Assembly: GCF_021206925.1 (NCBI RefSeq)
Contig: NZ_JAJPRF010000002.1
Span: 248,001-312,000, forward strand
Direction of reading: 5' to 3'
Length of the DNA stretch: 64,000 bases
Origin: Rhodoflexus caldus
Lineage (GTDB): Bacteria; Bacteroidota; Bacteroidia; Cytophagales; Thermoflexibacteraceae
Position 1 is the first letter of the stretch. Each line of letters starts with the position of its first letter. Of the stretch, positions 1-64,000 are shown piece after piece. The notes under the pieces were generated by a model. The model was given only the letters and a program-made list of their open reading frames with translations, was not told where the DNA came from and ran no database searches. The translations under genes and the position numbers were made by a program.

Positions 1-97
1 AGATTTCTATGAAGAAGATTTTGATTTGGAAGAAGACTTTGACGACGAAGACTTCGAGGATGACTTTGGTGCAGGCGGTTGGGACGACAAGTTCTAA
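1..97 (+). CDS. C-terminal tail of an acidic protein (5' end outside window)
   Basis: An open frame enters from the left edge (first full codon at base 2) and stops with TAA at 95-97. The visible 31 residues are very rich in Asp, Glu and Phe and finish GAGGWDDKF. Such a tail suggests an intrinsically disordered acidic C-terminus, but the family cannot be recognised from it. A clear terminator follows at 131-170, so this is the end of a transcription unit separate from hisS. Confidence 0.6.
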   Translation, partial: DFYEEDFDLEEDFDDEDFEDDFGAGGWDDKF

Positions 98-130
98 TAA
101 CCTTCTCTGCTGATAAAATTCTTTTTACAA

Positions 131-170
131 GAGTTTCAGGCTTTGTTAAGCTTGAAACTCTCTTTTATTT
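131..170 (+). terminator. Rho-independent terminator after the acidic-tail gene
   Basis: Bases 131-143 pair with 148-160 (GAGTTTCAGGCTT with AAGCTTGAAACTC, one G:T pair) around a 4-base loop TGTT, followed by the T-rich tract TCTTTTATTT. Confidence 0.85.
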
Positions 171-195
171 CAATGATTAGCAAAACTTATTCACA

Positions 196-1536
196 ATGAG
201 CCAAAAGCCGGGTATCCCCAAAGGAACACGCGATTTTACACCGGAAGTTCTCCTGAAAAGAAACTATATATTTGATACAATTAAGCGTACTTTTTCCCGA
301 TTCGGGTTTGCTCCCATTGAAACGCCCGTAATGGAAAACCTCAGCACGCTAACCGGTAAATACGGAGAGGAAGGCGACCAGTTGCTTTTTAAAGTCCTCA
401 ATTCGGGCGATTTTCTTAAAGATTTAGACCGCAACGAAACTGATTATAAAAAGGTAACACCCAAAATCAGTGAGAAAGGTTTGCGCTATGACCTGACCAT
501 CCCTTTTGCCCGCTATGTGGTCATGCATCGCAACGATATTGTTTTCCCTTTTAAACGCTACCAAATTCAACCGGTGTGGCGTGCCGACCGCCCCCAAAAA
601 GGACGCTATCGGGAGTTTTATCAGTGCGATGCAGATGTAATCGGTTCAGAATCTTTGCTTTATGAGGCAGAATTATTGCTCATCTACGACGAGGTATTTA
701 CTGCCTTGCAGCTTCCGGTACGCATTAAAATGAACAACCGCAAAATTCTGCAAGGGCTTGCAGAAGTAATTGGCCAGCCGGACAAACTGACCGACATTAC
801 GGTTGCCATTGACAAATTAGATAAAATCGGAGAAGAGGGCGTACAAAAAGAATTACAGGCGCGTGAAGTTTCCGAACAAGGTATCCGACAAATTATGCAA
901 TATTTGAAAATACCTTTTACCGATTTGGAAGCATTCATGCAAAGCAGTGAGGCAGGGAAAAAGGGTATTGAAGAAATCAGAGAGGTGCAGGCTTTTCTTG
1001 CAAAAACGCCCTTGAAAAATGAATTGGCAGTGGACGTAACGCTCGCACGCGGACTTAATTATTATACAGGCTGCATTTTTGAGGTGCAGGCACTGGGCGT
1101 GCAAATGGGCAGCATCGGCGGCGGTGGCCGATATGACAACCTGACAGGCAGCTTTGGTATGCCGGGGATGTCGGGTGTTGGTATTTCTTTCGGTGCAGAA
1201 CGTATTTATGACGTGTTGGAAGAGCTGCAACTTTTCCCCGACAGCAGTGGCGCAGGCGTGCAATTGCTGTTTGCCTGTTTTGATAAAGATGCACAGTTTT
1301 TTGCAATGCCGCTGCTGCAAAAGGTACGTCAGGCAGGCATTAATGCCGAAGTATATCCCGAGCCGGTTAAAATGAAGAAGCAGTTGGAGTATGCAGACCG
1401 CAAGAAAGTTAATCACGTAGCCATTGTAGGTTCTGATGAGATGACTACGGGAGTACTGACTGTCAAAAATTTGCAAAGCGGCGAGCAACAAAAATTAACT
1501 ATTGAGGCGCTCATTGACTTTTTGAGCGGGCAATAA
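196..1536 (+). CDS. hisS: Histidyl-tRNA synthetase
   Basis: Charges tRNA-His with histidine in the cytosol. The 446-residue protein has the class II core: the GLRYDLTIPFARYV stretch near residues 95-108, motif 2 in the region YQIQPVWRADRPQKGRYREF (122-141), the histidine-specific LARGLNYYTG (283-292) followed by GGGGRYDNL (308-316), and motif 3 near 324-341. Residues from about 355 form the C-terminal anticodon-binding (HGTP) domain. The length is usual for the longer bacterial HisS forms. The ATG at 196 directly precedes the typical N-terminus PGIPKGTRDF. The last 42 bases overlap the 3' end of the convergent glycosyltransferase gene on the other strand. Confidence 0.97.
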   Translation: MSQKPGIPKGTRDFTPEVLLKRNYIFDTIKRTFSRFGFAPIETPVMENLSTLTGKYGEEGDQLLFKVLNSGDFLKDLDRNETDYKKVTPKISEKGLRYDLTIPFARYVVMHRNDIVFPFKRYQIQPVWRADRPQKGRYREFYQCDADVIGSESLLYEAELLLIYDEVFTALQLPVRIKMNNRKILQGLAEVIGQPDKLTDITVAIDKLDKIGEEGVQKELQAREVSEQGIRQIMQYLKIPFTDLEAFMQSSEAGKKGIEEIREVQAFLAKTPLKNELAVDVTLARGLNYYTGCIFEVQALGVQMGSIGGGGRYDNLTGSFGMPGMSGVGISFGAERIYDVLEELQLFPDSSGAGVQLLFACFDKDAQFFAMPLLQKVRQAGINAEVYPEPVKMKKQLEYADRKKVNHVAIVGSDEMTTGVLTVKNLQSGEQQKLTIEALIDFLSGQ

Positions 1537-2646
1537 GCCAAGCAGTTGCTCTGTAAAATAAGGCCACTCGTATTTTTTCTTTTCCTCCGCAATATTTTCC
1601 GCAAACTGTTGTTCACGCATGTTGTCATAAAAATCAACAAGAGCGTCAGCAACGGCTTGCGGGCTTATGGCGGTTACATAACCCACCTTGCCGTGAGGAA
1701 CAATCTCTGAAAGCCCGCCCACATCTGTTACCAATATGGGGCGATTGAAATGATAGGCTATCTGGGTTACTCCGCTCTGGGTGGCAGTCTTGTAAGGTTG
1801 CGCCACGATATCGGCAGCACAAAAATAGGCAGCAACTTCTCCCTGTGGTACAAAATGCCAATGAGCACGCACACGACTTTCTAACTGCAATTGCGCAATT
1901 TGCTGTTGGTACTTCGCCAAATCTTCGTAGGGTTCGCCTGCAATAATTAACTGAACGTTGCGCGTTTGCAGTCGTTGGTCTGCCATAGCAGCCAGCAGAA
2001 TATCCAGCCCTTTGTATGCCCTGATTAGGCCGAAAAAAAGCACATAATGTGCGTCTGCCTGTAAACCAAGTTGCCAACGTGCCTGCTGCTTATCAATGGC
2101 TTCACCGTAGGAATCATACAAAGGATGCGGGGCATATACGACAGGTTTGACGGGTTCAAAACGCCGCAGGTCGTACATGACCGATTTGGACATGACCAGA
2201 AAAGCATCGCAGGCGTGCAGAAAGTAACGGGTCAGTGCGGCATCACCCATCCTTTTTTCATGCGGGATGATATTGTCCGTAATGGCAATGACAGGTACAC
2301 CTGAGCGGCGTAAAATACGCGCCACAGTCCCCAGACAAGGCGCCATTAGGGGCAACCAAAAGCGAAAAACGGCTAAATCGTATTTTTGAGCGGCATACTT
2401 TTTACCTATACGCCACCAGTTAAGCGGATTCAGCGAATGTAGCTCCGTGTGAATGTGCAAATGTGCAGGCGGTTCGTCATTGCTAAACTGCGAAGTACCG
2501 GGAAACAGAAAGTCGGGATACTGATAAGCAAAGCTCAGTATTTCCACAGTATGCCCTTCGCTTTGCAATGCCGCTGCCAAACGCTCATTTAATGCGGCAA
2601 TTCCTCCCCGAAGCGGGTGTGCCGGCCCTACTATCAATATTCGCAT
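1495..2646 (-). CDS. Glycosyltransferase, GT4 family
   Basis: Predicted cytosolic or membrane-associated GT-B glycosyltransferase of 383 residues. The N-terminus MRILIVGPAHPLRGGIAALN is the usual first Rossmann strand plus glycine-rich loop of GT4 enzymes. The C-terminal half has the nucleotide-sugar side: LFFGLIRAYKGLDILL, then VAQPYKTATQSGVTQIAYHF, the region of the E-x7-E-like donor-site motif. Donor and acceptor cannot be told from sequence. The ATG at 2646 is preferred over a TTG two codons upstream. It lies 8 bases after the dnaA stop on the same strand, so the two may be cotranscribed. Its 3' end overlaps hisS by 42 bases. Confidence 0.88.
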   Translation of the reverse strand: MRILIVGPAHPLRGGIAALNERLAAALQSEGHTVEILSFAYQYPDFLFPGTSQFSNDEPPAHLHIHTELHSLNPLNWWRIGKKYAAQKYDLAVFRFWLPLMAPCLGTVARILRRSGVPVIAITDNIIPHEKRMGDAALTRYFLHACDAFLVMSKSVMYDLRRFEPVKPVVYAPHPLYDSYGEAIDKQQARWQLGLQADAHYVLFFGLIRAYKGLDILLAAMADQRLQTRNVQLIIAGEPYEDLAKYQQQIAQLQLESRVRAHWHFVPQGEVAAYFCAADIVAQPYKTATQSGVTQIAYHFNRPILVTDVGGLSEIVPHGKVGYVTAISPQAVADALVDFYDNMREQQFAENIAEEKKKYEWPYFTEQLLGLLPAQKVNERLNS

Positions 2647-2654
2647 GGACAAAA

Positions 2655-4172
2655 TTAGCGCAGGTTGCTAAGTTTTGCTTTCAGCGCGCCAATCAGCTTC
2701 CGATAGGTCTCGTCTTTTTGCATCTTCTTATCAACCGCTTTGCAAGCATGCGAAATAGCGCTTTGGTCTTTGCCGCCAAACTGGGAAGCAATTACTTTAT
2801 TGGAAACATCGCTGAATTGCGCACACAAATACATGGCTATTTGTCGGGGAACTGCCAACTCCGGCTTACGCGATGAAGAAAACAGGTCGCTCACTTTGAG
2901 GTAGTAATGCTCGGCAACCATCTGCTGAATTTGTGCTACGCTGAAGCGCTTTTCGCTCAATTCCTCCGCAGTATTGCACAGTTTAGATACGACCGATTTG
3001 GCAAGTTCTAGTGTAAGCGCTGACTTGCCGATGGTATAATGCAGCGCAAGAGTCGTTGCCACACTTTCCAAAGTGCGGATATTGTCTGTAACGTGTTGCG
3101 CCAAAAAGTCCACCACATCATCGGACACCTGAATCCCTTGTGCATTGAGTTTGGTTTGTACAATAGCAGTACGGGTTTGATAATCAGGCACTTGCAAGTC
3201 TATGGTTGCACCCCACTTAAAGCGCGACAATAGGCGATCCATTAACCCTTTGATGTCTTTGGGTGCGCAGTCGCTGGACATGATAATCTGCTTGCCGTTC
3301 TGGTGCAAATGATTGAAAATATGGAAAAACTGTTCCTGACTTTTGTCTTTGCCTGCAAAAAACTGCACATCGTCAATAATCAGTGTATCGGCTTTCTGAA
3401 ACTGTCCGACAAAACGGCGCACTTCGCCCAATTTCAGGGCATCAACAAATTGGGCGATAAAATCTTCCGACGTGATGTACAATATTTGATGGCGCGGATG
3501 AAGGCGCTGAATTTCGTTGCCGATTGCCTGAATCAGGTGGGTTTTGCCCAAGCCGACACCCGAATACACCAAAAACGGATTGAACGAGGTAAATCCGGGT
3601 TTGCTGGCAACGGACATACCGGCGGCGCGTGCCAAGCGGTTGCACTCGCCTTCTATGAAATTGGAAAAAGTATAACGCGGGTTGAGATTTGAGTCAAATA
3701 GTTCTTTGCCTCCGCCTGAAACAACTACTCCCTGCCCCATTGAGTTGCGCAAAGGGCGCTGTGCAGGCGGTGCCTGTATATTTTGAGGAATGTTTAGGGT
3801 ATAGGGTTGCTTACCATTGTTTTGGTCTACCACAATGGAGTACTCTAACTTGCCTTGCAGCCCCAAAATCTGCACAATGGCACGTTTCAAAATATGCACG
3901 TAGTGTTCTTCAAGCCATTCATAGAAAAAATGGTTGGGCACCTGTATAACAAGCACATTGTCGGTCAGTTGAATGGGGACAATGGGTTGAAACCATGTTT
4001 GAAATGCCTGCTCGCCAACGGCAGGAATAATCAGCGACAGGCACTGTTGCCATGCTGTTACGTGATCCTGCTGTTTGTTCGCCGCAGTAGTGTTGGGCAC
4101 CGTCGCTACCGATGGCTTTTTCAGGTCAATCATTGCTTGTTCGTTTTCGTAATTTAAACTGTCAGACACCAT
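2655..4172 (-). CDS. dnaA: Chromosomal replication initiator protein DnaA
   Basis: Binds and melts the replication origin as an ATP-dependent oligomer. The protein is about 505 residues from the ATG at 4172; a second ATG at 4133 would also preserve domain I. Domain I appears as WQQCLSLIIP...FQTWFQPI, followed by a Pro/Gln-rich linker. The AAA+ domain has Walker A GVGLGKTH near residue 207 and Walker B LIIDDVQF near 266. Domain IV carries the DNA-binding helix-turn-helix with VPRQIAMYL and the signature GGKDQSAISHACK. The neighbours are a glycosyltransferase and a secreted protein rather than dnaN or recF, so this is not the classical origin gene order. No convincing DnaA boxes are seen in the adjacent intergenic region. 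Confidence 0.97.
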   Translation of the reverse strand: MVSDSLNYENEQAMIDLKKPSVATVPNTTAANKQQDHVTAWQQCLSLIIPAVGEQAFQTWFQPIVPIQLTDNVLVIQVPNHFFYEWLEEHYVHILKRAIVQILGLQGKLEYSIVVDQNNGKQPYTLNIPQNIQAPPAQRPLRNSMGQGVVVSGGGKELFDSNLNPRYTFSNFIEGECNRLARAAGMSVASKPGFTSFNPFLVYSGVGLGKTHLIQAIGNEIQRLHPRHQILYITSEDFIAQFVDALKLGEVRRFVGQFQKADTLIIDDVQFFAGKDKSQEQFFHIFNHLHQNGKQIIMSSDCAPKDIKGLMDRLLSRFKWGATIDLQVPDYQTRTAIVQTKLNAQGIQVSDDVVDFLAQHVTDNIRTLESVATTLALHYTIGKSALTLELAKSVVSKLCNTAEELSEKRFSVAQIQQMVAEHYYLKVSDLFSSSRKPELAVPRQIAMYLCAQFSDVSNKVIASQFGGKDQSAISHACKAVDKKMQKDETYRKLIGALKAKLSNLR

Positions 4173-4460
4173 TTTCAGAGCGCAAAAAGTATTCAAGGCT
4201 TGCTTTTATGCAAGCTCTATAAAGGGTAAACACATCAATTTTGTTATGTCAAAATGCACTGAAAGTGCATTTTGTTAAAGATTAGCAAAAGGTTCTAAAT
4301 GCCTTTTGCCCCGCTGTATTGAACGACAGGGGAAACAAAAGTGAAGCAAAAAAACTGAAAAAAAAAATTCGGAAAACCCTTGACACGTTCAGAAAGGGCT
4401 GCAAGCGAGGTCTCAAAAAAAAATATTTTTCACCCCGAAAGTTTGCATTTTTCCCAAAAA
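4173..4460. other. A-tract-rich intergenic region upstream of dnaA
   Basis: 288 bases without a gene. It contains a perfect 10-bp inverted repeat (4251-4260 with 4264-4273, spacer GAA) and several A-runs between about 4325 and 4435. I looked for TTATNCACA-type DnaA boxes on both strands and found none. It could hold the dnaA promoter, but no clean TAnnTTTG box is present; the closest is TACTTTTTG, just upstream of the 4172 start. Confidence 0.5.
4251..4273. terminator. Inverted repeat, possible terminator for the T9SS protein gene
   Basis: AAAATGCACT pairs perfectly with AGTGCATTTT around a 3-base spacer. It lies 188 bases downstream of the minus-strand gene ending at 4461 and about 80 bases upstream of dnaA. 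The stem is AT-rich and ends in T4, so it may be a weak bidirectional terminator or an operator for dnaA. Confidence 0.4.
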
Positions 4461-6374
4461 TTACTGCTTCCGAAGAGCCAATTTTACAATTTTTGTATGT
4501 TGCTCATTTACAAGGTAAAGCATATAAATGCCGTCGGGATAGCCTTCCAGCGATATATTTTGGAAATTCTCGGCGCGCTCCGGTGTTTTTTGCAAAATCA
4601 GTCGGCCTTGCAAATCGTACACTGCAACTTGCCGAACATTGCCTTTGATAGTAAAAGTACCGGCCGAAGGGTTCGGATATACTACGGGGTTAAATACATT
4701 TAACTGATTTTCGGGTAGGCTTGTAACAAGGTCTTCGGCAAAAACAGGGCGAAGCATAATGCTTCCTTTCAGTCGTGTATTTCGCTCCCATTTGTTGGCA
4801 ACATTCACCCATATTTCGCTGCCTGAGTCCGTATTTCGGTCAAAGCCGAGGGTGAGCGGCTTATCGCTCAACTGCTCAACACCTATAAAAAACGTGCCTT
4901 GCAAAGGAATGCGCCGCGATAGCGGAATCCGAATAAACTTGTTGAGGCTGTCGGAGTAGCTTACGAAAGTATTCTGTACCAGTAAAATAGAATCGCGTGC
5001 TCCCCCACCCTGTTCGTCCAATCGTTTCCATATACGCAGGTTGTAGGTTTCGCCCTGCAAATTGGTCAGTATGGGCACGAAATAAATATCTATGTGCGAA
5101 ATGGCAGCTTGTGTATTGAGCTCGTAGCGATAAGCCAATTTGCCAAATCGTTGATTAAATGATATGGCAAACTCGGCGCTGCCGTCATCGTAGGCGTAAA
5201 AATCGTCAAGAACGGTCAATTGGCTCAGCGTATCATTGTTGCGAAAATTGATAGGCGGCACCAAGTCATCACGTTCGCCCGTGTTAAGTCGGAAAGTTGT
5301 TTCCAGCAACAATTTGCGCTGATTGAGCGGAAGCACCACAGGCGGCCGTTTACCTACCCCCCTATTTACTGCCCCGACCAGTAAATTGCGGCGAAACTCA
5401 CCGATGATGGCGGTTGTATCGGCAAGCAAGCCCAAGTCGCGTCCGCTGATTTTATCTTTCAACACCGCATCGTAGGAAAACACATTAAAACGGCGGTCTA
5501 AATTGCTGACCGAAAGAAACAGCGAATCCGCAATTTCGGCCTGCGGGTTCTGGATAAACTGCCGCATAGGCATTGCGCTGTAACGTTTCAGAAAGCGACC
5601 TTTGATACCGTTTGCTGCAATATCGAGCAGGGAGTTGTCTGCGGCACTTCTATTTTTGTTAATGTAGATATAATCTACATGCCAAGTATCAAATGCTCCG
5701 GATTGTCTGCCGTAGCGAACAAAGCGAATACGGAAATTTTTATGCAGAAAATTGCTTGTATTGATAGGCAGGATAACGTAGCGGAAGTCTGATGAAGCCG
5801 TTCCGCCATTCTGTTGCCAGCGACGCACCCAATTGTTATTGCGGTCTAAAAAATCTACTGCCAAATAATCCTCTGCATCCGGTCTTTCGCCCAAACCTTC
5901 GGCTTGCCAGAAAAAACTCAGAAATACGTTATCCTGAGGACGCAGCGTGTCTAAGTCTATTCGCTTAGAGGTCAGTTGGTCAGTAATACCTACGGCAAAC
6001 GGATTGGCAAAATCATAAGGTCTCCCATTGGCTGCAATGCCGTCAAAAGTAGCTGCGTTGAACGAAGGCGGGTTGATGGCGATGGTATTATTAACGAAAG
6101 TACCGCCGTTGCGCACCCAGCGCGAGGTGTCGGGCTCATCGGGGCGACCTTTGTGGAGGCCGGCCTTGCCGTTAGTGGAAAAATCATCAAAAAAAGGCAA
6201 TGGCAACCGCGTGGTATCTTCGCCGTTTTCTTCCGTTCTGCCGAAATAGGCAGCATCATAAAGGTAACGATTCTGTTGTGGAGATATTGGAATCAGTTGT
6301 AGCTGACCATGAGCCTCTGTAATTATCAGCCATAAGAAAGTTGCCCATAAGATTGCCTTTTGGTGCATGTGCAT
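4461..6374 (-). CDS. Secreted protein with type IX secretion C-terminal sorting domain
   Basis: A 637-residue protein with an N-terminal signal peptide (hydrophobic WATFLWLIITEAHGQ, cleavage likely after HG). The last 76 residues (from about 562) form a type A T9SS sorting domain: YPNPSAGTF, then VAVYDLQGRLI, then YPDGIYMLYL, and a final KIVKLALRK strand. Such proteins cross the outer membrane through T9SS and are usually anchored at the surface or released. The middle part is beta-rich and has no enzyme motif I recognise; the early PFFDDFST and the following WVRNGGTFVNNT resemble a jelly-roll-like lectin fold, but this is a guess. No adhesin repeats are seen. It is followed by the inverted repeat at 4251-4273. 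Confidence 0.85.
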   Translation of the reverse strand: MHMHQKAILWATFLWLIITEAHGQLQLIPISPQQNRYLYDAAYFGRTEENGEDTTRLPLPFFDDFSTNGKAGLHKGRPDEPDTSRWVRNGGTFVNNTIAINPPSFNAATFDGIAANGRPYDFANPFAVGITDQLTSKRIDLDTLRPQDNVFLSFFWQAEGLGERPDAEDYLAVDFLDRNNNWVRRWQQNGGTASSDFRYVILPINTSNFLHKNFRIRFVRYGRQSGAFDTWHVDYIYINKNRSAADNSLLDIAANGIKGRFLKRYSAMPMRQFIQNPQAEIADSLFLSVSNLDRRFNVFSYDAVLKDKISGRDLGLLADTTAIIGEFRRNLLVGAVNRGVGKRPPVVLPLNQRKLLLETTFRLNTGERDDLVPPINFRNNDTLSQLTVLDDFYAYDDGSAEFAISFNQRFGKLAYRYELNTQAAISHIDIYFVPILTNLQGETYNLRIWKRLDEQGGGARDSILLVQNTFVSYSDSLNKFIRIPLSRRIPLQGTFFIGVEQLSDKPLTLGFDRNTDSGSEIWVNVANKWERNTRLKGSIMLRPVFAEDLVTSLPENQLNVFNPVVYPNPSAGTFTIKGNVRQVAVYDLQGRLILQKTPERAENFQNISLEGYPDGIYMLYLVNEQHTKIVKLALRKQ

Positions 6375-6429
6375 ACTGTAATGAAGGTGTTGTCAGCGTA
6401 GATGTGATGCCATAGGCAGCTTAGGAGAA

Positions 6430-7269
6430 TTAATTATTAAAATCTGTCGGCTCGTTGCCTGTAACCCACAGGTCAATAACCTCACCAGTTTTTACCTTTT
6501 TACCCGGTTCATAGGTCGGTTTTTGTCGGATAACGATGCCTAACTCGCGCCCACCGGCCGACTCATAGATAATATTTCCTACATCTAAGCCCATTCCGCG
6601 CAGCAAAAACTGCACTTCGGCAAGCGGCTTGCCTACCAAATTAGGCAAATCGAAGGAGGTATTGCCAAGCCCATCGCCAACTTCCATATCTATCTTAGAG
6701 CCTTTGGGCAGTAAAAATCCTTCTTCCATTTGTTTTTTGGTGATTTCTTTGCCATTATAGAACAGACGCAATACAACATTGGCTGCTATATCGGGCACAT
6801 ATGTAATTTCTCCTTTCTTAAACCCGTAACTTTCCAGCAATTGCTCGGCTTGTTTGAGAGAATTGTCAATAATATTGGGCACTTGCTCCATCGGCGGACG
6901 GGTCGCATTGATAACCAAGTGAATGCGGCGATTCACTTTTACTTTGGCATTTTTAGCAGGGTCTTGCGAAATAACAGCCAAAGGCGGCAATTTAGGATTG
7001 TAACTTGAGTCTGTTACAATGTAACGCAAATCTCTTTCTTCCAGAAAACTTTCAGCCTGTTGCAAGGTCAGCCCTTCCAAGTCCGGCACGGTAATGCTCT
7101 CCCCATGATTGGTTGTCAGCGGCAGATAAACATAGAAAAACATAACGATGAATAGACCCACGACAACCAAAGCGAGCAATAAGTTACTGATAAGAGCAAC
7201 AGGTGTATTGCTTCGCAAGTCAAACTTGACAATACCTTCTTTCAGTTGTTCTAAAAAAGATTTCCACAT
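6430..7269 (-). CDS. PASTA-domain membrane protein without kinase
   Basis: 279 residues. A short cytosolic N-terminus is followed by one membrane segment (about residues 24-50) and three PASTA repeats in the periplasm (about 57-122, 126-198, 205-272). The repeats start VPDLEGLTLQQAE, VPNIIDNSLKQAE and LPNLVGKPLAEVQ. PASTA domains of Gram-positive kinases bind peptidoglycan fragments; here no kinase or transpeptidase domain is attached, as is common for PASTA-only proteins in Bacteroidota. A cell-wall sensing or divisome role is inference. A good promoter match lies directly at the start codon (7274-7303), suggesting a very short or absent leader. Confidence 0.88.
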   Translation of the reverse strand: MWKSFLEQLKEGIVKFDLRSNTPVALISNLLLALVVVGLFIVMFFYVYLPLTTNHGESITVPDLEGLTLQQAESFLEERDLRYIVTDSSYNPKLPPLAVISQDPAKNAKVKVNRRIHLVINATRPPMEQVPNIIDNSLKQAEQLLESYGFKKGEITYVPDIAANVVLRLFYNGKEITKKQMEEGFLLPKGSKIDMEVGDGLGNTSFDLPNLVGKPLAEVQFLLRGMGLDVGNIIYESAGGRELGIVIRQKPTYEPGKKVKTGEVIDLWVTGNEPTDFNN

Positions 7270-7273
7270 GTTG

Positions 7274-7303
7274 CAAAGCTAAAAACTTGCATCGGTATGG
7301 CAA
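7274..7303 (-). promoter_or_regulatory. Bacteroidota-type promoter of the PASTA gene
   Basis: On the minus strand TTG (7303-7301), 19 bases, then TAGCTTTG (7281-7274), matching the TTG-N17-23-TAnnTTTG consensus. The box ends only 4 bases before the ATG at 7269, so the transcript would have almost no leader. Confidence 0.6.
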
Positions 7304-7332
7304 AATCCTGTAAGATTATCTGTGCTTTCGGC

Positions 7333-7364
7333 TTGCCTCGAGATGGTTTCATTATGTAATTTTG
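7333..7364 (+). promoter_or_regulatory. Bacteroidota-type promoter of the 146-residue gene
   Basis: TTG at 7333-7335, 21 bases, then TAATTTTG at 7357-7364. Transcription would start near 7370, about 12 bases before the ATG. Confidence 0.7.
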
Positions 7365-7382
7365 TACTAATAAAAAAGTACC

Positions 7383-7823
7383 ATGAAAAAAATTTTTGAA
7401 AATTCTTACGCTGAACTTTACGATATCAGTGAAGAAATTCCGCACACCATCTTCGGGTATTGGAAAGGACTTTGGATGTTAGAAGACACGGAAGCCATGC
7501 GCGCACTGCGCTTTCCGTTTGACTATATCAAGGAACATGATATAAAAGTGATGATTACCGACTATCGGTATTTGGATATAGTACCGATTGAAACAGATGA
7601 ATGGTTGCAACGCGAGTGGTTTCCCACGGTAGTAAAAAACGGACTATTAGCGGAAATTGTGATAGACTCTGCAACCTCTGTTTTTGGCAAACTTTCGGTT
7701 GATGTAATGTATGAAAATGTGAATCAGGCCACAGGGCTTTATACACCCATTGTAGGTTCGCTGGAACAGGCGAAAGAATTGGCTCGTAAATTCATAGAGG
7801 ATTTAAAAAAACGGCAGCAGTAA
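7383..7823 (+). CDS. Conserved hypothetical protein, STAS/SpoIIAA-like size
   Basis: 146 residues with no signal peptide or membrane segment. The order of predicted strands and helices, with a Trp-rich start (FGYWKGLWMLEDTEAMRAL) followed by VMITDYRYLDIVP and a C-terminal helix, resembles the SpoIIAA/STAS-like proteins frequent in Cytophagales, but no phosphorylatable Ser motif is seen. Function is unknown. It has its own promoter and is alone on this strand between two minus-strand units. Confidence 0.75.
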   Translation: MKKIFENSYAELYDISEEIPHTIFGYWKGLWMLEDTEAMRALRFPFDYIKEHDIKVMITDYRYLDIVPIETDEWLQREWFPTVVKNGLLAEIVIDSATSVFGKLSVDVMYENVNQATGLYTPIVGSLEQAKELARKFIEDLKKRQQ

Positions 7824-7917
7824 ATTGCTCCAATCTAAAGCAGTCGGTGGTATTTTTGATATGGATTTGCGCTGTTCGTTTACTGTAAAACTCATCAAAT
7901 CGGTATCCTTAAAGCGC

Positions 7918-8121
7918 TTATTTGCCGTATCTCATGCCCCCGCCGCGCACGCTGCGCCCCGTAGACATGAAATAGCTGCCACCTCTGTCTCCTTTCATCT
8001 CAGCGCTTATTTTTTTATCGTTAAGCCCGGAAACACCAAATCCGTTGGCCGATGCGTAATAAATCACGACAAAAACGATTAAAAAACCGACTAAAAGTAC
8101 AAATCTTGTAAACTGTGCCAT
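7918..8121 (-). CDS. Small membrane protein with Gly/Arg-rich tail
   Basis: 67 residues: one N-terminal membrane segment (FVLLVGFLIVFVVIYYASA, about residues 8-26) followed by a soluble tail that ends in Ser, Gly and Arg (STGRSVRGGGMRYGK). Starts with ATG 15 bases after the stop of the DUF4178 gene on the same strand, which argues that it is real and cotranscribed. I know no named family for it; a small partner of the upstream membrane protein is a guess. Confidence 0.6.
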   Translation of the reverse strand: MAQFTRFVLLVGFLIVFVVIYYASANGFGVSGLNDKKISAEMKGDRGGSYFMSTGRSVRGGGMRYGK

Positions 8122-8135
8122 GTGCTGTCAATATT

Positions 8136-9428
8136 TTATTCAGAAGGTATGATAACAGATGCAATAACGCCACATATTAAAAATATGACGAAGCCGATGA
8201 TGTAATAGCGACTTAGCATCCAGACTCTATCTACCTCTATTCTTACACCGCTTTCGTAGGCAGAAAGCCACGTTTTAGGCTCTACGTAAAGTTTGATGTA
8301 ATATTCGCCGACTTTATCAACCTTGTACACTTGTGAAGTTGAGGTTAAGCCTTCATCGCCTTCATCGTAGAAGTCGCCTTCCATCGTGTTTATCACCTCA
8401 TCCTGCGCATTGCATATTTCTATCCCCACCCAGCCATCGCGGAAACCATTGGAAGAGATTGACAGAATAAATTCTATCATCTCGTCCTGTTTGTCGAGCA
8501 TAAACCTCTCAGTTGTTGCCACTAATTGCATGGAATCGCTCGAGCTTGTAGCAAAGGTGTAAGGAATAGTGTAGGTTACATCCAGTATTTTTTTAGCACT
8601 GAAAGATAGAAAGAAGGCAATAAAGCAAGCAGCCGCCAGCATGAAAAAACTTCTGACAAAGAACCGATAAGTTTTTTTTCGTGCTCTATATTCCTCCTTC
8701 TTTCGTTTTACCTCAGGGTTTTGCGAAAAAGCTTCCAACACTTGTGCATAGCTCATGGAAGGTTCGCGCCAGAACTCTATTTCTTGCAGTTCGGTTGAGT
8801 CTTTGTAAAAATGCGATTCAACGACAAAAACCGTATTGCCTGCTTTGTATTCGGCAAAGTTGATTTCTTTACCGACCTCTATTTGATAGGTAGATTCGCC
8901 CTCAAAGTGGATAATGGTGGCTTTGCCGTATTCGGAAACCCGCGTGCGGTCGCCTGAATAAAAATTTTTAATCCAACCGTCGTTGGTCGGCAGGTTCGGA
9001 TAGCGGGGCACGAAGGGGTAAGACATGGCAAACCCTTCTTTGTCTTCCACCAAATAAATGAAGCTGTAATATTGGCTCAACAGCAACCACTCGTCAAACT
9101 GCCAAGTGCTGTCTTCGTACTTGCCGCTTTCAGCATCCCACTCCTTGTATTGCGTGCGCCAGCGCGTTCTGCCGATGACTTTGTATTTAATCCCGTCAAA
9201 CTCTGCCTCCATGCCCAACTTAATGAATCGCATGGGCGGAAATTTTGAGGGTTTGGAGAGTTTCAGCAGAATTTTATGGTCTTGCGTTTTGGCTTCCTGT
9301 ACCGTGCCGCAGTATTGGCAGGCAATAAAATTTGTACGCGGATTGACCACTTGCAATTCGCCGCCGCAACCGCTGCATTTGAATTGCTCTACGCTTTTGA
9401 TGTATTTCTGCTGCCTGATGGTGCTCAT
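8136..9428 (-). CDS. DUF4178 membrane protein with N-terminal zinc ribbon
   Basis: 430 residues. An N-terminal zinc ribbon has Cys18, Cys21, Cys37 and Cys40 (CSGC and CQYC). A DUF4178-like domain follows (about 55-200; FDGIKYKVIGRTRWR, TWQFDEWLLLS, with a second copy region near WIKNFYSGDRTRVSEYG). A membrane segment near 255-275, an extracytoplasmic beta domain, and a last membrane segment at about 408-428 complete it. Related proteins often sit with polyamine-pathway or PspA-like genes in stress operons; none is visible here. The function is not established. It is divergent from the epimerase gene at 9512 and is followed by the 67-residue membrane protein. Confidence 0.8.
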   Translation of the reverse strand: MSTIRQQKYIKSVEQFKCSGCGGELQVVNPRTNFIACQYCGTVQEAKTQDHKILLKLSKPSKFPPMRFIKLGMEAEFDGIKYKVIGRTRWRTQYKEWDAESGKYEDSTWQFDEWLLLSQYYSFIYLVEDKEGFAMSYPFVPRYPNLPTNDGWIKNFYSGDRTRVSEYGKATIIHFEGESTYQIEVGKEINFAEYKAGNTVFVVESHFYKDSTELQEIEFWREPSMSYAQVLEAFSQNPEVKRKKEEYRARKKTYRFFVRSFFMLAAACFIAFFLSFSAKKILDVTYTIPYTFATSSSDSMQLVATTERFMLDKQDEMIEFILSISSNGFRDGWVGIEICNAQDEVINTMEGDFYDEGDEGLTSTSQVYKVDKVGEYYIKLYVEPKTWLSAYESGVRIEVDRVWMLSRYYIIGFVIFLICGVIASVIIPSE

Positions 9429-9511
9429 GCGACTGTCAAAATAGGCGGTGAACGCAATGGCAATATAACCAAATTCTTACATAACTTGCTCATCGGTTCA
9501 ATTCATCTCTT

Positions 9512-10624
9512 ATGTCGTTGATTACCAAAATTGAAATTTTCCGCCTGCAAGTGCCGTTGAAATATCCTTTTGTTATCTCGCTGGGTACCATTCGCGATGC
9601 GGATAATATTATTGTCAAAATTCATACAGACGACGGACTTTTCGGGACGGGTGAAGGCTGCCCTTACGTTTACATCGTCGGGGAAACGGCGCAAAGTGCC
9701 TTTGCCAACGCGCAGGCAATGGCAAATCTTTGGTTGGGAAAAGATGCTTCTGCCATAGAAAACCGTATCGTTGAACTCAAAAAAATATTTCCGTTTAACT
9801 ATACGCTCCGCAGTGCTTTTGACATGGCGCTGTACGATTGGTTAGGTAAAAAATGTCAACAACCGCTTTACAAATTGCTCGGGGGGGCTAACGACCGCAC
9901 CCTTAGCACAGATATGACCGTCGGGATTGCTTCACCCGAAGAGATGGCAGCTACCGCGCTGAAATTCAAGCAGGAAGGCTTCCCCGCCATCAAGTTAAAG
10001 TTAGGCACGGGCGTGGCGGAAGACGTAGCCCGCGTGCGTGCCGTGCGTGAGGTCATCGGCTACGACATCCCCATCCGGATTGATGCCAACCAAGGTTGGA
10101 ATGCCACAACGGCTGTGCAAACTTTGCAACAGTTGGCAGCCTTTCAAATTCAGTTTTGCGAAGAACCCATCTCTCGCGGGCAAGTGCACTATCTGCCACA
10201 TGTGCGACAAAACAGCCCCATCCCGATTATGGCAGACGAAAGTCTGTTTGACAGCCACGATGCCTTCCGATTGGCAGCAGCCGATGCCTGCGACTATTTT
10301 AACATCAAACTTTCCAAGTCGGGCGGTATTTATGAAGCGCTGCGCATTGTTGCCATTGCCGATGCGGCAGGCAAGCAATCGCAAATCGGTTGCATGTCCG
10401 AAACGCGCTTGGCACTCACCGCCTTTGCGCACTTGGCATTGGCGCGGAAAAATATTCAGTTTTTTGACATGGATTCGGTGTATATGCTGGCTGCCGACCC
10501 CGTACAGGGCGGCATACAGTTCCACGCGGGCGGCAAAATCACAGTCCCCGATGCGGCAGGCTTAGGCGCGGAAATTGCCCCCGAGTGGCTGGCAGGCTGC
10601 GCAGAACAGGTGGTGGTGAGGTAA
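9512..10624 (+). CDS. Dipeptide epimerase (L-Ala-D/L-Glu epimerase type), enolase superfamily
   Basis: 370 residues of the mandelate racemase/muconate-lactonizing group. The acid-base lysines lie in KLK (161-163) and at Lys266 in NIKLSKSGG. The metal ligands are Asp191 (DANQGW), Glu217 or 218 (CEEP) and Asp242 (ADES). The DMD motif at 319-321 is the dipeptide-binding signature that separates dipeptide epimerases from muconate cycloisomerases. The likely role is recycling of murein peptide L-Ala-D-Glu; specificity for other dipeptides is possible, as this family is varied in Bacteroidota. No murein-recycling gene is adjacent. A bidirectional terminator follows at 10629-10658. Confidence 0.88.
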   Translation: MSLITKIEIFRLQVPLKYPFVISLGTIRDADNIIVKIHTDDGLFGTGEGCPYVYIVGETAQSAFANAQAMANLWLGKDASAIENRIVELKKIFPFNYTLRSAFDMALYDWLGKKCQQPLYKLLGGANDRTLSTDMTVGIASPEEMAATALKFKQEGFPAIKLKLGTGVAEDVARVRAVREVIGYDIPIRIDANQGWNATTAVQTLQQLAAFQIQFCEEPISRGQVHYLPHVRQNSPIPIMADESLFDSHDAFRLAAADACDYFNIKLSKSGGIYEALRIVAIADAAGKQSQIGCMSETRLALTAFAHLALARKNIQFFDMDSVYMLAADPVQGGIQFHAGGKITVPDAAGLGAEIAPEWLAGCAEQVVVR

Positions 10625-10658
10625 AAAAACAGGGATACAACACATATCGTATCCCTGT
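10622..10658. terminator. Bidirectional terminator between epimerase and aminotransferase genes
   Basis: ACAGGGATAC (10629-10638) pairs with GTATCCCTGT (10649-10658) around a 10-base loop. A run of seven As on the left gives a T-tract for the minus-strand transcript of the aminotransferase gene. Confidence 0.8.
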
Positions 10659-10679
10659 CAATCAATATCTCCAACCCAA

Positions 10680-11753
10680 TCAAATCGTCATCACCCAGCC
10701 GTGCGTATCGGGTTTGCGACCGCGTTTGATGTCTTCCAGTTCGTTGTATACGCGGTTGCTGAACGGGCGATTATTAACATCAGGCAGTTCGTAGAGTTTG
10801 CCCTCGTAGCCGATGGTTTTGATGTGGGCAATCGTAGCGGCTGTGCCTACGCCAAAGGCTTCCTGTACGCTGCCGTTTTGGATACCTTCAATTACTTCGG
10901 TAACAGCGGCTTTGCGCTCTTCCACAGGCACGCCCCACTCGCGGGCTAATTGCAAAACGGTTTTGCGCGTGATGCCCGGCAGTACGGTATCGGTTTCAGG
11001 GGCAGTAACTATCGTTCCGTTGATGACGAACATAATGTTCATGGAGCCTGCCTCTTCAATGTATTTGTGCTCTTTTGCGTCTGTCCAAAGCACTTGGTCA
11101 AAACCTTCCTGATACGCCAACTTGGTCGGGTACATGGCGGCGGCGTAGTTACCCGCAGCTTTGGCAGCACCCGTACCGCCTTCGGCAGCGCGTGTGTAGC
11201 GGGTTTCCACTTTCACTTTTACGGGGGCAGAGTAATAAACGCCCGCAGGTGAGCAGAAAATCAGGAATTTGAAAGTTTCGGAAGGGCGCAAACCAATAAA
11301 GGCATCGGTGGCAAACATCACGGGACGGATGTAGAGTGAGCAACCCTCGCGGGAAGGAACCCAATCGCGGTCTAAGTTCAGCAGTTCGCGCAGGCCGCCC
11401 ATGAAAATTTCTTCGGGAATTTCGGGCATACACATGCGCACGGCTGACTTGTTCATGCGCTTAAAGTTCTCGTCGGGACGGAAACACAGCACTTCGCCCG
11501 CCGCATTTTTGTAGGCTTTCAAACCTTCAAAAATAGACTGCCCGTAGTGAATGGCAGACAGCGCAGGGCTAATGCTCAAATCCTGATAAGGCATAATACG
11601 GACGTTTGTCCATTTGCCGCCGATATAATCGGCAGAAAGCATGTGGTCGGTAAAAGTGCGCCCAAATACAGGATTGTTCAAATCTACTTGCGGCAGCCGC
11701 GACTGTGTGGTTCTTTCAATCGCTAAATCAAGGGCAAGTGTGTTTTCCATCAT
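10680..11753 (-). CDS. ilvE: Branched-chain amino acid aminotransferase
   Basis: PLP enzyme that interconverts Leu, Ile and Val with their 2-oxo acids. 357 residues, fold type IV, the larger eukaryote-like form. Key features are HYGQSIFEGLKAY (69-81), the PLP-lysine Lys198 in GAAKAAGNYA, and EEAGSMNI (233-240) that packs on the cofactor. Two ATG codons are adjacent at 11753 and 11750; either could start translation. The suhB gene lies 22 bases upstream on the same strand, suggesting one transcript. A terminator follows at 10629-10658. Confidence 0.95.
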   Translation of the reverse strand: MMENTLALDLAIERTTQSRLPQVDLNNPVFGRTFTDHMLSADYIGGKWTNVRIMPYQDLSISPALSAIHYGQSIFEGLKAYKNAAGEVLCFRPDENFKRMNKSAVRMCMPEIPEEIFMGGLRELLNLDRDWVPSREGCSLYIRPVMFATDAFIGLRPSETFKFLIFCSPAGVYYSAPVKVKVETRYTRAAEGGTGAAKAAGNYAAAMYPTKLAYQEGFDQVLWTDAKEHKYIEEAGSMNIMFVINGTIVTAPETDTVLPGITRKTVLQLAREWGVPVEERKAAVTEVIEGIQNGSVQEAFGVGTAATIAHIKTIGYEGKLYELPDVNNRPFSNRVYNELEDIKRGRKPDTHGWVMTI

Positions 11754-11775
11754 TTATTGAGTTTGAAATTGACAA

Positions 11776-12570
11776 TTAATTAGTTCGTAACAACTGAATG
11801 GTTTCCAGCAACTTACGGTGCAACTGCGGCGTACAGGAAGCAACTATTTCTTTGCCGAAAAGAAAGTTTTCGCCATTGTGAAAATCTGAAACAATGCCGC
11901 CTGCTTCCTTGACAATTAGGATTCCTGCGGCTACGTCCCAAGGATTGAGATTTTTTTCATAAAAAGCCTCAAACCGTCCGGCGGCTACATAAGCCAAATC
12001 TATGGCAGCCGAACCGATGCGCCGAAAGCCGTGCGTTTGTATGAGCAATTGTTTCAAAATAGCCAACGTATGGTCTATTTCCGTAGTATCGTAGGCAAAG
12101 CCTGTGGCAATCAGCCCCTTAGCAAGGTCTTTTTCAACCGAAACGCGAAGCCGCTTGTTGCCGCTCCATGCGCCTCTGCCTTTAACGGCGTGGAAACATT
12201 CGCCGCTGAAAGCCTCTTCCACAACACCCAGCACCACTTCTTCACCCTGAATCAGCCCGATGCTGACCGCATACGGCGGTACTCCGTGGATAAAATTCGT
12301 AGTGCCGTCCAACGGGTCAATTACCCAATTCAAGCCGCCGTGCAGGCGGTTGCCCGTACCCTCTTCGGCGATGAAGCCTGCCTCGGGCAAAAGCTGCGAC
12401 AAACCCTCTACAATCATCTGCTCCGCCTGTTTGTCCACATAAGAAACAAGGTTATTGCGTCCTTTTTCTTCTACCTGTGTGCGGTCGAAGCGTTCCGACT
12501 CGCGGCGGATAAAATCACCTGCCTTGCGGGCAATTTTTACAACAGACTGACAGAGGTTTGTTAGCTCCAC
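11776..12570 (-). CDS. suhB: Inositol monophosphatase family protein (SuhB-like)
   Basis: 264 residues with the metal-dependent phosphatase signatures: Glu69/Glu70 (AEEGTG), WVIDPLDGTTNFIHG (82-96, metal ligands Asp85 and Asp88) and NPWDVAAGILIVKEAGG (209-225, Asp212). Substrate could be inositol-1-phosphate or another sugar or nucleotide phosphate; the family is not specific. Translation starts with GTG at 12570: an in-frame stop lies immediately upstream and the next Met is far inside. A TAnnTTTG box at 12590-12597 on this strand fits a leader of roughly 16 bases. Confidence 0.9.
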   Translation of the reverse strand: MELTNLCQSVVKIARKAGDFIRRESERFDRTQVEEKGRNNLVSYVDKQAEQMIVEGLSQLLPEAGFIAEEGTGNRLHGGLNWVIDPLDGTTNFIHGVPPYAVSIGLIQGEEVVLGVVEEAFSGECFHAVKGRGAWSGNKRLRVSVEKDLAKGLIATGFAYDTTEIDHTLAILKQLLIQTHGFRRIGSAAIDLAYVAAGRFEAFYEKNLNPWDVAAGILIVKEAGGIVSDFHNGENFLFGKEIVASCTPQLHRKLLETIQLLRTN

Positions 12571-12589
12571 TTAGACATTTATTTTCCCC

Positions 12590-12597
12590 CAAAATTA
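12590..12597 (-). promoter_or_regulatory. -7 box for suhB
   Basis: TAATTTTG on the minus strand, a full match to TAnnTTTG, ending 19 bases before the GTG start. No TTG at the usual distance upstream. Confidence 0.45.
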
Positions 12598-12641
12598 GCT
12601 TTTTTTGCCCAAAAAATGCCCGGTAGCGGCACTTATCGCTT

Positions 12642-13931
12642 ATGAATTCAGCCCGTTTTGAAGAAACGCTGACCTATTTGTACGGCTATCTGCCTATGTT
12701 TCAACGCATTGGCGCGGCGGCATTTAAGCCCGATTTGAGCAATACCCTTGCTTTGTGCCAACATTTGGGTAATCCGCACGAACGTTTTCCAAGCATCCAC
12801 GTGGCAGGCACGAACGGGAAGGGCAGCAGTTCGCACCTGTTGACGGCTATTTTGCAGGCTGCGGGCTATCGCGTGGGCTTGTACACTTCGCCGCACCTCA
12901 AAAGTTTTACCGAACGCATCCGCATCAACGGTCAAGAAGCTGATAAACAGTGGATTATTGATTGGGTAGAAAAGCTCAAGCCCTTGATTGAACAAGTCAA
13001 GCCCTCGTTTTTTGAAGTAACTGTTGCAATGGCGTTTGATTATTTTGCTCAAAACCGGGTAGATATAGCCGTTGTGGAAGTAGGCTTGGGCGGTCGGCTG
13101 GACTCTACGAACATCATCTCTCCCATCCTGTCGCTCATTACCAACATCAGCTACGACCATCAAGCACTGCTGGGCGATACGCTGCCGCAAATTGCCTTTG
13201 AAAAAGCGGGTATCATCAAACATCATACACCCGTAATTATCAGCGAAAAACAGGAAGAAGTAAGCGCAGTATTCTGCCAAAAAGCGGCACAGGAACACGC
13301 ACCGATTTACTTTGCCTCCGACCGCTACCGTGCCGAACATACGGCAGTCGGCACTTTTGACATCATCAAAGAAGGCGATTTGATGATGCCCTGCGTCAAG
13401 TGCCAATTGTTGGGTGAATATCAGGCAAAAAATTTGGCAGGCGTGATGCAGGCCGTAGAGTGCTTGCAGGCGCAAGGCTGGAAAATTGATAACCGCGCCA
13501 TTCGCAAGGGCATTGCCGAAGTGAGCACGCTGACGGGTTTAAAAGGACGCTGGCAAATCATCCGCAATCAGCCGCTTACGGTTTGCGATACCGCTCACAA
13601 CGAAGGCGGCTTGCGCTATGTAGTGCGTCAAATTGCACATACCCCCCACAAACACCTGCATTTTGTGCTGGGCGTAGTGGCGGATAAATCTTTGGACAAA
13701 GTGCTGCCTTTGTTGCCGCGGTCGGCTACGTATTATTTCTGCAAACCCGACCTGCCCCGCGGATTGGCTGCTGAAATCCTGCAAGAGCAAGCAGCGGCGC
13801 AGGGTTTACGCGGAAACGTTTATTCCTCTGTTAATCAGGCATATCAGGCGGCTTTGGCGGCAGCGCAACCCGACGATATGGTGTTCATCGGCGGCAGTAC
13901 CTTCGTTGTGGCAGAAATAGAAGATTTGTAA
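12642..13931 (+). CDS. folC: Folylpolyglutamate synthase / dihydrofolate synthase
   Basis: Adds glutamate to dihydropteroate and folates in the cytosol using ATP. 429 residues with the Mur-ligase type P-loop AGTNGKGSSS (55-64), then PHLKSFTERIRING, the VVEVGLGGRLDSTN block that binds the second nucleotide-metal site, and the C-terminal DTAHNEGG region typical of this family. The ATG at 12642 gives the standard N-terminus, with a divergent promoter region shared with suhB. No other folate genes are nearby. The fur gene follows 36 bases later but has its own promoter box. Confidence 0.95.
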   Translation: MNSARFEETLTYLYGYLPMFQRIGAAAFKPDLSNTLALCQHLGNPHERFPSIHVAGTNGKGSSSHLLTAILQAAGYRVGLYTSPHLKSFTERIRINGQEADKQWIIDWVEKLKPLIEQVKPSFFEVTVAMAFDYFAQNRVDIAVVEVGLGGRLDSTNIISPILSLITNISYDHQALLGDTLPQIAFEKAGIIKHHTPVIISEKQEEVSAVFCQKAAQEHAPIYFASDRYRAEHTAVGTFDIIKEGDLMMPCVKCQLLGEYQAKNLAGVMQAVECLQAQGWKIDNRAIRKGIAEVSTLTGLKGRWQIIRNQPLTVCDTAHNEGGLRYVVRQIAHTPHKHLHFVLGVVADKSLDKVLPLLPRSATYYFCKPDLPRGLAAEILQEQAAAQGLRGNVYSSVNQAYQAALAAAQPDDMVFIGGSTFVVAEIEDL

Positions 13932-13939
13932 GGATTTTG

Positions 13940-13947
13940 TATTTTTG
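13940..13947 (+). promoter_or_regulatory. -7 box for the fur-STAS unit
   Basis: TATTTTTG matches TAnnTTTG and ends 20 bases before the fur ATG at 13968. No TTG at the usual distance. Confidence 0.45.
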
Positions 13948-13967
13948 CCTACATATACAATTCCGCT

Positions 13968-14465
13968 ATGCAAACTTCCTCACCGGTGCAAAATAAATTT
14001 GAAGAAGTAAAGAAGATTTTTACAGCCTATCTGGAACGTAAAGAGTTGCGCAAAACGCCCGAACGCTTTGCTATTCTGGAAGAAATCTACTCGCGCCACG
14101 ACCATTTTGATGTAGAATCTCTTTACATCAGCATGAAAAACAAAAACTATCGGGTAAGCCGCGCAACGGTTTACAATACGTTGGATTTGCTGGTGGAATG
14201 TGATTTAGTTACCAAACATCAGTTTGGGGGCAATTTGGCGCAGTATGAAAAATCCTACGGCTACCGGCAGCACGACCACCTGATTTGCGTGGACTGCCAT
14301 CAGGTGCTGGAATTTTGCGACCCTCGCATTCACAACATCCAGAGCATGGTCGGCGAATTGTTGCAGTTCAATATTCAGCATCACTCGTTGGTGCTTTACG
14401 GAGCCTGCAAACGAACCGACTGCTCCAACAAGAAAGACAAGGCAACAGGCAATACCAATGGATAA
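13968..14465 (+). CDS. Fur family transcriptional regulator
   Basis: 165-residue metal- or peroxide-responsive repressor. The N-terminal winged helix includes RKTPERFAILEEIYSR and VSRATVYNTLDLLVE (63-77). The metal region has the HDHFDVE and HDHLICVDC stretches, with Cys107/Cys110 (CVDC) and Cys147/Cys152 forming a probable structural zinc site. Whether it is Fur, Zur or PerR cannot be settled from sequence. Its stop overlaps the start of the STAS gene by 8 bases, and purA follows; this order is familiar from Cytophagales. Confidence 0.9.
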   Translation: MQTSSPVQNKFEEVKKIFTAYLERKELRKTPERFAILEEIYSRHDHFDVESLYISMKNKNYRVSRATVYNTLDLLVECDLVTKHQFGGNLAQYEKSYGYRQHDHLICVDCHQVLEFCDPRIHNIQSMVGELLQFNIQHHSLVLYGACKRTDCSNKKDKATGNTNG

Positions 14466-14835
14466 TTTTTTTGCACAGGTTACTGATAACCAAATCCTTA
14501 CAATTGAAATTAAAGGAGATTTACTGGGTCAGGAAAATGAAGCCGATATCATCCGATACGTAGAGCAGCAACTTCCTCAGCATGTGGTTTTTGTGGCAGT
14601 TGATATATCCCAAGTTCCTTACATGAACAGTTCCGGGCTTACCATACTGATTCGCCTGCTTACTCGTTTTCGTAACCGCAACGGCGACTTGGTGTTGATT
14701 CAACCCTCCGAATCAGTAAAAAAATTGTTGCTGATTACCAAGTTAAATCAAATTTTTCATATTTTTGATACCAAAGAAGCTGCTGTTGCCTATCTGGCAG
14801 GTTTGCAAGGAAGCGTTAAGCAAAAGGCCTCATAA
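14458..14835 (+). CDS. STAS-domain protein (anti-sigma factor antagonist type)
   Basis: 125 residues forming one STAS domain, as in SpoIIAA/RsbV. The segment DISQVPYMNSSGLTILIRL carries Ser58/Ser59 at the position that partner kinases phosphorylate, so phospho-switching looks possible. No RsbW-like kinase or matching sigma factor is encoded next to it; the ECF sigma gene at 51684-52250 is of a different type. The gene overlaps fur by 8 bases, so the two are translationally coupled and probably respond to the same signal. Confidence 0.85.
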   Translation: MDNFFAQVTDNQILTIEIKGDLLGQENEADIIRYVEQQLPQHVVFVAVDISQVPYMNSSGLTILIRLLTRFRNRNGDLVLIQPSESVKKLLLITKLNQIFHIFDTKEAAVAYLAGLQGSVKQKAS

Positions 14836-14899
14836 AGTAAGTTCCGGCTTTTATTTGCGCCCGAACTTCTCTACATTAGCAGCCTGAAATCAAATTTGT

Positions 14900-16165
14900 A
14901 TGGATATTTTACTCGGTTTGCAATGGGGCGATGAGGGCAAAGGCAAAATCGTCGATTTCATTGCACCTGACTATCAAGTAGTTGCACGCTTTCAAGGCGG
15001 CCCCAATGCAGGACACACCTTGCACTTTGACGGAATCAAGCACGTTTTACATCAAATTCCTTCCGGTGCTTTTCGTCCTGAAATCAAAAATCTGATAGGT
15101 AATGGTGTGGTATTAGACCTGCACACGCTTAAAAACGAAATCCTCAGCCTGACCAAACTCGGCGTGGATTTGACAAGAAATTTGTTCATTTCCAAAAAAG
15201 CCCAGTTGATTATTCCGACACATCGCGCATTAGATGCTGCATCGGAAAAACAAAAAGGGGAAAACAAAATCGGCTCAACGCTACGCGGCATCGGCCCTAC
15301 GTATGCCGATAAAGTTGCACGCGTCGGCCTTCGCGTGGGCGATATTTTACTGCCCGATTTCAAGGAGCGATACAACGCCCTGAAAGCAAGGCATTTAGAA
15401 CAATTGCGATTCTATGCTTACGAAGTGGATTTGCAAGAGCAGGAAGAGCAATTTTTTGAGGCTGTGGAGTTCATCAAAAGCTACCCACTGGTAGACAGCG
15501 AATATTTTATTAACAATGAAATCCGCAAAGGCAGCCGCATTTTGGCAGAAGGTGCACAGGGTTCGCTGTTGGATATTGATTTTGGCTCCTACCCTTTTGT
15601 TACCAGTTCTAATACAACCGTTGCAGGTGCTTGCACAGGTTTGGGAGTTGCACCGCATCATATTGGCAAAGTGTTGGGCATTTTCAAGGCTTACTGCACG
15701 CGTGTGGGCAGCGGCCCGTTCCCAACCGAGCTTTTTGACGAAACAGGTGAACGACTGCGCCGCATAGGCCACGAATTTGGGGCAACCACAGGCCGCCCGC
15801 GTCGTTGCGGTTGGTTAGACTTGCCTGCTCTTAAATATGCAGTCATGATTAACCACGTAACCAACCTGTTGATGATGAAGGCTGATGTGCTGAACGAGTT
15901 TGAGGAAATCATGGTGTGTACGCACTATGAACTGCCTGATGGCACTATTACCGACCAACTGCCCTACTGCCTCAACAGCACAAAGGTAACGCCTGTATAT
16001 CAGCGTTTTACAGGCTGGCAATGCGAACTAACCGATTTGCAATCGTTTGAGGAGTTGCCTGCTGCACTGGCCGATTACATCCGATTCATCGAGCAACAGG
16101 TAGGCGTTCCCGTTACACTCCTCTCCTACGGTTCTAACCGCAAGGATACATTGATGCGGGCTTAG
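14900..16165 (+). CDS. purA: Adenylosuccinate synthetase
   Basis: Converts IMP, Asp and GTP to adenylosuccinate, the first committed step to AMP. 421 residues, starting directly with the signature QWGDEGKGKIVD (8-19, catalytic Asp and GTP loop) and GGPNAGHT. Further on are STLRGIGPTYADK, EGAQGSLLDIDFG, TTGRPRRCGW (IMP and GTP contacts) and the C-terminal SYGSNRKDT that binds guanine. The gene is 64 bases after the STAS gene on the same strand. A strong terminator at 16186-16228 closes the unit. Confidence 0.97.
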   Translation: MDILLGLQWGDEGKGKIVDFIAPDYQVVARFQGGPNAGHTLHFDGIKHVLHQIPSGAFRPEIKNLIGNGVVLDLHTLKNEILSLTKLGVDLTRNLFISKKAQLIIPTHRALDAASEKQKGENKIGSTLRGIGPTYADKVARVGLRVGDILLPDFKERYNALKARHLEQLRFYAYEVDLQEQEEQFFEAVEFIKSYPLVDSEYFINNEIRKGSRILAEGAQGSLLDIDFGSYPFVTSSNTTVAGACTGLGVAPHHIGKVLGIFKAYCTRVGSGPFPTELFDETGERLRRIGHEFGATTGRPRRCGWLDLPALKYAVMINHVTNLLMMKADVLNEFEEIMVCTHYELPDGTITDQLPYCLNSTKVTPVYQRFTGWQCELTDLQSFEELPAALADYIRFIEQQVGVPVTLLSYGSNRKDTLMRA

Positions 16166-16185
16166 GTTACAGGCCGACTGCAATG

Positions 16186-16228
16186 CAAAGTAAAACCCGA
16201 CAGGTAGCACTTGTCGGGTTTTACTTTG
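16186..16228. terminator. Bidirectional terminator between purA and argE'
   Basis: A perfect 17-bp stem (16186-16202 with 16212-16228) with a 9-base loop. It contains AAAACCCGACAGG, the same core as the terminator after rnpB at 45982. Placed between convergent genes. Confidence 0.9.
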
Positions 16229-16243
16229 TAAAAGCCTTGATAA

Positions 16244-17344
16244 TCAGCGTATATCCAGCCCATCGAGCAACTGAATGTAGAACTCAATGCCTTCGCGGAT
16301 TTCATGCAGCCATATGTACTCGTCGGCGCTGTGCGAACGTGCCGAATCACCGGGGCCTATTTTAATCGTTGTAAAAGGCATCAATGCTTGGTCGGAGGTG
16401 GTAGGCGAAGCATAGGTAGTTCTGCCCAGCGATACGCCGCGTTTTACAATCGGATGTTCGGGTGAAATGCCTGATGCGTTTAAGCGAAAAGAACGCTCTT
16501 TTACCTCACACTCAACATTTTGGCGGATAATTTCCAAGACCTCTGCATTCCTGTAAACATCTGTGGTGCGAATATCCACAGTAAATGTACACTTTTCGGG
16601 TACTACGTTGTGTTGGCTGCCCGCATTGATGATTGTTACGGACATTTTTACGGGGCCTAACAAGGGCGACACTTTGGGGAACTGATAGGTTCGGAACCAC
16701 TCAATATCCTTTAATGCTTTGTAGAAAGCGTTTTCGCCTTCCTCGCGTGCGGCATGCCCCGCTTTGCCTCTTGCCGTACAGTCTATGACCATAAGGCCTT
16801 TTTCGGCAATGGCCAACTGGGTGAGCGTAGGTTCGCCTACAATCCCCAAATCAATCTTTCCCAAGTGTGGTAGCAGGAGTTCTACTCCCCCGCTACCGCT
16901 GATTTCTTCTTCGGCAGTAGCAGCCAAAATTAGGTTAAACGTCTGTTTTTCAGGTTGTTGCTGAAACAGATTGTTGTAGTAGATAAATGTGGCAATCAAT
17001 GACACAAGGCAACCTCCTGCGTCATTGCTGCCAAGCCCGTATAACTTGCCGTCTTTTATGATAGGCTCGAATGGGTCTAAAGTATAACCGGGATTGGGTT
17101 TTACCGTGTCGTGGTGTGAGTTGAGCAGAATAACGGGTAAATCATCGCGCCAGTTGGCAGATTTACACCATACGTTATTCGCCAAACGCTGTACGGGAAT
17201 TTGATAGGCACCAAGAAAATCAACAATTAACTGTGCTGTCAAATCTTCTTCTTTGCTGAAAGAAGGCGTGGCGATAAGTTTTTGGAGTAACTCCGTTGCC
17301 TGCGCCGTAAGTGCGGGAATGGTTATCGGAAGTTCTTTTATCAT
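16244..17344 (-). CDS. M20 family deacetylase, probably N-acetyl-L-citrulline deacetylase (ArgE')
   Basis: Dinuclear-zinc amidohydrolase of 366 residues. Metal-site motifs are LNSHHDTVKP, GLGSNDAGG and TAEEEISG, and the lid domain contains KAGHAAREEGENAFYKAL. Overall resemblance is to the Bacteroidota arginine-pathway deacetylase that acts on N-acetylcitrulline; related alternatives are ArgE (acetylornithine) or DapE. No other arginine gene is nearby. The ATG at 17344 is chosen over a TTG two codons upstream. A TAAATTTG box at 17348-17355 ends only 3 bases before this ATG, so the leader, if that box is used, would be absent or minimal. Confidence 0.88.
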   Translation of the reverse strand: MIKELPITIPALTAQATELLQKLIATPSFSKEEDLTAQLIVDFLGAYQIPVQRLANNVWCKSANWRDDLPVILLNSHHDTVKPNPGYTLDPFEPIIKDGKLYGLGSNDAGGCLVSLIATFIYYNNLFQQQPEKQTFNLILAATAEEEISGSGGVELLLPHLGKIDLGIVGEPTLTQLAIAEKGLMVIDCTARGKAGHAAREEGENAFYKALKDIEWFRTYQFPKVSPLLGPVKMSVTIINAGSQHNVVPEKCTFTVDIRTTDVYRNAEVLEIIRQNVECEVKERSFRLNASGISPEHPIVKRGVSLGRTTYASPTTSDQALMPFTTIKIGPGDSARSHSADEYIWLHEIREGIEFYIQLLDGLDIR

Positions 17345-17347
17345 ATG

Positions 17348-17355
17348 CAAATTTA
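17348..17355 (-). promoter_or_regulatory. -7 box abutting the argE' start codon
   Basis: TAAATTTG on the minus strand, ending 3 bases before ATG. No TTG at the usual spacing, so this may be chance. Confidence 0.35.
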
Positions 17356-17427
17356 TGCTTATACCGATAAATTATCCCACCTCCCGCTTTGCTAACGCAT
17401 GATTCGCAACCCTGTGGTGCGGCTGTT

Positions 17428-17763
17428 CTACTTCAATATACCCGACAGAACAGAGTTAAACACGGCCATAATGATACTGAAAACAATAGCCATCAGCCAA
17501 CCTGCAACCGCAAAACTGTCCATCAATGCATCGGCAATTAATACAATGGCTCCATTAACAACCAATGCAAACAGACCAAGTGTCAGGATGGTAACGGGCA
17601 GTGCGAGCAGTTGCAAAATCGGGGCAAGCACCGCGTTCAGTAAGCCCAAAACAATTGCCACAATAAAACTTGCTTCCAACGAGGTTACGGAAATACCCGG
17701 CAACCACTGCGAAAGAAAGAAGATAAAAACGCCGTTCAAAACTATTTTGATGATGGTTTTCAT
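17428..17763 (-). CDS. Phage holin family 4 / YvlD-like membrane protein
   Basis: 111 residues with four hydrophobic segments covering most of the chain (about 5-20, 30-50, 55-77, 85-108). The signature GLLNAVLAPILQLLALPVTILTLGLFALVVNGAIV matches in character the 'superfamily IV 4 TMS phage holin' family, a chromosomal membrane protein that despite its name is not tied to phages; no phage genes are nearby. Function unknown, possibly envelope stress. It starts 8 bases after the stop of the PorE-like gene, so both are likely in one transcript. Confidence 0.82.
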   Translation of the reverse strand: MKTIIKIVLNGVFIFFLSQWLPGISVTSLEASFIVAIVLGLLNAVLAPILQLLALPVTILTLGLFALVVNGAIVLIADALMDSFAVAGWLMAIVFSIIMAVFNSVLSGILK

Positions 17764-17771
17764 GGGCTGCG

Positions 17772-19808
17772 CTATTGTTTGGCTATTTTAATGGTCGTTC
17801 GTCGGTTGGCTTGGTGTTGCGCCTCGGTTTTCGCATTGGGAATTTTGGGTTCGGTTTCGCCGTAACCTTTGGCAATAATATTCTCACGCGGAATGCCTTT
17901 GGCCACAATGTAATTTACGGCAGAGGCTGCACGGCGTTGAGAAAGGCGCAGGTTGTACGCGTCTTTACCGCGTGAGTCGGTATGAGAACCCAATTCCAAA
18001 ACAGTGGTAGGATATTGCTCGAAGTAGTCTTTGAGGAAATCTACAAAATTATCCAGAATGACTGCGGCCTCTGCTGTAATGCGCGAACTGTCGTATTCAT
18101 ATAAAATCTCGATTTCGGGCACATCGGAAGGCTTCAGCGGCCGTTTGGGGTCGCGCGGGGTACGCAATGTGATGAGAATATCTTTGCGAAGCGTTAAGTC
18201 CAAATCAAAGTAAACCTTGTTGTGGCGAAGCGGCAGCGTTTTTGGGTCTACACCTTTGCCTTGTGTATTCAATTGCTCATTATCAGACAGATATTGAGGT
18301 TTTTGCCCTGTTACCTGATAAATACGGTCAATCTCAATCGGCTTTTCAAACAGGTATTTACCTTGTGCATCGGTGCGGATTGTGTCTATCACGTTGCCGT
18401 TGTTGTCTTTCAAGGTAATGAAGGTTTCGGGCAAAATTTCAGGCTGTGCGTTGATGTCCGCTTTACCATAGGCCGTACCGCGCAGATAATAGGCAACAGT
18501 TTTGATATCTGCCGAGTCATTGCGGAACATGTAGATGTCGTCATCGCCTTTGGCACCGTCTCCGATGCGATTGCTGGTAAAATAGCCGCTGCTTTTAGAA
18601 CGGAAAGCAATGCCGAAATCGTCGTAGCTGCTGTTCATCGGCGTGCCTACATTCTTGATTTTCAGCTCTTTGATTGGTCTTTTTAAACTGTCATAACCTA
18701 CAATGACGGTATCTTGAACGAAAATGTCGAGCCCGCCTAAGCCTGCATGTCCGTTGGAGGCAAAAAACAGGCGGCCATCGGGTGCAATTTGCGGGAAAAG
18801 TTCATCGCCGGGCGTGTTGATGGTTCTGCCGAGGTTGCGTGGGCGCGACCATGTGCCGTTGTCGTTCAGGCGGCTACTGTAAATATCAATGCCTCCTTGG
18901 CTGCCGTCTTTGCGATTAGAGGCAAAGTACAGTGTTTTTCCGTCGGGGCTGAGTGCGGGGGACGAATCCCATGTCAGTGAATCGCTGACGCGGTCGAGGA
19001 ACTCGGGGGCTGTCCAATTACCGTCCTGAAAGCGACTGATGAACAGGTTTACTTCGCGGAAAGGCTCTTTCTTCTGCCCGCTGTTTCCTCTGGCAAAAAT
19101 CATGAAGCGATTTTTGGGGGCAAATGTGATGCCGCCTTCGTTGTGGCCATCCAGATTAAATTCAGGACTGAGGAAAGGGCGCACTTCGCCGCCGCAGGTC
19201 ATCGTATCGGAAAATACAAATTCGTAGAAATCGCTGAAACCGCCACCGGTAGTTTCAAATACTTTTTCACCGCGACGCGAGCTGGCAAATACCAGATTGC
19301 CGTTATAAAATGCAGGTGCGTATTCGGAAGCAGGCGTGTTGATACTTGCGCAATTGGCGATGGTTGTATGGGTTTCCATTGCCAAAATAGCATTTACCTC
19401 TGTCAAATTTTTGGCTTCAATTCGCGCTTTGCGAATCAACTCTGCATCGCGGCCGTTTTTGCTGTATTTATCCAGTACGGTGGCAGCATCGGCATACATC
19501 TCGTTGGCTTTCAGCGCCATTCCCAAATGAAAATCTATGGTTTCATTGGTAAAGCCGCTGCCGATGGCCGCCTGATAATAGGGCAGTGCCAATCTGTAAC
19601 GGTTGGAAAGCCGATAACATTCACCAATCAGGAAGTTTATTTCAGCAGCATTGGAGGGCTTGCTTTCCAAAACTTTCTTGTATAGTTGTGCAGCTGTTTC
19701 GTATTCAGCCCTTGCAAATTTTGTTTCCGCTTTTTTGATGGTTGAAGTGCAGGATGCTAAAAAAGCAATCAGGCAAATTGCCAACAGGGTTTGTTTTATC
19801 ATAGTCAT
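17772..19808 (-). CDS. PorE-like lipoprotein: TPR, PD40 propeller, CRD, OmpA domains
   Basis: 678-residue outer-membrane-associated lipoprotein. The signal ends in a lipobox LASC with Cys20. TPR-like helices cover about 25-130, a PD40/WD40-type beta-propeller about 165-415 (TWDSSPALSPDGKTLYFASN and similar blades), a carboxypeptidase-regulatory-like Ig fold about 440-515, and a C-terminal OmpA peptidoglycan-binding domain about 565-678 (LGSHTDSRGKDAYNLRLSQRRA). This exact order is that of PorE, the T9SS component that anchors the secretion machinery to peptidoglycan, but paralogues with the same layout are common in Bacteroidota. The T9SS cargo at 4461 shows the system exists in this organism. 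Start ATG at 19808; a second ATG lies two codons later. Confidence 0.85.
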   Translation of the reverse strand: MTMIKQTLLAICLIAFLASCTSTIKKAETKFARAEYETAAQLYKKVLESKPSNAAEINFLIGECYRLSNRYRLALPYYQAAIGSGFTNETIDFHLGMALKANEMYADAATVLDKYSKNGRDAELIRKARIEAKNLTEVNAILAMETHTTIANCASINTPASEYAPAFYNGNLVFASSRRGEKVFETTGGGFSDFYEFVFSDTMTCGGEVRPFLSPEFNLDGHNEGGITFAPKNRFMIFARGNSGQKKEPFREVNLFISRFQDGNWTAPEFLDRVSDSLTWDSSPALSPDGKTLYFASNRKDGSQGGIDIYSSRLNDNGTWSRPRNLGRTINTPGDELFPQIAPDGRLFFASNGHAGLGGLDIFVQDTVIVGYDSLKRPIKELKIKNVGTPMNSSYDDFGIAFRSKSSGYFTSNRIGDGAKGDDDIYMFRNDSADIKTVAYYLRGTAYGKADINAQPEILPETFITLKDNNGNVIDTIRTDAQGKYLFEKPIEIDRIYQVTGQKPQYLSDNEQLNTQGKGVDPKTLPLRHNKVYFDLDLTLRKDILITLRTPRDPKRPLKPSDVPEIEILYEYDSSRITAEAAVILDNFVDFLKDYFEQYPTTVLELGSHTDSRGKDAYNLRLSQRRAASAVNYIVAKGIPRENIIAKGYGETEPKIPNAKTEAQHQANRRTTIKIAKQ

Positions 19809-19847
19809 TGCGCGTGCATTATTGGTTTGTCAGTTGTTGCAAGGTAA

Positions 19848-20513
19848 TCAGGTGCTCATTACCAGCGTAACCATTTCTATAAGTTTAGTGATTGTTTTTT
19901 CTATTCCTTCAAAAACTTGTGCCATGCTGTGACTGCTCAAATAACCTGCCGTGGTAATGATATTGTTTAAATCATCTTCTATAACGTCTTCGGCATCGGC
20001 ATCCACCACATTTATCCCACGAAGTCTTGCTTGTTGAATCCACTGATTAAGTAATTGATTACCAGTATAATATTGCGGCTGTCCCAAAGTTATTTTTGCT
20101 TGTATGTCAATGGTTGCCAATGCGTCGGCCACCCATATGGCAGAGGTTGAGGTAGCGGCAATGGGTTTGCCGGCCTCTGCCATCCGGCAAATTACGTCGG
20201 CAATTTCGGCAGGCGCAGGCTCGGTCAGGTCGTGGTAGCTGCCGGGAATGACAAGACCGTCAAATGATTTGACCCGAAACTCTGTCAAAGGTTTAATTTT
20301 TCCTCTGGCAATGCGTGCAGATTCAATGAGCATGTTGCGCTTATAGGGCAATTTGTCTTTGGTGATGGGGTTGCACACATCGGACTGATTATCAGGCGCA
20401 AAACATTCGTAATCTACGGACAGACGGTCAAGCATCAACAGAGAGAGAACTGCCTCGTGAATACCCGAGCCATCGTATATGCCACAACCTGAAAGCAAAA
20501 CGCCTATTTTCAT
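19848..20513 (-). CDS. ElbB-like DJ-1/PfpI superfamily protein lacking the usual cysteine
   Basis: 221 residues. The N-terminal half closely follows ElbB (YhbL, a reported glyoxalase III): KIGVLLSGCGIYDGSGIHEAVLSL, then RNMLIESARIARGKIKPL. In E. coli ElbB the nucleophile sits in KPLGFMCIAPAML; here the aligned stretch is KPIAATSTSAIW, with Ser122 at the Cys position. The loop after VIPGS is shorter than in ElbB (SYHDLTEPAPAEI instead of the GGFGAAKNL type). It may therefore not be an active glyoxalase, or may use Ser. The gene is 40 bases upstream of the PorE-like gene on the same strand. Confidence 0.82.
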   Translation of the reverse strand: MKIGVLLSGCGIYDGSGIHEAVLSLLMLDRLSVDYECFAPDNQSDVCNPITKDKLPYKRNMLIESARIARGKIKPLTEFRVKSFDGLVIPGSYHDLTEPAPAEIADVICRMAEAGKPIAATSTSAIWVADALATIDIQAKITLGQPQYYTGNQLLNQWIQQARLRGINVVDADAEDVIEDDLNNIITTAGYLSSHSMAQVFEGIEKTITKLIEMVTLVMST

Positions 20514-20612
20514 GGATTTGCAGGGTTAAACGGAGCCCACAAGCCCCGTAATGTCTCAATTGCAATTTTAATGTTTTGTTTTCTAAATTTAATCATACAA
20601 AACCGATTATAC

Positions 20613-22982
20613 ATGGCCGATGACCTAAAATCCCTCACAGAACGGGTAAACCTGTTACTCACGCAGGTAGCAGCCATTCAAACAGAACTTGCCGCTATTC
20701 AGCAGCAACTGCAAAATGCACCTGTCGGAGCAGCAGACACGGCCGTAAAAGATACGTTATCGGCAGGCAGCGAAGTTGCAAATACAGGCAGTGAACCGCA
20801 AATACCTCCGCCGATTGCCAAACCTGTTTTTTACCGCGACGGAAAACAGGTGCTGTCTGATGTAAAAAAAATGCAAACCTATACGGCGGCCTCTGCTACA
20901 CCCGTTGCTCCTGTCAATTTTGAAAAATTGCTGGGGGCTAATCTTATCAAATACATCGGTATTGCCGTGTTTTTTCTGGGAGTGGCCTATTTTGTGAAAT
21001 ATGCCATTGATAATGAATGGATTAGCGAATCGATGCGGGTGGCAATCGGTATGGGAATCGGAGTGGCACTGATAGGCGGCGGGCATTATCTGTATCGTAA
21101 CTACCGCACATTTGGGGCAGTAATTGCAGGCGGAGGCATCGCATTGTTGCACTTTTCGGCATATTGGGGCTTTCAGTATTACAACTTGTTTTCCCAAACG
21201 GCTGCACTGGCAATGATGGTCGGCTTTACTCTGCTGGCGGTCGCTTTGGCAGTACTCTATCGCATGGAGGCGCTGGCTGTTGTGGCAGTGGTTGGAGGTT
21301 TTGCATCGCCTTTTTTGGCAAGTACAGGGCAAGGCAATATGCTGAATCTGTTTGCCTATTTGCTGATTCTCAATATAGGAGTAGCCATTTTATACTACCT
21401 CAAAAGTTGGCGGAGCATTACCTATGTGGCATTTACCATGACCGCGGCTCTTTGGATTATCTGGTATGCCACCACCGATGAAATCCCCGTCAAATATTCG
21501 CACTTGTCGGTTGGGCTGTTTGCTTTTGCTTTTTACATCGTGTTTTGGATAATGGCAAATTATCAGCTGCTTCGTGCCAAAACAGACCTTACGCTACCCG
21601 ATGCCACATTCAGCCTGACAAGTACGGCTTGTTTTACAAGCATTTTGTTTTTACTGACAGAAAGTCGGTTTTCAGGAGCTTACAACGGGAGTTTTCTGCT
21701 GGTTGCCGCACTGATACAAATCGGTTGGGCAGTGCTTTTCAGGCAGTTGCTGCATCATATTACCCCGACAATCATTGCCACACATTTGTACGGCGGAATG
21801 GCAATTCTGCTGGTTACATTGGCTATTCCGGCACAATTCAGCAGCTATTCTATTACCTACGCATGGGCAGCAGAAGCCGTACTTTTGCTGTATTTATCGG
21901 GCAGAGAAGGTTTTGAGCGCTTGCAGTTGCCGCTTGCATTGGTCAATCTGTTGGCCATTGGCAGCCTGTTCAACGATTGGGACAATTTCTACTGGCGCTC
22001 ACTGACCGAGTTTACATACGACGACGCGGGCAATCTGCTGAAAACCTATGTATGGCATTACAAAGTCCTGTTAAACAAGGGATTCGGAGCAACTGTTGCC
22101 TTGCTTGCATCCATTGCGGCACAGGCTCTCATCATCCGCCGCACCCGAAAATCTGCCTTTGCGCTTTGGGGCATACAGTCGGACGAAACGGGGCAGCGTT
22201 CTTTGGAAGTTTATGCGGTTGTAGGCCTGCTGTTGGGCTTTTTTGGCGGCTATCTTGAAATTGATTTTCACCGTCAAAACCTTCAACTGCCTGTTGAGTG
22301 GGTGGACGAAATACAACTGTTATTCAGCACTTTATTTGCGTTTCTGATTATTTTTCTTGCCAAAAAAAGCAACAGGCAGTACTGGATTAACCTAACGGCC
22401 TTGATAGGCATAGCAGTCGTGGCATTGTACCCGTTATTTTTGCACTTTTCGGTTCGTAGCCTGCGCAACGAGGCACTGGGCGGACAACTCTCATGGTGGT
22501 ATTTTACGGCTCATTATGTCCTGCTTGTGTTACATGCCCTGCTCATGGCAGAACTTTTGCGGCAACATTGGCAACTTAAAAACAAGCAAAACATTGCTTT
22601 TCAATCACTTATGGTAGGCATATGTGCATGGATACTATTTGTCATCACGTCCGAATATGACCACTGGTATGTTATCAGCCGTTTTGAAACACCCGCGACC
22701 ATTGCAGAACTTGCCGTAACCTCCCAGCGGCAGGGCTATGCGTTGTTGTGGGGCATTAGTTCGTTTTTTATGTTTCTGGCGGGCTTGTGGCGCAAAAATG
22801 TTACGGTTCGGCTGACCGCGCTGGCTTGCTTTGCACTTGCGTTGGGTAAATTTTTCATCGTGGATTTTGTCCATTTAGACAACCTTTCCCGTATAATTTC
22901 CTTGACTGCCATCGGGGTTTTGCTGTTAGTCATTGCCTTTTTGTATGAAAAACTGAAACGAATCATTTTTGATAATGAGTGA
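20613..22982 (+). CDS. DUF2339 multi-pass membrane protein
   Basis: 789 residues from ATG 20613. The N-terminus is a short coiled coil (LTERVNLLLTQVAAIQTELAAIQQQLQ), then a linker with many Ala/Pro, followed by well over fifteen hydrophobic segments that fill the rest. This is the layout of DUF2339 inner-membrane proteins of unknown function. An upstream in-frame ATG at 20571 would add 14 hydrophobic residues; I prefer 20613 because the coiled coil then forms the N-terminus. The stop overlaps the next ATG by 8 bases, so DUF2339, DUF6090 and bioA read as a coupled unit. Confidence 0.85.
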   Translation: MADDLKSLTERVNLLLTQVAAIQTELAAIQQQLQNAPVGAADTAVKDTLSAGSEVANTGSEPQIPPPIAKPVFYRDGKQVLSDVKKMQTYTAASATPVAPVNFEKLLGANLIKYIGIAVFFLGVAYFVKYAIDNEWISESMRVAIGMGIGVALIGGGHYLYRNYRTFGAVIAGGGIALLHFSAYWGFQYYNLFSQTAALAMMVGFTLLAVALAVLYRMEALAVVAVVGGFASPFLASTGQGNMLNLFAYLLILNIGVAILYYLKSWRSITYVAFTMTAALWIIWYATTDEIPVKYSHLSVGLFAFAFYIVFWIMANYQLLRAKTDLTLPDATFSLTSTACFTSILFLLTESRFSGAYNGSFLLVAALIQIGWAVLFRQLLHHITPTIIATHLYGGMAILLVTLAIPAQFSSYSITYAWAAEAVLLLYLSGREGFERLQLPLALVNLLAIGSLFNDWDNFYWRSLTEFTYDDAGNLLKTYVWHYKVLLNKGFGATVALLASIAAQALIIRRTRKSAFALWGIQSDETGQRSLEVYAVVGLLLGFFGGYLEIDFHRQNLQLPVEWVDEIQLLFSTLFAFLIIFLAKKSNRQYWINLTALIGIAVVALYPLFLHFSVRSLRNEALGGQLSWWYFTAHYVLLVLHALLMAELLRQHWQLKNKQNIAFQSLMVGICAWILFVITSEYDHWYVISRFETPATIAELAVTSQRQGYALLWGISSFFMFLAGLWRKNVTVRLTALACFALALGKFFIVDFVHLDNLSRIISLTAIGVLLLVIAFLYEKLKRIIFDNE

Positions 22983-23760
22983 GCAAGTTACGCCTGAAAT
23001 AAGTGATGAAGACAGCAAGCTGCATGAGATAGCACCCGCAGCCTCACGTAAAATCCGAAGGTTGAATTGGGGAAAACAACTGCGCCCCGGAAAGCGTGCG
23101 AGAACCTATTTTTTGGTTTATTCCATTGAATTGCTGGTCGTGATGATTGGTATTGCCGCAGGTTTTGCCGTTAATAACTACGCCGATCATCAGCGTGAAC
23201 TGAAATTGGAAGCGGACTATATGGCTAACCTGTACGATGAACTTTCGCTTGACATAGAACATCTGATGCAGGCAGACAGCATTAACAATCTGAAAATAGA
23301 CGAATTGACCCGCCTGCTGATAATGGTCAAAATGAATGACCGAGAACAGATTGACAGCATCAGCAAACTGATAAAAAAAGCCTCGGAAGAAGTAGTGCTG
23401 TTCTATCCTTCCAAAACTACCTACGAATCTATCAAACAGGGCGGGCACGTGAACCTGATACGGGACTTCCAAATTAAAAACCAACTCATAGGGCTTTACG
23501 AAAACGAATACGAAAAACTCGCCACCCGACAAAACATTATTTTAACCGATATTCGCGACCGATTGCAGCCCTTTGTAAGTGAGCATTTTGATATCATAGA
23601 GTTTCAGCCGCTGAATCAGGAAGCTGTTTTCAGTTATCGCTTTACCAATCTGATTCAGCAAATGATTGAAAATCAGTCGCAAAGCTCACGTTACTACAAA
23701 GAATCGCTTGCCAAATGCAGGCAAATGCTGCGACAATTGGAAACTAAAATCAAAAACTGA
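22975..23760 (+). CDS. DUF6090-like single-pass membrane protein
   Basis: 261 residues. A basic cytosolic N-terminus (about 1-44) precedes one membrane segment (YFLVYSIELLVVMIGIAAGF, about 46-66) and a long, mostly helical domain. The stretch IGIAAGFAVNNYADHQRELK corresponds to the conserved GI.iALqinNWnE-type block of DUF6090 proteins. Function unknown. The ATG at 22975 overlaps the stop of the DUF2339 gene; an upstream TTG is unlikely. bioA starts at the very next base after its stop. Confidence 0.8.
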   Translation: MSEQVTPEISDEDSKLHEIAPAASRKIRRLNWGKQLRPGKRARTYFLVYSIELLVVMIGIAAGFAVNNYADHQRELKLEADYMANLYDELSLDIEHLMQADSINNLKIDELTRLLIMVKMNDREQIDSISKLIKKASEEVVLFYPSKTTYESIKQGGHVNLIRDFQIKNQLIGLYENEYEKLATRQNIILTDIRDRLQPFVSEHFDIIEFQPLNQEAVFSYRFTNLIQQMIENQSQSSRYYKESLAKCRQMLRQLETKIKN

Positions 23761-25056
23761 ATGAGTCCGGTTACAGCACCTGAATTGCTAACCTCTGTTA
23801 TTGAAGCTGATGCAAATGCTATCTGGCATCCTTTTACGCCGTTGTACGGCCTTCGTCCGCCCTTAGAAGTAGTGCGTTCAGAGGGTGCATGGCTGCACAC
23901 TGCCGACGGCAGGCAGATATTGGATGCCATATCTTCATGGTGGGTCAATCTGCACGGGCACAGCCACCCCTACATTGCGGAAGCCATAGGTAAACAAGCT
24001 GCCGAGCTGGCACATGTCATTTTTGCAGGCTTTACACACGCGCCTGCGGCAAGGTTGGCAGAACGACTGCTGACCATACTGCCGCCTAATATGAGTAAAG
24101 TTTTCTACTCTGACAATGGCAGCACCGCTACCGAAGTGGCTATGAAAATGGCCTTTCAATATTTCTACAATTTAGGGCAACACAAACCCAAAATTATTGC
24201 CATAGACGGGGCTTATCACGGCGATACCTTCGGCGCTATGTCCGTCGGCGACCGCAGCCCTTTCAATGCACCCTTCCAGCCGTACTTGTTTGAAGCGGTA
24301 TTTATTCCTTTCCCCGACAAGGCCAACGAAGCGGCTGTTTTTGCACAGTTTGCCGATGAGATAGCCACCGGAGAAGTAGGCGCTTTCATATTTGAACCCT
24401 TGGTGCAGGGTGCAAGCGGTATGCGCATGTACAGTGCCCAACTTTTAGACCGCATGATAGCCCATGCGCAACAGCACGGCGTTATTTGCATTGCCGATGA
24501 GGTAATGACAGGTTTCGGCAGAACGGGCAAGTTGTTTGCAAGCCTGTACCTGAACCATTACCCCGATATCATTTGCCTTTCCAAAGGAATTACGGGCGGT
24601 TTTCTGCCCTTAGGTGCAACGGCTTGCACTCAGCGCATACAAGATGCCTACCGCAGCCCTGACCTGATGAAAACCTTTTTCCACGGGCACTCCTACACGG
24701 CCAACCCGATTGCCTGTGCTGCTGCCAATGCAAGTCTGGACTTGCTGCTCTCCGAACAATGCAGTGCAGCCATCGCCCGCATCAACCAAAAGCATCTGCA
24801 ATTTGCGGCTCAGTTAGCACAGGGCAACTATGCGGTGCGCAACGTCCGCGTATTGGGAACCATACTTGCGCTGGAAATAGACCGCACGGGCGAAACTTCC
24901 TACTTCCACGAAGCCCGCAACAATCTGTACTATCATTTTTTAGATAAAAACCTGTTAATGAGACCCTTAGGAAATGTGGTATATCTATTGCCACCCTATT
25001 GTATAACCGATGAAGAGCTTGCACTCGCCTATCGTGCCATTCTTGAAATCATTTAA
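23761..25056 (+). CDS. bioA: Adenosylmethionine-8-amino-7-oxononanoate aminotransferase
   Basis: Biotin pathway aminotransferase that uses SAM as amino donor to make diaminopelargonic acid. 431 residues, PLP fold type I. BioA signatures are IWHPFTPLYG (21-30), ISSWWVNLHGHSHP (57-70), YHGDTFGAMSVG (152-163), IADEVMTGFGRTG with Asp246, and SKGITGG with PLP-lysine Lys275. Its start codon directly follows the stop of the DUF6090 gene with no gap. bioF lies 4 kb away on the other strand, so the biotin genes are split; bioB, bioC and bioD are not in this window. Confidence 0.95.
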   Translation: MSPVTAPELLTSVIEADANAIWHPFTPLYGLRPPLEVVRSEGAWLHTADGRQILDAISSWWVNLHGHSHPYIAEAIGKQAAELAHVIFAGFTHAPAARLAERLLTILPPNMSKVFYSDNGSTATEVAMKMAFQYFYNLGQHKPKIIAIDGAYHGDTFGAMSVGDRSPFNAPFQPYLFEAVFIPFPDKANEAAVFAQFADEIATGEVGAFIFEPLVQGASGMRMYSAQLLDRMIAHAQQHGVICIADEVMTGFGRTGKLFASLYLNHYPDIICLSKGITGGFLPLGATACTQRIQDAYRSPDLMKTFFHGHSYTANPIACAAANASLDLLLSEQCSAAIARINQKHLQFAAQLAQGNYAVRNVRVLGTILALEIDRTGETSYFHEARNNLYYHFLDKNLLMRPLGNVVYLLPPYCITDEELALAYRAILEII

Positions 25057-25063
25057 TTAGCCT

Positions 25064-25843
25064 ATGAAAAAAATTTTTTTAGTTGCTTACTGCCTGATAG
25101 CAGCATCTGTTTTCCACGTAAAAGCACAGATTAATCTGTTTTCCATTGAAGATGAAATCAAACTGGGGCAGCAGGTTGCCCAACAGGTAGAATCTGACCC
25201 CAAAAACAAGATTTTGGATGAGAAAAAATATGCAGAAGCCTATCGGCATTTGCGCCGCATTACCGATGCCATTCTTAACTCAGGGCAGGTGCGCTACCAC
25301 AAGGAGTTTCCGTGGCAAGTAAAAATTATTCACAATGACAGCATCCTCAATGCCTTCTGTGCGCCGGGCGGCTATATTTACGTGTACACAGGTATTATCA
25401 AATTTCTGGATACGGAAGACCAACTGGCAGGCGTAATGGCGCATGAAATTGCCCATGCCGACCGCCGACACTCAACCAATAACTTGACCAAAATGTACGG
25501 TATTGCAGCACTTACCGATATTGTTTTGGGTAAAAACCAAAATCGGCTGACACAGATTGCACAGGGATTAGTGGGTTTGCAATTCAGCCGCAACCATGAG
25601 CGGGACGCTGACAATCAGTCTGTTATTTACCTCTGCAATACCGAGTATGAAGCCAACGGTGCAGCGGGCTTCTTTGAAAAAATGCTGCAAATGCGTGCTG
25701 CCGAGCCCCCTGCATTTTTAAGCACCCATCCTGCCTCGGCTTCTCGCGTACGCGACATCAACGCAGCAGCACGCGCCAGAAATTGTACAGCCAAAACAAG
25801 TCAAAAAAATTATCAAGCCTTTAAAAACAGCCTGCCCAAATAA
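25064..25843 (+). CDS. M48 family metalloprotease, secreted
   Basis: 259 residues. A signal peptide (MKKIFLVAYCLIAASVFHVKAQ) directs it to the periplasm. The zinc site is HEIAH (127-131) with the third ligand in NHERDADNQ (Glu179). LSTHPASASRV is also a standard block of the BepA/LoiP-like group of M48 proteases, which act in envelope protein quality control. The TPR domain of BepA is absent here. It follows bioA by 7 bases and is the last gene of the run, closed by the terminator at 25853-25884. Confidence 0.9.
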   Translation: MKKIFLVAYCLIAASVFHVKAQINLFSIEDEIKLGQQVAQQVESDPKNKILDEKKYAEAYRHLRRITDAILNSGQVRYHKEFPWQVKIIHNDSILNAFCAPGGYIYVYTGIIKFLDTEDQLAGVMAHEIAHADRRHSTNNLTKMYGIAALTDIVLGKNQNRLTQIAQGLVGLQFSRNHERDADNQSVIYLCNTEYEANGAAGFFEKMLQMRAAEPPAFLSTHPASASRVRDINAAARARNCTAKTSQKNYQAFKNSLPK

Positions 25844-25852
25844 ATATGGCAT

Positions 25853-25890
25853 TACCCTGCAACATGCTATTGTGTTGCAGGGTATAAAAA
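25853..25890 (+). terminator. Terminator after the M48 protease gene
   Basis: A perfect 12-bp stem (25853-25864 with 25873-25884, TACCCTGCAACA) around an 8-base loop, followed by AAAAAATT. The opposite strand also has a T-rich exit, so it may serve the gene at 25917 as well. Confidence 0.8.
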
Positions 25891-25916
25891 ATTACCACAA
25901 TGAAAAAATCAACATA

Positions 25917-26303
25917 CTAAGACCACTTACCGGCAAAATCCAGAAACTCTGCCTTCATTTCGCCGAAAAGTTTTTCAAAAGTCTCTAATTTATCACGCTC
26001 ATCGGCATGGTCGCCAAACAAGCGGCGATGTATCGTGTCGGCTTCTTTCTGCGCCTCTCCTACAAGAAAATCCTCATGCACGCGGATATTGTGTTTTAAA
26101 ATATCCAATTGCTCTTTGTGGATAATCAACTGGTTTTGAAAATGACTGGCTGATTTGTGAAACTCATCACCGTTATTGCGCTTTGCCAAGTCATCCAGCA
26201 TAGCCTGCAAGCGGATAATCTCTTGCTCATAATGTCCTAAATGTTGCAGCCATTCGGTATGTTCAGCGTGAAGTTCGTTCAGATGCACTTTGGTATTTGC
26301 CAT
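25917..26303 (-). CDS. Coiled-coil protein of unknown function
   Basis: 128 residues, almost entirely helical and highly charged, with heptad-like stretches (EWLQHLGHYEQEIIRLQAMLDDLAKR). No signal peptide, membrane segment or cysteine. Not recognised beyond resemblance to small hypothetical coiled-coil proteins of Bacteroidota. A TACTTTTG box at 26330-26337 on this strand could be its promoter. Convergent with the M48 gene. Confidence 0.75.
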   Translation of the reverse strand: MANTKVHLNELHAEHTEWLQHLGHYEQEIIRLQAMLDDLAKRNNGDEFHKSASHFQNQLIIHKEQLDILKHNIRVHEDFLVGEAQKEADTIHRRLFGDHADERDKLETFEKLFGEMKAEFLDFAGKWS

Positions 26304-26329
26304 AATTTAAAAAAGTTTGTTTGACAGTT

Positions 26330-26337
26330 CAAAAGTA
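26330..26337 (-). promoter_or_regulatory. -7 box for the coiled-coil protein gene
   Basis: TACTTTTG on the minus strand, 26 bases before the ATG at 26303. No TTG at the usual distance. Confidence 0.4.
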
Positions 26338-26468
26338 GCTGAATCACCATGGGTAAAAGATGACTTTTATCATCTATGCACAATTTTTTTGTGAGCACTG
26401 CCCACGGGCTTGGCAATTATGAAAGTATTACCTTGATTTGTAAAAGAACCTATATTCACCAAATTGAT

Positions 26469-27350
26469 ATGAAATACACAGAACCAATGCTCAAAGAAGG
26501 AGCTATGCAAGGTAAAACCATTCTTGTTACCGGAGGCGGAACAGGATTGGGACGTTCTATGAGCAAATATTTTCTGGAACTCGGCGCTAACGTAGTCATT
26601 GCCAGCCGCAAATTGGATGTTTTGCAGGCCGCTGCCGATGAATTACAGGCCGAAACAGGCGGTCAGGTGCTTGCCGTAGAGTGCGACGTGCGCAACTATA
26701 CCGACGTGGAAAAAACACTTGCTGCCACCTTGAAGCGATTCGGCAGTATCAACGGATTGCTTAACAATGCCGCAGGCAACTTCATTAGCCCTACCGAGCG
26801 ACTTTCGCACAAGGCCTTTGATACAATTGTAGGGATTGTTTTACAGGGAAGTTACAACTGCACCCTTGCCATTGGCAAGCACTGGATTGAGCAAAAGCAA
26901 CCGGGCACTATACTCAATATTGTTACAACCTACGCATGGACAGGCTCGGGTTATGTAGTGCCTTCGGCTTGTGCCAAAGCAGGCGTATTGGCTATGACGC
27001 GCTCTCTGGCCGTAGAATGGGCAAAGTATAACATCCGCAGTAATGCCATTGCCCCCGGCCCATTCCCTACCAAAGGCGCATGGGACAGGTTGTTCCCGCC
27101 TGCCTTACAGGATAAGATGGATGTTTCCAAAAAAGTACCGCTCAAACGCGTAGGCGACCATCAGGAACTGGCCAACCTTGCCGCTTATCTGATGTCCGAT
27201 TACAGCGCCTACATAAACGGTGAAGTTGTAACCATTGACGGCGGCGAATGGCTCAACGGTGCGGGCGAATTCAACTTCTTGGAGCAGCTCCCCGGCGAGA
27301 TGTGGGATCAAATTGAGCGCATGGTACGTGGTGCAGGAAAAAGCCAATAA
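26469..27350 (+). CDS. SDR oxidoreductase, 2,4-dienoyl-CoA reductase type
   Basis: 293 residues. The NADPH site is TGGGTGLGRS and the structural block is LLNNAAGNFISPTE. In place of the classic YxxxK the active region is GSGYVVPSACAKAGV, followed by PGPFPTKGAWDRL; both are hallmarks of mitochondrial and bacterial-type 2,4-dienoyl-CoA reductases of the SDR family, which reduce dienoyl-CoA during breakdown of unsaturated fatty acids. I start it at ATG 26469 (MKYTEPML); an upstream ATG at 26376 would add 31 residues with no counterpart in the family. No other beta-oxidation genes are near. Confidence 0.85.
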   Translation: MKYTEPMLKEGAMQGKTILVTGGGTGLGRSMSKYFLELGANVVIASRKLDVLQAAADELQAETGGQVLAVECDVRNYTDVEKTLAATLKRFGSINGLLNNAAGNFISPTERLSHKAFDTIVGIVLQGSYNCTLAIGKHWIEQKQPGTILNIVTTYAWTGSGYVVPSACAKAGVLAMTRSLAVEWAKYNIRSNAIAPGPFPTKGAWDRLFPPALQDKMDVSKKVPLKRVGDHQELANLAAYLMSDYSAYINGEVVTIDGGEWLNGAGEFNFLEQLPGEMWDQIERMVRGAGKSQ

Positions 27351-27368
27351 TTTTTACCCCATTCCCCT

Positions 27369-27836
27369 ATGCCTGTAGAAATAGAACGCAAATTTTTAGT
27401 TAAAAATCAGGATTGGAAAAAGAACGCCGAAGCCAAAGTGTTCCGGCAAGGGTACTTGTGCAATGACAACGGGAAAACGGTGCGTGTACGCATAGCGGGC
27501 GAAGATGCCTTTATTACAGTAAAAGGCAATGCACAGTATATTTCAAGAGCTGAATTTGAATATGCTATTCCCGTAGAAGACGCGCTCTACATGCTAAATG
27601 CCCTCTGCCAAAGGCCTCTGATTGAGAAAACACGCTATTATGTGCCTTACAAAGGGCTTATGTGGGAAATAGATGAGTTTGAAGGAGATAACAGCGGGTT
27701 AATCATTGCAGAAGTAGAACTGACCGATGAAAATCAGGAAGTTCCTTTGCCGCCTTGGGCAGGTGCCGAAGTAACAGGCGATGAGCGCTACTATAACGCC
27801 AATCTGGTGCGCAATCCTTACAAGAACTGGAAGTAG
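27369..27836 (+). CDS. CYTH domain protein (triphosphatase/adenylate cyclase class IV fold)
   Basis: 155 residues that start with the defining EIERKFLV motif (ExExK). The chain of beta strands carrying Arg and Lys (VRVRIAGEDAFITVKG, EFEYAIP, IEKTRYYVPYKGLMWEIDEFEG, IIAEVELTDE) lines the triphosphate tunnel. Most bacterial relatives hydrolyse inorganic triphosphate (tripolyphosphatase) rather than make cAMP. It is 18 bases after the SDR gene, probably in the same transcript; there is a terminator at 27871-27911. Confidence 0.9.
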   Translation: MPVEIERKFLVKNQDWKKNAEAKVFRQGYLCNDNGKTVRVRIAGEDAFITVKGNAQYISRAEFEYAIPVEDALYMLNALCQRPLIEKTRYYVPYKGLMWEIDEFEGDNSGLIIAEVELTDENQEVPLPPWAGAEVTGDERYYNANLVRNPYKNWK

Positions 27837-27870
27837 TGGCTTAGGCTTTTTTGAGACCACATTCAAAAGC

Positions 27871-27911
27871 AAAACCTCCGTCGGGGCTTTAAATCTCGGC
27901 GGAGGTTTTTG
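27871..27911. terminator. Terminator between CYTH and lolC/E genes
   Basis: AAAACCTCCG (27871-27880) pairs with CGGAGGTTTT (27900-27909) around a 19-base loop and is followed by T. Convergent position, works in both directions. Confidence 0.8.
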
Positions 27912-27943
27912 TTCATACATACGCTATTGCACATATGCTGTAA

Positions 27944-29173
27944 TTACAGCATTTCCGAAACCTTAACGGCTGCTGCGCGGCGCGCGGGCGCATAGGAAGC
28001 CAGTACCGTAATGGCAAATACCAACACGCTGATACTCAGAAAGTCAGCCCATTTCATTTGCACCGGATAAGCCTGAATAACCGACGACTGAATACCCAGC
28101 GATACAAAGCCGAATTGCATTTGCAGAAAGCAAATAACAAAGCCCAGTACCATTCCGCTGAAAGCGCCAATCCATGCAATAAAAAAACCCTCCGTCAGGA
28201 AAATGCGGCGAATTATGCCTGCCGAAGCCCCCATAGCTGTTAGCACGGCAATATCATGCTGTTTTTCAATGGCCAACATGCTCAGCGTAAAGAAAATATT
28301 GAACGAAGCAATCGCCAGCACGAATGCCAAAGCCACAAAAACAAACAGTTTTTCTATCCGAATGGCACGCATAATACTTTCCTGCTGCTCTTCGCTGTTT
28401 TTTACCTGTAAGTTATCGGCATCTATCATGCTGCGGATAGCATGCTGAACGGCGGCAATATCGCTTTTCTTCCAAACTTTTACCTCAATGGAAGTTCGCC
28501 TGCCCTTGTACTGCATCAAGTCCTCTGCCCATTCAATCGGGACGAGCACATGATTTTGGTCAAACTGTTGCTCAATGGCAAGTACTCCGCCGGGCAAAAT
28601 GATGCGCTGTTCAAAGTTTTTGGAAGGGTCGGCCATATTAACCTGCTTGTCTTTGCGGGGATACCAGAAAACCAGCGGCTCCATATCGTCGCCAAGGTCT
28701 ATTCCCAATTGCAACTGCACCCCTACCCCTATCATCGCACGCGGTGTTTTTTGCTGCCAAAGTGCAAAATTGCCGCCCACCAACTTCTCGCGCAGGGGGT
28801 ATTGCTGGTCAAAATTAGCGGCCAGCCCTTTTACCTTAACTACTATTTGAGCGTCCTTATAACGCAGCAGCGCATCGTCGGCAATTACCTCAGTAACAGC
28901 CTTTACGCCTTCTATGCGGGCAAGGCGGGCAAGTAATACACTATCGGCAGCAAACGACTTGCCTTTGACGGGCGTAATTTCCAAGTCGGCATGATAGGAC
29001 GAGTAAAGGCTGCGAGTAAAATCTTCAAGCCCGTTAAAAACAGAGAGCACAATCACCATAGCGGCAGTACCTATGGCAACGCCAAACACCGATACAATGG
29101 AAATAATATTGATAAAATTTCGCTTTTTCTTCGAGAAAAGATAGCGGCGTGCAATCAGGAGCGCAGTGTTCAT
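27944..29173 (-). CDS. FtsX/LolC-LolE family ABC transporter permease
   Basis: 409 residues, four membrane segments: one near the N-terminus (INIISIVSVFGVAIGTAAMVIVLSVFNGL) and three in the C-terminal third, with a large periplasmic domain between. The first segment's FNGLEDF and the C-terminal APARRAAAVKVSEML match the lipoprotein-releasing LolC/LolE group, which extracts lipoproteins from the inner membrane together with the ATPase LolD. No lolD is next to it. Its ATG overlaps the TGA of bioF by 4 bases, so it is coupled to a metabolic gene, an arrangement without obvious functional logic. Confidence 0.88.
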   Translation of the reverse strand: MNTALLIARRYLFSKKKRNFINIISIVSVFGVAIGTAAMVIVLSVFNGLEDFTRSLYSSYHADLEITPVKGKSFAADSVLLARLARIEGVKAVTEVIADDALLRYKDAQIVVKVKGLAANFDQQYPLREKLVGGNFALWQQKTPRAMIGVGVQLQLGIDLGDDMEPLVFWYPRKDKQVNMADPSKNFEQRIILPGGVLAIEQQFDQNHVLVPIEWAEDLMQYKGRRTSIEVKVWKKSDIAAVQHAIRSMIDADNLQVKNSEEQQESIMRAIRIEKLFVFVALAFVLAIASFNIFFTLSMLAIEKQHDIAVLTAMGASAGIIRRIFLTEGFFIAWIGAFSGMVLGFVICFLQMQFGFVSLGIQSSVIQAYPVQMKWADFLSISVLVFAITVLASYAPARRAAAVKVSEML

Positions 29174-30324
29174 GCAAAAAAGCGGGCTATTTGTGCGACC
29201 AGACGATTAATTTCTTCTGCGGTATTGAAAGCGTGCAGGCAAATGCGCAAACGCTCGGCACCCGCCGGCACGGTAGGCGCTAAAATAGGCAAGGCAAGGC
29301 ATTTTTGTTGCATCAACGAGTCGGCAAGGGCTTTGCATCGGTCGTTCCCCGGCACTACCAACGCCTGAATCGGGCTTTGATTGCAAATGAGTTGCACACC
29401 TTCGGGCAACCGCAACTCCGCCGCCAGTTCGTGGTAGAGCGCAATAACTTGCCGCAATTGCATATTGAGTTCGGGATGTTGGCCAATATAATCAAAAGCA
29501 GCATCAATGCTGACCAGCGTATGGTCGGGCATGGCAGTGCTGTAAATAAACGGTCGGCCAAAGTTCACCAAATAGTCTATCAGCCACTGCTTGCCGACAA
29601 TGCACGCCCCATGTGCACCAATCGCTTTTCCAAAGGTATAAACTCTTGCCAAAAAATGTTGCTGCAAACCCAATTCACACGCAAGCCCATTGCCGTTTTG
29701 CCCGAAAATACCTGTGCTATGCGCCTCATCTATCAGCAAATAAGCGCCGTAACGATTGCATAAGTCCACCATATCGGCCAATACGGCATTATCGCCATCC
29801 ATAGAATAAACCGACTCCGTGATAACAAATACACAACCTGCCGCATGTGTTTGCCGTGCCGATTGCAGTTTTTGTTCCAAATCGGACAAATTATTGTGCA
29901 AAAAGGCCTTTCGGTCGGCAAAACTGAGCCGATAGCCTTCCCGCAGGCTGGCATGTACCAATTCATCGTACAGAATCAAATCGCCTTTTTGTGCCAATGA
30001 AGCTATCAGCGCCATGTTGGCCACATAGCCCGAATTGAACAACAATGCTGCCTCTGCCTCAAACACTCGGGCGAGCTTTTGTTCTAACCGCATAGCCAAG
30101 GCACTGTTGCCTGAAAGCAAACGCGAGCCGGTAGCTCCCATGCGGGGCTTTTCCAATGCAGAATAGCGTTCGGCAACCACCCGAGCAAGTGCAGGCGATT
30201 GCGCCAGCCCCAAATAATCATTGGAAAAAAAATCGGCACCTTCCCGCTCAGGTTTTAACCTTCGGAGATTGCCCTGTTGCTCTCGCTTATTTAGTTGCTC
30301 CTGAATACGTTTCTGAATAGACAT
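29170..30324 (-). CDS. bioF: 8-amino-7-oxononanoate synthase family aminotransferase (BioF-like)
   Basis: PLP-dependent alpha-oxoamine synthase of 384 residues; it joins pimeloyl thioester with alanine in biotin synthesis. Conserved stretches are SNDYLGLAQSP, GATGSRLLSGN, LLIDEAHSTGIFG and TFGKAIGAHG with the PLP-lysine. Related family members (Kbl, KAS-type enzymes) are alternatives; bioA being 4 kb away supports the biotin role. ATG at 30324 gives the usual N-terminus; an earlier in-frame ATG would add 30 residues. Confidence 0.88.
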   Translation of the reverse strand: MSIQKRIQEQLNKREQQGNLRRLKPEREGADFFSNDYLGLAQSPALARVVAERYSALEKPRMGATGSRLLSGNSALAMRLEQKLARVFEAEAALLFNSGYVANMALIASLAQKGDLILYDELVHASLREGYRLSFADRKAFLHNNLSDLEQKLQSARQTHAAGCVFVITESVYSMDGDNAVLADMVDLCNRYGAYLLIDEAHSTGIFGQNGNGLACELGLQQHFLARVYTFGKAIGAHGACIVGKQWLIDYLVNFGRPFIYSTAMPDHTLVSIDAAFDYIGQHPELNMQLRQVIALYHELAAELRLPEGVQLICNQSPIQALVVPGNDRCKALADSLMQQKCLALPILAPTVPAGAERLRICLHAFNTAEEINRLVAQIARFFA

Positions 30325-30450
30325 TACCCAAAATTGCACGATATTTTGTAAATTCGGTAGCATATTTGCCCGTATGAGGGCAAAATGCGTTGCATTGAAA
30401 CTTTGCAAATACAAATAGAGTTACTCAAATAAAAATTAAACGGAACCCCA

Positions 30451-31719
30451 ATGAAACTACTCAAAATACCATTCGTGCTCATCCTGTCGGTTTGTTGGAG
30501 TGTGGCGGCTTATGCTTCCTATATTCTGGTTCCGATGGATAAAGCACAGCAAAACCATCTGAAAGCCTACGGCATTACCTACTGGGTTCTTAAACAAGAA
30601 GTAGAAGCGGAGTGGCTGCTCAACTACCGTGGCGGCAGTTTCATGTTCAAATATGCGCAAAAGTTTGAAAACGAACTGATTATACGCGGCGTCAGCTATG
30701 AGGTAATTTCCGACGCACAGGCCGTGCGCATCAAAGAAGACATCGCGCATCCCGAAGCCAATATGGACGTGATGAAACTGGAAGTTGCCCCCAAAATTGC
30801 CGTTTACTCTCCCAAAACCAAACAGCCGTGGGACGATGCCGTAACCTTAGTGCTCACCTACGCCGAAATTCCCTATGACATCATCTTTGATGAAGAGGTG
30901 ATGGACGGGATGCTTCCCAAATACGATTGGCTGCACCTTCACCATGAAGACTTCACAGGGCAATACGGAAAATTTTACCGCAACTTCAGCGGTCAGCCTT
31001 GGTATCAGGAGCAACAACGCGAATTTGAAGACATTGCCCGTAAGTATGGTTACAAAAAAGTTTCACAACTGAAACTCGCAGTAGTTCGCAAAATCCGCGA
31101 CTATTGTGCAGGTGGCGGATTTTTATTTGCCATGTGTTCAGCAACCGATACTTACGATATAGCACTTGCTGCTCACAATACAGACATATGCGATGCGGTA
31201 TATGACGGCGACCCCTACGACCCCGGAGCTAACAACAAGTTAGATTTTTCTCAAACGCTGGCCTTCAAAGATTTCCGCGTGATTTTAGACCCATACGATG
31301 TGGAATATTCCAATATTGACAACCAAATGGGCGAACGCGGCCTTACGGAGCGGAACGATTTTTTCCGACTGTTTCAGTTCTCGGCCAAATGGGACCCTGT
31401 GCCTACCATGCTTACCCAAAACCACGAAACCAACATTAAAGGATTTATGGGGCAGACAACAGGCTTCAAAAAACGCCTTATCAAATCCGATGTGCTGATT
31501 TTGGCCGAGACCAAAAGTTGCGATGAAGCGCGGTATATTCACAACACCTTTGGCAAAGGCACGTGGACATTCTACGGCGGCCATGACCCCGAAGACTACC
31601 AGCATTTCGTTGGCGAAGAGCCTACTGACTTGAACCTCCATCCCAACTCACCGGGCTATCGCCTCATACTGAATAACATTCTGTTTCCGGCTGCAAAAAA
31701 GAAAAAACAAAAAACCTGA
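30451..31719 (+). CDS. Secreted conserved Bacteroidota protein, amidotransferase-like fold
   Basis: 422 residues with a signal peptide (FVLILSVCWSVAAYAS). It begins YILVPMDKAQQNHLKAYGITYWVLKQEVEAEWLLNYRGG, a block I recall from Bacteroidota proteins often labelled asparagine synthetase B, although none of the asparagine synthetase domains (N-terminal Cys glutaminase, ATP loop) is present. The central GGGFLFAMCSATDTYDIAL looks like the nucleophile elbow of class I glutamine-amidotransferase-like or ThuA-like folds, with Cys as candidate nucleophile. Real substrate unknown. The C-terminus ends in a Lys-rich tail. Divergent from bioF. Confidence 0.8.
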   Translation: MKLLKIPFVLILSVCWSVAAYASYILVPMDKAQQNHLKAYGITYWVLKQEVEAEWLLNYRGGSFMFKYAQKFENELIIRGVSYEVISDAQAVRIKEDIAHPEANMDVMKLEVAPKIAVYSPKTKQPWDDAVTLVLTYAEIPYDIIFDEEVMDGMLPKYDWLHLHHEDFTGQYGKFYRNFSGQPWYQEQQREFEDIARKYGYKKVSQLKLAVVRKIRDYCAGGGFLFAMCSATDTYDIALAAHNTDICDAVYDGDPYDPGANNKLDFSQTLAFKDFRVILDPYDVEYSNIDNQMGERGLTERNDFFRLFQFSAKWDPVPTMLTQNHETNIKGFMGQTTGFKKRLIKSDVLILAETKSCDEARYIHNTFGKGTWTFYGGHDPEDYQHFVGEEPTDLNLHPNSPGYRLILNNILFPAAKKKKQKT

Positions 31720-31734
31720 TTCAGAATAAGTTTG

Positions 31735-31742
31735 TAATTTTG
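31735..31742 (+). promoter_or_regulatory. -7 box for the DUF349 gene
   Basis: TAATTTTG, full match to TAnnTTTG. It would give a leader of about 120 bases before ATG 31871. Confidence 0.4.
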
Positions 31743-31870
31743 AAAATTCAAAACGGAATTAATAATTTGACAGTGCAATTAAACATGCAGTTACTTGCGG
31801 TCTTTAAGTTTTAAAGCACGCATTTTATGCATAAACCTATGTAAACTAACACAATACCACACCCCGTACC

Positions 31871-33127
31871 ATGGACTCATTAACTACATTCGGCTATACC
31901 AAAGACGGTAAAGTTTTTTTAAAAGGGTATTTTGATTTTCCTGACCGCGAAATCGGACTGGTAAAAGAAAGTGAAGAAGCCAGCCTTCAGTATTTCATTA
32001 AGCGTTTTGAGCTTGCCGAAAGTAAAGTAGCAGAACTTGCCGAAGCCATTCAAAACACTACCAACAAAGGTTCTTACCTGATGAAACTTGTTCACATGAG
32101 AACCTATTTGGCCGAGTTTAACGGCTTAGGCGATTTTCCTTCGCTGTTTCGCAAGTTAGACGAACTTGAAGCCGAAATCAGGTCTTACATCCACGAAAAC
32201 CGGATTAAAAATCACGAAATCAAAACCAACCTGCTCAAAGAAGCAGAAGTACTCAGCCAAGGCACCAACTGGAACGTTTTCACCAAGAAGTTCAAAGAAC
32301 TTAAACTGCGCTGGATTAAGACAGGAAGCACATTCGAGAACGAAGAAGAAAGTTTCAATAAGGCCTTTGACAATTATTACAACACCTTTTTTGAGCGAAA
32401 AAATCAGTTCTTTGAACAGCGTAAAGCACTTCTGGAAAGCAGAAGAATACGCTATGAAGAAATTCTTGCAGAAATGGCAAGAATAAATGCCGAAATGCCC
32501 GAAAATGCGCAACAAGAAATTACGCGCCTGCAAAAGCAGTGGAAGGTTGTCGGAAAAATCAATGCCCGCTTTTTCAAGGAGCTCACCAAAAAGATGCACG
32601 CAGAAGTAAAAATTTTCAACGAAAAATTAAAACGTCTGCAAGAACGCATCAATGCAAACCCCATTGAGCGCAAAAAAGAACTCTGCGAAAAGGTTGAAGG
32701 CATGTTGCGCACCGACGAACCATTGCAAATAGCACTGGTAAAAAGCATACAGGCAGAATGGAAGCGATTAGGCAAACTCAAACATCCGATGGACAAAGAT
32801 TACAATACACGCTTCAAAATAGCATGTAACGAAATCTTTGAAACGTTTTTCCTTGACCAAACTGCCAAAACCAAGTATGAGCATTTCAGCGAGAAAACGC
32901 GCTTCGAGCAATTGAAGATAAAAATCCGCTTGTTGAAAGATTCCATCAAAGAAGATGAATTTGTGCTGAACCAGTTGAACGCACGCGACGGTTACTCTGC
33001 CAACCGCCGCTCGGGAGACAGCGAAGGAAGTTCCATTGACATGGAAAAGTTGAATCAGATTAACAAACTGAAAACCAAGCAGCGGATACTGAAAAAACTG
33101 CAATCGCAGTTGATGTCAAACTACTGA
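31871..33127 (+). CDS. DUF349-repeat coiled-coil protein
   Basis: 418 residues, helical and highly charged. At least three DUF349 repeats are visible, each with a Trp-x-x-x-Gly turn then a helix ending in a Phe/Tyr-rich FF patch: LRWIKTGSTFENEEESFNKAF (about 146), KQWKVVGKINARFFKEL (about 227) and AEWKRLGKLKHPMDKDYN (about 300). DUF349 proteins are cytosolic; the family includes the E. coli YfcB/YccJ-type stress proteins, but the role in Bacteroidota is unknown. The next gene is DUF2795. Confidence 0.85.
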   Translation: MDSLTTFGYTKDGKVFLKGYFDFPDREIGLVKESEEASLQYFIKRFELAESKVAELAEAIQNTTNKGSYLMKLVHMRTYLAEFNGLGDFPSLFRKLDELEAEIRSYIHENRIKNHEIKTNLLKEAEVLSQGTNWNVFTKKFKELKLRWIKTGSTFENEEESFNKAFDNYYNTFFERKNQFFEQRKALLESRRIRYEEILAEMARINAEMPENAQQEITRLQKQWKVVGKINARFFKELTKKMHAEVKIFNEKLKRLQERINANPIERKKELCEKVEGMLRTDEPLQIALVKSIQAEWKRLGKLKHPMDKDYNTRFKIACNEIFETFFLDQTAKTKYEHFSEKTRFEQLKIKIRLLKDSIKEDEFVLNQLNARDGYSANRRSGDSEGSSIDMEKLNQINKLKTKQRILKKLQSQLMSNY

Positions 33128-33222
33128 TTTTGCCCGATTTTTGCTAAGGAAAAAATACCTGTATCAGGAACATTTCTAATAGTTTTATTGTTACCGTTCA
33201 CGAAAAACAATTCCATTGCACT

Positions 33223-33444
33223 ATGTATTGGACACTTGAATTAGCCTCTTATCTTGAAGATGCACCTTGGCCTGCAACAAAGGACGAGTTGATTGATTAT
33301 TCTGTGCGCTCAGGCGCGCCATTGGAAGTAGTAGAAAATCTTCAGGAACTTGAAGATGACGGTCAACCTTACGAAAGCATCGAGGAAATATGGCCTGATT
33401 ATCCGACAAGAGAAGATTTCCTCTTTAACGATGATGAGTATTAA
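33223..33444 (+). CDS. DUF2795 small acidic protein
   Basis: 73 residues, very acidic at the C-terminus (DYPTREDFLFNDDEY). The core WPATKDELIDYSVRSGAPLEVVENLQEL fits the DUF2795 helix-turn-helix-like fold. Conserved in Bacteroidota as a small protein of unknown role. It is ended by the terminator at 33476-33518. Confidence 0.85.
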   Translation: MYWTLELASYLEDAPWPATKDELIDYSVRSGAPLEVVENLQELEDDGQPYESIEEIWPDYPTREDFLFNDDEY

Positions 33445-33475
33445 TTAAACAAGCAGTTTCTGCTTTAATTCTTTC

Positions 33476-33518
33476 ATACGGCAGCGGTAGTTCCTACTTC
33501 TGCCGTATTTATTATTTT
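33476..33518 (+). terminator. Terminator after the DUF2795 gene
   Basis: ATACGGCAG (33476-33484) pairs with CTGCCGTAT (33500-33508); inner GTAG/CTAC bases extend the stem, and TTATTATTTTT follows. A TATTTTTG box at 33513-33520 overlaps the T-tract. Confidence 0.8.
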
Positions 33519-33520
33519 TG
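33513..33520 (+). promoter_or_regulatory. -7 box for the gene at 33550, inside the terminator tail
   Basis: TATTTTTG, full match to TAnnTTTG, 29 bases before the ATG. No TTG at the usual distance. Confidence 0.4.
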
Positions 33521-33549
33521 CAGCATAAAATTTTAACCAAATTTCAGTT

Positions 33550-34041
33550 ATGGAACTATTGACAACAACCATTGCTATGCCCGATTACGCGCGTGTATGG
33601 CTTTACGCATCCGACAGGGCATTTACCCCGCAAGAAGAAGCAGTGATTAATGGTTGGTTGGCCGAATTTACCAAAGGATGGAACAGCCATGGTACAAGTC
33701 TTACGGCATCAGCTGCAATACTACATCACCAGATAATTTTATTTAGCGTAGATGAGTCGCAAACACCTCCTTCCGGATGTTCCATAGACAAATCCGTTGC
33801 ATTACTGCGCCAAATAGAACGCCAAATGGGTGTTAATCTTTTAGACGGCGGGCGTGTTTTCTATCAGCAAAACGAACAACTTAAAGCCGTGCGGCTGCCG
33901 CAAATTAAGCAAGAGATTGAATTGCAGCATATCCAAGCCGATACACCCATACTCAACATGCAAGCCAATACGCTTCAAGCCGTGCGCAACAGCTTATTTG
34001 TTCCGGCAGCGCAATCTTGGATGGCACGCTATTTCAGATAG
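33550..34041 (+). CDS. Conserved Bacteroidota protein of unknown function
   Basis: 163 residues. The order YARVWLYASDRAFTPQEEAVI, WNSHGTSLTASAAILHHQIILFSVDE, SGCSIDKSVALLRQIERQMGVNLLD and a final SWMARYFR matches a family widely found in Bacteroidota and sometimes named ABC transporter ATPase; there is no Walker motif, so that name is not supported. The invariant-looking GCSIDKSV has a Cys that may be functional. Its terminal helix almost meets the convergent DUF3822 gene. Confidence 0.8.
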   Translation: MELLTTTIAMPDYARVWLYASDRAFTPQEEAVINGWLAEFTKGWNSHGTSLTASAAILHHQIILFSVDESQTPPSGCSIDKSVALLRQIERQMGVNLLDGGRVFYQQNEQLKAVRLPQIKQEIELQHIQADTPILNMQANTLQAVRNSLFVPAAQSWMARYFR

Positions 34042-34052
34042 CAGCAACCGGC

Positions 34053-34979
34053 TTATGCAAACAGGTAATAAGCGCTTAATAGGTCAAAAGCAGCATGATT
34101 TTCCAAATCATCAAACTGGTAATGATATTGCAGGCCTTTGGGTCTGGAACCGAAACTAACATGAGGAAAGTAGCGCTGCAAGATGGAAAGACGGCCGGCA
34201 AATGATGCGCCTATATCTCCCCATAACAACAGCTCCGTTTCGTCTTTATCTAACCCAAGTTGGGTAGTAATAAAAAATACGTAGTAAATAAAATCTTCCG
34301 GCGTGTCGAACTGATAGGCATTCAGCAAATGCAAATTACCCGCCCTGAAAAAAGCAGCAATAAGCGTATTGCGATTGACAAGCAGATGTAAATATCTGTA
34401 ATCTAATTTTTCGGGGATTGAATGCAAACCGTGCAATATGGCATCGCTTACGTGGGCGTATTGTAATTCGCGCAGCGGATAAAGTTCTGCAAGAATGGTT
34501 AACGGCTCGATGTTGCAGCCAAAGACATTTACCAAATTAAACGCAGTGTGATGAACAAACGCCGCGCGCATTTGTTCGGGTTTAAAATTACTGTGCAATT
34601 GCAGTATTTCCGTGGCTTGGTCTGCCCTGAAAAATTCGGCAGGCACCTGCACAAAAGGATATTCTGCCTCGAGTAATGCTATTTCCTTCCAATAACCCGC
34701 ACCCAAAAACGGATGCTGGGTAATCAATTGTGGTAAAGTTTCCGAAAGAGGAAAGTTTTTAGATAGGCTGAAACGTTCGTAATACACAAGTATTTTATCG
34801 GCAATGTGAAAGGCTACGGCTTCAAAAATACCTGCATGTAACTTAAAACACAGAGCATATTGGTCAATATGCTCTGTGTTGAAAGCCGAGCTGCGCAGTT
34901 GCAGCAAAGAGTGAAAAGCGTTATTCTCCAAAATACTGTATGAATTAGTCTTCCCAGTTACCTGTTGTAGATACTTCAT
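34053..34979 (-). CDS. DUF3822 family protein
   Basis: About 308 residues. The opening HSLLQLRSSAFNTEHIDQYALCFKLHAGIFEAVAF and the later actin-fold-like alternation of strands and helices match DUF3822, a Bacteroidota family of ASKHA-like fold without known function. The GNLHLLNAYQFDTPEDFIYYVFFIT block is the family's most typical part. The start is uncertain: ATG 34979 overlaps the preceding gene by 35 bases; a TTG at 34931 would avoid overlap. It is coupled to the upstream gene at 34945. In many Bacteroidota DUF3822 precedes an RNA methyltransferase or coaD; here neither follows. Confidence 0.82.
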   Translation of the reverse strand: MKYLQQVTGKTNSYSILENNAFHSLLQLRSSAFNTEHIDQYALCFKLHAGIFEAVAFHIADKILVYYERFSLSKNFPLSETLPQLITQHPFLGAGYWKEIALLEAEYPFVQVPAEFFRADQATEILQLHSNFKPEQMRAAFVHHTAFNLVNVFGCNIEPLTILAELYPLRELQYAHVSDAILHGLHSIPEKLDYRYLHLLVNRNTLIAAFFRAGNLHLLNAYQFDTPEDFIYYVFFITTQLGLDKDETELLLWGDIGASFAGRLSILQRYFPHVSFGSRPKGLQYHYQFDDLENHAAFDLLSAYYLFA

Positions 34980-35559
34980 CCTGAGCACCGAAACGCAGAA
35001 AACGGCGTTTGCGGTTCGGGTGGTCTTCTTTGCGGGTTTTGTCAAAAGGATATGGGTCTACCACTTCTATTACGTCCACTTTTGCACCGCTCTTTTGCGT
35101 AAGTTTACCCGCATACATTTTGAACTGTTTGTTGGGGTCATCATAACCCGGAACCCAGCTGAACTTTTCTAAGTTAAAATTAGGATACTTTGATTTGGGG
35201 AACAGGTAATCTAATACTTTTTCACGTCTCAGGGTGTCGTAAGTAACGCGAACACTATCGCCCAAATAGGCTTTATCGGGCGGACGCTGAATAATGGTTT
35301 CCTTTTTCTCTACAATCGGAATTACACCTTCCGCAATGAAAGAGCGAAGCGTATCCCAACTGCCGGTGTAGCGACCATTTACCAATAAGAACCATTTTTG
35401 TACTTCACGGATTTCCTTCAGGCGTTCAATTACGGCCGCTTCTCTTGTTTTAATCTCGCGGTCTTCATCAACCTTATTTTTGATACCCGCATAAAGGAAA
35501 TAGGCAAGTGCCGCAATAACAGGCACCATCAGAATAGTAAACAATTGAGTCTTCTTCAT
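34945..35559 (-). CDS. Membrane-anchored periplasmic protein, unknown
   Basis: 204 residues. One membrane segment near the N-terminus (FTILMVPVIAALAYFLYAGIK, about 6-26) is followed by a helical linker and a soluble domain. The domain contains VQKWFLLVNGRYTGSWDTLRSFI and KYPNFNLEKFSWVPGYDD; the layout of an N-terminal helix followed by a short globular part with 'NGRYTG-W' resembles pilin-like type II secretion fold proteins, but I cannot name the family. Overlaps the DUF3822 gene by 35 bases and is likely coupled to it. Confidence 0.75.
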   Translation of the reverse strand: MKKTQLFTILMVPVIAALAYFLYAGIKNKVDEDREIKTREAAVIERLKEIREVQKWFLLVNGRYTGSWDTLRSFIAEGVIPIVEKKETIIQRPPDKAYLGDSVRVTYDTLRREKVLDYLFPKSKYPNFNLEKFSWVPGYDDPNKQFKMYAGKLTQKSGAKVDVIEVVDPYPFDKTRKEDHPNRKRRFLRFGAQDEVSTTGNWED

Positions 35560-35690
35560 ATCGTTTTAAAAATGGGAAGGAGTTTCTTTCAATCGCAATT
35601 ATAGCATTTTCGCACAAATCATACTGCACTCTTAGTAAAAAAGATGCTTTTTAGTTGGAAATAGTTAGGGATTGGCATCGGTTGTTATAA

Positions 35691-37211
35691 TTAAGATGCG
35701 ATTTGCCGCCACGCTAAGGGTAAATATTGAATCAGGTCGCCTGCCTTCATGCCCTCCTGAGAAAGTTCATCGGCGGCTATATCGCCTGCCAGCCCGTGTA
35801 AAAAGGCTCCGAGAATTGCGGCTTGGTCTGAGGGGTAGCCTTGTGCAAGCAGTGCCGTTAAAATACCGGTCAGGACATCACCGCTGCCTCCTTTGGCCAT
35901 GCCCGCATTGCCCGTGGAGTTAAAGTAAGTCAATCCCTCGGGAGTGGTTATGCAGGTATTAGCCCCTTTCAGTAAAACGACACAGGCATGTTTTTTACTC
36001 AATGTGAGTTGTATTTCGTGGCGTTTAAAATCATTGACTGCTATCCCTGTCAGGCGTTCAAATTCTTTGGGATGAGGCGTTAGAATGCTTCCCGAAGGTA
36101 TCATATCCCACCAGCGCGGGTTTTGCGCAAGCAAATTCAAGGCATCGGCATCCCATACCATGGGTAGTTTGATGTTTTGTTGCAATAAATTCTCAATGGC
36201 TGATGCTGTCATTTTGTCCTGACCGATACCGGGGCCGATGCCGATGCTGTGGTAAGATTTAATTTCCGACAAGCGATGTATAATCGTATTGCCGGCATCT
36301 ATTACACACATTGCCTCAGGTACTGCCGTTTGCATGGCTGAAAGCCCGATGGCAGGTACAGCCGCTGTAAGTAAACCTATACCCGAGCGAATGGCAGCAT
36401 GAGCGGCAAGAATGGCAGCGCCCATTTTTCCTGCACTGCCTGCAATGATGAGCCCGTGTCCGAAGTTCCCTTTGTGCGTGTTTCTGCCGCGCGGCCGATA
36501 ATATTTTTTTATCATCCCCATATCGGTGCGAAATGTCGCAGTTGCCGCATTCTTCAAAAAATCAGGATGCAAACCAATAGGCACCACCTCCCATTCTCCT
36601 GTAAACGAATAGTTTACATCGTACAGAAAACTATGTTTGGGTAATTCAAAGGTAATGGTATAATCGGCATGAAATACCGTCTCCGGATACAAAACAGGCT
36701 TGTCGGCAAACATGCCGGATGGTATATCTATGGCAACCCTATACGCTTGTCCTTTGTTAAGATGACCAATAATTTTTGCAATAAATCCTTGCGGCGGCCG
36801 ATTGAGTCCCGAACCGAAAATGCAATCCACACACACTTCATCGGGTAAGAGTTCGGGTAGTTCGCAGTTGGGTTGGAGCAGTTGAATGGATATGTTACTT
36901 ATTTGCTGCAATCGCCTCATATTCAGTTCAAAGTCTGCGCTTGGCTTATCCGGCACCGGACAAATCCAAACGGCAACTTCATACTGACCGCTGAGCAAGC
37001 GTGCCATTACCAACCCATCACCGCCGTTGTTGCCTCTGCCGCAGAAAAAGTGTATCCGATTGGCCTGTACTTTTTTCTTGTGCAGATGCTTTACCAATGC
37101 CTCGGCGGCAGCAGTAGCTGCACGTTCCATCAACTCGGGCGAGCTGATGGGTTCGTGGGCAATTGTATAGGCGTCCGCTTCGCGAATTTGGCGGGCAGTC
37201 AGGATTTTCAC
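35691..37211 (-). CDS. nnr: Bifunctional NAD(P)H-hydrate epimerase / ADP-dependent dehydratase
   Basis: Repairs damaged NADHX and NADPHX. The N-terminal YjeF/epimerase half (about 1-215) carries FFCGRGNNGGDGLVMARLL; the C-terminal carbohydrate-kinase-like dehydratase half has GIGPGIGQD, LTPHPKEFERLTG and GNAGMAKGGSGDVLTGI. 506 residues from GTG 37211, which gives the standard start KILTARQIREADAYT; an upstream frame would add 18 residues that the family lacks. Confidence 0.93.
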   Translation of the reverse strand: MKILTARQIREADAYTIAHEPISSPELMERAATAAAEALVKHLHKKKVQANRIHFFCGRGNNGGDGLVMARLLSGQYEVAVWICPVPDKPSADFELNMRRLQQISNISIQLLQPNCELPELLPDEVCVDCIFGSGLNRPPQGFIAKIIGHLNKGQAYRVAIDIPSGMFADKPVLYPETVFHADYTITFELPKHSFLYDVNYSFTGEWEVVPIGLHPDFLKNAATATFRTDMGMIKKYYRPRGRNTHKGNFGHGLIIAGSAGKMGAAILAAHAAIRSGIGLLTAAVPAIGLSAMQTAVPEAMCVIDAGNTIIHRLSEIKSYHSIGIGPGIGQDKMTASAIENLLQQNIKLPMVWDADALNLLAQNPRWWDMIPSGSILTPHPKEFERLTGIAVNDFKRHEIQLTLSKKHACVVLLKGANTCITTPEGLTYFNSTGNAGMAKGGSGDVLTGILTALLAQGYPSDQAAILGAFLHGLAGDIAADELSQEGMKAGDLIQYLPLAWRQIAS

Positions 37212-37265
37212 AGGTTGAGTTCTACTATTTTTCCGAAAGAAAATGAACCCTGTGCTGTTATGCAA

Positions 37266-37498
37266 CTTTTTCCTGTTTTTTTACTCATGATAGCTTCAAT
37301 AGGTCAATTGTATTGTGAATTTATATAAAATGATGAAACTGATGGCCCTCAAAAGTTGGCAAATGCCGCCCTGAGCCCTTTCAAACGGTAATAGCGGCTA
37401 TAATTGTTCTGGTGAATTTTGGGAATCATACCTGCATCAATTTAAACAGGACGAGGCATGGGATGAACTTTTTTGCTAAAATTTGCGTTTACCGACAT
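37266..37498. other. Divergent intergenic region before the HYC_CC_PP gene
   Basis: 233 bases between nnr (minus) and the gene at 37499. I see no hairpin or gene. The sequence TAAAATTTG near 37476 resembles the -7 box with one extra base. Short in-frame ATGs here (37412 and 37463) precede the signal peptide and are judged not used. Confidence 0.4.
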
Positions 37499-37951
37499 AT
37501 GCAAAAACAATTGCGCCATATTTTCAGCTTGCTGTTGGCCTTGCAGGTAGTAGTTGCTTCCACCGGAGCAACTTTCTACAAGCACTATTGCGCTGCGGAA
37601 GGCGAATTAATAGCGGTTTCTGCATATGCAGCGGCGGATGGCAGTTGCTGTTCCCTACATGACGACCATGGGGACGAACACCGCCAATTGCCTGAGCATG
37701 AGCAAGATGGGGGTTGTTGCGACTTGCAGTATGAATTTCGCAAAACAGACAGCGCGCCGCTTGCCGAAAGTCTCAAATTAGCAATTCCTCCCATCGTATT
37801 TTCATTACCTGAACATCTTTTCGGTGCGCTGCCGCCTGTTTTTCAAATAAGCTATGCCGTTGATGAACAGGTTGATGCAGGTAATTACTCCCCTCCTGTT
37901 TTCCGTACAGGCAAACTGCTGCTGCCTGTGATTCAGCAATTCAGATTGTAG
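37499..37951 (+). CDS. HYC_CC_PP family protein
   Basis: 150 residues from ATG 37499. A signal peptide (HIFSLLLALQVVVASTGA) is followed by the three family markers: HYC (FYKHYCAAEGEL), CC (DGSCCSLHDDHGDEH and again GGCCDLQ) and the PP motif (IPPIVFSLPE). The middle is rich in His, Asp and Cys, suggesting metal binding in the periplasm. In Bacteroidota this family regularly precedes a TonB-dependent receptor and sometimes a heavy-metal-associated domain protein; here the receptor starts 102 bases later. The metal is probably copper or zinc; this is inference. Confidence 0.85.
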   Translation: MQKQLRHIFSLLLALQVVVASTGATFYKHYCAAEGELIAVSAYAAADGSCCSLHDDHGDEHRQLPEHEQDGGCCDLQYEFRKTDSAPLAESLKLAIPPIVFSLPEHLFGALPPVFQISYAVDEQVDAGNYSPPVFRTGKLLLPVIQQFRL

Positions 37952-38040
37952 TTAAAAATTGATTGTCTGTTAAAAAAACTGACAACGTTTTTGCGTCTGT
38001 CGGGTTTTTTATGTCGCTATTGACAAAAATCAATTTTTAA
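37951..38040 (+). promoter_or_regulatory. Long-range inverted repeat between HYC_CC_PP and TonB receptor genes
   Basis: TTAAAAATTGAT (37951-37962) is the perfect reverse complement of ATCAATTTTTAA (38029-38040), enclosing about 66 bases that include a weaker hairpin (GACAACG...CGTCTGTC) followed by T6 at about 38003-38010. This looks like a partial terminator or attenuator that could set the ratio of the two genes. Confidence 0.4.
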
Positions 38041-38053
38041 CCATCTGAAAATC

Positions 38054-40333
38054 ATGAAATCGCATATAAAAACCCTATTTCTGACAGTTGTATTGCTGTC
38101 ATCTGCTTCTTTTATTTTTGCTCAGCAAAAAGTTAAAACCATTCACGGATATGTTGCCGAACAGGTCGGCAAAGAGGAACACGCCCTCATTGGCGCAAGC
38201 ATTATGTGGTTGGGCACAACGGTTGGCACTGTAACGGATACCAAAGGGCATTTTGCATTAAAATACCCTGCCAATGACCCTAAAGCGCATCTGATTGTGG
38301 TAAGTTTTGCCGGTTATAAAACCGATACTGTCGATATTCACAAAGCACATACGCACCAACACGGCAAGGAAACTCATATTGAAATCATACTGCAACCACT
38401 CGAGCTGCGCGAAGTAACCGTAACGGCAGGTAAAAATGACGAATTCAGCCCGATTCGCACCGATGTGCTTACCGTCAAAGACTTGCGAAAGGCTGCCTGC
38501 TGCAATCTGTCGGAAAGTTTTGAAACACAGGCTTCGGTAGATGTAAGTTTTTCGGATGCGGTTTCGGGTGCTAAACAAATCCACATGTTGGGGCTGGATG
38601 GCGTGTATGCGCAAATTTCGTCGGAAAACTTGCCGGCCGTTCGCGGACTGTCTGCACGCAGCGGCATGTATTTTATACCCGGCACTTGGGTGCGCTCTAT
38701 TGACATCAGCAAAGGTGCGGGAAGTGTGGTAAATGGCTATGAGTCTATTACCGGGCAAATTAATGTGGAGTTAGTCAAACCTTTTGAAGATACGGAACGG
38801 CTGTTTTTTAACACCTATGTAAATCAGTTTGGCAGAGCCGAACAAAATATCCACTGGCGCAAAAAAATCAACTCCAAATGGGCTACCGCTACTTTGTTGC
38901 ACGGCAGCGGACAGCGATTCCGCGAAGATTTCAATGAAGACGGCTTTTTGGATGCTCCGCAATTTTCTCAATTGAATGGTATCAGCCGCTGGCAGTACAA
39001 CGGCGAGAAAATGGAGGCACAATTTGGTATTAAGGCACTCTACGATGACAAAATGGGCGGACAGTTAGATTTCCGCAAAAATACACCTAGCGTGCGCGGC
39101 GGCATCTATGGCTTCCGTTGGGAAAACCAACGCACCGAGTTTTTCAGCAAAACAGGCTTTTTTCTGCCTAAAGAAACAGAAAGTATCGGCATTATTGTAA
39201 ATGCATCTAACCACAATGTAAAAGGCTTATGGGGCGACTTCCGCTACAACGGCAGGCAGCAATATTTGCTGTTCAACAGCATTTATCAAAACCAATTCGG
39301 CGATAACCACATCCTGAAAGCCGGTGTAAGTGCTTCCATGGATAACTATGACGAAACGTATAATAACACCGACCGCATTCGCCATGAGCGCACAGCAGGT
39401 GCTTTTGCCGAATACAGTTTTACCATACCTCGCAAATTGGTTGTGGTAGCGGGCTTGCGTTACGACCGGCACAATTTGGCAGGCAACGTAATCACGCCGC
39501 GCTTGCACCTGAAATATGACTTCAGCCCACTCACCTCGTTGCGCCTTTCGGCAGGGCGAGGTATGCGCTATGCAAACCCCATTGCCGAAAATATGGGCTA
39601 CTTGGTCAGCAATCGCCGCCTGAATATTGCGGACAATCTGCGCGCCGAGTTTGCATGGAACATGGGCGGCAGTCTGCATCAAAAATTCCTGATTAACAAC
39701 CGCAATGGCTCTGTAACAGTAGATGTATTCCGTACAAATTTTGAAAATCAGACAATTGTAGATTTGGACAGCGACCCGCATCAGGTGCAGATATATAACC
39801 TCAACGGGCGCTCATTTGCCAATAGTTTTCAGGTACAGGGCGAATACGAAATTGCCGACGGTCTGAGCATTACGGGAGCTTATAAATACTACGATGTTCG
39901 CGCACAAATTGGCAATGAGTTGCGGCAAGTACCATTTATCCCACAGCACCGTGCAATGGGCAATGCTGCCTTAGACATTAAGCGCTGGCGCTTTGATTTG
40001 ACCGTACAATGGTATGGGGCTAAACGCCTGCCCATAGCACCGCTTGTAGGTATGCCAATGCCCGGCGAAGACCATGGCGGACATACGCCTGCGTTAGGTG
40101 CTCCCTACTGGCGTGCCTATTCGCCCCATTACTTCTTGATTAACAGCCAAGTAACACGGGTATTCCGCACTTGGGAAGTATATTTAGGCATGGAAAACAT
40201 GGGCAACTTTATGCAAATGCACCCGATTGTGCAGGCTGACAATCCTTGGGGGCAGCATTTTGATGCAGGCATCATTTGGGCCCCCATCATGGGGCGGATG
40301 CTCTACACAGGTGTAAGGATTATGATTGATTAA
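38054..40333 (+). CDS. TonB-dependent receptor, His/Met-rich, metal type
   Basis: 759-residue outer-membrane transporter. A signal peptide (LFLTVVLLSSASFIFAQ), then a carboxypeptidase-regulatory-like domain (about 26-120), a TonB plug (about 125-235) and a 22-strand-type barrel to the C-terminus. The plug block LRKAACCNLSESFETQASVDVSF with two adjacent Cys and VSGAKQIHMLGLDGVYAQI is typical of receptors that travel with HYC_CC_PP proteins. His-rich HKAHTHQHGKETH in the first domain and MPMPGEDHGGHTP in a late loop point to metal binding. Cargo is unknown; copper or zinc complexes are the likely guess. Confidence 0.9.
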   Translation: MKSHIKTLFLTVVLLSSASFIFAQQKVKTIHGYVAEQVGKEEHALIGASIMWLGTTVGTVTDTKGHFALKYPANDPKAHLIVVSFAGYKTDTVDIHKAHTHQHGKETHIEIILQPLELREVTVTAGKNDEFSPIRTDVLTVKDLRKAACCNLSESFETQASVDVSFSDAVSGAKQIHMLGLDGVYAQISSENLPAVRGLSARSGMYFIPGTWVRSIDISKGAGSVVNGYESITGQINVELVKPFEDTERLFFNTYVNQFGRAEQNIHWRKKINSKWATATLLHGSGQRFREDFNEDGFLDAPQFSQLNGISRWQYNGEKMEAQFGIKALYDDKMGGQLDFRKNTPSVRGGIYGFRWENQRTEFFSKTGFFLPKETESIGIIVNASNHNVKGLWGDFRYNGRQQYLLFNSIYQNQFGDNHILKAGVSASMDNYDETYNNTDRIRHERTAGAFAEYSFTIPRKLVVVAGLRYDRHNLAGNVITPRLHLKYDFSPLTSLRLSAGRGMRYANPIAENMGYLVSNRRLNIADNLRAEFAWNMGGSLHQKFLINNRNGSVTVDVFRTNFENQTIVDLDSDPHQVQIYNLNGRSFANSFQVQGEYEIADGLSITGAYKYYDVRAQIGNELRQVPFIPQHRAMGNAALDIKRWRFDLTVQWYGAKRLPIAPLVGMPMPGEDHGGHTPALGAPYWRAYSPHYFLINSQVTRVFRTWEVYLGMENMGNFMQMHPIVQADNPWGQHFDAGIIWAPIMGRMLYTGVRIMID

Positions 40334-40342
40334 AAATTCAAC

Positions 40343-40380
40343 AAAAAAGCCGCTCTTTTTTTACAGGAGCGGCTTTGTTA
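40343..40380. terminator. Bidirectional terminator between receptor and TM2 genes
   Basis: AAAGCCGCTC (40346-40355) pairs with GAGCGGCTTT (40367-40376) around an 11-base loop, flanked by A and T runs. Confidence 0.85.
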
Positions 40381-40402
40381 TTTCGTGTAAAACTACAAAT
40401 GC

Positions 40403-40837
40403 CTAATCTACATAGTCGCCACCTTTAGGTTTAAGGTCACGAATCAAAATGCGGATGAAATCAATCAGTACCCAAATACCTAAGCCGCCCAGCGTGAGCA
40501 GTTGCACAACGCCTTGCCAAGTATAACCTAAGTAAAAACGGTGAATGCCCAAGCCACCGAGGAAAAAGCATAGCAGCACTGCTACCAGCCATTTCTTCCC
40601 TTCGGCCACATTCTTTTCCATTTTGTCTAATTGCTTTTCCGCTTTTTTGAGTGCTTTGACTTCAGCCTTAGAGAGTTCGCCTGTTTGTGCCTTTGCTTGC
40701 AGTTGGTCGCGTACCGCTTGCAATTCTGCCTGTACCGTTGCCGGGTTGTCCGCTTTTTTATCGGAAATTGGAGCAGCAGACATCAGAATGCCACAAGTTA
40801 CCAGAGCAAACGTAAACAGTTTAAAAAGTCTGTTCAT
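40403..40837 (-). CDS. TM2 domain protein
   Basis: 144 residues with a signal-like N-terminal hydrophobic segment, then a charged coiled coil (VQAELQAVRDQLQAKAQT...KAEKQLDKMEKN, about 35-78). The C-terminal TM2 domain has two membrane segments joined by a short turn (FFLGGLGIHRFYLGYTWQGVVQLLTLGGLGIWVLIDFIRIL, with the DRF-like GLGIHRFYLG loop). TM2 proteins are unassigned in bacteria. The 165 bases upstream (40838-41002) hold no gene or clear hairpin. Confidence 0.87.
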   Translation of the reverse strand: MNRLFKLFTFALVTCGILMSAAPISDKKADNPATVQAELQAVRDQLQAKAQTGELSKAEVKALKKAEKQLDKMEKNVAEGKKWLVAVLLCFFLGGLGIHRFYLGYTWQGVVQLLTLGGLGIWVLIDFIRILIRDLKPKGGDYVD

Positions 40838-41002
40838 AGAATAATGATATAAAGTTTAGCAAAACGCCTACTCATCGGCTTTTCGGCATCCGCCACCTGA
40901 TGTTGAGGATTTCGGTGTTATTCCTTTCTTGCGAAAGTTAGCATTTTCCTACAATTGCAAAGAATTTATCAGGTAAATTTCAGATGAATTTATCGGGCGA
41001 TT

Positions 41003-42538
41003 TTAAACTTTTACGGAACTGCGCCTCATGGCCAGTACATCATCCAAATATTCGCGGGTATTGCTCAGGCGCGGCACTTTGTGCTGTCCACCGAGTTTTC
41101 CGCGTTTTGCCATCCATGCGTAAAAAGTCCCTTTGGGCAGGGCATGGATAACAGGTGCTGTCAAGGCAAGGTCTTTGTAGCGCTTGGCATCGTAGTCGGA
41201 GTTGATTTCGCGCAGTTTTTCGTCCAACAGTTGCGTGAAACATTCCAAAGAGTGCAAAGAAGCGTCAAAATTTTCAAACTCTATTGCCCACTCATGGCCG
41301 CCTTTGTTGTCTATACCCAAATAAACAGGTGCAGCGGTATAATCATTGACAATCAGTCCGGTTTCTTTGCAGGCATATGCAAGGGCAGTGTCGGCATTCT
41401 CTACCACCATTTCTTCACCGAAAGCATTGATAAAATGCTTGGTTCGCCCTGCAATGCGTATGCGGTACGGATTGGTGGAGGTGAAGCGCACTACATCGCC
41501 GATTTTGTAGCGCCAAAGCCCCGAATTGGTAGAAATTATCATGGCATAAGACTTGCCAACCTGCACATCTGCCAAACCCACAGTCGGCGGATGGTCGGCT
41601 TGCGCAAATTCCAGCGGGATAAATTCGTAGTAAACCCCGTAGTCCAACATGAGCAGCAGGTCTTGGCTGTCGCGTTGGTCTTGGATGCCAAAGAAACCCT
41701 CCGAAGCATTATAGGTTTCCATATAGTGCATATCGTCCGCGGGAATCAGTTGGCGGAACAATTCGCGATAGGGCGTAAATGAAACTGCTCCGTGGAAAAA
41801 AACTTCCAAATTAGGCCATACTTCACGGATGTGTTGCCTGCCTGTTAGCTCAAGGATGCGTTGGAGCAGTACCACCGTCCATGTGGGAACTCCCGACATG
41901 CCCGTAACATTTTCGCCGATGGTGAGTTGGGCAATTTTTTCTACTTTTTCTTCCCATTTATCCATCAAAGCTACTTCAATGCTCGGCGTGCGCAAAAACT
42001 CAGCCCATATGGGTAAATTTTTCATAATCAATGCCGAAACATCGCCGCAATAGGTGTTGGGGTTAAAAGGATTCAGTTGATAGCTGCCGCCGATTCCCAA
42101 ATTTTTACCCAAAAAAGCACGCGTGTTGGGGTAATTATTGACATACAAGCAAAGCATGTCTTTACCGCCTTTGTAATGACATTCCTGCAAATGTTCTTCG
42201 GAAACAGGGATATATTTGCTGCGGGCATTGGTCGTTCCCGATGATTTGGAGAACCATGTAAATTCGCCCGGCCAAAGAACATTTTTTTCGCCGCGCAGCA
42301 CTCGCTCTATCTGCGGGTAAAGGTCTTCATAGGCAGACACAGGCACACGGGCGGCAAATTGCTCGCGGTTGCGGATATCGGCATAGCCATACTTGCGTCC
42401 CCAGTCGGTTGCAGCGGCTGTTTTAATCAAATGGCGGAAAATTTCTTGCTGCACATCGTGCGGATGGTTCATAAACCGCTCTATTTGCGGAAAACGACGG
42501 CGCATTAACCAAGTAAGAATCGTATTGAACCACTCCAT
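41003..42538 (-). CDS. GH3-type auxin-responsive promoter family protein (acyl-adenylating)
   Basis: 511 residues of the GH3 branch of the ANL adenylating superfamily, which joins carboxylic acids to amino acids in plants. Visible blocks are FSKSSGTTNARSKYIPVSEE (the phosphate-binding P-loop type, about 95-114), GLADVQVGKSYAMIISTNSGLWRYKIGDVVRF (the A5/A6-like region) and FINAFGEEMVVENADTAL (C-terminal hinge). Bacteroidota carry such proteins with no known substrate; a conjugating role for a fatty or aromatic acid is only inference. lptB lies 69 bases upstream on the same strand, but a promoter box at 42565 suggests its own start. Confidence 0.85.
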   Translation of the reverse strand: MEWFNTILTWLMRRRFPQIERFMNHPHDVQQEIFRHLIKTAAATDWGRKYGYADIRNREQFAARVPVSAYEDLYPQIERVLRGEKNVLWPGEFTWFSKSSGTTNARSKYIPVSEEHLQECHYKGGKDMLCLYVNNYPNTRAFLGKNLGIGGSYQLNPFNPNTYCGDVSALIMKNLPIWAEFLRTPSIEVALMDKWEEKVEKIAQLTIGENVTGMSGVPTWTVVLLQRILELTGRQHIREVWPNLEVFFHGAVSFTPYRELFRQLIPADDMHYMETYNASEGFFGIQDQRDSQDLLLMLDYGVYYEFIPLEFAQADHPPTVGLADVQVGKSYAMIISTNSGLWRYKIGDVVRFTSTNPYRIRIAGRTKHFINAFGEEMVVENADTALAYACKETGLIVNDYTAAPVYLGIDNKGGHEWAIEFENFDASLHSLECFTQLLDEKLREINSDYDAKRYKDLALTAPVIHALPKGTFYAWMAKRGKLGGQHKVPRLSNTREYLDDVLAMRRSSVKV

Positions 42539-42564
42539 AAATTTACAGGCATTAGATATGGCTG

Positions 42565-42591
42565 CAAATCTACAAAAAACAAGTATTCCAA
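42565..42591 (-). promoter_or_regulatory. Promoter of the GH3 family gene
   Basis: TTG (42591-42589), 16 bases, TAGATTTG (42572-42565), close to the TTG-N17-23-TAnnTTTG consensus. Start would be near 42560, 22 bases before the ATG. Confidence 0.5.
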
Positions 42592-42607
42592 TTCGTGCGG
42601 CCGATTT

Positions 42608-43345
42608 TTACTCGAAAAACTTGCGCTTAAACTCAAAGCGCTCGCCGAGGTAGGCTTTACGTACCACCGGATTGACTACCAGATTTTCGGGGGTATCGGA
42701 AACAAGAATCTTGCCTTCGGAGAGGATATATGCGCGGTCGGTAATGGAAAGCGTTTCGTCCACATTATGGTCGGTAATCAGGATGCCGATATTTTTGGAT
42801 TTCAGCTTGTAAACGATGTATTGAATTTCCTCGACTGCCAGCGGGTCTACGCCTGCAAAAGGTTCGTCGAGCAGAATGAATTTAGGGCGCACCGAAAGTG
42901 CACGTGCAATTTCTGTGCGGCGGCGCTCTCCGCCGGAGAGTACCTTACCCAAATTTTTGCGCACTTTGGTCAGGCTAAACTCCTCAATCAACTCTTCTAC
43001 GCGCTGCCGCTGTTCGGCTTTGGTCAGATTGGTCATTTCCAGCGGTGCGAGGATGTTTTCTTCTACCGTCAGGTCGCGAAAAACAGAGGCCTCCTGTGCC
43101 AAATAGCCAACGCCAAGCCGTGCACGGCGGTACATGGGCAGGTCGGTAATTTCTTGTTCATCCAAATAAATTTTGCCGCTGTTCGGCTTAATCAGCCCTA
43201 CAATCATGTAGAAAGTAGTCGTTTTGCCCGCTCCGTTTGGCCCCAGTAAGCCTACAATCTCCCCTTGACGTACCTCAACGGATACATCATTCACCACTAA
43301 TCGCGATTTGTATTTCTTAAAGAGGTGTTCCGAGCGAAGCAGCAT
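42608..43345 (-). CDS. lptB: LPS export ABC transporter ATP-binding protein
   Basis: ATPase that powers LPS extraction from the inner membrane together with LptF/LptG. 245 residues from ATG 43345 ([18 protein letters not shown]). Walker [11 protein letters not shown]-loop in [18 protein letters not shown], signature LSGGERRR, Walker [13 protein letters not shown] and His switch [10 protein letters not shown] are all intact. The C-terminus is [13 protein letters not shown] longer in-frame start upstream would add 40 residues with no family counterpart. LptF/G are not in this window. Confidence 0.95.
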
Positions 43346-43393
43346 AGGTTTACGGGCTAAGTTTACGGTGAATTGTTTAGTTTTGTAACGGCG

Positions 43394-43401
43394 CAAAGTT
43401 A
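43394..43401 (-). promoter_or_regulatory. -7 box for lptB
   Basis: TAACTTTG on the minus strand, a full match to TAnnTTTG, about 49 bases before the lptB ATG and just left of the divergent gene at 43459. No TTG at the usual distance. Confidence 0.45.
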
Positions 43402-43458
43402 GCTGAATGAACGCCAAACCCACGCGCTTAACGAATTTTAACCGCAAGCAAAGCAGAA

Positions 43459-44076
43459 ATGACACCGCAAGATTTAAACCCCAAACAAACCGCCCTTGTG
43501 CTGGTAGATATGCAAAACGATTTTTTCTTCAAAAAAGGTGCTTATCCGCGAAATGGGCTGCATATTCCCGACAGTGCGGGACTTATCCGGCGGTTAGTAA
43601 CCGTTGCCGACGCACTTCGTCGCGCGGGCGGGCTGATTATTTCTACACAGTTTACCTTGCTGCCCGGTAAGGACGGCGAACCGATGATTTCGGAAGGGCT
43701 GAAAAAAGCACGCCCTTTTATCACTAAAGGAGATTTCTGCCCGGGTGATTTTGGTCATCGGCTGGTAGAAGAACTTGCTCCGGCCGACTTTACGGTTGAT
43801 AAAATCTCATTTTCAGCATTTTATCAAACCTTTCTCGACTTTATTTTGCGCAAGCAAAACATTCGCACGTTGCTCATTGGCGGCATTGTAACCAACAGCG
43901 GCGTAGCTGCCACACTCCGCGACGGCCTTTCGCATGGCTATGAGGTGGTGCTGCTCTCCGACGGCTGCGCATCATTCTCCGAAGAAGCACATCAGGATAC
44001 GCTCAATTCGTTGCGCCACGTAGCACCGTTGATTATTTGCGATGCCATGGCCGATTTGCTGGATACCTATAAGTAA
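43459..44076 (+). CDS. Isochorismatase-fold protein without the nucleophilic cysteine
   Basis: 205 residues. The fold is clear: [15 protein letters not shown] with the catalytic-type Asp17, [14 protein letters not shown] with Lys115, and the later [19 protein letters not shown]. In cysteine hydrolases (nicotinamidase, ureidoacrylate hydrolase) the next block is TDVCVxxT; here it is [16 protein letters not shown], so Gly148 sits at the Cys position, as in the isochorismate lyases EntB and PhzD. It may be a lyase-like or binding variant; siderophore genes are absent. Divergent from lptB. Confidence 0.85.
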
Positions 44077-44336
44077 GCAATTTAAAACGACCTTTCAAAT
44101 TTACCGCAAAGCCCGCTGAGCGTTACGCCAAGCGCGCTGAGTATTTTTATGATGAATCTTTTCTTTGCGCACACTGCGGTTAAACCTTTGCGTTCTCCGC
44201 GGTAAAAAAGAACGCAATTCAAAACGCTTTTCTAAATCCGCTGGCAGGGATGGTCTAAGCAAACGCTGTCAGCGGACGAAATCCCTGCCGGCAGTTTAAT
44301 AACAGACAAAATTTTGCTTAACTATTTGATTGACAC
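44077..44336. other. Structured intergenic region before apbE
   Basis: 260 bases without a gene. It contains imperfect repeats of the type TTACCGC-AAAG...CTTTGCG...CCGCGGTA and two overlapping, mutually exclusive hairpins: TCCGCTGGCA (44237-44246) with TGTCAGCGGA (44268-44277), and GGCAGGGAT (44243-44251) with ATCCCTGCC (44281-44289). Bacteroidota intergenic regions often hold such palindromic elements; no known riboswitch was recognised. Confidence 0.45.
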
Positions 44337-45374
44337 ATGACTCCACTTCAACGCAAAAACATTGTTTACACGCTGCTGCTGTTCGCGCTGATGGCAGCAG
44401 TTTATTTTTACCGTAAAAACAGCAGTAAGGAACAAACTGCCAATAGCCCACTGGTAAAAATCAGCGGCCCTGCAATGGGTTCTACCTACAATATCAGCTA
44501 TTTGGACGAAAACCGCGCCAATTATCAGGCCGCGATTGACTCTTTGTTGGAAGTTTTCAATCTGTCGCTTTCTACCTATATCCCCGATTCGGAAATCAGC
44601 CGATTCAACCGCGAAGACTCTATTATGCCCAAACTGCCGTTTTTTATTCCCGTATTGGAGCGCAGCCGCGAAATTTACCGCGAAACAGAAGGCGCATTTA
44701 ACCCAACAGTTTATCCGTTAGTACAGGCATGGGGCTTTGGTGCTAAGAAAGGCCTGCCCGAACGCGAACCCAACGTGGACTCTGTTAAGCAATTCATTGA
44801 TTTCGAAAGCATTGTCGTAACAGGTAATACCATCAAAAAAACCAAAAAAGGTGTTACCATTGAGTTTAATGCCATTGCCCCGGGCTATGGCGCCGATTTG
44901 ATTGCCCGCTTGCTCGAGCAGCGCGGCATCCAAAATTACATGGTAGAAGTCGGTGGCGAAGTGGTTTGCAAGGGCAAAAACCAACGCGGCGAAACATGGC
45001 TGATTGGCATAGACAACCCGCAATACGAAGAAAAAGGCGGCAACCCGATTCAGGCAAAAATTCGCGTGGAAAACATGGCACTTGCCACTAGTGGCAACTA
45101 TCGCAAGTTCTACGAAAAAGACGGCAAGCGATATGCCCACACGATTGACCCCGTAAGCGGACGACCTGTTCAGCATAACCTATTGAGTGCCACCGTATTG
45201 GCAAAAGACTGCATGACAGCCGATGCAATGGCGACGGCCTTTATGGTAATGGGAACGGAAAAGGCCAAAGCCTATGCCGAAAGCCGACAAATGCCCGTGT
45301 TGCTGGTATTTGCCGAAGGGGATAAACTGCAAACCTACGTTTCGCCCGCACTACAAAAATTTATTGTAGAATAA
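44337..45374 (+). CDS. apbE: FAD:protein FMN transferase
   Basis: Attaches FMN covalently to target proteins such as NqrB/NqrC subunits; works in the periplasm. 345 residues. The N-terminal hydrophobic segment (IVYTLLLFALMAAVYFYR) is a membrane anchor or signal. Conserved stretches are SGPAMGSTYNISYL, EFNAIAPGYGADLIARLLEQRG, YMVEVGGEVVCKG and the Mg-site region ALATSGNYRKFYEKDGKRYAHTIDP followed by MTADAMATAFMVMG. No nqr gene is adjacent. Confidence 0.95.
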   Translation: MTPLQRKNIVYTLLLFALMAAVYFYRKNSSKEQTANSPLVKISGPAMGSTYNISYLDENRANYQAAIDSLLEVFNLSLSTYIPDSEISRFNREDSIMPKLPFFIPVLERSREIYRETEGAFNPTVYPLVQAWGFGAKKGLPEREPNVDSVKQFIDFESIVVTGNTIKKTKKGVTIEFNAIAPGYGADLIARLLEQRGIQNYMVEVGGEVVCKGKNQRGETWLIGIDNPQYEEKGGNPIQAKIRVENMALATSGNYRKFYEKDGKRYAHTIDPVSGRPVQHNLLSATVLAKDCMTADAMATAFMVMGTEKAKAYAESRQMPVLLVFAEGDKLQTYVSPALQKFIVE

Positions 45375-45575
45375 AAACTGTCATCCCGCACTCCGTTGCT
45401 TAGGGGACATAAAACGAAACGTTGTTTTGTTGAAGGCGTTGTCAGACTGATGGGCTTTTGCTAAATCCCCGTTGGCGGTCAGAGAGCCATCAGCCTATTT
45501 GAATAGGAACTTTTGAAACTGCTCAAACTCGAAATCCCAATCCGCATTCCGAAAAGCTCTTTATCTTTGCAACAG
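45375..45575. other. Leader region between apbE and rnpB
   Basis: 201 bases with no gene. Contains a hairpin-like CTGATGG...CCATCAG pair (about 45449-45494) and the palindrome CCTATTTGAATAGG (about 45494-45507). The rnpB -7 box lies at the right end. Confidence 0.4.
45562..45569 (+). promoter_or_regulatory. -7 box of rnpB
   Basis: TATCTTTG, full match to TAnnTTTG, ending 6 bases before the first base of the P1 helix of rnpB. This spacing fits a direct start of the mature 5' end. Confidence 0.65.
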
Positions 45576-45968
45576 AAGGCAGGCTGTCTTATCGCGGCTG
45601 CCGCAAGGCAGTTGAGGAAAGTCCGGGCAACACAGAGCACCGTACCACCTAACGGGTGGGGGGCGGCGGCGAAAGTCGCCGTTCACAGACAGTGCCACAG
45701 AAAACAAACCGCCCGAAAGCTACGTGTAGCCTTTGGGTAAGGGTGAAAAGGCAGGGTAAGAGCCTACCGGGCAGGCGGTAACGTCTGTTGCATGGTAAAC
45801 CTTACGGGTTGAAAGGCCAAATAGGCCGGAATGTGGCTTCGGCCACGCGGGCTGCTCGTTCGTAGCGCCTCGGCGCTGTTCCGGTGGGTAGGCCGTTAGA
45901 GGCTGTCGGCGACGGCAGTCCCAGATAAATGATAAGACTCGACAGAACCCGGCTTACAGGTCTGCTTT
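45576..45968 (+). ncRNA. rnpB: RNase P RNA (bacterial class A)
   Basis: Catalytic RNA that trims pre-tRNA 5' ends. The hallmark GAGGAAAGTCCGGGC lies at 45614-45628, with CACAGAGCA and later ACAGAAAACA... and GGTAAGGGTGAAAAGG (P10/P11-P12 region). The closing part GACAGAACCCGGCTTACAGG near 45940-45959 matches the conserved P4 strand and 3' end. The outer P1 helix pairs GCAG-CTGT (from about 45579) with ACAG-CTGC (to about 45965). Ends are estimated from the helix. The gene has its own -7 box and terminator. Confidence 0.96.
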
Positions 45969-45981
45969 CCCGATATTGTTA

Positions 45982-46022
45982 AAACCCGACAGGTTGTACA
46001 AGCCCTGTCGGGTTTATATTTA
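45982..46022 (+). terminator. Terminator after rnpB
   Basis: AAACCCGACAGG (45982-45993) pairs perfectly with CCTGTCGGGTTT (46004-46015), 10-base loop, then ATATTT. It shares AAAACCCGACAGGT with the terminator at 16186-16228. Confidence 0.88.
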
Positions 46023-46075
46023 AGTAGCAACCATACAACTTCCGTTTTTGAGACTAATTTTACGCTAAAAAAGCC

Positions 46076-46726
46076 ATGAAAAATCTGATATTACTATTCT
46101 CCATGCTTGCCTTCTTTCAACTAACTGCTTGTAATTCAGAAGATAAGCAGATAGAAATAGACCGTCAGGTGCGTAAAAAGTTGAGCGTTATAGGAGGCAG
46201 CGTAATCACGGAACTCAAACTTACCCCCGAGCCGCAGGAAAACCTCTACTTTGCCGACGCCATGATGGAAAATGGCATGCCCATTCAGGCAATGGTGTTG
46301 ATTAAAGACGATTCGGTAGCCTTGAAAGAAACCATCAACTCTATCATGTTGCGCCGCCTGAGCAAAGAAATGCAGGAAACCTGCGTCGGTGTTTCGCTGA
46401 AACCCATAGAAAACAGCCGCGTACCCAACGAACTGCAAGGCGAAGCAGTATTTAAAAGCGGAGAAAAAATACAACTGTTTGCCCATGAAGAATTCGGCTG
46501 GCGACCTGCCAACGATTCAGCTACGCTCGGCTTTTTAACCAAAAAGCAAATGCAAAAAATTTTGTCGGATGCCAAAGACACCATTTCGTTGTTTACCCTT
46601 CAAAGAACGGCCGTTGATACCATATACAGCGGTAAGTTTGAAACCTACAAAGGCAAGAAAAAAGAATTTTCTGTAACTTGGAGTCAAACAGGTTTCCGAT
46701 GGGAAATAAACCAAGCTCAGAAATAA
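46076..46726 (+). CDS. Lipoprotein of unknown function
   Basis: 216 residues. The signal peptide ends in a lipobox LTAC with Cys19, so it is a lipoprotein. The rest is a mixed alpha/beta domain with charged residues and no motif I recognise. No aromatic or His clusters. It overlaps the start of the Xer gene by 28 bases, so the two are probably transcribed together. Confidence 0.8.
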   Translation: MKNLILLFSMLAFFQLTACNSEDKQIEIDRQVRKKLSVIGGSVITELKLTPEPQENLYFADAMMENGMPIQAMVLIKDDSVALKETINSIMLRRLSKEMQETCVGVSLKPIENSRVPNELQGEAVFKSGEKIQLFAHEEFGWRPANDSATLGFLTKKQMQKILSDAKDTISLFTLQRTAVDTIYSGKFETYKGKKKEFSVTWSQTGFRWEINQAQK

Positions 46727-47619
46727 TCCGCCGTTTCATTGATTTTATTGCATTACAGCGGCGTTACAGCAAACATACACAAAACGCCTATCTTACTGAT
46801 TTAGAGCAGTTTGAAAGTTTTTTACAAACCCTTTCAGAAGGTAACAAACAGCAAATCACACAAGCCGACTACCACGATGTACGCGCATGGGTGATTTCTT
46901 TATTAGACGACGAACAGGTTACAGCCCGAAGCATTAACCGTAAACTTTCAGCGCTGCGCAGCTTCTATCGGTTTGCCATACAAGAGCAACTGATAGAAGA
47001 ATCGCCTTTGCGGAAACTGAAAGCACTGAAAGCAGATAAAAAAATCACACCCTTTTTGCCGCAAACCGATGCGCGGCAACTATGGCAAGCACTCACCGAA
47101 CTACCGGCCGATGAGTTTATCACGGCACGCGAACAGGTGATACTGATTCTGCTATACACCACCGGCATCAGGCTTTCCGAGTTGATTCATCTGAAAATCA
47201 GCGATATAGATTTTTCTAATCGGCAGATAAAAGTATGGGGCAAAGGAAGCAAGCAAAGAATTGTGCCACTACTCCCCCAAATATTTGCTTTATTGGAAAA
47301 TTATATTCAAATTAAATCACAATTATTCGGGGAAGCCATTCACAGCCCGCTTGTCTGCACCGACAAAGGCGAAGAAGCCTACCCCATGCTGATTTACAGA
47401 ACGGTAAGAAAACATCTGGATATGATTACCACCATTGAACGCCGCAGCCCGCATGTATTGCGACACAGCTACGCCACCCATCTGCTGGATGGCGGCGCTG
47501 ACCTGAATGCCGTTAAAGAATTGTTGGGTCATAGTAGTCTTGCCGCTACACAGGTGTACACACACACCTCTATTGAAAAACTCCGAAAAGTTTTTGAAGA
47601 CGCTCATCCTCGTTCGTAA
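46699..47619 (+). CDS. Tyrosine recombinase, XerC/XerD family
   Basis: 306 residues from ATG 46699. The catalytic set is complete: Arg158 (TGIRLSELIHL), Lys182 (VWGKGSKQR), His252 and Arg255 (PHVLRHSYATHLL), His278 (LLGHSSLAATQ) and nucleophile Tyr287 (VYTH). The N-terminal SAM-like core-binding domain (about 5-95) fits the Xer group, which resolves chromosome dimers at dif. Bacteroidota often have several of these; whether this is XerC or XerD is not clear. It is followed by hpf, a conserved order, and no integron or phage genes are present. Confidence 0.93.
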   Translation: MGNKPSSEIIRRFIDFIALQRRYSKHTQNAYLTDLEQFESFLQTLSEGNKQQITQADYHDVRAWVISLLDDEQVTARSINRKLSALRSFYRFAIQEQLIEESPLRKLKALKADKKITPFLPQTDARQLWQALTELPADEFITAREQVILILLYTTGIRLSELIHLKISDIDFSNRQIKVWGKGSKQRIVPLLPQIFALLENYIQIKSQLFGEAIHSPLVCTDKGEEAYPMLIYRTVRKHLDMITTIERRSPHVLRHSYATHLLDGGADLNAVKELLGHSSLAATQVYTHTSIEKLRKVFEDAHPRS

Positions 47620-47652
47620 CATTTTGTTAATATTGGGCGTATCAACAGACAT

Positions 47653-47690
47653 AAGCCCTCTGTAAACGGGTTTTATTTTTTATTTTCCAC
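47653..47690 (+). terminator. Probable terminator after the Xer gene
   Basis: AAGCCC (47653-47658) pairs with GGGTTT (47668-47673, one G:T) with a 9-base loop, followed by the T-rich TATTTTTTATTTT. Short stem, moderate support. Confidence 0.5.
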
Positions 47691-47707
47691 TTAAACATTT
47701 GTGTATT

Positions 47708-48013
47708 ATGAAACTGCAGATTCATTCCATCCATTTCGATGCTGACATCAAGCTGTTGGATTTTATCCAGAAAAAAGCTGATAAGTTGGACACTTTCTTT
47801 GAGCGCATCACCGGTGGTGAAGTTTATCTGCGCTTAGAAAAAGGCGAGCACAGCAGAGAAAACAAAGTAGTGGAAGTTAAATTATTCATTCCGGGTGGAA
47901 GCATTTTTGCCAAAGAGCAAAACATCTCTTTCGAAGCCGCAATGGATGAAGCAGTTGAATCCTTGAAAGCACAGTTGAAAAAATACAAGGACAAACTGAC
48001 TGCAAAGTCATAA
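47708..48013 (+). CDS. hpf: Ribosome hibernation-promoting factor, short form
   Basis: 101 residues from ATG 47708. The beta-strand start MKLQIHSIHFDADIKLLDFI, the middle VEVKLFIPGGSIFAKEQ and the C-terminal helix EAVESLKAQLKKYKDKL fit HPF/YfiA, which stabilises idle ribosomes (70S/100S) in stationary phase. The C-terminal dimerisation domain of the long form is absent. Adjacent to the Xer gene as in many Bacteroidota. Confidence 0.92.
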   Translation: MKLQIHSIHFDADIKLLDFIQKKADKLDTFFERITGGEVYLRLEKGEHSRENKVVEVKLFIPGGSIFAKEQNISFEAAMDEAVESLKAQLKKYKDKLTAKS

Positions 48014-48022
48014 TTTAGTGTT

Positions 48023-48054
48023 GGAGTTAAGGGCACTTGGTTGTCCTTAACTCC
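48023..48054 (+). terminator. Hairpin between hpf and priA
   Basis: GGAGTTAAGG (48023-48032) pairs perfectly with CCTTAACTCC (48045-48054) around a 12-base loop. No T-run follows, so it may be an mRNA stabiliser or an attenuator rather than a strong terminator. It ends 17 bases before the priA ATG. Confidence 0.5.
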
Positions 48055-48070
48055 TAACTCTTGGTTGTCA

Positions 48071-50560
48071 ATGCGTCAGACTTTTTTTGCAGATATTCTT
48101 CTCCCCCTCCCGCTTAAAGGCACTTTTACCTACCGCGTGCCCCTTGCTTTGAACGATACCATTGCCGAAGGTACAAGAGTAGTTGTACAATTCGGACAAA
48201 AGCGCATCCTAACAGGCATCGTTATCCGCATCCACGAAAATCCGCCGCGCGACTATCAAACCAAAATGATTCTGGATTTGATAGACCGCCAGCCCATTGC
48301 TCTTCCTTTGCAGTTGCAATTTTGGGAGTGGGTATCCGACTACTACATCTGCACATGGGGCGAAGTAATGAACGTGGCCGTACCTGCCGGGCTGAAACTC
48401 AGCAGCGAGTCGCGCATCCAACTTCATCCGGCCTTGGCGGCAGATGACCTCAACCCTGATAATTTCAGCGAAAAGGAACTGCTGCTGCTGGACGCTCTGC
48501 GGCAAAATGAAACCTTGGGCTATGAAGAGGCAGTTAAAATTTCGGGTAACAAACAGATTTACAGCCTGTTAAAATCGCTTTTGCAGAAAGAATGTATCCT
48601 GATTTTTGAGGAACTCAAAGAAAAATATAAGCCCAAAACCATCAAAAAAGTTAGGTTACATGCCAATTGGCGCGGCAAAGATGAGGCATCCCTGATTGAA
48701 CTGTTAGACAGGCTTGCTAAACATACCAAACAAGAGGCCTTGATTCTCAGGTATTTATCGCTGATTCCTTGGCAAGCCGAACCGGAGCAACAACTCAACG
48801 GCATTCCCAAAAGCACGCTGCTTACTGCCAATCTGTCGGAAAGTGCATACAAAACACTACTGAAAAATGAAGTGCTGGAAGAGTTTGAAATAATCGTTTC
48901 GCGGTTGGAAGAGTTACCGACGGGCGACTTTCAGCTTCCGCAACTCACTGATGCACAAAGCAATGCGCTACAAAAAATCATCTCATTATGGGACAAAAAG
49001 CAGGCAGTATTGCTGCACGGCGTTACAGGCTCGGGTAAAACTGAACTCTACATACACTTGATAGACCAAATGTTGCAGTCGGGCAATCAGGTGCTGCTGC
49101 TGCTGCCGGAAATTGCTTTAACAACACAAATTGTCGCCCGTTTGCGGCGCGTTTTTGGCAATCGGCTGGGGGTTTACCATTCCCGATTTTCAGACAATGA
49201 ACGGGTGGAAGTATGGCACGGCATCATGGACGGGCGTTTTGATGTAATTGTTGGGGTTCGCTCCTCTATCTTCCTGCCTTTCAGTCATTTAGGTTTGATT
49301 ATTATTGATGAGGAGCATGATAGCTCCTACAAGCAATACGACCCTGCACCGCGTTACCACGCCCGCGATGCGGCTATGATGTTGGCGCATATGCACGGTG
49401 CAAAAGTGCTACTGGGAACAGCTACGCCATCGCTGGAAAGTTTTTATCATGCAGCCGAAAAACGCTACGGCTACGTGCGGCTGACACAGCGATTCAATGA
49501 TGCACAACTGCCTGCCATTCAGTTTATTAATACAAAACATGAAAGCAAAGCCAAGCGCATGATAGGCGAATTTGCACCGGTCACATTAGAGGCCATACGT
49601 ACAACGCTCGAGGCAAAAAAGCAGGTGATTTTGTTTCAGAATCGGCGCGGCTATGCTCCCCACCTCTCCTGCCAGACCTGTAACTGGGTGCCTCATTGCC
49701 AAAATTGCGCTGTCAGCCTCACATTTCACATGCACAGCAACGAATTGCGCTGCCACTATTGCGGTTACAGAGAAAACCCGCCGCACACCTGCCGACAGTG
49801 CGGCTCGCACGAAATCAAGACAGTGGGGTATGGTACCGAAAAAATAGAGGATACCGTGAAATCGCTTTTTCCCGATGCTGTGGTGCAGCGCATGGACTTA
49901 GATACTACTCGCGGAAAATATGGTCTGCAAAATATCATTGAGGATTTTTCTGCTCATAAAATTGACATATTGGTAGGTACGCAAATGGTTACTAAGGGGC
50001 TCGATTTTGACCATGTAGCGCTGGTAGTAGTGTTTGACATAGACCGCGCCTTGTACTATCCCGATTTCAGGGCACATGAGCGCGTATTCCAGATATTGAC
50101 GCAGGTAGCAGGAAGAGCAGGCAGAAAAGCCGCACAGGGAACGGTCATCATTCAAACGGGCAACCCGCACCACCCGATACTCGAGCATGTGGCGGCTCAT
50201 CATTTTGAAGACTTTTACAAGGATGAACTGCCGCAGCGTCAGCATTACCACTACCCGCCTTTTACCAGACTGATAGAACTGACCGTTAAGGGAGAGTCGG
50301 CAGAAGAGGTGGAAAAAGCGGCACAGAACCTTGCCGTGGCATTGCGCAATGGTTTAGGCGGCAACCGCGTGTTAGGGCCGCAAGCTCCCCCTATTGAGCG
50401 CATCCGCAATCAATATTTGCGCAACGTGCTCGTCAAAATTGAGCGACAAGGCACTTCACTCAAAGCAATGAAAGCATACATCGGCACGACCATGGACAAC
50501 CTCATAAAAAACAAGACCTTCAAAGAGTTAAAGGTCGTTGTCGATGTTGACCCCGTGTAA
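48071..50560 (+). CDS. priA: Primosomal protein N' (PriA helicase)
   Basis: Restarts stalled replication forks by unwinding DNA 3' to 5' and loading the primosome. 829 residues from ATG 48071. The N-terminal DNA-binding domain (about 1-105) leads to the winged helix, then Walker A GVTGSGKTE near residue 323, DEEH in the Walker B region, and GTATPSLES. The zinc-binding part has paired cysteines: CQTC, CQNC, CHYC and CRQC. Late motifs GTQMVTKGLDFDHV and QVAGRAGRK complete the SF2 core. ATG 48071 is preferred over upstream codons as it gives the family's usual FADILLPLPLKGTFTYRVP start. Confidence 0.96.
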   Translation: MRQTFFADILLPLPLKGTFTYRVPLALNDTIAEGTRVVVQFGQKRILTGIVIRIHENPPRDYQTKMILDLIDRQPIALPLQLQFWEWVSDYYICTWGEVMNVAVPAGLKLSSESRIQLHPALAADDLNPDNFSEKELLLLDALRQNETLGYEEAVKISGNKQIYSLLKSLLQKECILIFEELKEKYKPKTIKKVRLHANWRGKDEASLIELLDRLAKHTKQEALILRYLSLIPWQAEPEQQLNGIPKSTLLTANLSESAYKTLLKNEVLEEFEIIVSRLEELPTGDFQLPQLTDAQSNALQKIISLWDKKQAVLLHGVTGSGKTELYIHLIDQMLQSGNQVLLLLPEIALTTQIVARLRRVFGNRLGVYHSRFSDNERVEVWHGIMDGRFDVIVGVRSSIFLPFSHLGLIIIDEEHDSSYKQYDPAPRYHARDAAMMLAHMHGAKVLLGTATPSLESFYHAAEKRYGYVRLTQRFNDAQLPAIQFINTKHESKAKRMIGEFAPVTLEAIRTTLEAKKQVILFQNRRGYAPHLSCQTCNWVPHCQNCAVSLTFHMHSNELRCHYCGYRENPPHTCRQCGSHEIKTVGYGTEKIEDTVKSLFPDAVVQRMDLDTTRGKYGLQNIIEDFSAHKIDILVGTQMVTKGLDFDHVALVVVFDIDRALYYPDFRAHERVFQILTQVAGRAGRKAAQGTVIIQTGNPHHPILEHVAAHHFEDFYKDELPQRQHYHYPPFTRLIELTVKGESAEEVEKAAQNLAVALRNGLGGNRVLGPQAPPIERIRNQYLRNVLVKIERQGTSLKAMKAYIGTTMDNLIKNKTFKELKVVVDVDPV

Positions 50561-50570
50561 AGCGGGTTTT
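50552..50570 (+). terminator. Short terminator at the end of priA
   Basis: CCCG (50552-50555) pairs with CGGG (50563-50566) and TTTT follows; the hairpin lies across the priA stop codon. Small stem, so only moderate support. Confidence 0.4.
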
Positions 50571-51687
50571 AATAGACTTTTACTTGGAAAACGTAATCCT
50601 GTATTTTTTTCAGTTGAGCCGTCCGCTTTTGGCCTGCAAGTTTGCTTTGCTTGGGCAGGTCAAACATTTCATCCAGTTCGTTTGGTACACTGTCTTTCAA
50701 AGTGCGCCAGATGGCTGATGATTTAAGTGCGAAAGCCACACCTTCGGCACCTGAGAGTTTGCCCGAAACCACGCCGATAAGGTTGCCATTGGTATCAAAC
50801 ACGGGGCCTCCGCTGTTGCCCGGGTTCACCGGAATAGAGATTTGATAGGCAACAGAGTCGCCCTCAAAACCCGTGCGGGCGCTTATGCTGCCTTCTCCGT
50901 ACACAATATCATTTTTCGGATATGCCAGCGTAAAAATTTCTTCGCCCAAATCTACGGTTCCTTTTTTCAGTGTGTAAGGAATTCTGCCAAATTCATGGAA
51001 GGTACTGTCTGCTACTTTTAATACGGCAAGGTCAGTTCGTTCATCGCCAAAGGCTAATTCTACTTTGTAGCGCAATCCGGGCTGGGTAGTAGATTCTATG
51101 AAAACAGAATCGGCTTTTGCCACCAAGTGATAGCTGGTAATTAAGTGCCCTTTCTCCGAAATGGCAAAGCAAGTACCTTCAAAGCGCTGCGGAGCTGCCG
51201 TAGCCCGCGGGATAGCCCGATTCAGCGTGTCTTTGGTACTCTTTATATCGCGTTTGATTTGGTCTAACTCTCGGCGCAACAGTTTGAGATTGCTTTGCTG
51301 GCTGCGCTCCATGCTTTTCAGGTAGCCAAGCGTGAAAAGTGTACTCAGTACCGTAATCAGCGCAACACTTGCGGCTACGGCAATTGTCGGCAAATATTTG
51401 GAAGTATAAGTGCGCCAAGTGTCCTTATTTTTGTACACTTTCAGTGCCGCCTGCTGTTCAACAGGGTCTATTTCGGCATGGAATCGGTCAAGTTTAGCGC
51501 GGAGTTGCCGACGTTCTTTGAGCAAGTCCAAAGGTGTGCGCAATGCCTGATAGTCAGCAATTTGCTGTGCTAACTCAGGATTGGAAGCAATTTCTTTCTC
51601 AAAGGCAAGGTACTCCCCTGTCTCCATGTCGCCTTCAACATAGCGTTCTATTTTATCCCACAGTCGGAGTTGCTCTTCGGTATTCAT
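50569..51687 (-). CDS. Anti-sigma-like membrane protein fused to a trypsin-like (S1C) protease
   Basis: 372 residues in three parts. (1) A cytosolic N-terminus (about 1-90: LRLWDKIERYVEGDMETGEYLAFEKEIASNPELAQQI) typical of Bacteroidota anti-sigma factors that face an ECF sigma factor. (2) A membrane segment (about 99-122) and a coiled coil (about 125-155). (3) A periplasmic serine protease domain with the intact HtrA-type triad: His187 (TSYHLV), Asp219 (RTDLAVLKV), Ser292 (PGNSGGPVF). There is no PDZ domain. The ATG overlaps the stop of the upstream sigma gene by 4 bases, so the two are coupled. Reading: the protease may cut itself or envelope proteins to release sigma. This is inference. Confidence 0.88.
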   Translation of the reverse strand: MNTEEQLRLWDKIERYVEGDMETGEYLAFEKEIASNPELAQQIADYQALRTPLDLLKERRQLRAKLDRFHAEIDPVEQQAALKVYKNKDTWRTYTSKYLPTIAVAASVALITVLSTLFTLGYLKSMERSQQSNLKLLRRELDQIKRDIKSTKDTLNRAIPRATAAPQRFEGTCFAISEKGHLITSYHLVAKADSVFIESTTQPGLRYKVELAFGDERTDLAVLKVADSTFHEFGRIPYTLKKGTVDLGEEIFTLAYPKNDIVYGEGSISARTGFEGDSVAYQISIPVNPGNSGGPVFDTNGNLIGVVSGKLSGAEGVAFALKSSAIWRTLKDSVPNELDEMFDLPKQSKLAGQKRTAQLKKIQDYVFQVKVY

Positions 51688-52250
51688 TTCAGTTCTTCTA
51701 TTAATCTCTTCAACCGATTAAAACACTTGTATTTCTGTGTTTTAGCATTGTCGGCATTCGTATAGCCCATTTTTTCGGCAATATCTGCCATGCTCATTTC
51801 GTTGAGGTAGTAATCCTCCAAAATAGTACGACACGGTTCACCCAATCGCTGCATGGCTGCCTCTATCGTTACCAAGCGCGCTTCGTTTTCAATGCTGACG
51901 CTGTCCTCTACGAAAGGAATAAATTCCTCCACGTCTTTCAGGTCAGTTTTGATTTTCTTCGCCTGCAATCGTTTCAGCCAATGGTTGCGGCTGACCGAAT
52001 ACAGAAAAGTTTTAATACTGCATCGCAACTGAAAATCAGGCCGTTGCAAACTTTCGTAAAGCACGATAAATGCTTCCTGATAAATATCTTTGGCTTCATC
52101 TTCCGTTCCGCTATTGACCAGCACAAGGTGCAACACCATCGGAAAATAAAGTTTGTATATCCTGCTCATAACCGCCTCGTTATTTTCGCGAAGCGCTTTG
52201 ACAAAGCTCTCTTCGTTAAACAAGGCAGTTTTTTTCATCGCTACTTTCAT
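51684..52250 (-). CDS. ECF-type sigma-70 family RNA polymerase sigma factor
   Basis: 188 residues from ATG 52250; ATG 52238 is an alternative four codons later. Region 2 is visible as KLYFPMVLHLVLVNSGTEDEAKDIYQEAFIVLYESL and YSVSRNHWLKRLQ; region 4 as LGEPCRTILEDYYLNEMSMADIAEKMGYTNADNAKTQKYKCFNRLKRL, with a helix-turn-helix. Such sigma factors are held inactive by a membrane anti-sigma factor, here the coupled gene at 50569. It is divergent from queG with 75 bases between; no TAnnTTTG box reads towards it, which fits autoregulation by its own sigma. Its regulon is unknown. Confidence 0.9.
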   Translation of the reverse strand: MKVAMKKTALFNEESFVKALRENNEAVMSRIYKLYFPMVLHLVLVNSGTEDEAKDIYQEAFIVLYESLQRPDFQLRCSIKTFLYSVSRNHWLKRLQAKKIKTDLKDVEEFIPFVEDSVSIENEARLVTIEAAMQRLGEPCRTILEDYYLNEMSMADIAEKMGYTNADNAKTQKYKCFNRLKRLIEELK

Positions 52251-52301
52251 TAATACGTTTAGATAGGGATAAGTAACCCCCAAAGGAAAAAAATTTTGTA
52301 A

Positions 52302-52309
52302 TAATTTTG
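52302..52309 (+). promoter_or_regulatory. -7 box of queG
   Basis: TAATTTTG, full match to TAnnTTTG, 16 bases before the queG ATG. No TTG at the usual distance. Confidence 0.5.
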
Positions 52310-52325
52310 TCTGAAACCTGTCAAG

Positions 52326-53264
52326 ATGAATCTTCAACGCATCCGACATACAAATATAATCAAACAAAAGGCAGCAGAATTGGGCTTTGATTTTTGCGGT
52401 ATATCGGCTGCAACTTTTTTGGAGGAAGAGGCGCCGCGGTTAGAAAAATGGCTCAATCGGCACATGCACGGGCAGATGAGTTACATGGAAAATCATTTTG
52501 ACAAACGTTTAGACCCTCGCCTGCTGGTGCCCGGGGCAAAGTCGGTAGTATCGTTGCTCTACAACTATTATCCCGTCAAAAAAATACTGCACCAAGACGA
52601 TGAACTGAAAATATCTAAATACGCCTACGGCACTGATTATCACTTTGTTATTAAAGACAAGTTAAAGTCGTTATTAGAGGCTTTGCGTCAGGAAATCGGC
52701 GATATTGACGGGCGCGTTTTTGTAGATTCTGCCCCTGTGATGGACAAGGCTTGGGCAGCCCGCAGCGGCGCAGGATGGCTTGGTAAGCACACCAATATCA
52801 TCAACAGAAAACTGGGCAGTTTTTTCTTTATCGCCGAACTGATTATTGACCTTGATTTAGAGCCTGATGCACCCACCAAAGACTATTGCGGCACCTGCAC
52901 GCGCTGCATAGATGCCTGCCCGACCGATGCAATTGTTGAACCTTACGTAGTGGACGGAAGTAAATGTATCTCTTACCTGACCATTGAACTGAAAGACAAA
53001 ATACCCGATGAGTTTGCCGGCAAAATGGACAATTGGATTTTTGGTTGCGATGTGTGCCAAGATGTGTGCCCGTGGAACCGATTTGCTGCCCCGCACCGCG
53101 AACCTGCATTTGAGCCGCACCCACATCTGGAACACATGAAAACCTCTGATTGGCAGGAACTTACCGAAGAACTTTTCAATGAGTTGTTCAAAAAATCTGC
53201 CGTTAAACGCACCAAACTGACAGGACTTCAGCGCAACGTGGCCTTTGTTACTGAACAAAAATAG
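52326..53264 (+). CDS. queG: Epoxyqueuosine reductase
   Basis: Last step of queuosine synthesis: reduces epoxyqueuosine in tRNA using cobalamin and two 4Fe-4S clusters. 312 residues with [20 protein letters not shown] at the start, the [27 protein letters not shown] catalytic block (about 135-160), and two ferredoxin-type motifs: [16 protein letters not shown] and [13 protein letters not shown]. Length is a little below the common 340-380 because the C-terminal HEAT-like repeats are absent, as in many Bacteroidota. Divergent from the sigma gene. batD follows with its own promoter. Confidence 0.95.
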
Positions 53265-53272
53265 TACTTTTG
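53245..53272 (+). promoter_or_regulatory. Promoter of batD overlapping the queG end
   Basis: TTG (53245-53247), 17 bases, TACTTTTG (53265-53272), full consensus. Start near 53277, about 18 bases before the ATG. Confidence 0.6.
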
Positions 53273-53294
53273 TTTAAACATTACGGGCTTTTAC

Positions 53295-54734
53295 ATGCTT
53301 CCGAACCTCATCAAAATCAACAAGTACAAACTACATACATTGGGATTGCTGCTTGGCTGGCTGTCGGGCTTTGCGGTATTTGCGCAGGAAATTCAGATAG
53401 AAATTCCCAAAACCGAAATTGCGATGAATGAATCGCTGCAAATCAAGATTTCGGTTATCAACGGGAAAGTGAATGATTACAGCAGTTTTCCGACCATTAA
53501 AGGATTTACCAAGTCCGATATTTCGTCGGGAGAGAGGCAGGCGCTCATCAGCGGGCGCTTGACCCAAATTTCGCAGTTGGTACAAAACTACCGCCCCGCC
53601 AAAGAAGGCACCTACACCATAGCACCGTTCACGCTGACCGTTAATGGCAAACAAGTGAGTTTTCAGGGCGCAACCATTACCGTAACGGCTTCTGCATCAG
53701 GCTCTTCAGCCTATGACTTCTGGTCGGCTCCCGATTTGGAACCTGAAATTGAAGTAGTACGCGAAGATGTATTTCTGGCTGTGGCTGCCGACCGCAAGGA
53801 GATATATGCAGGCGAAGGCGTAAATGTTATCATTGCTTTTTATGCCTTGCAAAGCAGCCCTTACTTACTGAAATTTCCCGATAACCTTTTTCAGCAACTA
53901 TCGGCAGTTGTCAAAAAATTGAAGCCTGAAAATTGTTGGGAAGAAAACTTTAACGTTGGTGGTCAAATTATTCCGACAGTTGTTAAAATTAGAGGCAAAG
54001 ATTACCAGCAATATAAAATCTATCAGTCCAACTATTACCTCAATCAGGCAGGTGAGGTAGAACTACCGCAAATTTCGCTGCCGCTCATCAAACTTCGTCC
54101 GGGCAATTACGGGCGCGAAGAGGCCAGAAATTACAGTTCAAAGCCTGTTAAAATCAAGGTTAAGCCTCTGCCGCCTCATCCGCTAAGAGAGAAAGTAGCC
54201 GTAGGTCAATTTAAGTTGGAAGAAAAAATCGGCCAAACGACGCTGCAAACAGGCCAAAGTGTCAATTATGACTTTCAAATCAGCGGACAGGGCAATTTTG
54301 CCTTCCTCCGCGAACCCGATACACGCCGCACACCTGCTCTTGAAGTGTATCCGCCCAATGTTCAGCAGCAAATTAACCGTGAGAACAGCCGCGTTACGGG
54401 CAGCAAAAAGTTTACGTACATGATTATACCCAATGAGCCGGGGGCATACAACATGTCGGACTACTTCCAATGGATTTTTTTCAATACCGAAAAACAGGCT
54501 TATGATACGCTAAAGCCGCAAATCAGCATCCGTGTGGAGGGGGAAAGCCGCACAGACAACAGCATCAGCAATACAGGCAGCGGGGCTTACTACGACAACA
54601 TCTATAAATTAGACAACAGCCTCAGTTCTTTGGAAAGCACCGATATCTGGATATCGGTTATAAGTTTTGTACTTGCCACCTCGGCCATTGTAAGCCTTGT
54701 GCTTGTGCTGACAACCGCTTTGAAACGCAAATAA
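53295..54734 (+). CDS. batD: BatD family protein (oxygen tolerance)
   Basis: 479 residues. A signal peptide (LHTLGLLLGWLSGFAVFAQ) leads to a large beta-rich periplasmic part; a C-terminal membrane segment (ISVISFVLATSAIVSLVLVLTTAL, about 452-475) and a short KRK tail follow. Typical BatD blocks are the opening VSINGKVNDYSSFPTIKGF-type text and SYNPAKEG-like QNYRPAKEGTYTIAPFTLTVNGK. Bat proteins (BatA-E) are envelope proteins of Bacteroidota linked to aerotolerance, usually in one cluster with batA, batB and batC; those are missing here, so this is a stand-alone copy. Function is not established. Confidence 0.88.
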   Translation: MLPNLIKINKYKLHTLGLLLGWLSGFAVFAQEIQIEIPKTEIAMNESLQIKISVINGKVNDYSSFPTIKGFTKSDISSGERQALISGRLTQISQLVQNYRPAKEGTYTIAPFTLTVNGKQVSFQGATITVTASASGSSAYDFWSAPDLEPEIEVVREDVFLAVAADRKEIYAGEGVNVIIAFYALQSSPYLLKFPDNLFQQLSAVVKKLKPENCWEENFNVGGQIIPTVVKIRGKDYQQYKIYQSNYYLNQAGEVELPQISLPLIKLRPGNYGREEARNYSSKPVKIKVKPLPPHPLREKVAVGQFKLEEKIGQTTLQTGQSVNYDFQISGQGNFAFLREPDTRRTPALEVYPPNVQQQINRENSRVTGSKKFTYMIIPNEPGAYNMSDYFQWIFFNTEKQAYDTLKPQISIRVEGESRTDNSISNTGSGAYYDNIYKLDNSLSSLESTDIWISVISFVLATSAIVSLVLVLTTALKRK

Positions 54735-54783
54735 TTAAAATGATGAACAAATGTAGATGTATTACATAAGCACTCGGATTTTA

Positions 54784-54864
54784 CCGTTGCACGCTGCCGT
54801 TGCACGCTGCCGTTGCACACTGCCGTTGCACGTTGCTGTTGCACGTCGCCGTTGCACGTTGCTG
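54784..54864 (+). repeat. Tandem array of a 13-bp repeat
   Basis: Six head-to-tail copies of CCGTTGCACGCTG with small changes (CCGTTGCACACTG, CCGTTGCACGTTG, CTGTTGCACGTCG) fill 54784-54861, with three more bases of a seventh. All share GTTGCAC. It lies between batD and the rhomboid gene. No spacers, so not CRISPR. Confidence 0.95.
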
Positions 54865-54912
54865 ATAGAAGTTCGCCATAAACCGCTCAATTACTACTTA
54901 TTGCAAACAATC

Positions 54913-55473
54913 ATGCTCATGAAAATACAATACAACGCGCCTGTTGTGCTGACCTTTGCATTTATCTGCACCTTTTTGGTGGCGCTGCAAGGTATGGGAA
55001 TTAACCTGATGCCACTGTTCAGCGTTTCGGGGACAATGGATGTTACCAATCCGCTGGATTTTTTTCGGCTGTTTTCGCATGTTCTTGGCCATGGGGATTG
55101 GGGGCATCTGCTCAATAATCTGACTTTTATTTTGCTGCTGGGGCCTATTCTGGAAGAAAAATACGGCTCCTCGGGTTTGTTGATGATGATGTTCATTACG
55201 GCATTCGTAACCGGCGTACTGAATATTTTCTTTTTCTCGTCCGGTTTGTTGGGCGCAAGCGGCATTGTATTTATGATGATTCTGCTAAGTTCTATCGTGA
55301 ATCTGCAACGCGGGCGCATACCGCTGACGTTTGTGCTGGTGGTTGTGCTGTTTCTTGGAAAAGAGTTTATCAGCATGTTTCAAAATAACAATATTTCGGA
55401 ATTTGCCCATATCATTGGCGGCATATGTGGTGCTGTTTTCGGGTTTAACTTCCGCCGCCGTCCTACGTATTGA
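54913..55473 (+). CDS. Rhomboid family intramembrane serine protease
   Basis: 187 residues from ATG 54913 (54919 possible). Six membrane segments carry the marks: the HGDWGHLLNN loop region (60-69), catalytic Ser116 in GASG (114-117) and catalytic His166 in SEFAHIIGGICGAVFGF. Rhomboids cleave membrane proteins inside the bilayer. The frame upstream of 54913 translates the tandem repeat and is not considered coding. The stop TGA overlaps the tilS ATG by one base (TGATG), so the two are coupled. Confidence 0.92.
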   Translation: MLMKIQYNAPVVLTFAFICTFLVALQGMGINLMPLFSVSGTMDVTNPLDFFRLFSHVLGHGDWGHLLNNLTFILLLGPILEEKYGSSGLLMMMFITAFVTGVLNIFFFSSGLLGASGIVFMMILLSSIVNLQRGRIPLTFVLVVVLFLGKEFISMFQNNNISEFAHIIGGICGAVFGFNFRRRPTY

Positions 55474-56825
55474 TGCAATTTAAGGCCGTCTTTGAGCAAA
55501 AGTTATCAGATTTTATTACTGATAATCAACTGTTTACCACAGATGACCCATTGCTGCTTGCCATAAGCGGCGGCGTTGATTCTGTGGTGATGAGTGCGGC
55601 ACTCTGTCGGTTGGGTTATACAGTAACTTTGGCACATGTCAATTATCAATTGCGGGGCAGCGAATCGGACGGAGACGAACAGTTCGTCAGGCAATTAGCT
55701 GAAAATCTGAATGTTAAACTATTTGTTCAACGATTTGACACACAGCAAGAAGCAAAGAACAACAAACAAGGCATTCAGGAAACCGCAAGAAAACTGCGCT
55801 ATGAGTGGTTTGAAGCACTGCAAAAGCAATACGGCTTTACACATATTTTGACGGCGCATCACCTCGGCGATGCCTTGGAAACAAGCCTGTATCAACTTGC
55901 CAAAGGCTGCGGCATTAAAGGCATTCGCGGTATTCCGCTCCGACAGGGGGCAGTAGTACGGCCAATGTTGGCATTCAGCAGAGAGGAAATTGTACAATAT
56001 GCACATGCCAACCATCTGCAATGGCGCGAGGACAGTTCCAATACAAGCGATTACTACACCCGCAATTTCATCCGTCATCAGATTGTACCCCTACTGGAAA
56101 AAATCAATCCCTCAGTTGTTCAGGGCTTTGCAGATACGCACCAACGATTGAGCGATGCCGCTTGGTGGCTTCAATTAGCAATTGCCGATGCCGAAAAACA
56201 GGTTGTGCATGAATCCGACGGCATTTTTTACCTGAATATCAAGGCGTTGGAGCAACTCCCCTCACCTCGTTTGTTCCTTTATGAATGTCTTAAAAAATGG
56301 GGATTTAACTATGAAACGGCAGTGCTTATCACCAAGCACCTGCACAGCCAAAGCGGCACGCAGTTTCTGTCTAATACCCATCGGGCAGCCATTAATCGCG
56401 GGCAAATTGTGATAAGCCCTTTAAGTAGCGACAAGACCTCCGATTCCTCTGTATCCATTCCAAATTTTGGCACTTATAGATTTGATAATCAAAAAGTTAT
56501 ATCCGTGCATTTAAAGCAGCCGAAAGATGTAGCCCTTCATAGCGGCAATCCTGCTGTCGTGTGGGTTGATGCTGCCGCTTTGGTGTTTCCACTAACCATC
56601 CGCTATTGGCAGGCAGGCGATAAAATGCAACCGCTGGGCATGCGCGGGAGCAAAAAAATCAGCGATATACTGACCGATTTGAAGATTGCACTGCATGAAA
56701 AAAAATCTGCCCGCGTGCTGTGTAATGCACAGGGGCAGATTTTGTGGCTGATTGGTTATCGTCTTTCCGAAATTGCCCGCATATCTGACGATACGGCTGC
56801 CGTTGCGGAAATAGCGATTCGTTAG
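55473..56825 (+). CDS. tilS: tRNA(Ile)-lysidine synthetase
   Basis: Adds lysine to C34 of tRNA-Ile2, letting it read AUA; cytosolic ATP-pyrophosphatase. About 450 residues. The PP-loop SGGVDSVVMSAAL is near residue 34, followed by HVNYQLRGSESDGDEQFV and ETARKLRYEWFEAL, the NFIRHQIVPLL block, and a C-terminal TilS substrate-binding domain to the end. ATG 55473 is used; an overlapping TTG at 55470 is unlikely. Convergent with the 5'-nucleotidase gene at 56841. Confidence 0.95.
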   Translation: MQFKAVFEQKLSDFITDNQLFTTDDPLLLAISGGVDSVVMSAALCRLGYTVTLAHVNYQLRGSESDGDEQFVRQLAENLNVKLFVQRFDTQQEAKNNKQGIQETARKLRYEWFEALQKQYGFTHILTAHHLGDALETSLYQLAKGCGIKGIRGIPLRQGAVVRPMLAFSREEIVQYAHANHLQWREDSSNTSDYYTRNFIRHQIVPLLEKINPSVVQGFADTHQRLSDAAWWLQLAIADAEKQVVHESDGIFYLNIKALEQLPSPRLFLYECLKKWGFNYETAVLITKHLHSQSGTQFLSNTHRAAINRGQIVISPLSSDKTSDSSVSIPNFGTYRFDNQKVISVHLKQPKDVALHSGNPAVVWVDAAALVFPLTIRYWQAGDKMQPLGMRGSKKISDILTDLKIALHEKKSARVLCNAQGQILWLIGYRLSEIARISDDTAAVAEIAIR

Positions 56826-56840
56826 CCTGTACGTACCTGC

Positions 56841-58328
56841 CTAATTTTTCCGCTGCTGCAAGTACCGAATAAATACTTTCCGAATGTCGGAGCGGATATC
56901 GGACTTATCGGTAAAAATCTGCAAATCAGTTATTTGGGGATTATTGGCATTAAAAAATCCCAGATTAAATTCTTTACCACTCACCAAAAAATCGGTACTT
57001 GCCAGTGTGTAGGTTTTTGTTTTATCAATCGGTTTGTCGCCGATGAGCCATTCGCCGTTAGTATTTTGCGTGATACCTGCGTGTACCAAATAGCCACCCA
57101 AACCTTTATTTTTAAGCCCGCCTTCCAGCACATCTATCAATAGCTCACCCGTAATTTTCATTTTGGAAAGCCCGCCGCCAAAAGGCAGAATGCGCACAAT
57201 GTCATATTGCGTAATGTTACCTTCTAATTTGTCATCTACGCGGATGGAACCCGTATTGATGATAGCTGCATCTGCCTCGGGGATGGCGGCTTTTACGGCC
57301 TCCACAATCAATTTGCTGAGATTGGTTGGTGCGTTACGCACGCTTTTTTCCAAACCGTCCCATGGCTCGCGGGTAACAGTAACCACTTCGGAGGCATTAA
57401 ATCCCATATCGCTGAAACTTTTTTCTGCAATCTGTTGCCATTTTTGCACGGCTGCGGCTGTTTTAGGCTCATCGGCCAGTGCAGGCGTAATGGCAACCAA
57501 TCGGGAATTAACCTTCCACTTTTTGGCTTGCGGTGCTACCCGTAAGCGATGCAGATATGCCGTTTTGGCATTGGCATCAGCTTTGGCAATCACCGTTTTA
57601 CCGACTTTGTAGTACATATTTTCATGGTCGTGGCCACCCATGATGAGCGACAGCCCGGGCAGGCGACGTGCCAACTCCATATCCTGCGCCAACTCCAAGT
57701 GTGTGAGTGCTACTACCGCATCGCATTGTGGCGCAAGCAGTTGATACTCTCTCTCGGCAGCAGCATAAAAGTCCTCAAAATCCGCATAGGCTTTATCTAC
57801 CGGAATGGCAACGGCCAGCATACCTATTTTCAGCTTGTCGGTCTGTAAAATTACCGAAGCAGGCATAGGTTTGCCCCGCTGTACGAACGGAGCCGTTTTA
57901 CCCTCTTTTTTATGTTTTAAATTTGCAATAATCCATTGGAAATCAGACTCTTCTATGCGCGACAGCAAATCGGCCTCATCAATATCAAACTCATGATTGC
58001 CAAAAGTAGCATATTGCACGCCTGCCGCATTCATGGCTTCTATCATCTGTTGGCCTGCAATGCGTCTGCCCTCGTTGCGCAGCGTTCCGATAACCGATGG
58101 GCTGACAAAATCGCCGGCATGAACAAAAAAAGTTTGCGGTTGCTTGGCCTTTTCCTGCTGATAGGCCGTAGCTACACGCGCCATGCCTCCTATCGTACCA
58201 TTGGCCAGCGGTGCGATTTCATAGGTATCATTGATAGCAAAAAACTGCGCTGTATAGTACGTCCGGCAACTGCCCGATAACAAAACGACAAGCAGCAGCA
58301 ACAGCGGTACAAAGGGGCTTTTTTTCAT
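56841..58328 (-). CDS. 5'-nucleotidase / UshA-like bifunctional metallophosphatase lipoprotein
   Basis: 495 residues. A lipobox LSGSC puts Cys21 as lipidation site. The calcineurin-like N-terminal domain has FFAINDTYEI, HAGDFVSPS, FGNHEFDIDE and MGGHDHENMY, the usual set for the dinuclear metal site, with Tyr in place of the His often seen in the first motif (NDxH). The C-terminal domain (from about 320) has the NTGSIRVDDKLEGNITQYDIVRILPFGG block that binds the nucleotide. Likely degrades nucleotides or NAD in the periplasm. A TAGCTTTG box at 58361 may be the promoter. Confidence 0.88.
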   Translation of the reverse strand: MKKSPFVPLLLLLVVLLSGSCRTYYTAQFFAINDTYEIAPLANGTIGGMARVATAYQQEKAKQPQTFFVHAGDFVSPSVIGTLRNEGRRIAGQQMIEAMNAAGVQYATFGNHEFDIDEADLLSRIEESDFQWIIANLKHKKEGKTAPFVQRGKPMPASVILQTDKLKIGMLAVAIPVDKAYADFEDFYAAAEREYQLLAPQCDAVVALTHLELAQDMELARRLPGLSLIMGGHDHENMYYKVGKTVIAKADANAKTAYLHRLRVAPQAKKWKVNSRLVAITPALADEPKTAAAVQKWQQIAEKSFSDMGFNASEVVTVTREPWDGLEKSVRNAPTNLSKLIVEAVKAAIPEADAAIINTGSIRVDDKLEGNITQYDIVRILPFGGGLSKMKITGELLIDVLEGGLKNKGLGGYLVHAGITQNTNGEWLIGDKPIDKTKTYTLASTDFLVSGKEFNLGFFNANNPQITDLQIFTDKSDIRSDIRKVFIRYLQQRKN

Positions 58329-58360
58329 AGTAACGACACATTAGAGATGAAATAATTCAG

Positions 58361-58368
58361 CAAAGCTA
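58361..58368 (-). promoter_or_regulatory. -7 box for the 5'-nucleotidase gene
   Basis: TAGCTTTG on the minus strand, 32 bases before the ATG at 58328. No TTG at the usual distance. Confidence 0.4.
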
Positions 58369-58478
58369 AAAAAACGCTTATAAAGGATTGGCCGCCAATC
58401 TTAATTCAGAAAGAAATATGCTACCTTGCAATCTGTTTACGCATCTTTCTGCTGTTATTATTAGCCAACGCTGATTAT

Positions 58479-59678
58479 ATGTTACAACGCCAATTGAATA
58501 TTCCGGAAACAGAAAAATACGCCCGCCGATTTGCCAATATCGTTTGTAATAATTTTTTCGCTCAAAAAGACCGAATCAGCGGGCAGGAAATTGTAGCACT
58601 GCCCATAGAAAAACAGGTCAGCCTGCTGGCAGTCAAAAATATATTTCTGCAATGGCAAAAAGAAACAGCCAATTTGCGCAGTCCTTTTTTTGATTACACA
58701 TCGGCCGATGTGCAAAAAGCCCTTGCTGCCTTCATGAATGTTGTTTCTAAGCACATCAGCATTGGTAGGAAACACTTTGAACCCTTGCTGGCAGATGCCG
58801 TGAAGGAAACATTAGTGCTTACGCTTACTCCCGGCAGCTATTTCAGCGATTTGTTTGCCGAAAAAAGTCAGGCTGTTTCCGCAGAAACGGACATCAAACC
58901 ATTGCTGAAATATTTTAAAGTCCACCGCCGCATGGCTGATGAGTTAGTACGCCGCATGAGTGCAACCGTCAGCCCGTTGAGCATCCCTTTTGCGCAGGAG
59001 TTGGTGCAACAAATTGCCCAACAAAAGGCACTGCTGGACAATGAAGACGAAATCATTGCCTCGCTGAGCAATACCCTGCTACTCGATAAAAACCAACTGG
59101 CACAGATTGCCTCTCCCGAAACACCGGAAGACCCGCTGGATTTCAGCAATGACAGCATCAACAGCATGTCTTTTGAAATTTCAAAAATGAGTTTTGGCGT
59201 TGAAAACGACGAGCCGCCACACAGTCCGCTGCATACCGAAGACAAAACCATTGTTCAGTCTTTCTTCAAACAAACGGCAAAACCAAGCTCTCAACCTTTT
59301 CAGCCGCCCAAGGAAGAACCCAAGTTTACACCTCTCAACAGCAAGTTTACAAGCGAGCCCGAGCAGAAAAAACCATCGCTGAACGAATTGCTGGCACAGC
59401 AGCAGACAAAAGCCCCTTCGGTTTCAGACATGTATAAAAATGCCAAAATACAGAGTCTCAACGATTTTATACCGCTGAACCACCGCTACAAATTCATTAA
59501 CGAACTCTTTGGCGGCAGTACGGCCGATTTCAACGAGGCCATTACCACAATTGACAGTTGTAAAGACTACCATGATGCCATTATGATTGTCAAAGAAAAA
59601 TACCTGCCCAAATACGGCTGGGATTTTTCCAAAGATGAAGTCAAAGAGTTTTACGAGCTTATCGGACGTAAATTTTAA
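58479..59678 (+). CDS. Conserved Bacteroidota protein of unknown function
   Basis: 399 residues in three parts: a helical N-terminal domain (about 1-230) with no motif I know, a Pro/Gln/Ser-rich, probably disordered linker (about 240-335), and a compact C-terminal block SLNDFIPLNHRYKFINELFGGSTADFNEAI...KYGWDFSKDEVKEFYELIGRKF. That last block is strikingly conserved in related proteins of Cytophagales as I recall, while the linker is free to vary. Cytosolic; function unknown. It ends with the terminator at 59698-59733. Confidence 0.78.
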   Translation: MLQRQLNIPETEKYARRFANIVCNNFFAQKDRISGQEIVALPIEKQVSLLAVKNIFLQWQKETANLRSPFFDYTSADVQKALAAFMNVVSKHISIGRKHFEPLLADAVKETLVLTLTPGSYFSDLFAEKSQAVSAETDIKPLLKYFKVHRRMADELVRRMSATVSPLSIPFAQELVQQIAQQKALLDNEDEIIASLSNTLLLDKNQLAQIASPETPEDPLDFSNDSINSMSFEISKMSFGVENDEPPHSPLHTEDKTIVQSFFKQTAKPSSQPFQPPKEEPKFTPLNSKFTSEPEQKKPSLNELLAQQQTKAPSVSDMYKNAKIQSLNDFIPLNHRYKFINELFGGSTADFNEAITTIDSCKDYHDAIMIVKEKYLPKYGWDFSKDEVKEFYELIGRKF

Positions 59679-59697
59679 ACCCATATAATCACGCACC

Positions 59698-59733
59698 AAT
59701 CCCCGAGGAATTAACATTCCTTGGGGATTTATT
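59698..59733 (+). terminator. Terminator before the GH13 gene
   Basis: AATCCCCGAGGAA (59698-59710) pairs with TTCCTTGGGGATT (59717-59729, one G:T), 6-base loop, then TATTG. Confidence 0.8.
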
Positions 59734-59747
59734 GTACCAATACCACT

Positions 59748-61610
59748 ATGAAACTCAAAAGTTTAACTTTCTCACTATGCCTTTTGCTCATGCAATTTTC
59801 ACTTGCTTCACTGATTTACGGACAACCTGCCATTGACCGCATAGAACCGCCCAACTGGTGGGTAGGCATGAAAAACCGGTCTCTGGAAATTTTGGTTCAC
59901 GGCAAAAACATCGGCGAAACACAAGTTGCTATGAAGCCCTACGAAGGTGTAGGCCTGATTGAAACCGTGCGGCCGCAAAACAGCAATTACGTCTTCCTGC
60001 AATTAGATATTCAACCCAATGCCCGCCCCGGCAATCTTAGTTTCACATTTACAGGCAGCAATGGCACTTCGGCCACTGTCAGCTATGCACTGAAAGCCAA
60101 GCAACAGGCAGCCAGCCGCATTCAAGGATTCGGCCCGCAGGACTTAATTTACCTGATTATGCCCGACCGCTTTGCCAATGGCAACCCCGCCATGGACAAC
60201 ATAGAGGGTATGCGCGAAAAAGCCGACCGAACCGCTCCTTTCGGCAGACACGGCGGTGATATTGACGGCATCTTGCAAAAACTTGACTACATCCGCTCGC
60301 TGGGCGTAACAGCCCTGTGGCTGAATCCCGTGCTGGAAAATGACATGCCGACTTCTTCCTACCACGGCTATGCCATTACCGATTTTTATCAGGTGGACAA
60401 ACGTTTTGGCGGCAACGAAAAATACCGTGAACTGATTGAGGCAAGCCACAAGCGCGGTATGAAAATAATCAAAGACATGGTGATGAACCACTGCGGCCTG
60501 TATCATTGGTGGATGGACGACCTGCCCTACCCCGATTGGATTAATCAGTTTGGCGAGTTTACGCGCTCTAACTATCGGCTGGCTACTATCTCCGACCCGC
60601 ACGCCTCCGAATACGACCGCAACCTGATGAACACCGGTTGGTTTGATACCACCATGCCCGACCTGAACCAGCGCAACCCAAAACTTGCCAAGTACCTGAT
60701 TCAGAATACTTTATGGTGGATTGAGGAGTTTGGCATAGACGGCATCCGCATGGACACCTACCCCTATCCGAACCCCGACTTCATGGCACAGTGGTCGGCT
60801 GCTGTGCTGACAGAATATCCGCAGTTCAATATTGTCGGCGAAGTGTGGATACACTCGGCAGCGATGGAGTCCTATTGGGTCAAAGGCACTCAAAATCGCG
60901 ACGGGTATCGCTCCCCACTGCCCTCTATCACCGATTTTCCCCTGTTTGAGGCCATTGCACCGGCCTTGAACGAACCGACAGGCTGGGGCAGCGGTCTTTC
61001 GCGGCTCTACCATGTGCTGGCAGAAGATTTTCTGTACGAAAACCCCAACGAAAATGTCATTTTCCTTGACAACCATGATGTTACCCGTTTTGCCACGGCC
61101 GTCGGGCAAGACCTGAACAAGATCAAAATGGGGATAACATTTTTGCTGACCACACGGGGCGTTCCTCAAATTTACTATGGTACGGAACTCATGATGCCCG
61201 GCGACGGCGGCTTTCATCCCGACGTTCGCAAGGACTTCCCCGGGGGCTGGCCGGGTGATGCAACGGACGCCTTCACCCCAAAAGGTCGCACCGCCGCACA
61301 GAATGAACTTTGGAACTATCTGGCCGCATTGGGCAACTGGCGGAAAAATAAGAGCGTTATCCACACAGGCAAACTGACGCACTTCATCCCTTCCGATAAC
61401 TGCTACGTTTACTTCCGTCACAACGAAAAAGAGGCGGTGATGGTGGTTCTGCACAACGGCGATGAACCTAAGTTGTTGGATACCAAACCTTTCACCGAAA
61501 TATTGGGGCGCTTTAAACAAGGCAAAGAGGTAATTGGCGGCAAAATCATTAACGACCTATCAAAACTGGAACTGCCTGCCCACAGTGCCGTGGTTATTGA
61601 GTTGAAATAA
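59748..61610 (+). CDS. GH13 alpha-amylase family enzyme (neopullulanase/cyclomaltodextrinase type)
   Basis: 620 residues from ATG 59748. A signal peptide (FSLCLLLMQFSLASLIYGQ) is followed by an N-terminal Ig-like cyclomaltodextrinase domain (about 28-118: IDRIEPPNWWVGMKNRSLEILVHG) and a complete GH13 barrel: GIRMDTYPY with nucleophile Asp336, NIVGEVW with acid/base Glu365, and FLDNHD with Asp444. A C-terminal beta domain ends at 620. SusA-like periplasmic enzymes of this layout cut cyclodextrins or malto-oligosaccharides. No SusC/SusD pair is near, so it is not in a classical starch locus. Terminator at 61617. Confidence 0.93.
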   Translation: MKLKSLTFSLCLLLMQFSLASLIYGQPAIDRIEPPNWWVGMKNRSLEILVHGKNIGETQVAMKPYEGVGLIETVRPQNSNYVFLQLDIQPNARPGNLSFTFTGSNGTSATVSYALKAKQQAASRIQGFGPQDLIYLIMPDRFANGNPAMDNIEGMREKADRTAPFGRHGGDIDGILQKLDYIRSLGVTALWLNPVLENDMPTSSYHGYAITDFYQVDKRFGGNEKYRELIEASHKRGMKIIKDMVMNHCGLYHWWMDDLPYPDWINQFGEFTRSNYRLATISDPHASEYDRNLMNTGWFDTTMPDLNQRNPKLAKYLIQNTLWWIEEFGIDGIRMDTYPYPNPDFMAQWSAAVLTEYPQFNIVGEVWIHSAAMESYWVKGTQNRDGYRSPLPSITDFPLFEAIAPALNEPTGWGSGLSRLYHVLAEDFLYENPNENVIFLDNHDVTRFATAVGQDLNKIKMGITFLLTTRGVPQIYYGTELMMPGDGGFHPDVRKDFPGGWPGDATDAFTPKGRTAAQNELWNYLAALGNWRKNKSVIHTGKLTHFIPSDNCYVYFRHNEKEAVMVVLHNGDEPKLLDTKPFTEILGRFKQGKEVIGGKIINDLSKLELPAHSAVVIELK

Positions 61611-61616
61611 AAACAC

Positions 61617-61652
61617 ATTGGCCATGCCTTTTTTACACGGCATGGCCAATAT
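61617..61652. terminator. Bidirectional terminator after the GH13 gene
   Basis: ATTGGCCATGCC (61617-61628) pairs perfectly with GGCATGGCCAAT (61639-61650) around a 10-base T-rich loop; lies between convergent genes. Confidence 0.85.
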
Positions 61653-61685
61653 TGCAAAATACGCACAAGCAGCGATTGATGCTGC

Positions 61686-62057
61686 TTATTTGGCAAACGG
61701 AAAAGCCTTTAGCAGGTACAATCCCGATTTTTTGGAAGCATATTTTAATGATGGTCGGGCATTGTTTTTCAGCACCGTAGAAGAAGAAGCGATTTCATTC
61801 ATATCTCCGTCGTACAATTTCAATACGATGCGTTGAGCTTTGCTTTCTTCGGGCAGGGCGATTTCAAAAGTATAGGCTATGTCCTGACTAAGGAAACAGG
61901 TCATTTGCTGGTCGCTGTCTTGGCGCAAGTTGAAAACGATGGTTTTTTCTTTACCTGCATTCGCTTCTGCTCCGCCGGCTTGCTTTTGTTGTGCAGTAGC
62001 CACAGAAATACTCAGAAAGAATGTAACAATTGCAAGGGTTTGCCTCAGATAGCTCAT
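61686..62057 (-). CDS. Small secreted protein of unknown function
   Basis: 123 residues. A signal peptide (LAIVTFFLSISVATAQ) with cleavage near residue 22, a Gln/Gly/Ala-rich stretch, then one beta-rich domain (FNLRQDSDQQMTCFLSQDIAYTFEIALPEESKAQRIVLKLYDG) that looks like a small immunoglobulin-like or carbohydrate-binding fold. Not recognised. Its ATG overlaps the stop of the GT2 gene by one base (TGATG), so it is translated in coupling with it, perhaps a surface glycan partner. Confidence 0.75.
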   Translation of the reverse strand: MSYLRQTLAIVTFFLSISVATAQQKQAGGAEANAGKEKTIVFNLRQDSDQQMTCFLSQDIAYTFEIALPEESKAQRIVLKLYDGDMNEIASSSTVLKNNARPSLKYASKKSGLYLLKAFPFAK

Positions 62058-62947
62058 CAGATTAATTGATAGTTTTTATATTCAAACAGCCGCTTGCCTG
62101 TAAGTTGTTCCACCTTGGCAAGGATGCGGTTTTTCAGGCTCAGGTTTTTTACCCCCGGGTCTAAATTTACCTCCCAGTCGGCATTATTAATACGGTTTTG
62201 CATGACCGAAGGATGCGTTCCCTGAAAAAGTGCAACCGAATCTATGCTGCCGTAGTCATATAACTCATTGGCTTCCAACACATGGCGCGGCATATCCATA
62301 TCACTCCAATAAGCGTGCAAATCTTGCATTTTAAGTTGTTGTTGGTAAGGATTTTTTACCCATCCGTAATGATAAATATGCGCGTCTATCGGTTTTACTT
62401 GCAATTTCCGATTATTGCGGCGGAAGCCTTGCGCGTCTCGATAGGAGCGTATATCTTTCAGGTTGCGAATAATGCGTATTTCGTGGCGATACCAGTTGCG
62501 CGAATCGGCTACAAACCGGTATGTGCCGTAGAAATGCGTGTAGTGAAACAGCAGCCCTTCAACGTTGCGGTCATTTGCATACATGGAGGCGGCATCTAAA
62601 ATAGTACGATGGTATTTTTCATGCACTACTTCATCGGCCTGAATGTAAAACGCCCAGTCGGCATCGGGCGAAACCGCATCAAAGGCCTTGTTTGTCTCGG
62701 CGGCCAGCACTCTGCCTCCGGTGCGCAGCGACTCATCCCAAACAGTTTCTATAATCCTGATTTTGTCCGACGGGATACTTCGGATTAAGTCCAGCGTATC
62801 ATCTTCCGACTTACCGACAGCAACAACCACCTCATCGCATACAGGCAAAATAGAAGTAATAGATTCGACAACCGGGTAATCATACTTAATGGCATTGCGA
62901 ACAATTGTAAAGCCGCTGATTTTGGGGCGAAAAGGCGAGATACTCAT
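62057..62947 (-). CDS. Glycosyltransferase family 2
   Basis: 296 residues with a GT-A fold. SGFTIVRNAIKYDYPVVESITSILPVCDEVVVAVGKSEDDT is the nucleotide-binding beginning and the acidic metal motif is QADEV (residue 109 or so). The later YRHEIRIIRN and HIYHYGWVKNP are typical of the branch that makes cell-surface or LPS sugars. Acceptor unknown. Divergent from the GT4 gene at 63031, so this end of the window may be a polysaccharide region. Confidence 0.87.
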   Translation of the reverse strand: MSISPFRPKISGFTIVRNAIKYDYPVVESITSILPVCDEVVVAVGKSEDDTLDLIRSIPSDKIRIIETVWDESLRTGGRVLAAETNKAFDAVSPDADWAFYIQADEVVHEKYHRTILDAASMYANDRNVEGLLFHYTHFYGTYRFVADSRNWYRHEIRIIRNLKDIRSYRDAQGFRRNNRKLQVKPIDAHIYHYGWVKNPYQQQLKMQDLHAYWSDMDMPRHVLEANELYDYGSIDSVALFQGTHPSVMQNRINNADWEVNLDPGVKNLSLKNRILAKVEQLTGKRLFEYKNYQLI

Positions 62948-62999
62948 TTAAACAAACGATAAACAAATTGCAAAATAAGACTATTCAATCGGGACAAAC

Positions 63000-63007
63000 T
63001 AATTTTG
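63000..63007 (+). promoter_or_regulatory. -7 box for the GT4 gene at 63031
   Basis: TAATTTTG, full match to TAnnTTTG, 23 bases before the ATG. No TTG at the usual distance. Confidence 0.5.
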
Positions 63008-63030
63008 TAAAAAGCAACCTATAAACACAC

Positions 63031-64000
63031 ATGAACATTTTGCATGTAATGTGTACGAACTTTTTATCAGGTTCTACCAATTACGTCCTCAGTTTAGTAC
63101 AAAGGCAGATACAAGAAGGCCATCGCGTATCTATCATTACCGATGACGGCACGTTAGAAACGCAGGCTTCCTTGATTCCTTTCCCTATATCTGACAGGTC
63201 ATATGCCCAAAGGTTTAAAAACGTTCGGTTCATTCGGCAATTTATTTTAGCCAACGATGTTCATGTGGTGCATACCCATTCGCGAGCATCTAGTTGGGTC
63301 AGCTATTTTGCCACACTTGGGCTGAAAACACCGCTTGTTTCTACCATTCACGGCAGGCAGCAACTGCATACATCTGTTAAATTTTTTGATATATACGGCG
63401 ACCAAGTCATTTCGGTTTGTCCCAATTTGACCAAACATTTGATTGGAGAAGTGGGAATGCAGGCCAATAAAATACACGACATACCCAACGGGGCAGAGTT
63501 TGGCCTTATTCCCGAGCTTAGGGCAGATGCCGAAAACAGCTATCCCGTTTATCGCGATATATTGCTCATCGGGCGGCTTAACGGCAGAAAAGGCGAAATT
63601 GCCGCACAAATTGCCACCGTGGTTTTCCCTGAATTGCTGGCCAAATACCCCGATATACGCCTGTTTTTGATTGGTGGTGGCTACGAACAACTCGCTACGC
63701 CCTATCGCCATGCAATAGATGAACTGAACAGCCGATACAATCAGCGCATCGTAATCACAGGCTTCATTAATGATGTACCTAAGCGAATGCTTGCCGCCCA
63801 TACCATCATTGGTGCGGGCAGGGTCGGTTTGGGAGCTTTGGCGCTGCAAAAACCACTGTTTGCCATTGGCGAAGCCTGCTACCACGGGCTGATTACCGAA
63901 CAAAATCTGCAAGAAGCCATTGACTCCAACTACGGCGATATTTTGCCCACCAAAGATTTTCCGGGATTTGATTGGCAACAATTCCGACAAGATTTGGATA
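63031..64000 (+). CDS. Glycosyltransferase, GT4 family (3' end outside window)
   Basis: The open frame starts at ATG 63031 and runs to the end of the window (323 codons, no stop). It opens MNILHVMCTNFLSGSTNYVLSLVQRQ, the first strand and acceptor-side loop of a GT-B enzyme, then VHTHSRASSWVSYFATLGLKTPLVSTIHG and the central LIGRLNGRKGEIAAQIATVV that binds the donor nucleotide. The last visible part, MLAAHTIIGAGRVGLGALALQKPLFAIGE, is the donor-sugar region with the conserved E-like position. Donor sugar unknown. Confidence 0.85.
   Translation, partial: MNILHVMCTNFLSGSTNYVLSLVQRQIQEGHRVSIITDDGTLETQASLIPFPISDRSYAQRFKNVRFIRQFILANDVHVVHTHSRASSWVSYFATLGLKTPLVSTIHGRQQLHTSVKFFDIYGDQVISVCPNLTKHLIGEVGMQANKIHDIPNGAEFGLIPELRADAENSYPVYRDILLIGRLNGRKGEIAAQIATVVFPELLAKYPDIRLFLIGGGYEQLATPYRHAIDELNSRYNQRIVITGFINDVPKRMLAAHTIIGAGRVGLGALALQKPLFAIGEACYHGLITEQNLQEAIDSNYGDILPTKDFPGFDWQQFRQDLD

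Follow-up and report, generated by a model that had tools for sequence, protein, structure and literature searches.

The window analysed here, a 64,000-nucleotide stretch of the Rhodoflexus caldus genome (contig NZ_JAJPRF010000002.1, positions 248,001 to 312,000), contains an ECF sigma factor gene overlapping a gene whose product carries an anti-sigma-like region, a membrane segment and an HtrA-type protease domain in one chain (Table 1). This raises the question of whether a single protein might both restrain a sigma factor and make the proteolytic cut that begins its release. Our answer, to which we assign a probability of only about 0.55, is that the protein combines an RseA-like anti-sigma factor and a DegS-like site-1 protease in one, probably trimeric, self-cutting chain, the self-cleavage being an inference.

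Table 1. Features of the gene pair and of the fusion protein, in window positions
Feature	Positions	Strand	Basis or remark
Presumed autoregulatory ECF promoter	52250-52278	minus	GGTTAC (52278-52273) - N16 - GTATTAA (52256-52250)
ECF sigma factor gene	51684-52250	minus	188 aa from ATG at 52250; TIGR02937 2.4e-17
Anti-sigma/protease fusion gene	50569-51687	minus	372 aa; 4-base overlap with sigma gene at 51684-51687
Cytosolic four-helix anti-sigma domain (very likely), no zinc motif, residues 1-90	51418-51687	minus	Model helices, profile, fold matches
Single membrane helix, residues 101-121	51325-51387	minus	Hydropathy; inside modelled helix 88-158
Ala105-Ala106 (VAAS here), proposed RseP cut site and ClpXP degron	51370-51375	minus	Invariant in 118/118
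Coiled coil with conserved heptad, residues 131-158	51214-51297	minus	Permutation 5e-5; modelled helix
Flexible linker, candidate site-1 cleavage region, residues 158-168	51184-51216	minus	pLDDT <50 at 158-163; cleavage inferred
HtrA/S1C-like protease domain, residues 169-334	50686-51183	minus	Trypsin_2, triad, structure matches
Triad codons His187, Asp219, Ser292	51127-51129, 51031-51033, 50812-50814	minus	
Conserved C-terminal helix 355-365 and strand 366-371, residues 335-372	50572-50685	minus	Model, high confidence; at the PDZ place of HtrA proteins

The sigma protein matches TIGR02937 (residues 30-182) and the Pfam model Sigma70_r2 (1.7e-7) above their cut-offs, with the region 4 Pfam models scoring just under theirs; on these matches it meets the ECF criterion of sigma regions 2 and 4 without region 3. 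The fusion protein is single-copy in this genome, where four other HtrA-type matches cover the protease domain only. Long matches to it were recovered in 26 of 59 related genomes (loci L001 and L006-L030), and a sigma gene precedes every one of them. A scan of 395 genomes of the phylum gave 29 with a match at E 1e-90 or better, six from the same order and 23 from two families of the same class; weaker listed matches outside these 29 were not inspected individually. A scan of named genomes added Pontibacter, Hymenobacter, Mucilaginibacter, Pedobacter, Sphingobacterium, Chitinophaga, Flavihumibacter, Sediminibacterium and others, these genera belonging to the Cytophagales, Sphingobacteriales and Chitinophagales. 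From that scan the 80 top-ranked of 575 confirmed stretches were taken as loci, and they so sample the nearest relatives. Protease-only matches (L002-L005, L031-L034, L109-L114, L144 and others) were excluded from the family. The alignment of 118 proteins further omits exact duplicates, L075 (an extended open reading frame), L090 (C-terminus cut) and L094 and L105 (starts at contig edges); restoring L075 and L090 gives the 120 full-length loci used in counting sigma genes.

A sigma gene lies upstream of the fusion gene in all 120 of these loci, which is the gene position expected of a class I anti-sigma factor, as detected by an open reading frame test in 119 and by tblastn in L075. The two genes overlap in 44 of the 119, are spaced by 0-50 bases in 64 and by more than 50, up to 173, in the remaining 11. 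Where wide flanks were available (70 loci), the sigma gene comes directly before the fusion gene in 69, and every other cluster of open reading frames of at least 80 residues is confined to 21 of these loci or fewer; a conserved third gene was hence not found at that size, the clustering being blind to small lipoproteins. The pairing is a computed result, and because the same layout is conserved in 118 distinct proteins the architecture is not a chance assembly. The distance correlations between the sigma factor and the anti-sigma domain (r 0.78) and between the sigma factor and the protease (r 0.74) cannot separate cognate pairing from common descent and were not used. As a side observation, the contig of L094 is labelled Bifidobacterium breve (a MAG) and carries a Bacteroidota-type fusion gene; the bin is probably contaminated or mislabelled.

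Residues 1-92 of the fusion protein are very likely an anti-sigma domain, with sigma binding and inhibition being inferred. One line of support comes from a profile of these residues built from the fusion family only, which on 19 genomes returned 29 matches beyond the ten family members. Loci were fetched for 20 of these non-family matches. A sigma gene was located within 160 bp upstream for 17 of them and about 1.1 kb upstream for two, and one has none; this sole exception is a FecR protein, itself an anti-sigma type. The other nine of the 29 came without a locus and stand outside this count. The C-terminal parts of the proteins found with the profile differ, with TPR, FecR and PD40 propeller regions among them. 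Class I anti-sigma factors have a bundle of three helices at the N-terminus and a fourth helix that binds sigma. The N-terminus is modelled here as four helices at high confidence, and a Foldseek search with this domain listed 22 PDB rows up to E 10, eight of them anti-sigma factors and all with E-values above 1. The best four entries on re-alignment were RslA, RsiW, MucA and RskA (Z 5.9, 5.5, 5.4 and 4.4), so that the fold matches anti-sigma factors, each of them weakly.

Comparisons with curated models and known sequences gave little further support. No Pfam match above cut-off was found for residues 1-96, and neither the RseA Pfam models nor the RsgI N-terminal domain was listed up to E 1 for the fusion protein. 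The anti-sigma model NF052375 scored 20.7 bits against a cut-off of 100, and matches 47 of the 118 members at E 0.01 or better. In hhalign, the family and E. coli RseA aligned with a probability of only 8.9 percent. When the N-terminal profile was run against PDB sequences, PPAR receptors led (E 0.006) and no anti-sigma factor appeared among the 60 matches shown; we took the receptor matches as chance and counted this search as evidence against the assignment. These weak scores could favor a rival view, in which the pairing serves mainly to co-express the protease with the sigma factor and the N-terminus does not bind that sigma factor. Also in its favor are L026 and L030, members from one family that lack residues 1-42 (anti-sigma helices 1 and 2) and still adjoin a sigma gene. 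We consider this view very unlikely: the N-terminal domain tracks sigma genes whatever follows it, and its fold matches, if weak, are to anti-sigma factors. Separately, loci L162-L181 represent a wider Bacteroidota set of anti-sigma proteins sharing the N-terminal domain, with TPR, FecR, propeller or unknown C-termini and open frames of up to 931 residues; two of them (L175 and L181) are in this genome.

The preliminary description of the locus, made from sequence alone, had reported the two overlapping reading frames and a protein with an anti-sigma-like N-terminus, one membrane segment, a coiled coil and a PDZ-less protease domain with intact His187, Asp219 and Ser292, and all of this held. 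The one revision concerns the sigma gene, for which the in-frame ATG at 52238 (184 residues) is probably the better start, an inference made because the conserved promoter discussed below ends on 52250, the first base of the start codon given originally. It had named two outcomes that would refute it. The first, that the protein occurs mainly without a sigma gene beside it, came out the opposite way. The second, that residues 1-95 do not match or contact sigma factors in structure prediction, was answered in part by a likeness of residues 1-92 to anti-sigma factors that is present with every E-value above 1 and Z of only 4.4-5.9, and by the other sigma-adjacent proteins that the N-terminal profile finds.

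At the other end of the chain, Trypsin_2 matches residues 171-306 (8.2e-21), and a chymotrypsin-like fold with a His-Asp-Ser triad is present, which meets the HtrA/S1C criterion. The three triad residues do not vary among the 118 aligned proteins, a computed result which indicates that the protease has been kept under selection. They belong to a short list of invariant columns: Ala105, Ala106, Gly180, Thr184, His187, Asp219, Pro257, Gly266, Gly290, Ser292, Gly293, Gly301 and Gly305, with Tyr16 also invariant in all 116 members that reach that position. Matches 1-16 of the whole model in Foldseek are all DegS chains; re-alignment gave Z scores of about 20 for Deg2, HtrA1, DegS and DegP alike, and the specific claim that DegS is the closest structure was dropped. 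The curated DegS model TIGR02038 scores far below its cut-off (53.6 against 422.95 bits), no PDZ model is listed up to E 1, and merely 38 residues follow the protease domain. We conclude that the domain is an HtrA-like protease without PDZ, and not DegS.

The regions between the two ends were examined in an AlphaFold2 model (mean pLDDT 88.4, pTM 0.58), which predicts helices at 3-18, 23-35, 37-72 and 75-86, followed by a long helix, 88-158, running through the membrane segment and the coiled coil. A hydrophobic segment past residue 40 is predicted in 118/118 members by a simple hydropathy scan. The conserved heptad, also a computed feature, has hydrophobic positions at 134, 137, 141, 144, 151 and 155 together with Gln 148, the hydrophobic fraction being 0.81 at these seven core positions versus 0.09 elsewhere. 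As an HtrA-type domain here sits on a coiled coil, the fusion protein is probably a trimer; its oligomeric state is inferred.

In the membrane segment, no column among residues 101-120 is invariant except Ala105 and Ala106 (118/118), and 82 of the 118 proteins have V/I-A-A-S, by which the XAA membrane-helix criterion of RseA-like substrates of intramembrane proteolysis is met. E. coli RseA, as encoded in the K-12 genome, has V106-A107-A108-C109; RseP cuts it after A108, between A108 and C109. The XAA ends of RsgI proteins are recognised by ClpXP (PMC12203970). This genome encodes an RseP homolog (264 bits) and a ClpX match, both above cut-off, and a ClpP match at E 6e-84 that, with 281.5 bits, is under the curated cut-off of 308.6. 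The invariance of the Ala-Ala pair and the presence of the RseP and ClpX homologs are computed; that they point to RseP and ClpXP processing of the fusion protein is a likely inference.

It is conceivable that no proteolytic release takes place, and that a conformational signal instead passes through the trimeric coiled coil and the membrane helix to the anti-sigma domains, with the Ala-Ala pair serving as a packing motif. In favor of this proposal, the continuous modelled helix 88-158 links the membrane segment to the coiled coil, the heptad is conserved, and Ala105 together with residue 109 (Ala or Gly in 106/118) forms a small-xxx-small pattern, so that helix packing remains a possible reading for Ala105. 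However, packing does not demand an invariant Ala106. Moreover, Ala-Ala occurs at the matching place in 13 of 18 other proteins that have the anti-sigma domain and a predicted membrane helix without such a coiled coil or protease (the remaining five lack it), as against 24 of 117 membrane proteins from the flanking DNA and 15 of the 61 with one helix (Fisher 2.5e-5 and 4.6e-4, the 18 proteins being related to each other). We accordingly rate the conformational alternative as unlikely.

The preferred reading, in which the fused protease would initiate release, can be set out as follows. In the resting state the N-terminal helices would hold the sigma factor at the membrane, and the coiled coil and the HtrA-like domain would assemble the protein into an oligomer, probably trimeric, with a periplasmic part bulky enough to keep RseP out. 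An envelope signal, whose nature is inferred, would switch the protease on through the domain itself or the C-terminal helix-strand element, given that there is no PDZ domain. The active protease may then cut the linker between the coiled coil and the protease domain, in its own or a neighbouring chain. RseP would next cut at the Ala-Ala pair in the membrane helix, ClpXP would take the exposed -AA end, and the freed sigma factor would act at GGTTAC-N15/16-GTATTAA promoters to transcribe its own operon and genes for small lipoproteins. No binding or cleavage has been shown for any of these steps. RseP does not accept substrates that have a large periplasmic domain before a first cut is made (PMC8144685, PMC7593790), and the site-1 proteases known in PMC7593790 are separate proteins. 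The simplest reading is that the fused protease makes that first cut. The invariant Ala-Ala and the invariant triad strengthen the case for self-cleavage, which is an inference still.

A second alternative, which we regard as possible, is that the fused domain is an active periplasmic protease and another periplasmic protease makes the site-1 cut. The fused protease would then degrade damaged proteins, and on being occupied or assembled would change shape and expose the linker, acting as sensor and effector. Supporting this are the four other HtrA-type matches in the genome, and again the known site-1 proteases, all of them separate proteins (PMC7593790). Furthermore, in 10 fetched relatives (L182-L191) the protease module with its tail is joined to other N-termini (TPR in L187, MORN and DUF4468 in L188), no sigma gene was found beside it in these ten, and the module must therefore have a function of its own; in five of the ten the match reaches the last one or two profile positions, that is, the C-terminal strand. 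However, this alternative alone fails to explain an intact triad fixed with the pairing in 118/118, for which a dead sensor would suffice.

Several known systems share parts of this architecture. The E. coli sigma-E system (RseA/DegS/RseP/ClpXP) likewise has a sigma gene followed by a membrane anti-sigma gene, a cytosolic helical anti-sigma domain, a VAA-type motif where the membrane helix meets the cytosol and a DegS-like protease domain, and homologs of RseP and ClpX are present here. Unlike in that system, where RseA and DegS are two proteins, a single chain is found here, without a PDZ domain, an RseA Pfam match or a conserved RseB-like third gene of at least 80 residues. RsgI9 of Clostridium thermocellum (PDB 7sjy) is also a membrane anti-sigma factor, whose membrane helix carries an XAA motif and whose outside domain is of the S1C type (match to residues 170-312, E 8.7e-7); in contrast to the present proteins it is of the Sigma-I and not the ECF type, and it is an orphan without a known sigma partner (PMC12203970). 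Its S1C domain is reported to resemble a protease and to bind cellulose, and the periplasmic domains of RsgI proteins undergo autocleavage (PMC12203970), whereas the fusion family has an invariant triad and a sigma gene that always adjoins. MarP (Rv3671c) is a membrane-anchored, PDZ-less S1-type protease whose model NF033740 matches residues 111-333 with 62.8 bits against a cut-off of 250, but it has no anti-sigma domain. The class I anti-sigma factors RslA, RsiW, MucA and RskA resemble residues 1-92 in fold, by weak matches, and share the gene order; to our knowledge none has a protease domain.

Release of a membrane anti-sigma factor by proteolysis is thus known, and RsgI9 is a partial precedent; the new elements are that the protease is part of the anti-sigma chain and is paired with an ECF sigma factor, that many Bacteroidota have kept this arrangement, and that it comes with a defined promoter and putative lipoprotein targets. 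The preliminary description knew of no described system with exactly this layout, which held for ECF sigma factors in the literature searched, with the reservation that RsgI9 likewise has an anti-sigma factor and an S1C-type protease domain in one protein. No ECF anti-sigma/HtrA fusion was found in that literature, which did not cover the main ECF classification paper (PMC7826278), and we do not claim its absence from print. Its suggestion that the protease cuts its own linker stands as an inference with the support given above; it had noticed neither the invariant Ala-Ala nor the promoter shared with small lipoprotein genes. If the preferred reading is true, the rate-limiting first cut of a sigma-release cascade has been built into the anti-sigma factor, and the switch depends on one protein's own activation and not on the meeting of two. 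A class I anti-sigma factor is recognised next to only 6 percent of Bacteroidota ECF sigma factors (PMC7406223); the fusion family and the proteins sharing its N-terminal profile would be one set of missed sigma/anti-sigma pairs in this phylum.

Of the 118 regions lying upstream of the sigma genes, 100 contain a motif GGTTAC-N15/16-GTATTA (mean 0.01 in 100 mononucleotide shuffles), and the opposite strand of these 118 regions carries it in 31 cases; a generic sigma-70 promoter scan found nothing in 50400-52500. Across 123 family loci there are 166 distinct sites, preceding a sigma gene in 105 cases, a small lipoprotein (fewer than 120 residues, with a lipobox by pattern) in 54, another open reading frame in one and none in six; the reversed motif gave one site and the scrambled motif none. 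The longer form GGTTAC-N15/16-GTATTAA occurs at 75 sites in the 59 genomes, against 38 for the reversed control (table summed). The 26 family-bearing genomes account for 58 sites versus 16 of the control, and the 33 without the family for 17 versus 22. The 58 sites precede sigma genes in 24 cases, lipoprotein genes in 17 and others in 17, some of the 24 belonging to other ECF sigma genes (L230, L232, L233). A small lipoprotein lies behind a site in 15 of the 26 family genomes, and behind none of the 14 sites, out of 17, that were examined in nine genomes without the family. The present genome has sites at the operon, before a gene for a 62-residue lipoprotein on another contig (L194, 1576-1764), and at C4:190104, before a protein that is AraC-like by eye; the last is also present in one sister genome, and the reversed-pattern control likewise gives one hit in this genome. 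The shared promoter is computed, and from it we infer that the sigma factor likely switches on its own genes and those of small surface lipoproteins.

This raises the possibility of a bolder reading, in which a PDZ-less trimer is triggered by small lipoproteins that are unlipidated or not exported to the outer membrane, cuts in its own linkers free the sigma factor, and the conserved targets are those same lipoproteins, so that one protein would be sensor, brake and self-cutting scissors guarding lipoprotein homeostasis. Taken jointly, these propositions are unlikely. The conserved promoter and the inferred lipoprotein targets provide a ready reporter for the mechanism.

Two further observations concern these sites. 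A second ECF sigma gene (179-190 residues) with a near-identical promoter occurs in genomes with and without the fusion (L230, L232, L233, L255). The small lipoproteins behind the promoter shared with the sigma gene have about 54-90 residues, a lipobox and Asp/Ser/Thr/Ala/Lys repeats (L194:1501-1764, in this genome on another contig, L014, L036, L044, L055, L120 and others). They have no Pfam match above cut-off and score 31.9-45.4 bits with the PG1828 lipoprotein model, close to its cut-off of 50, their low complexity making the scores uncertain, and their genes at times stand in two or three tandem copies beside the operon.
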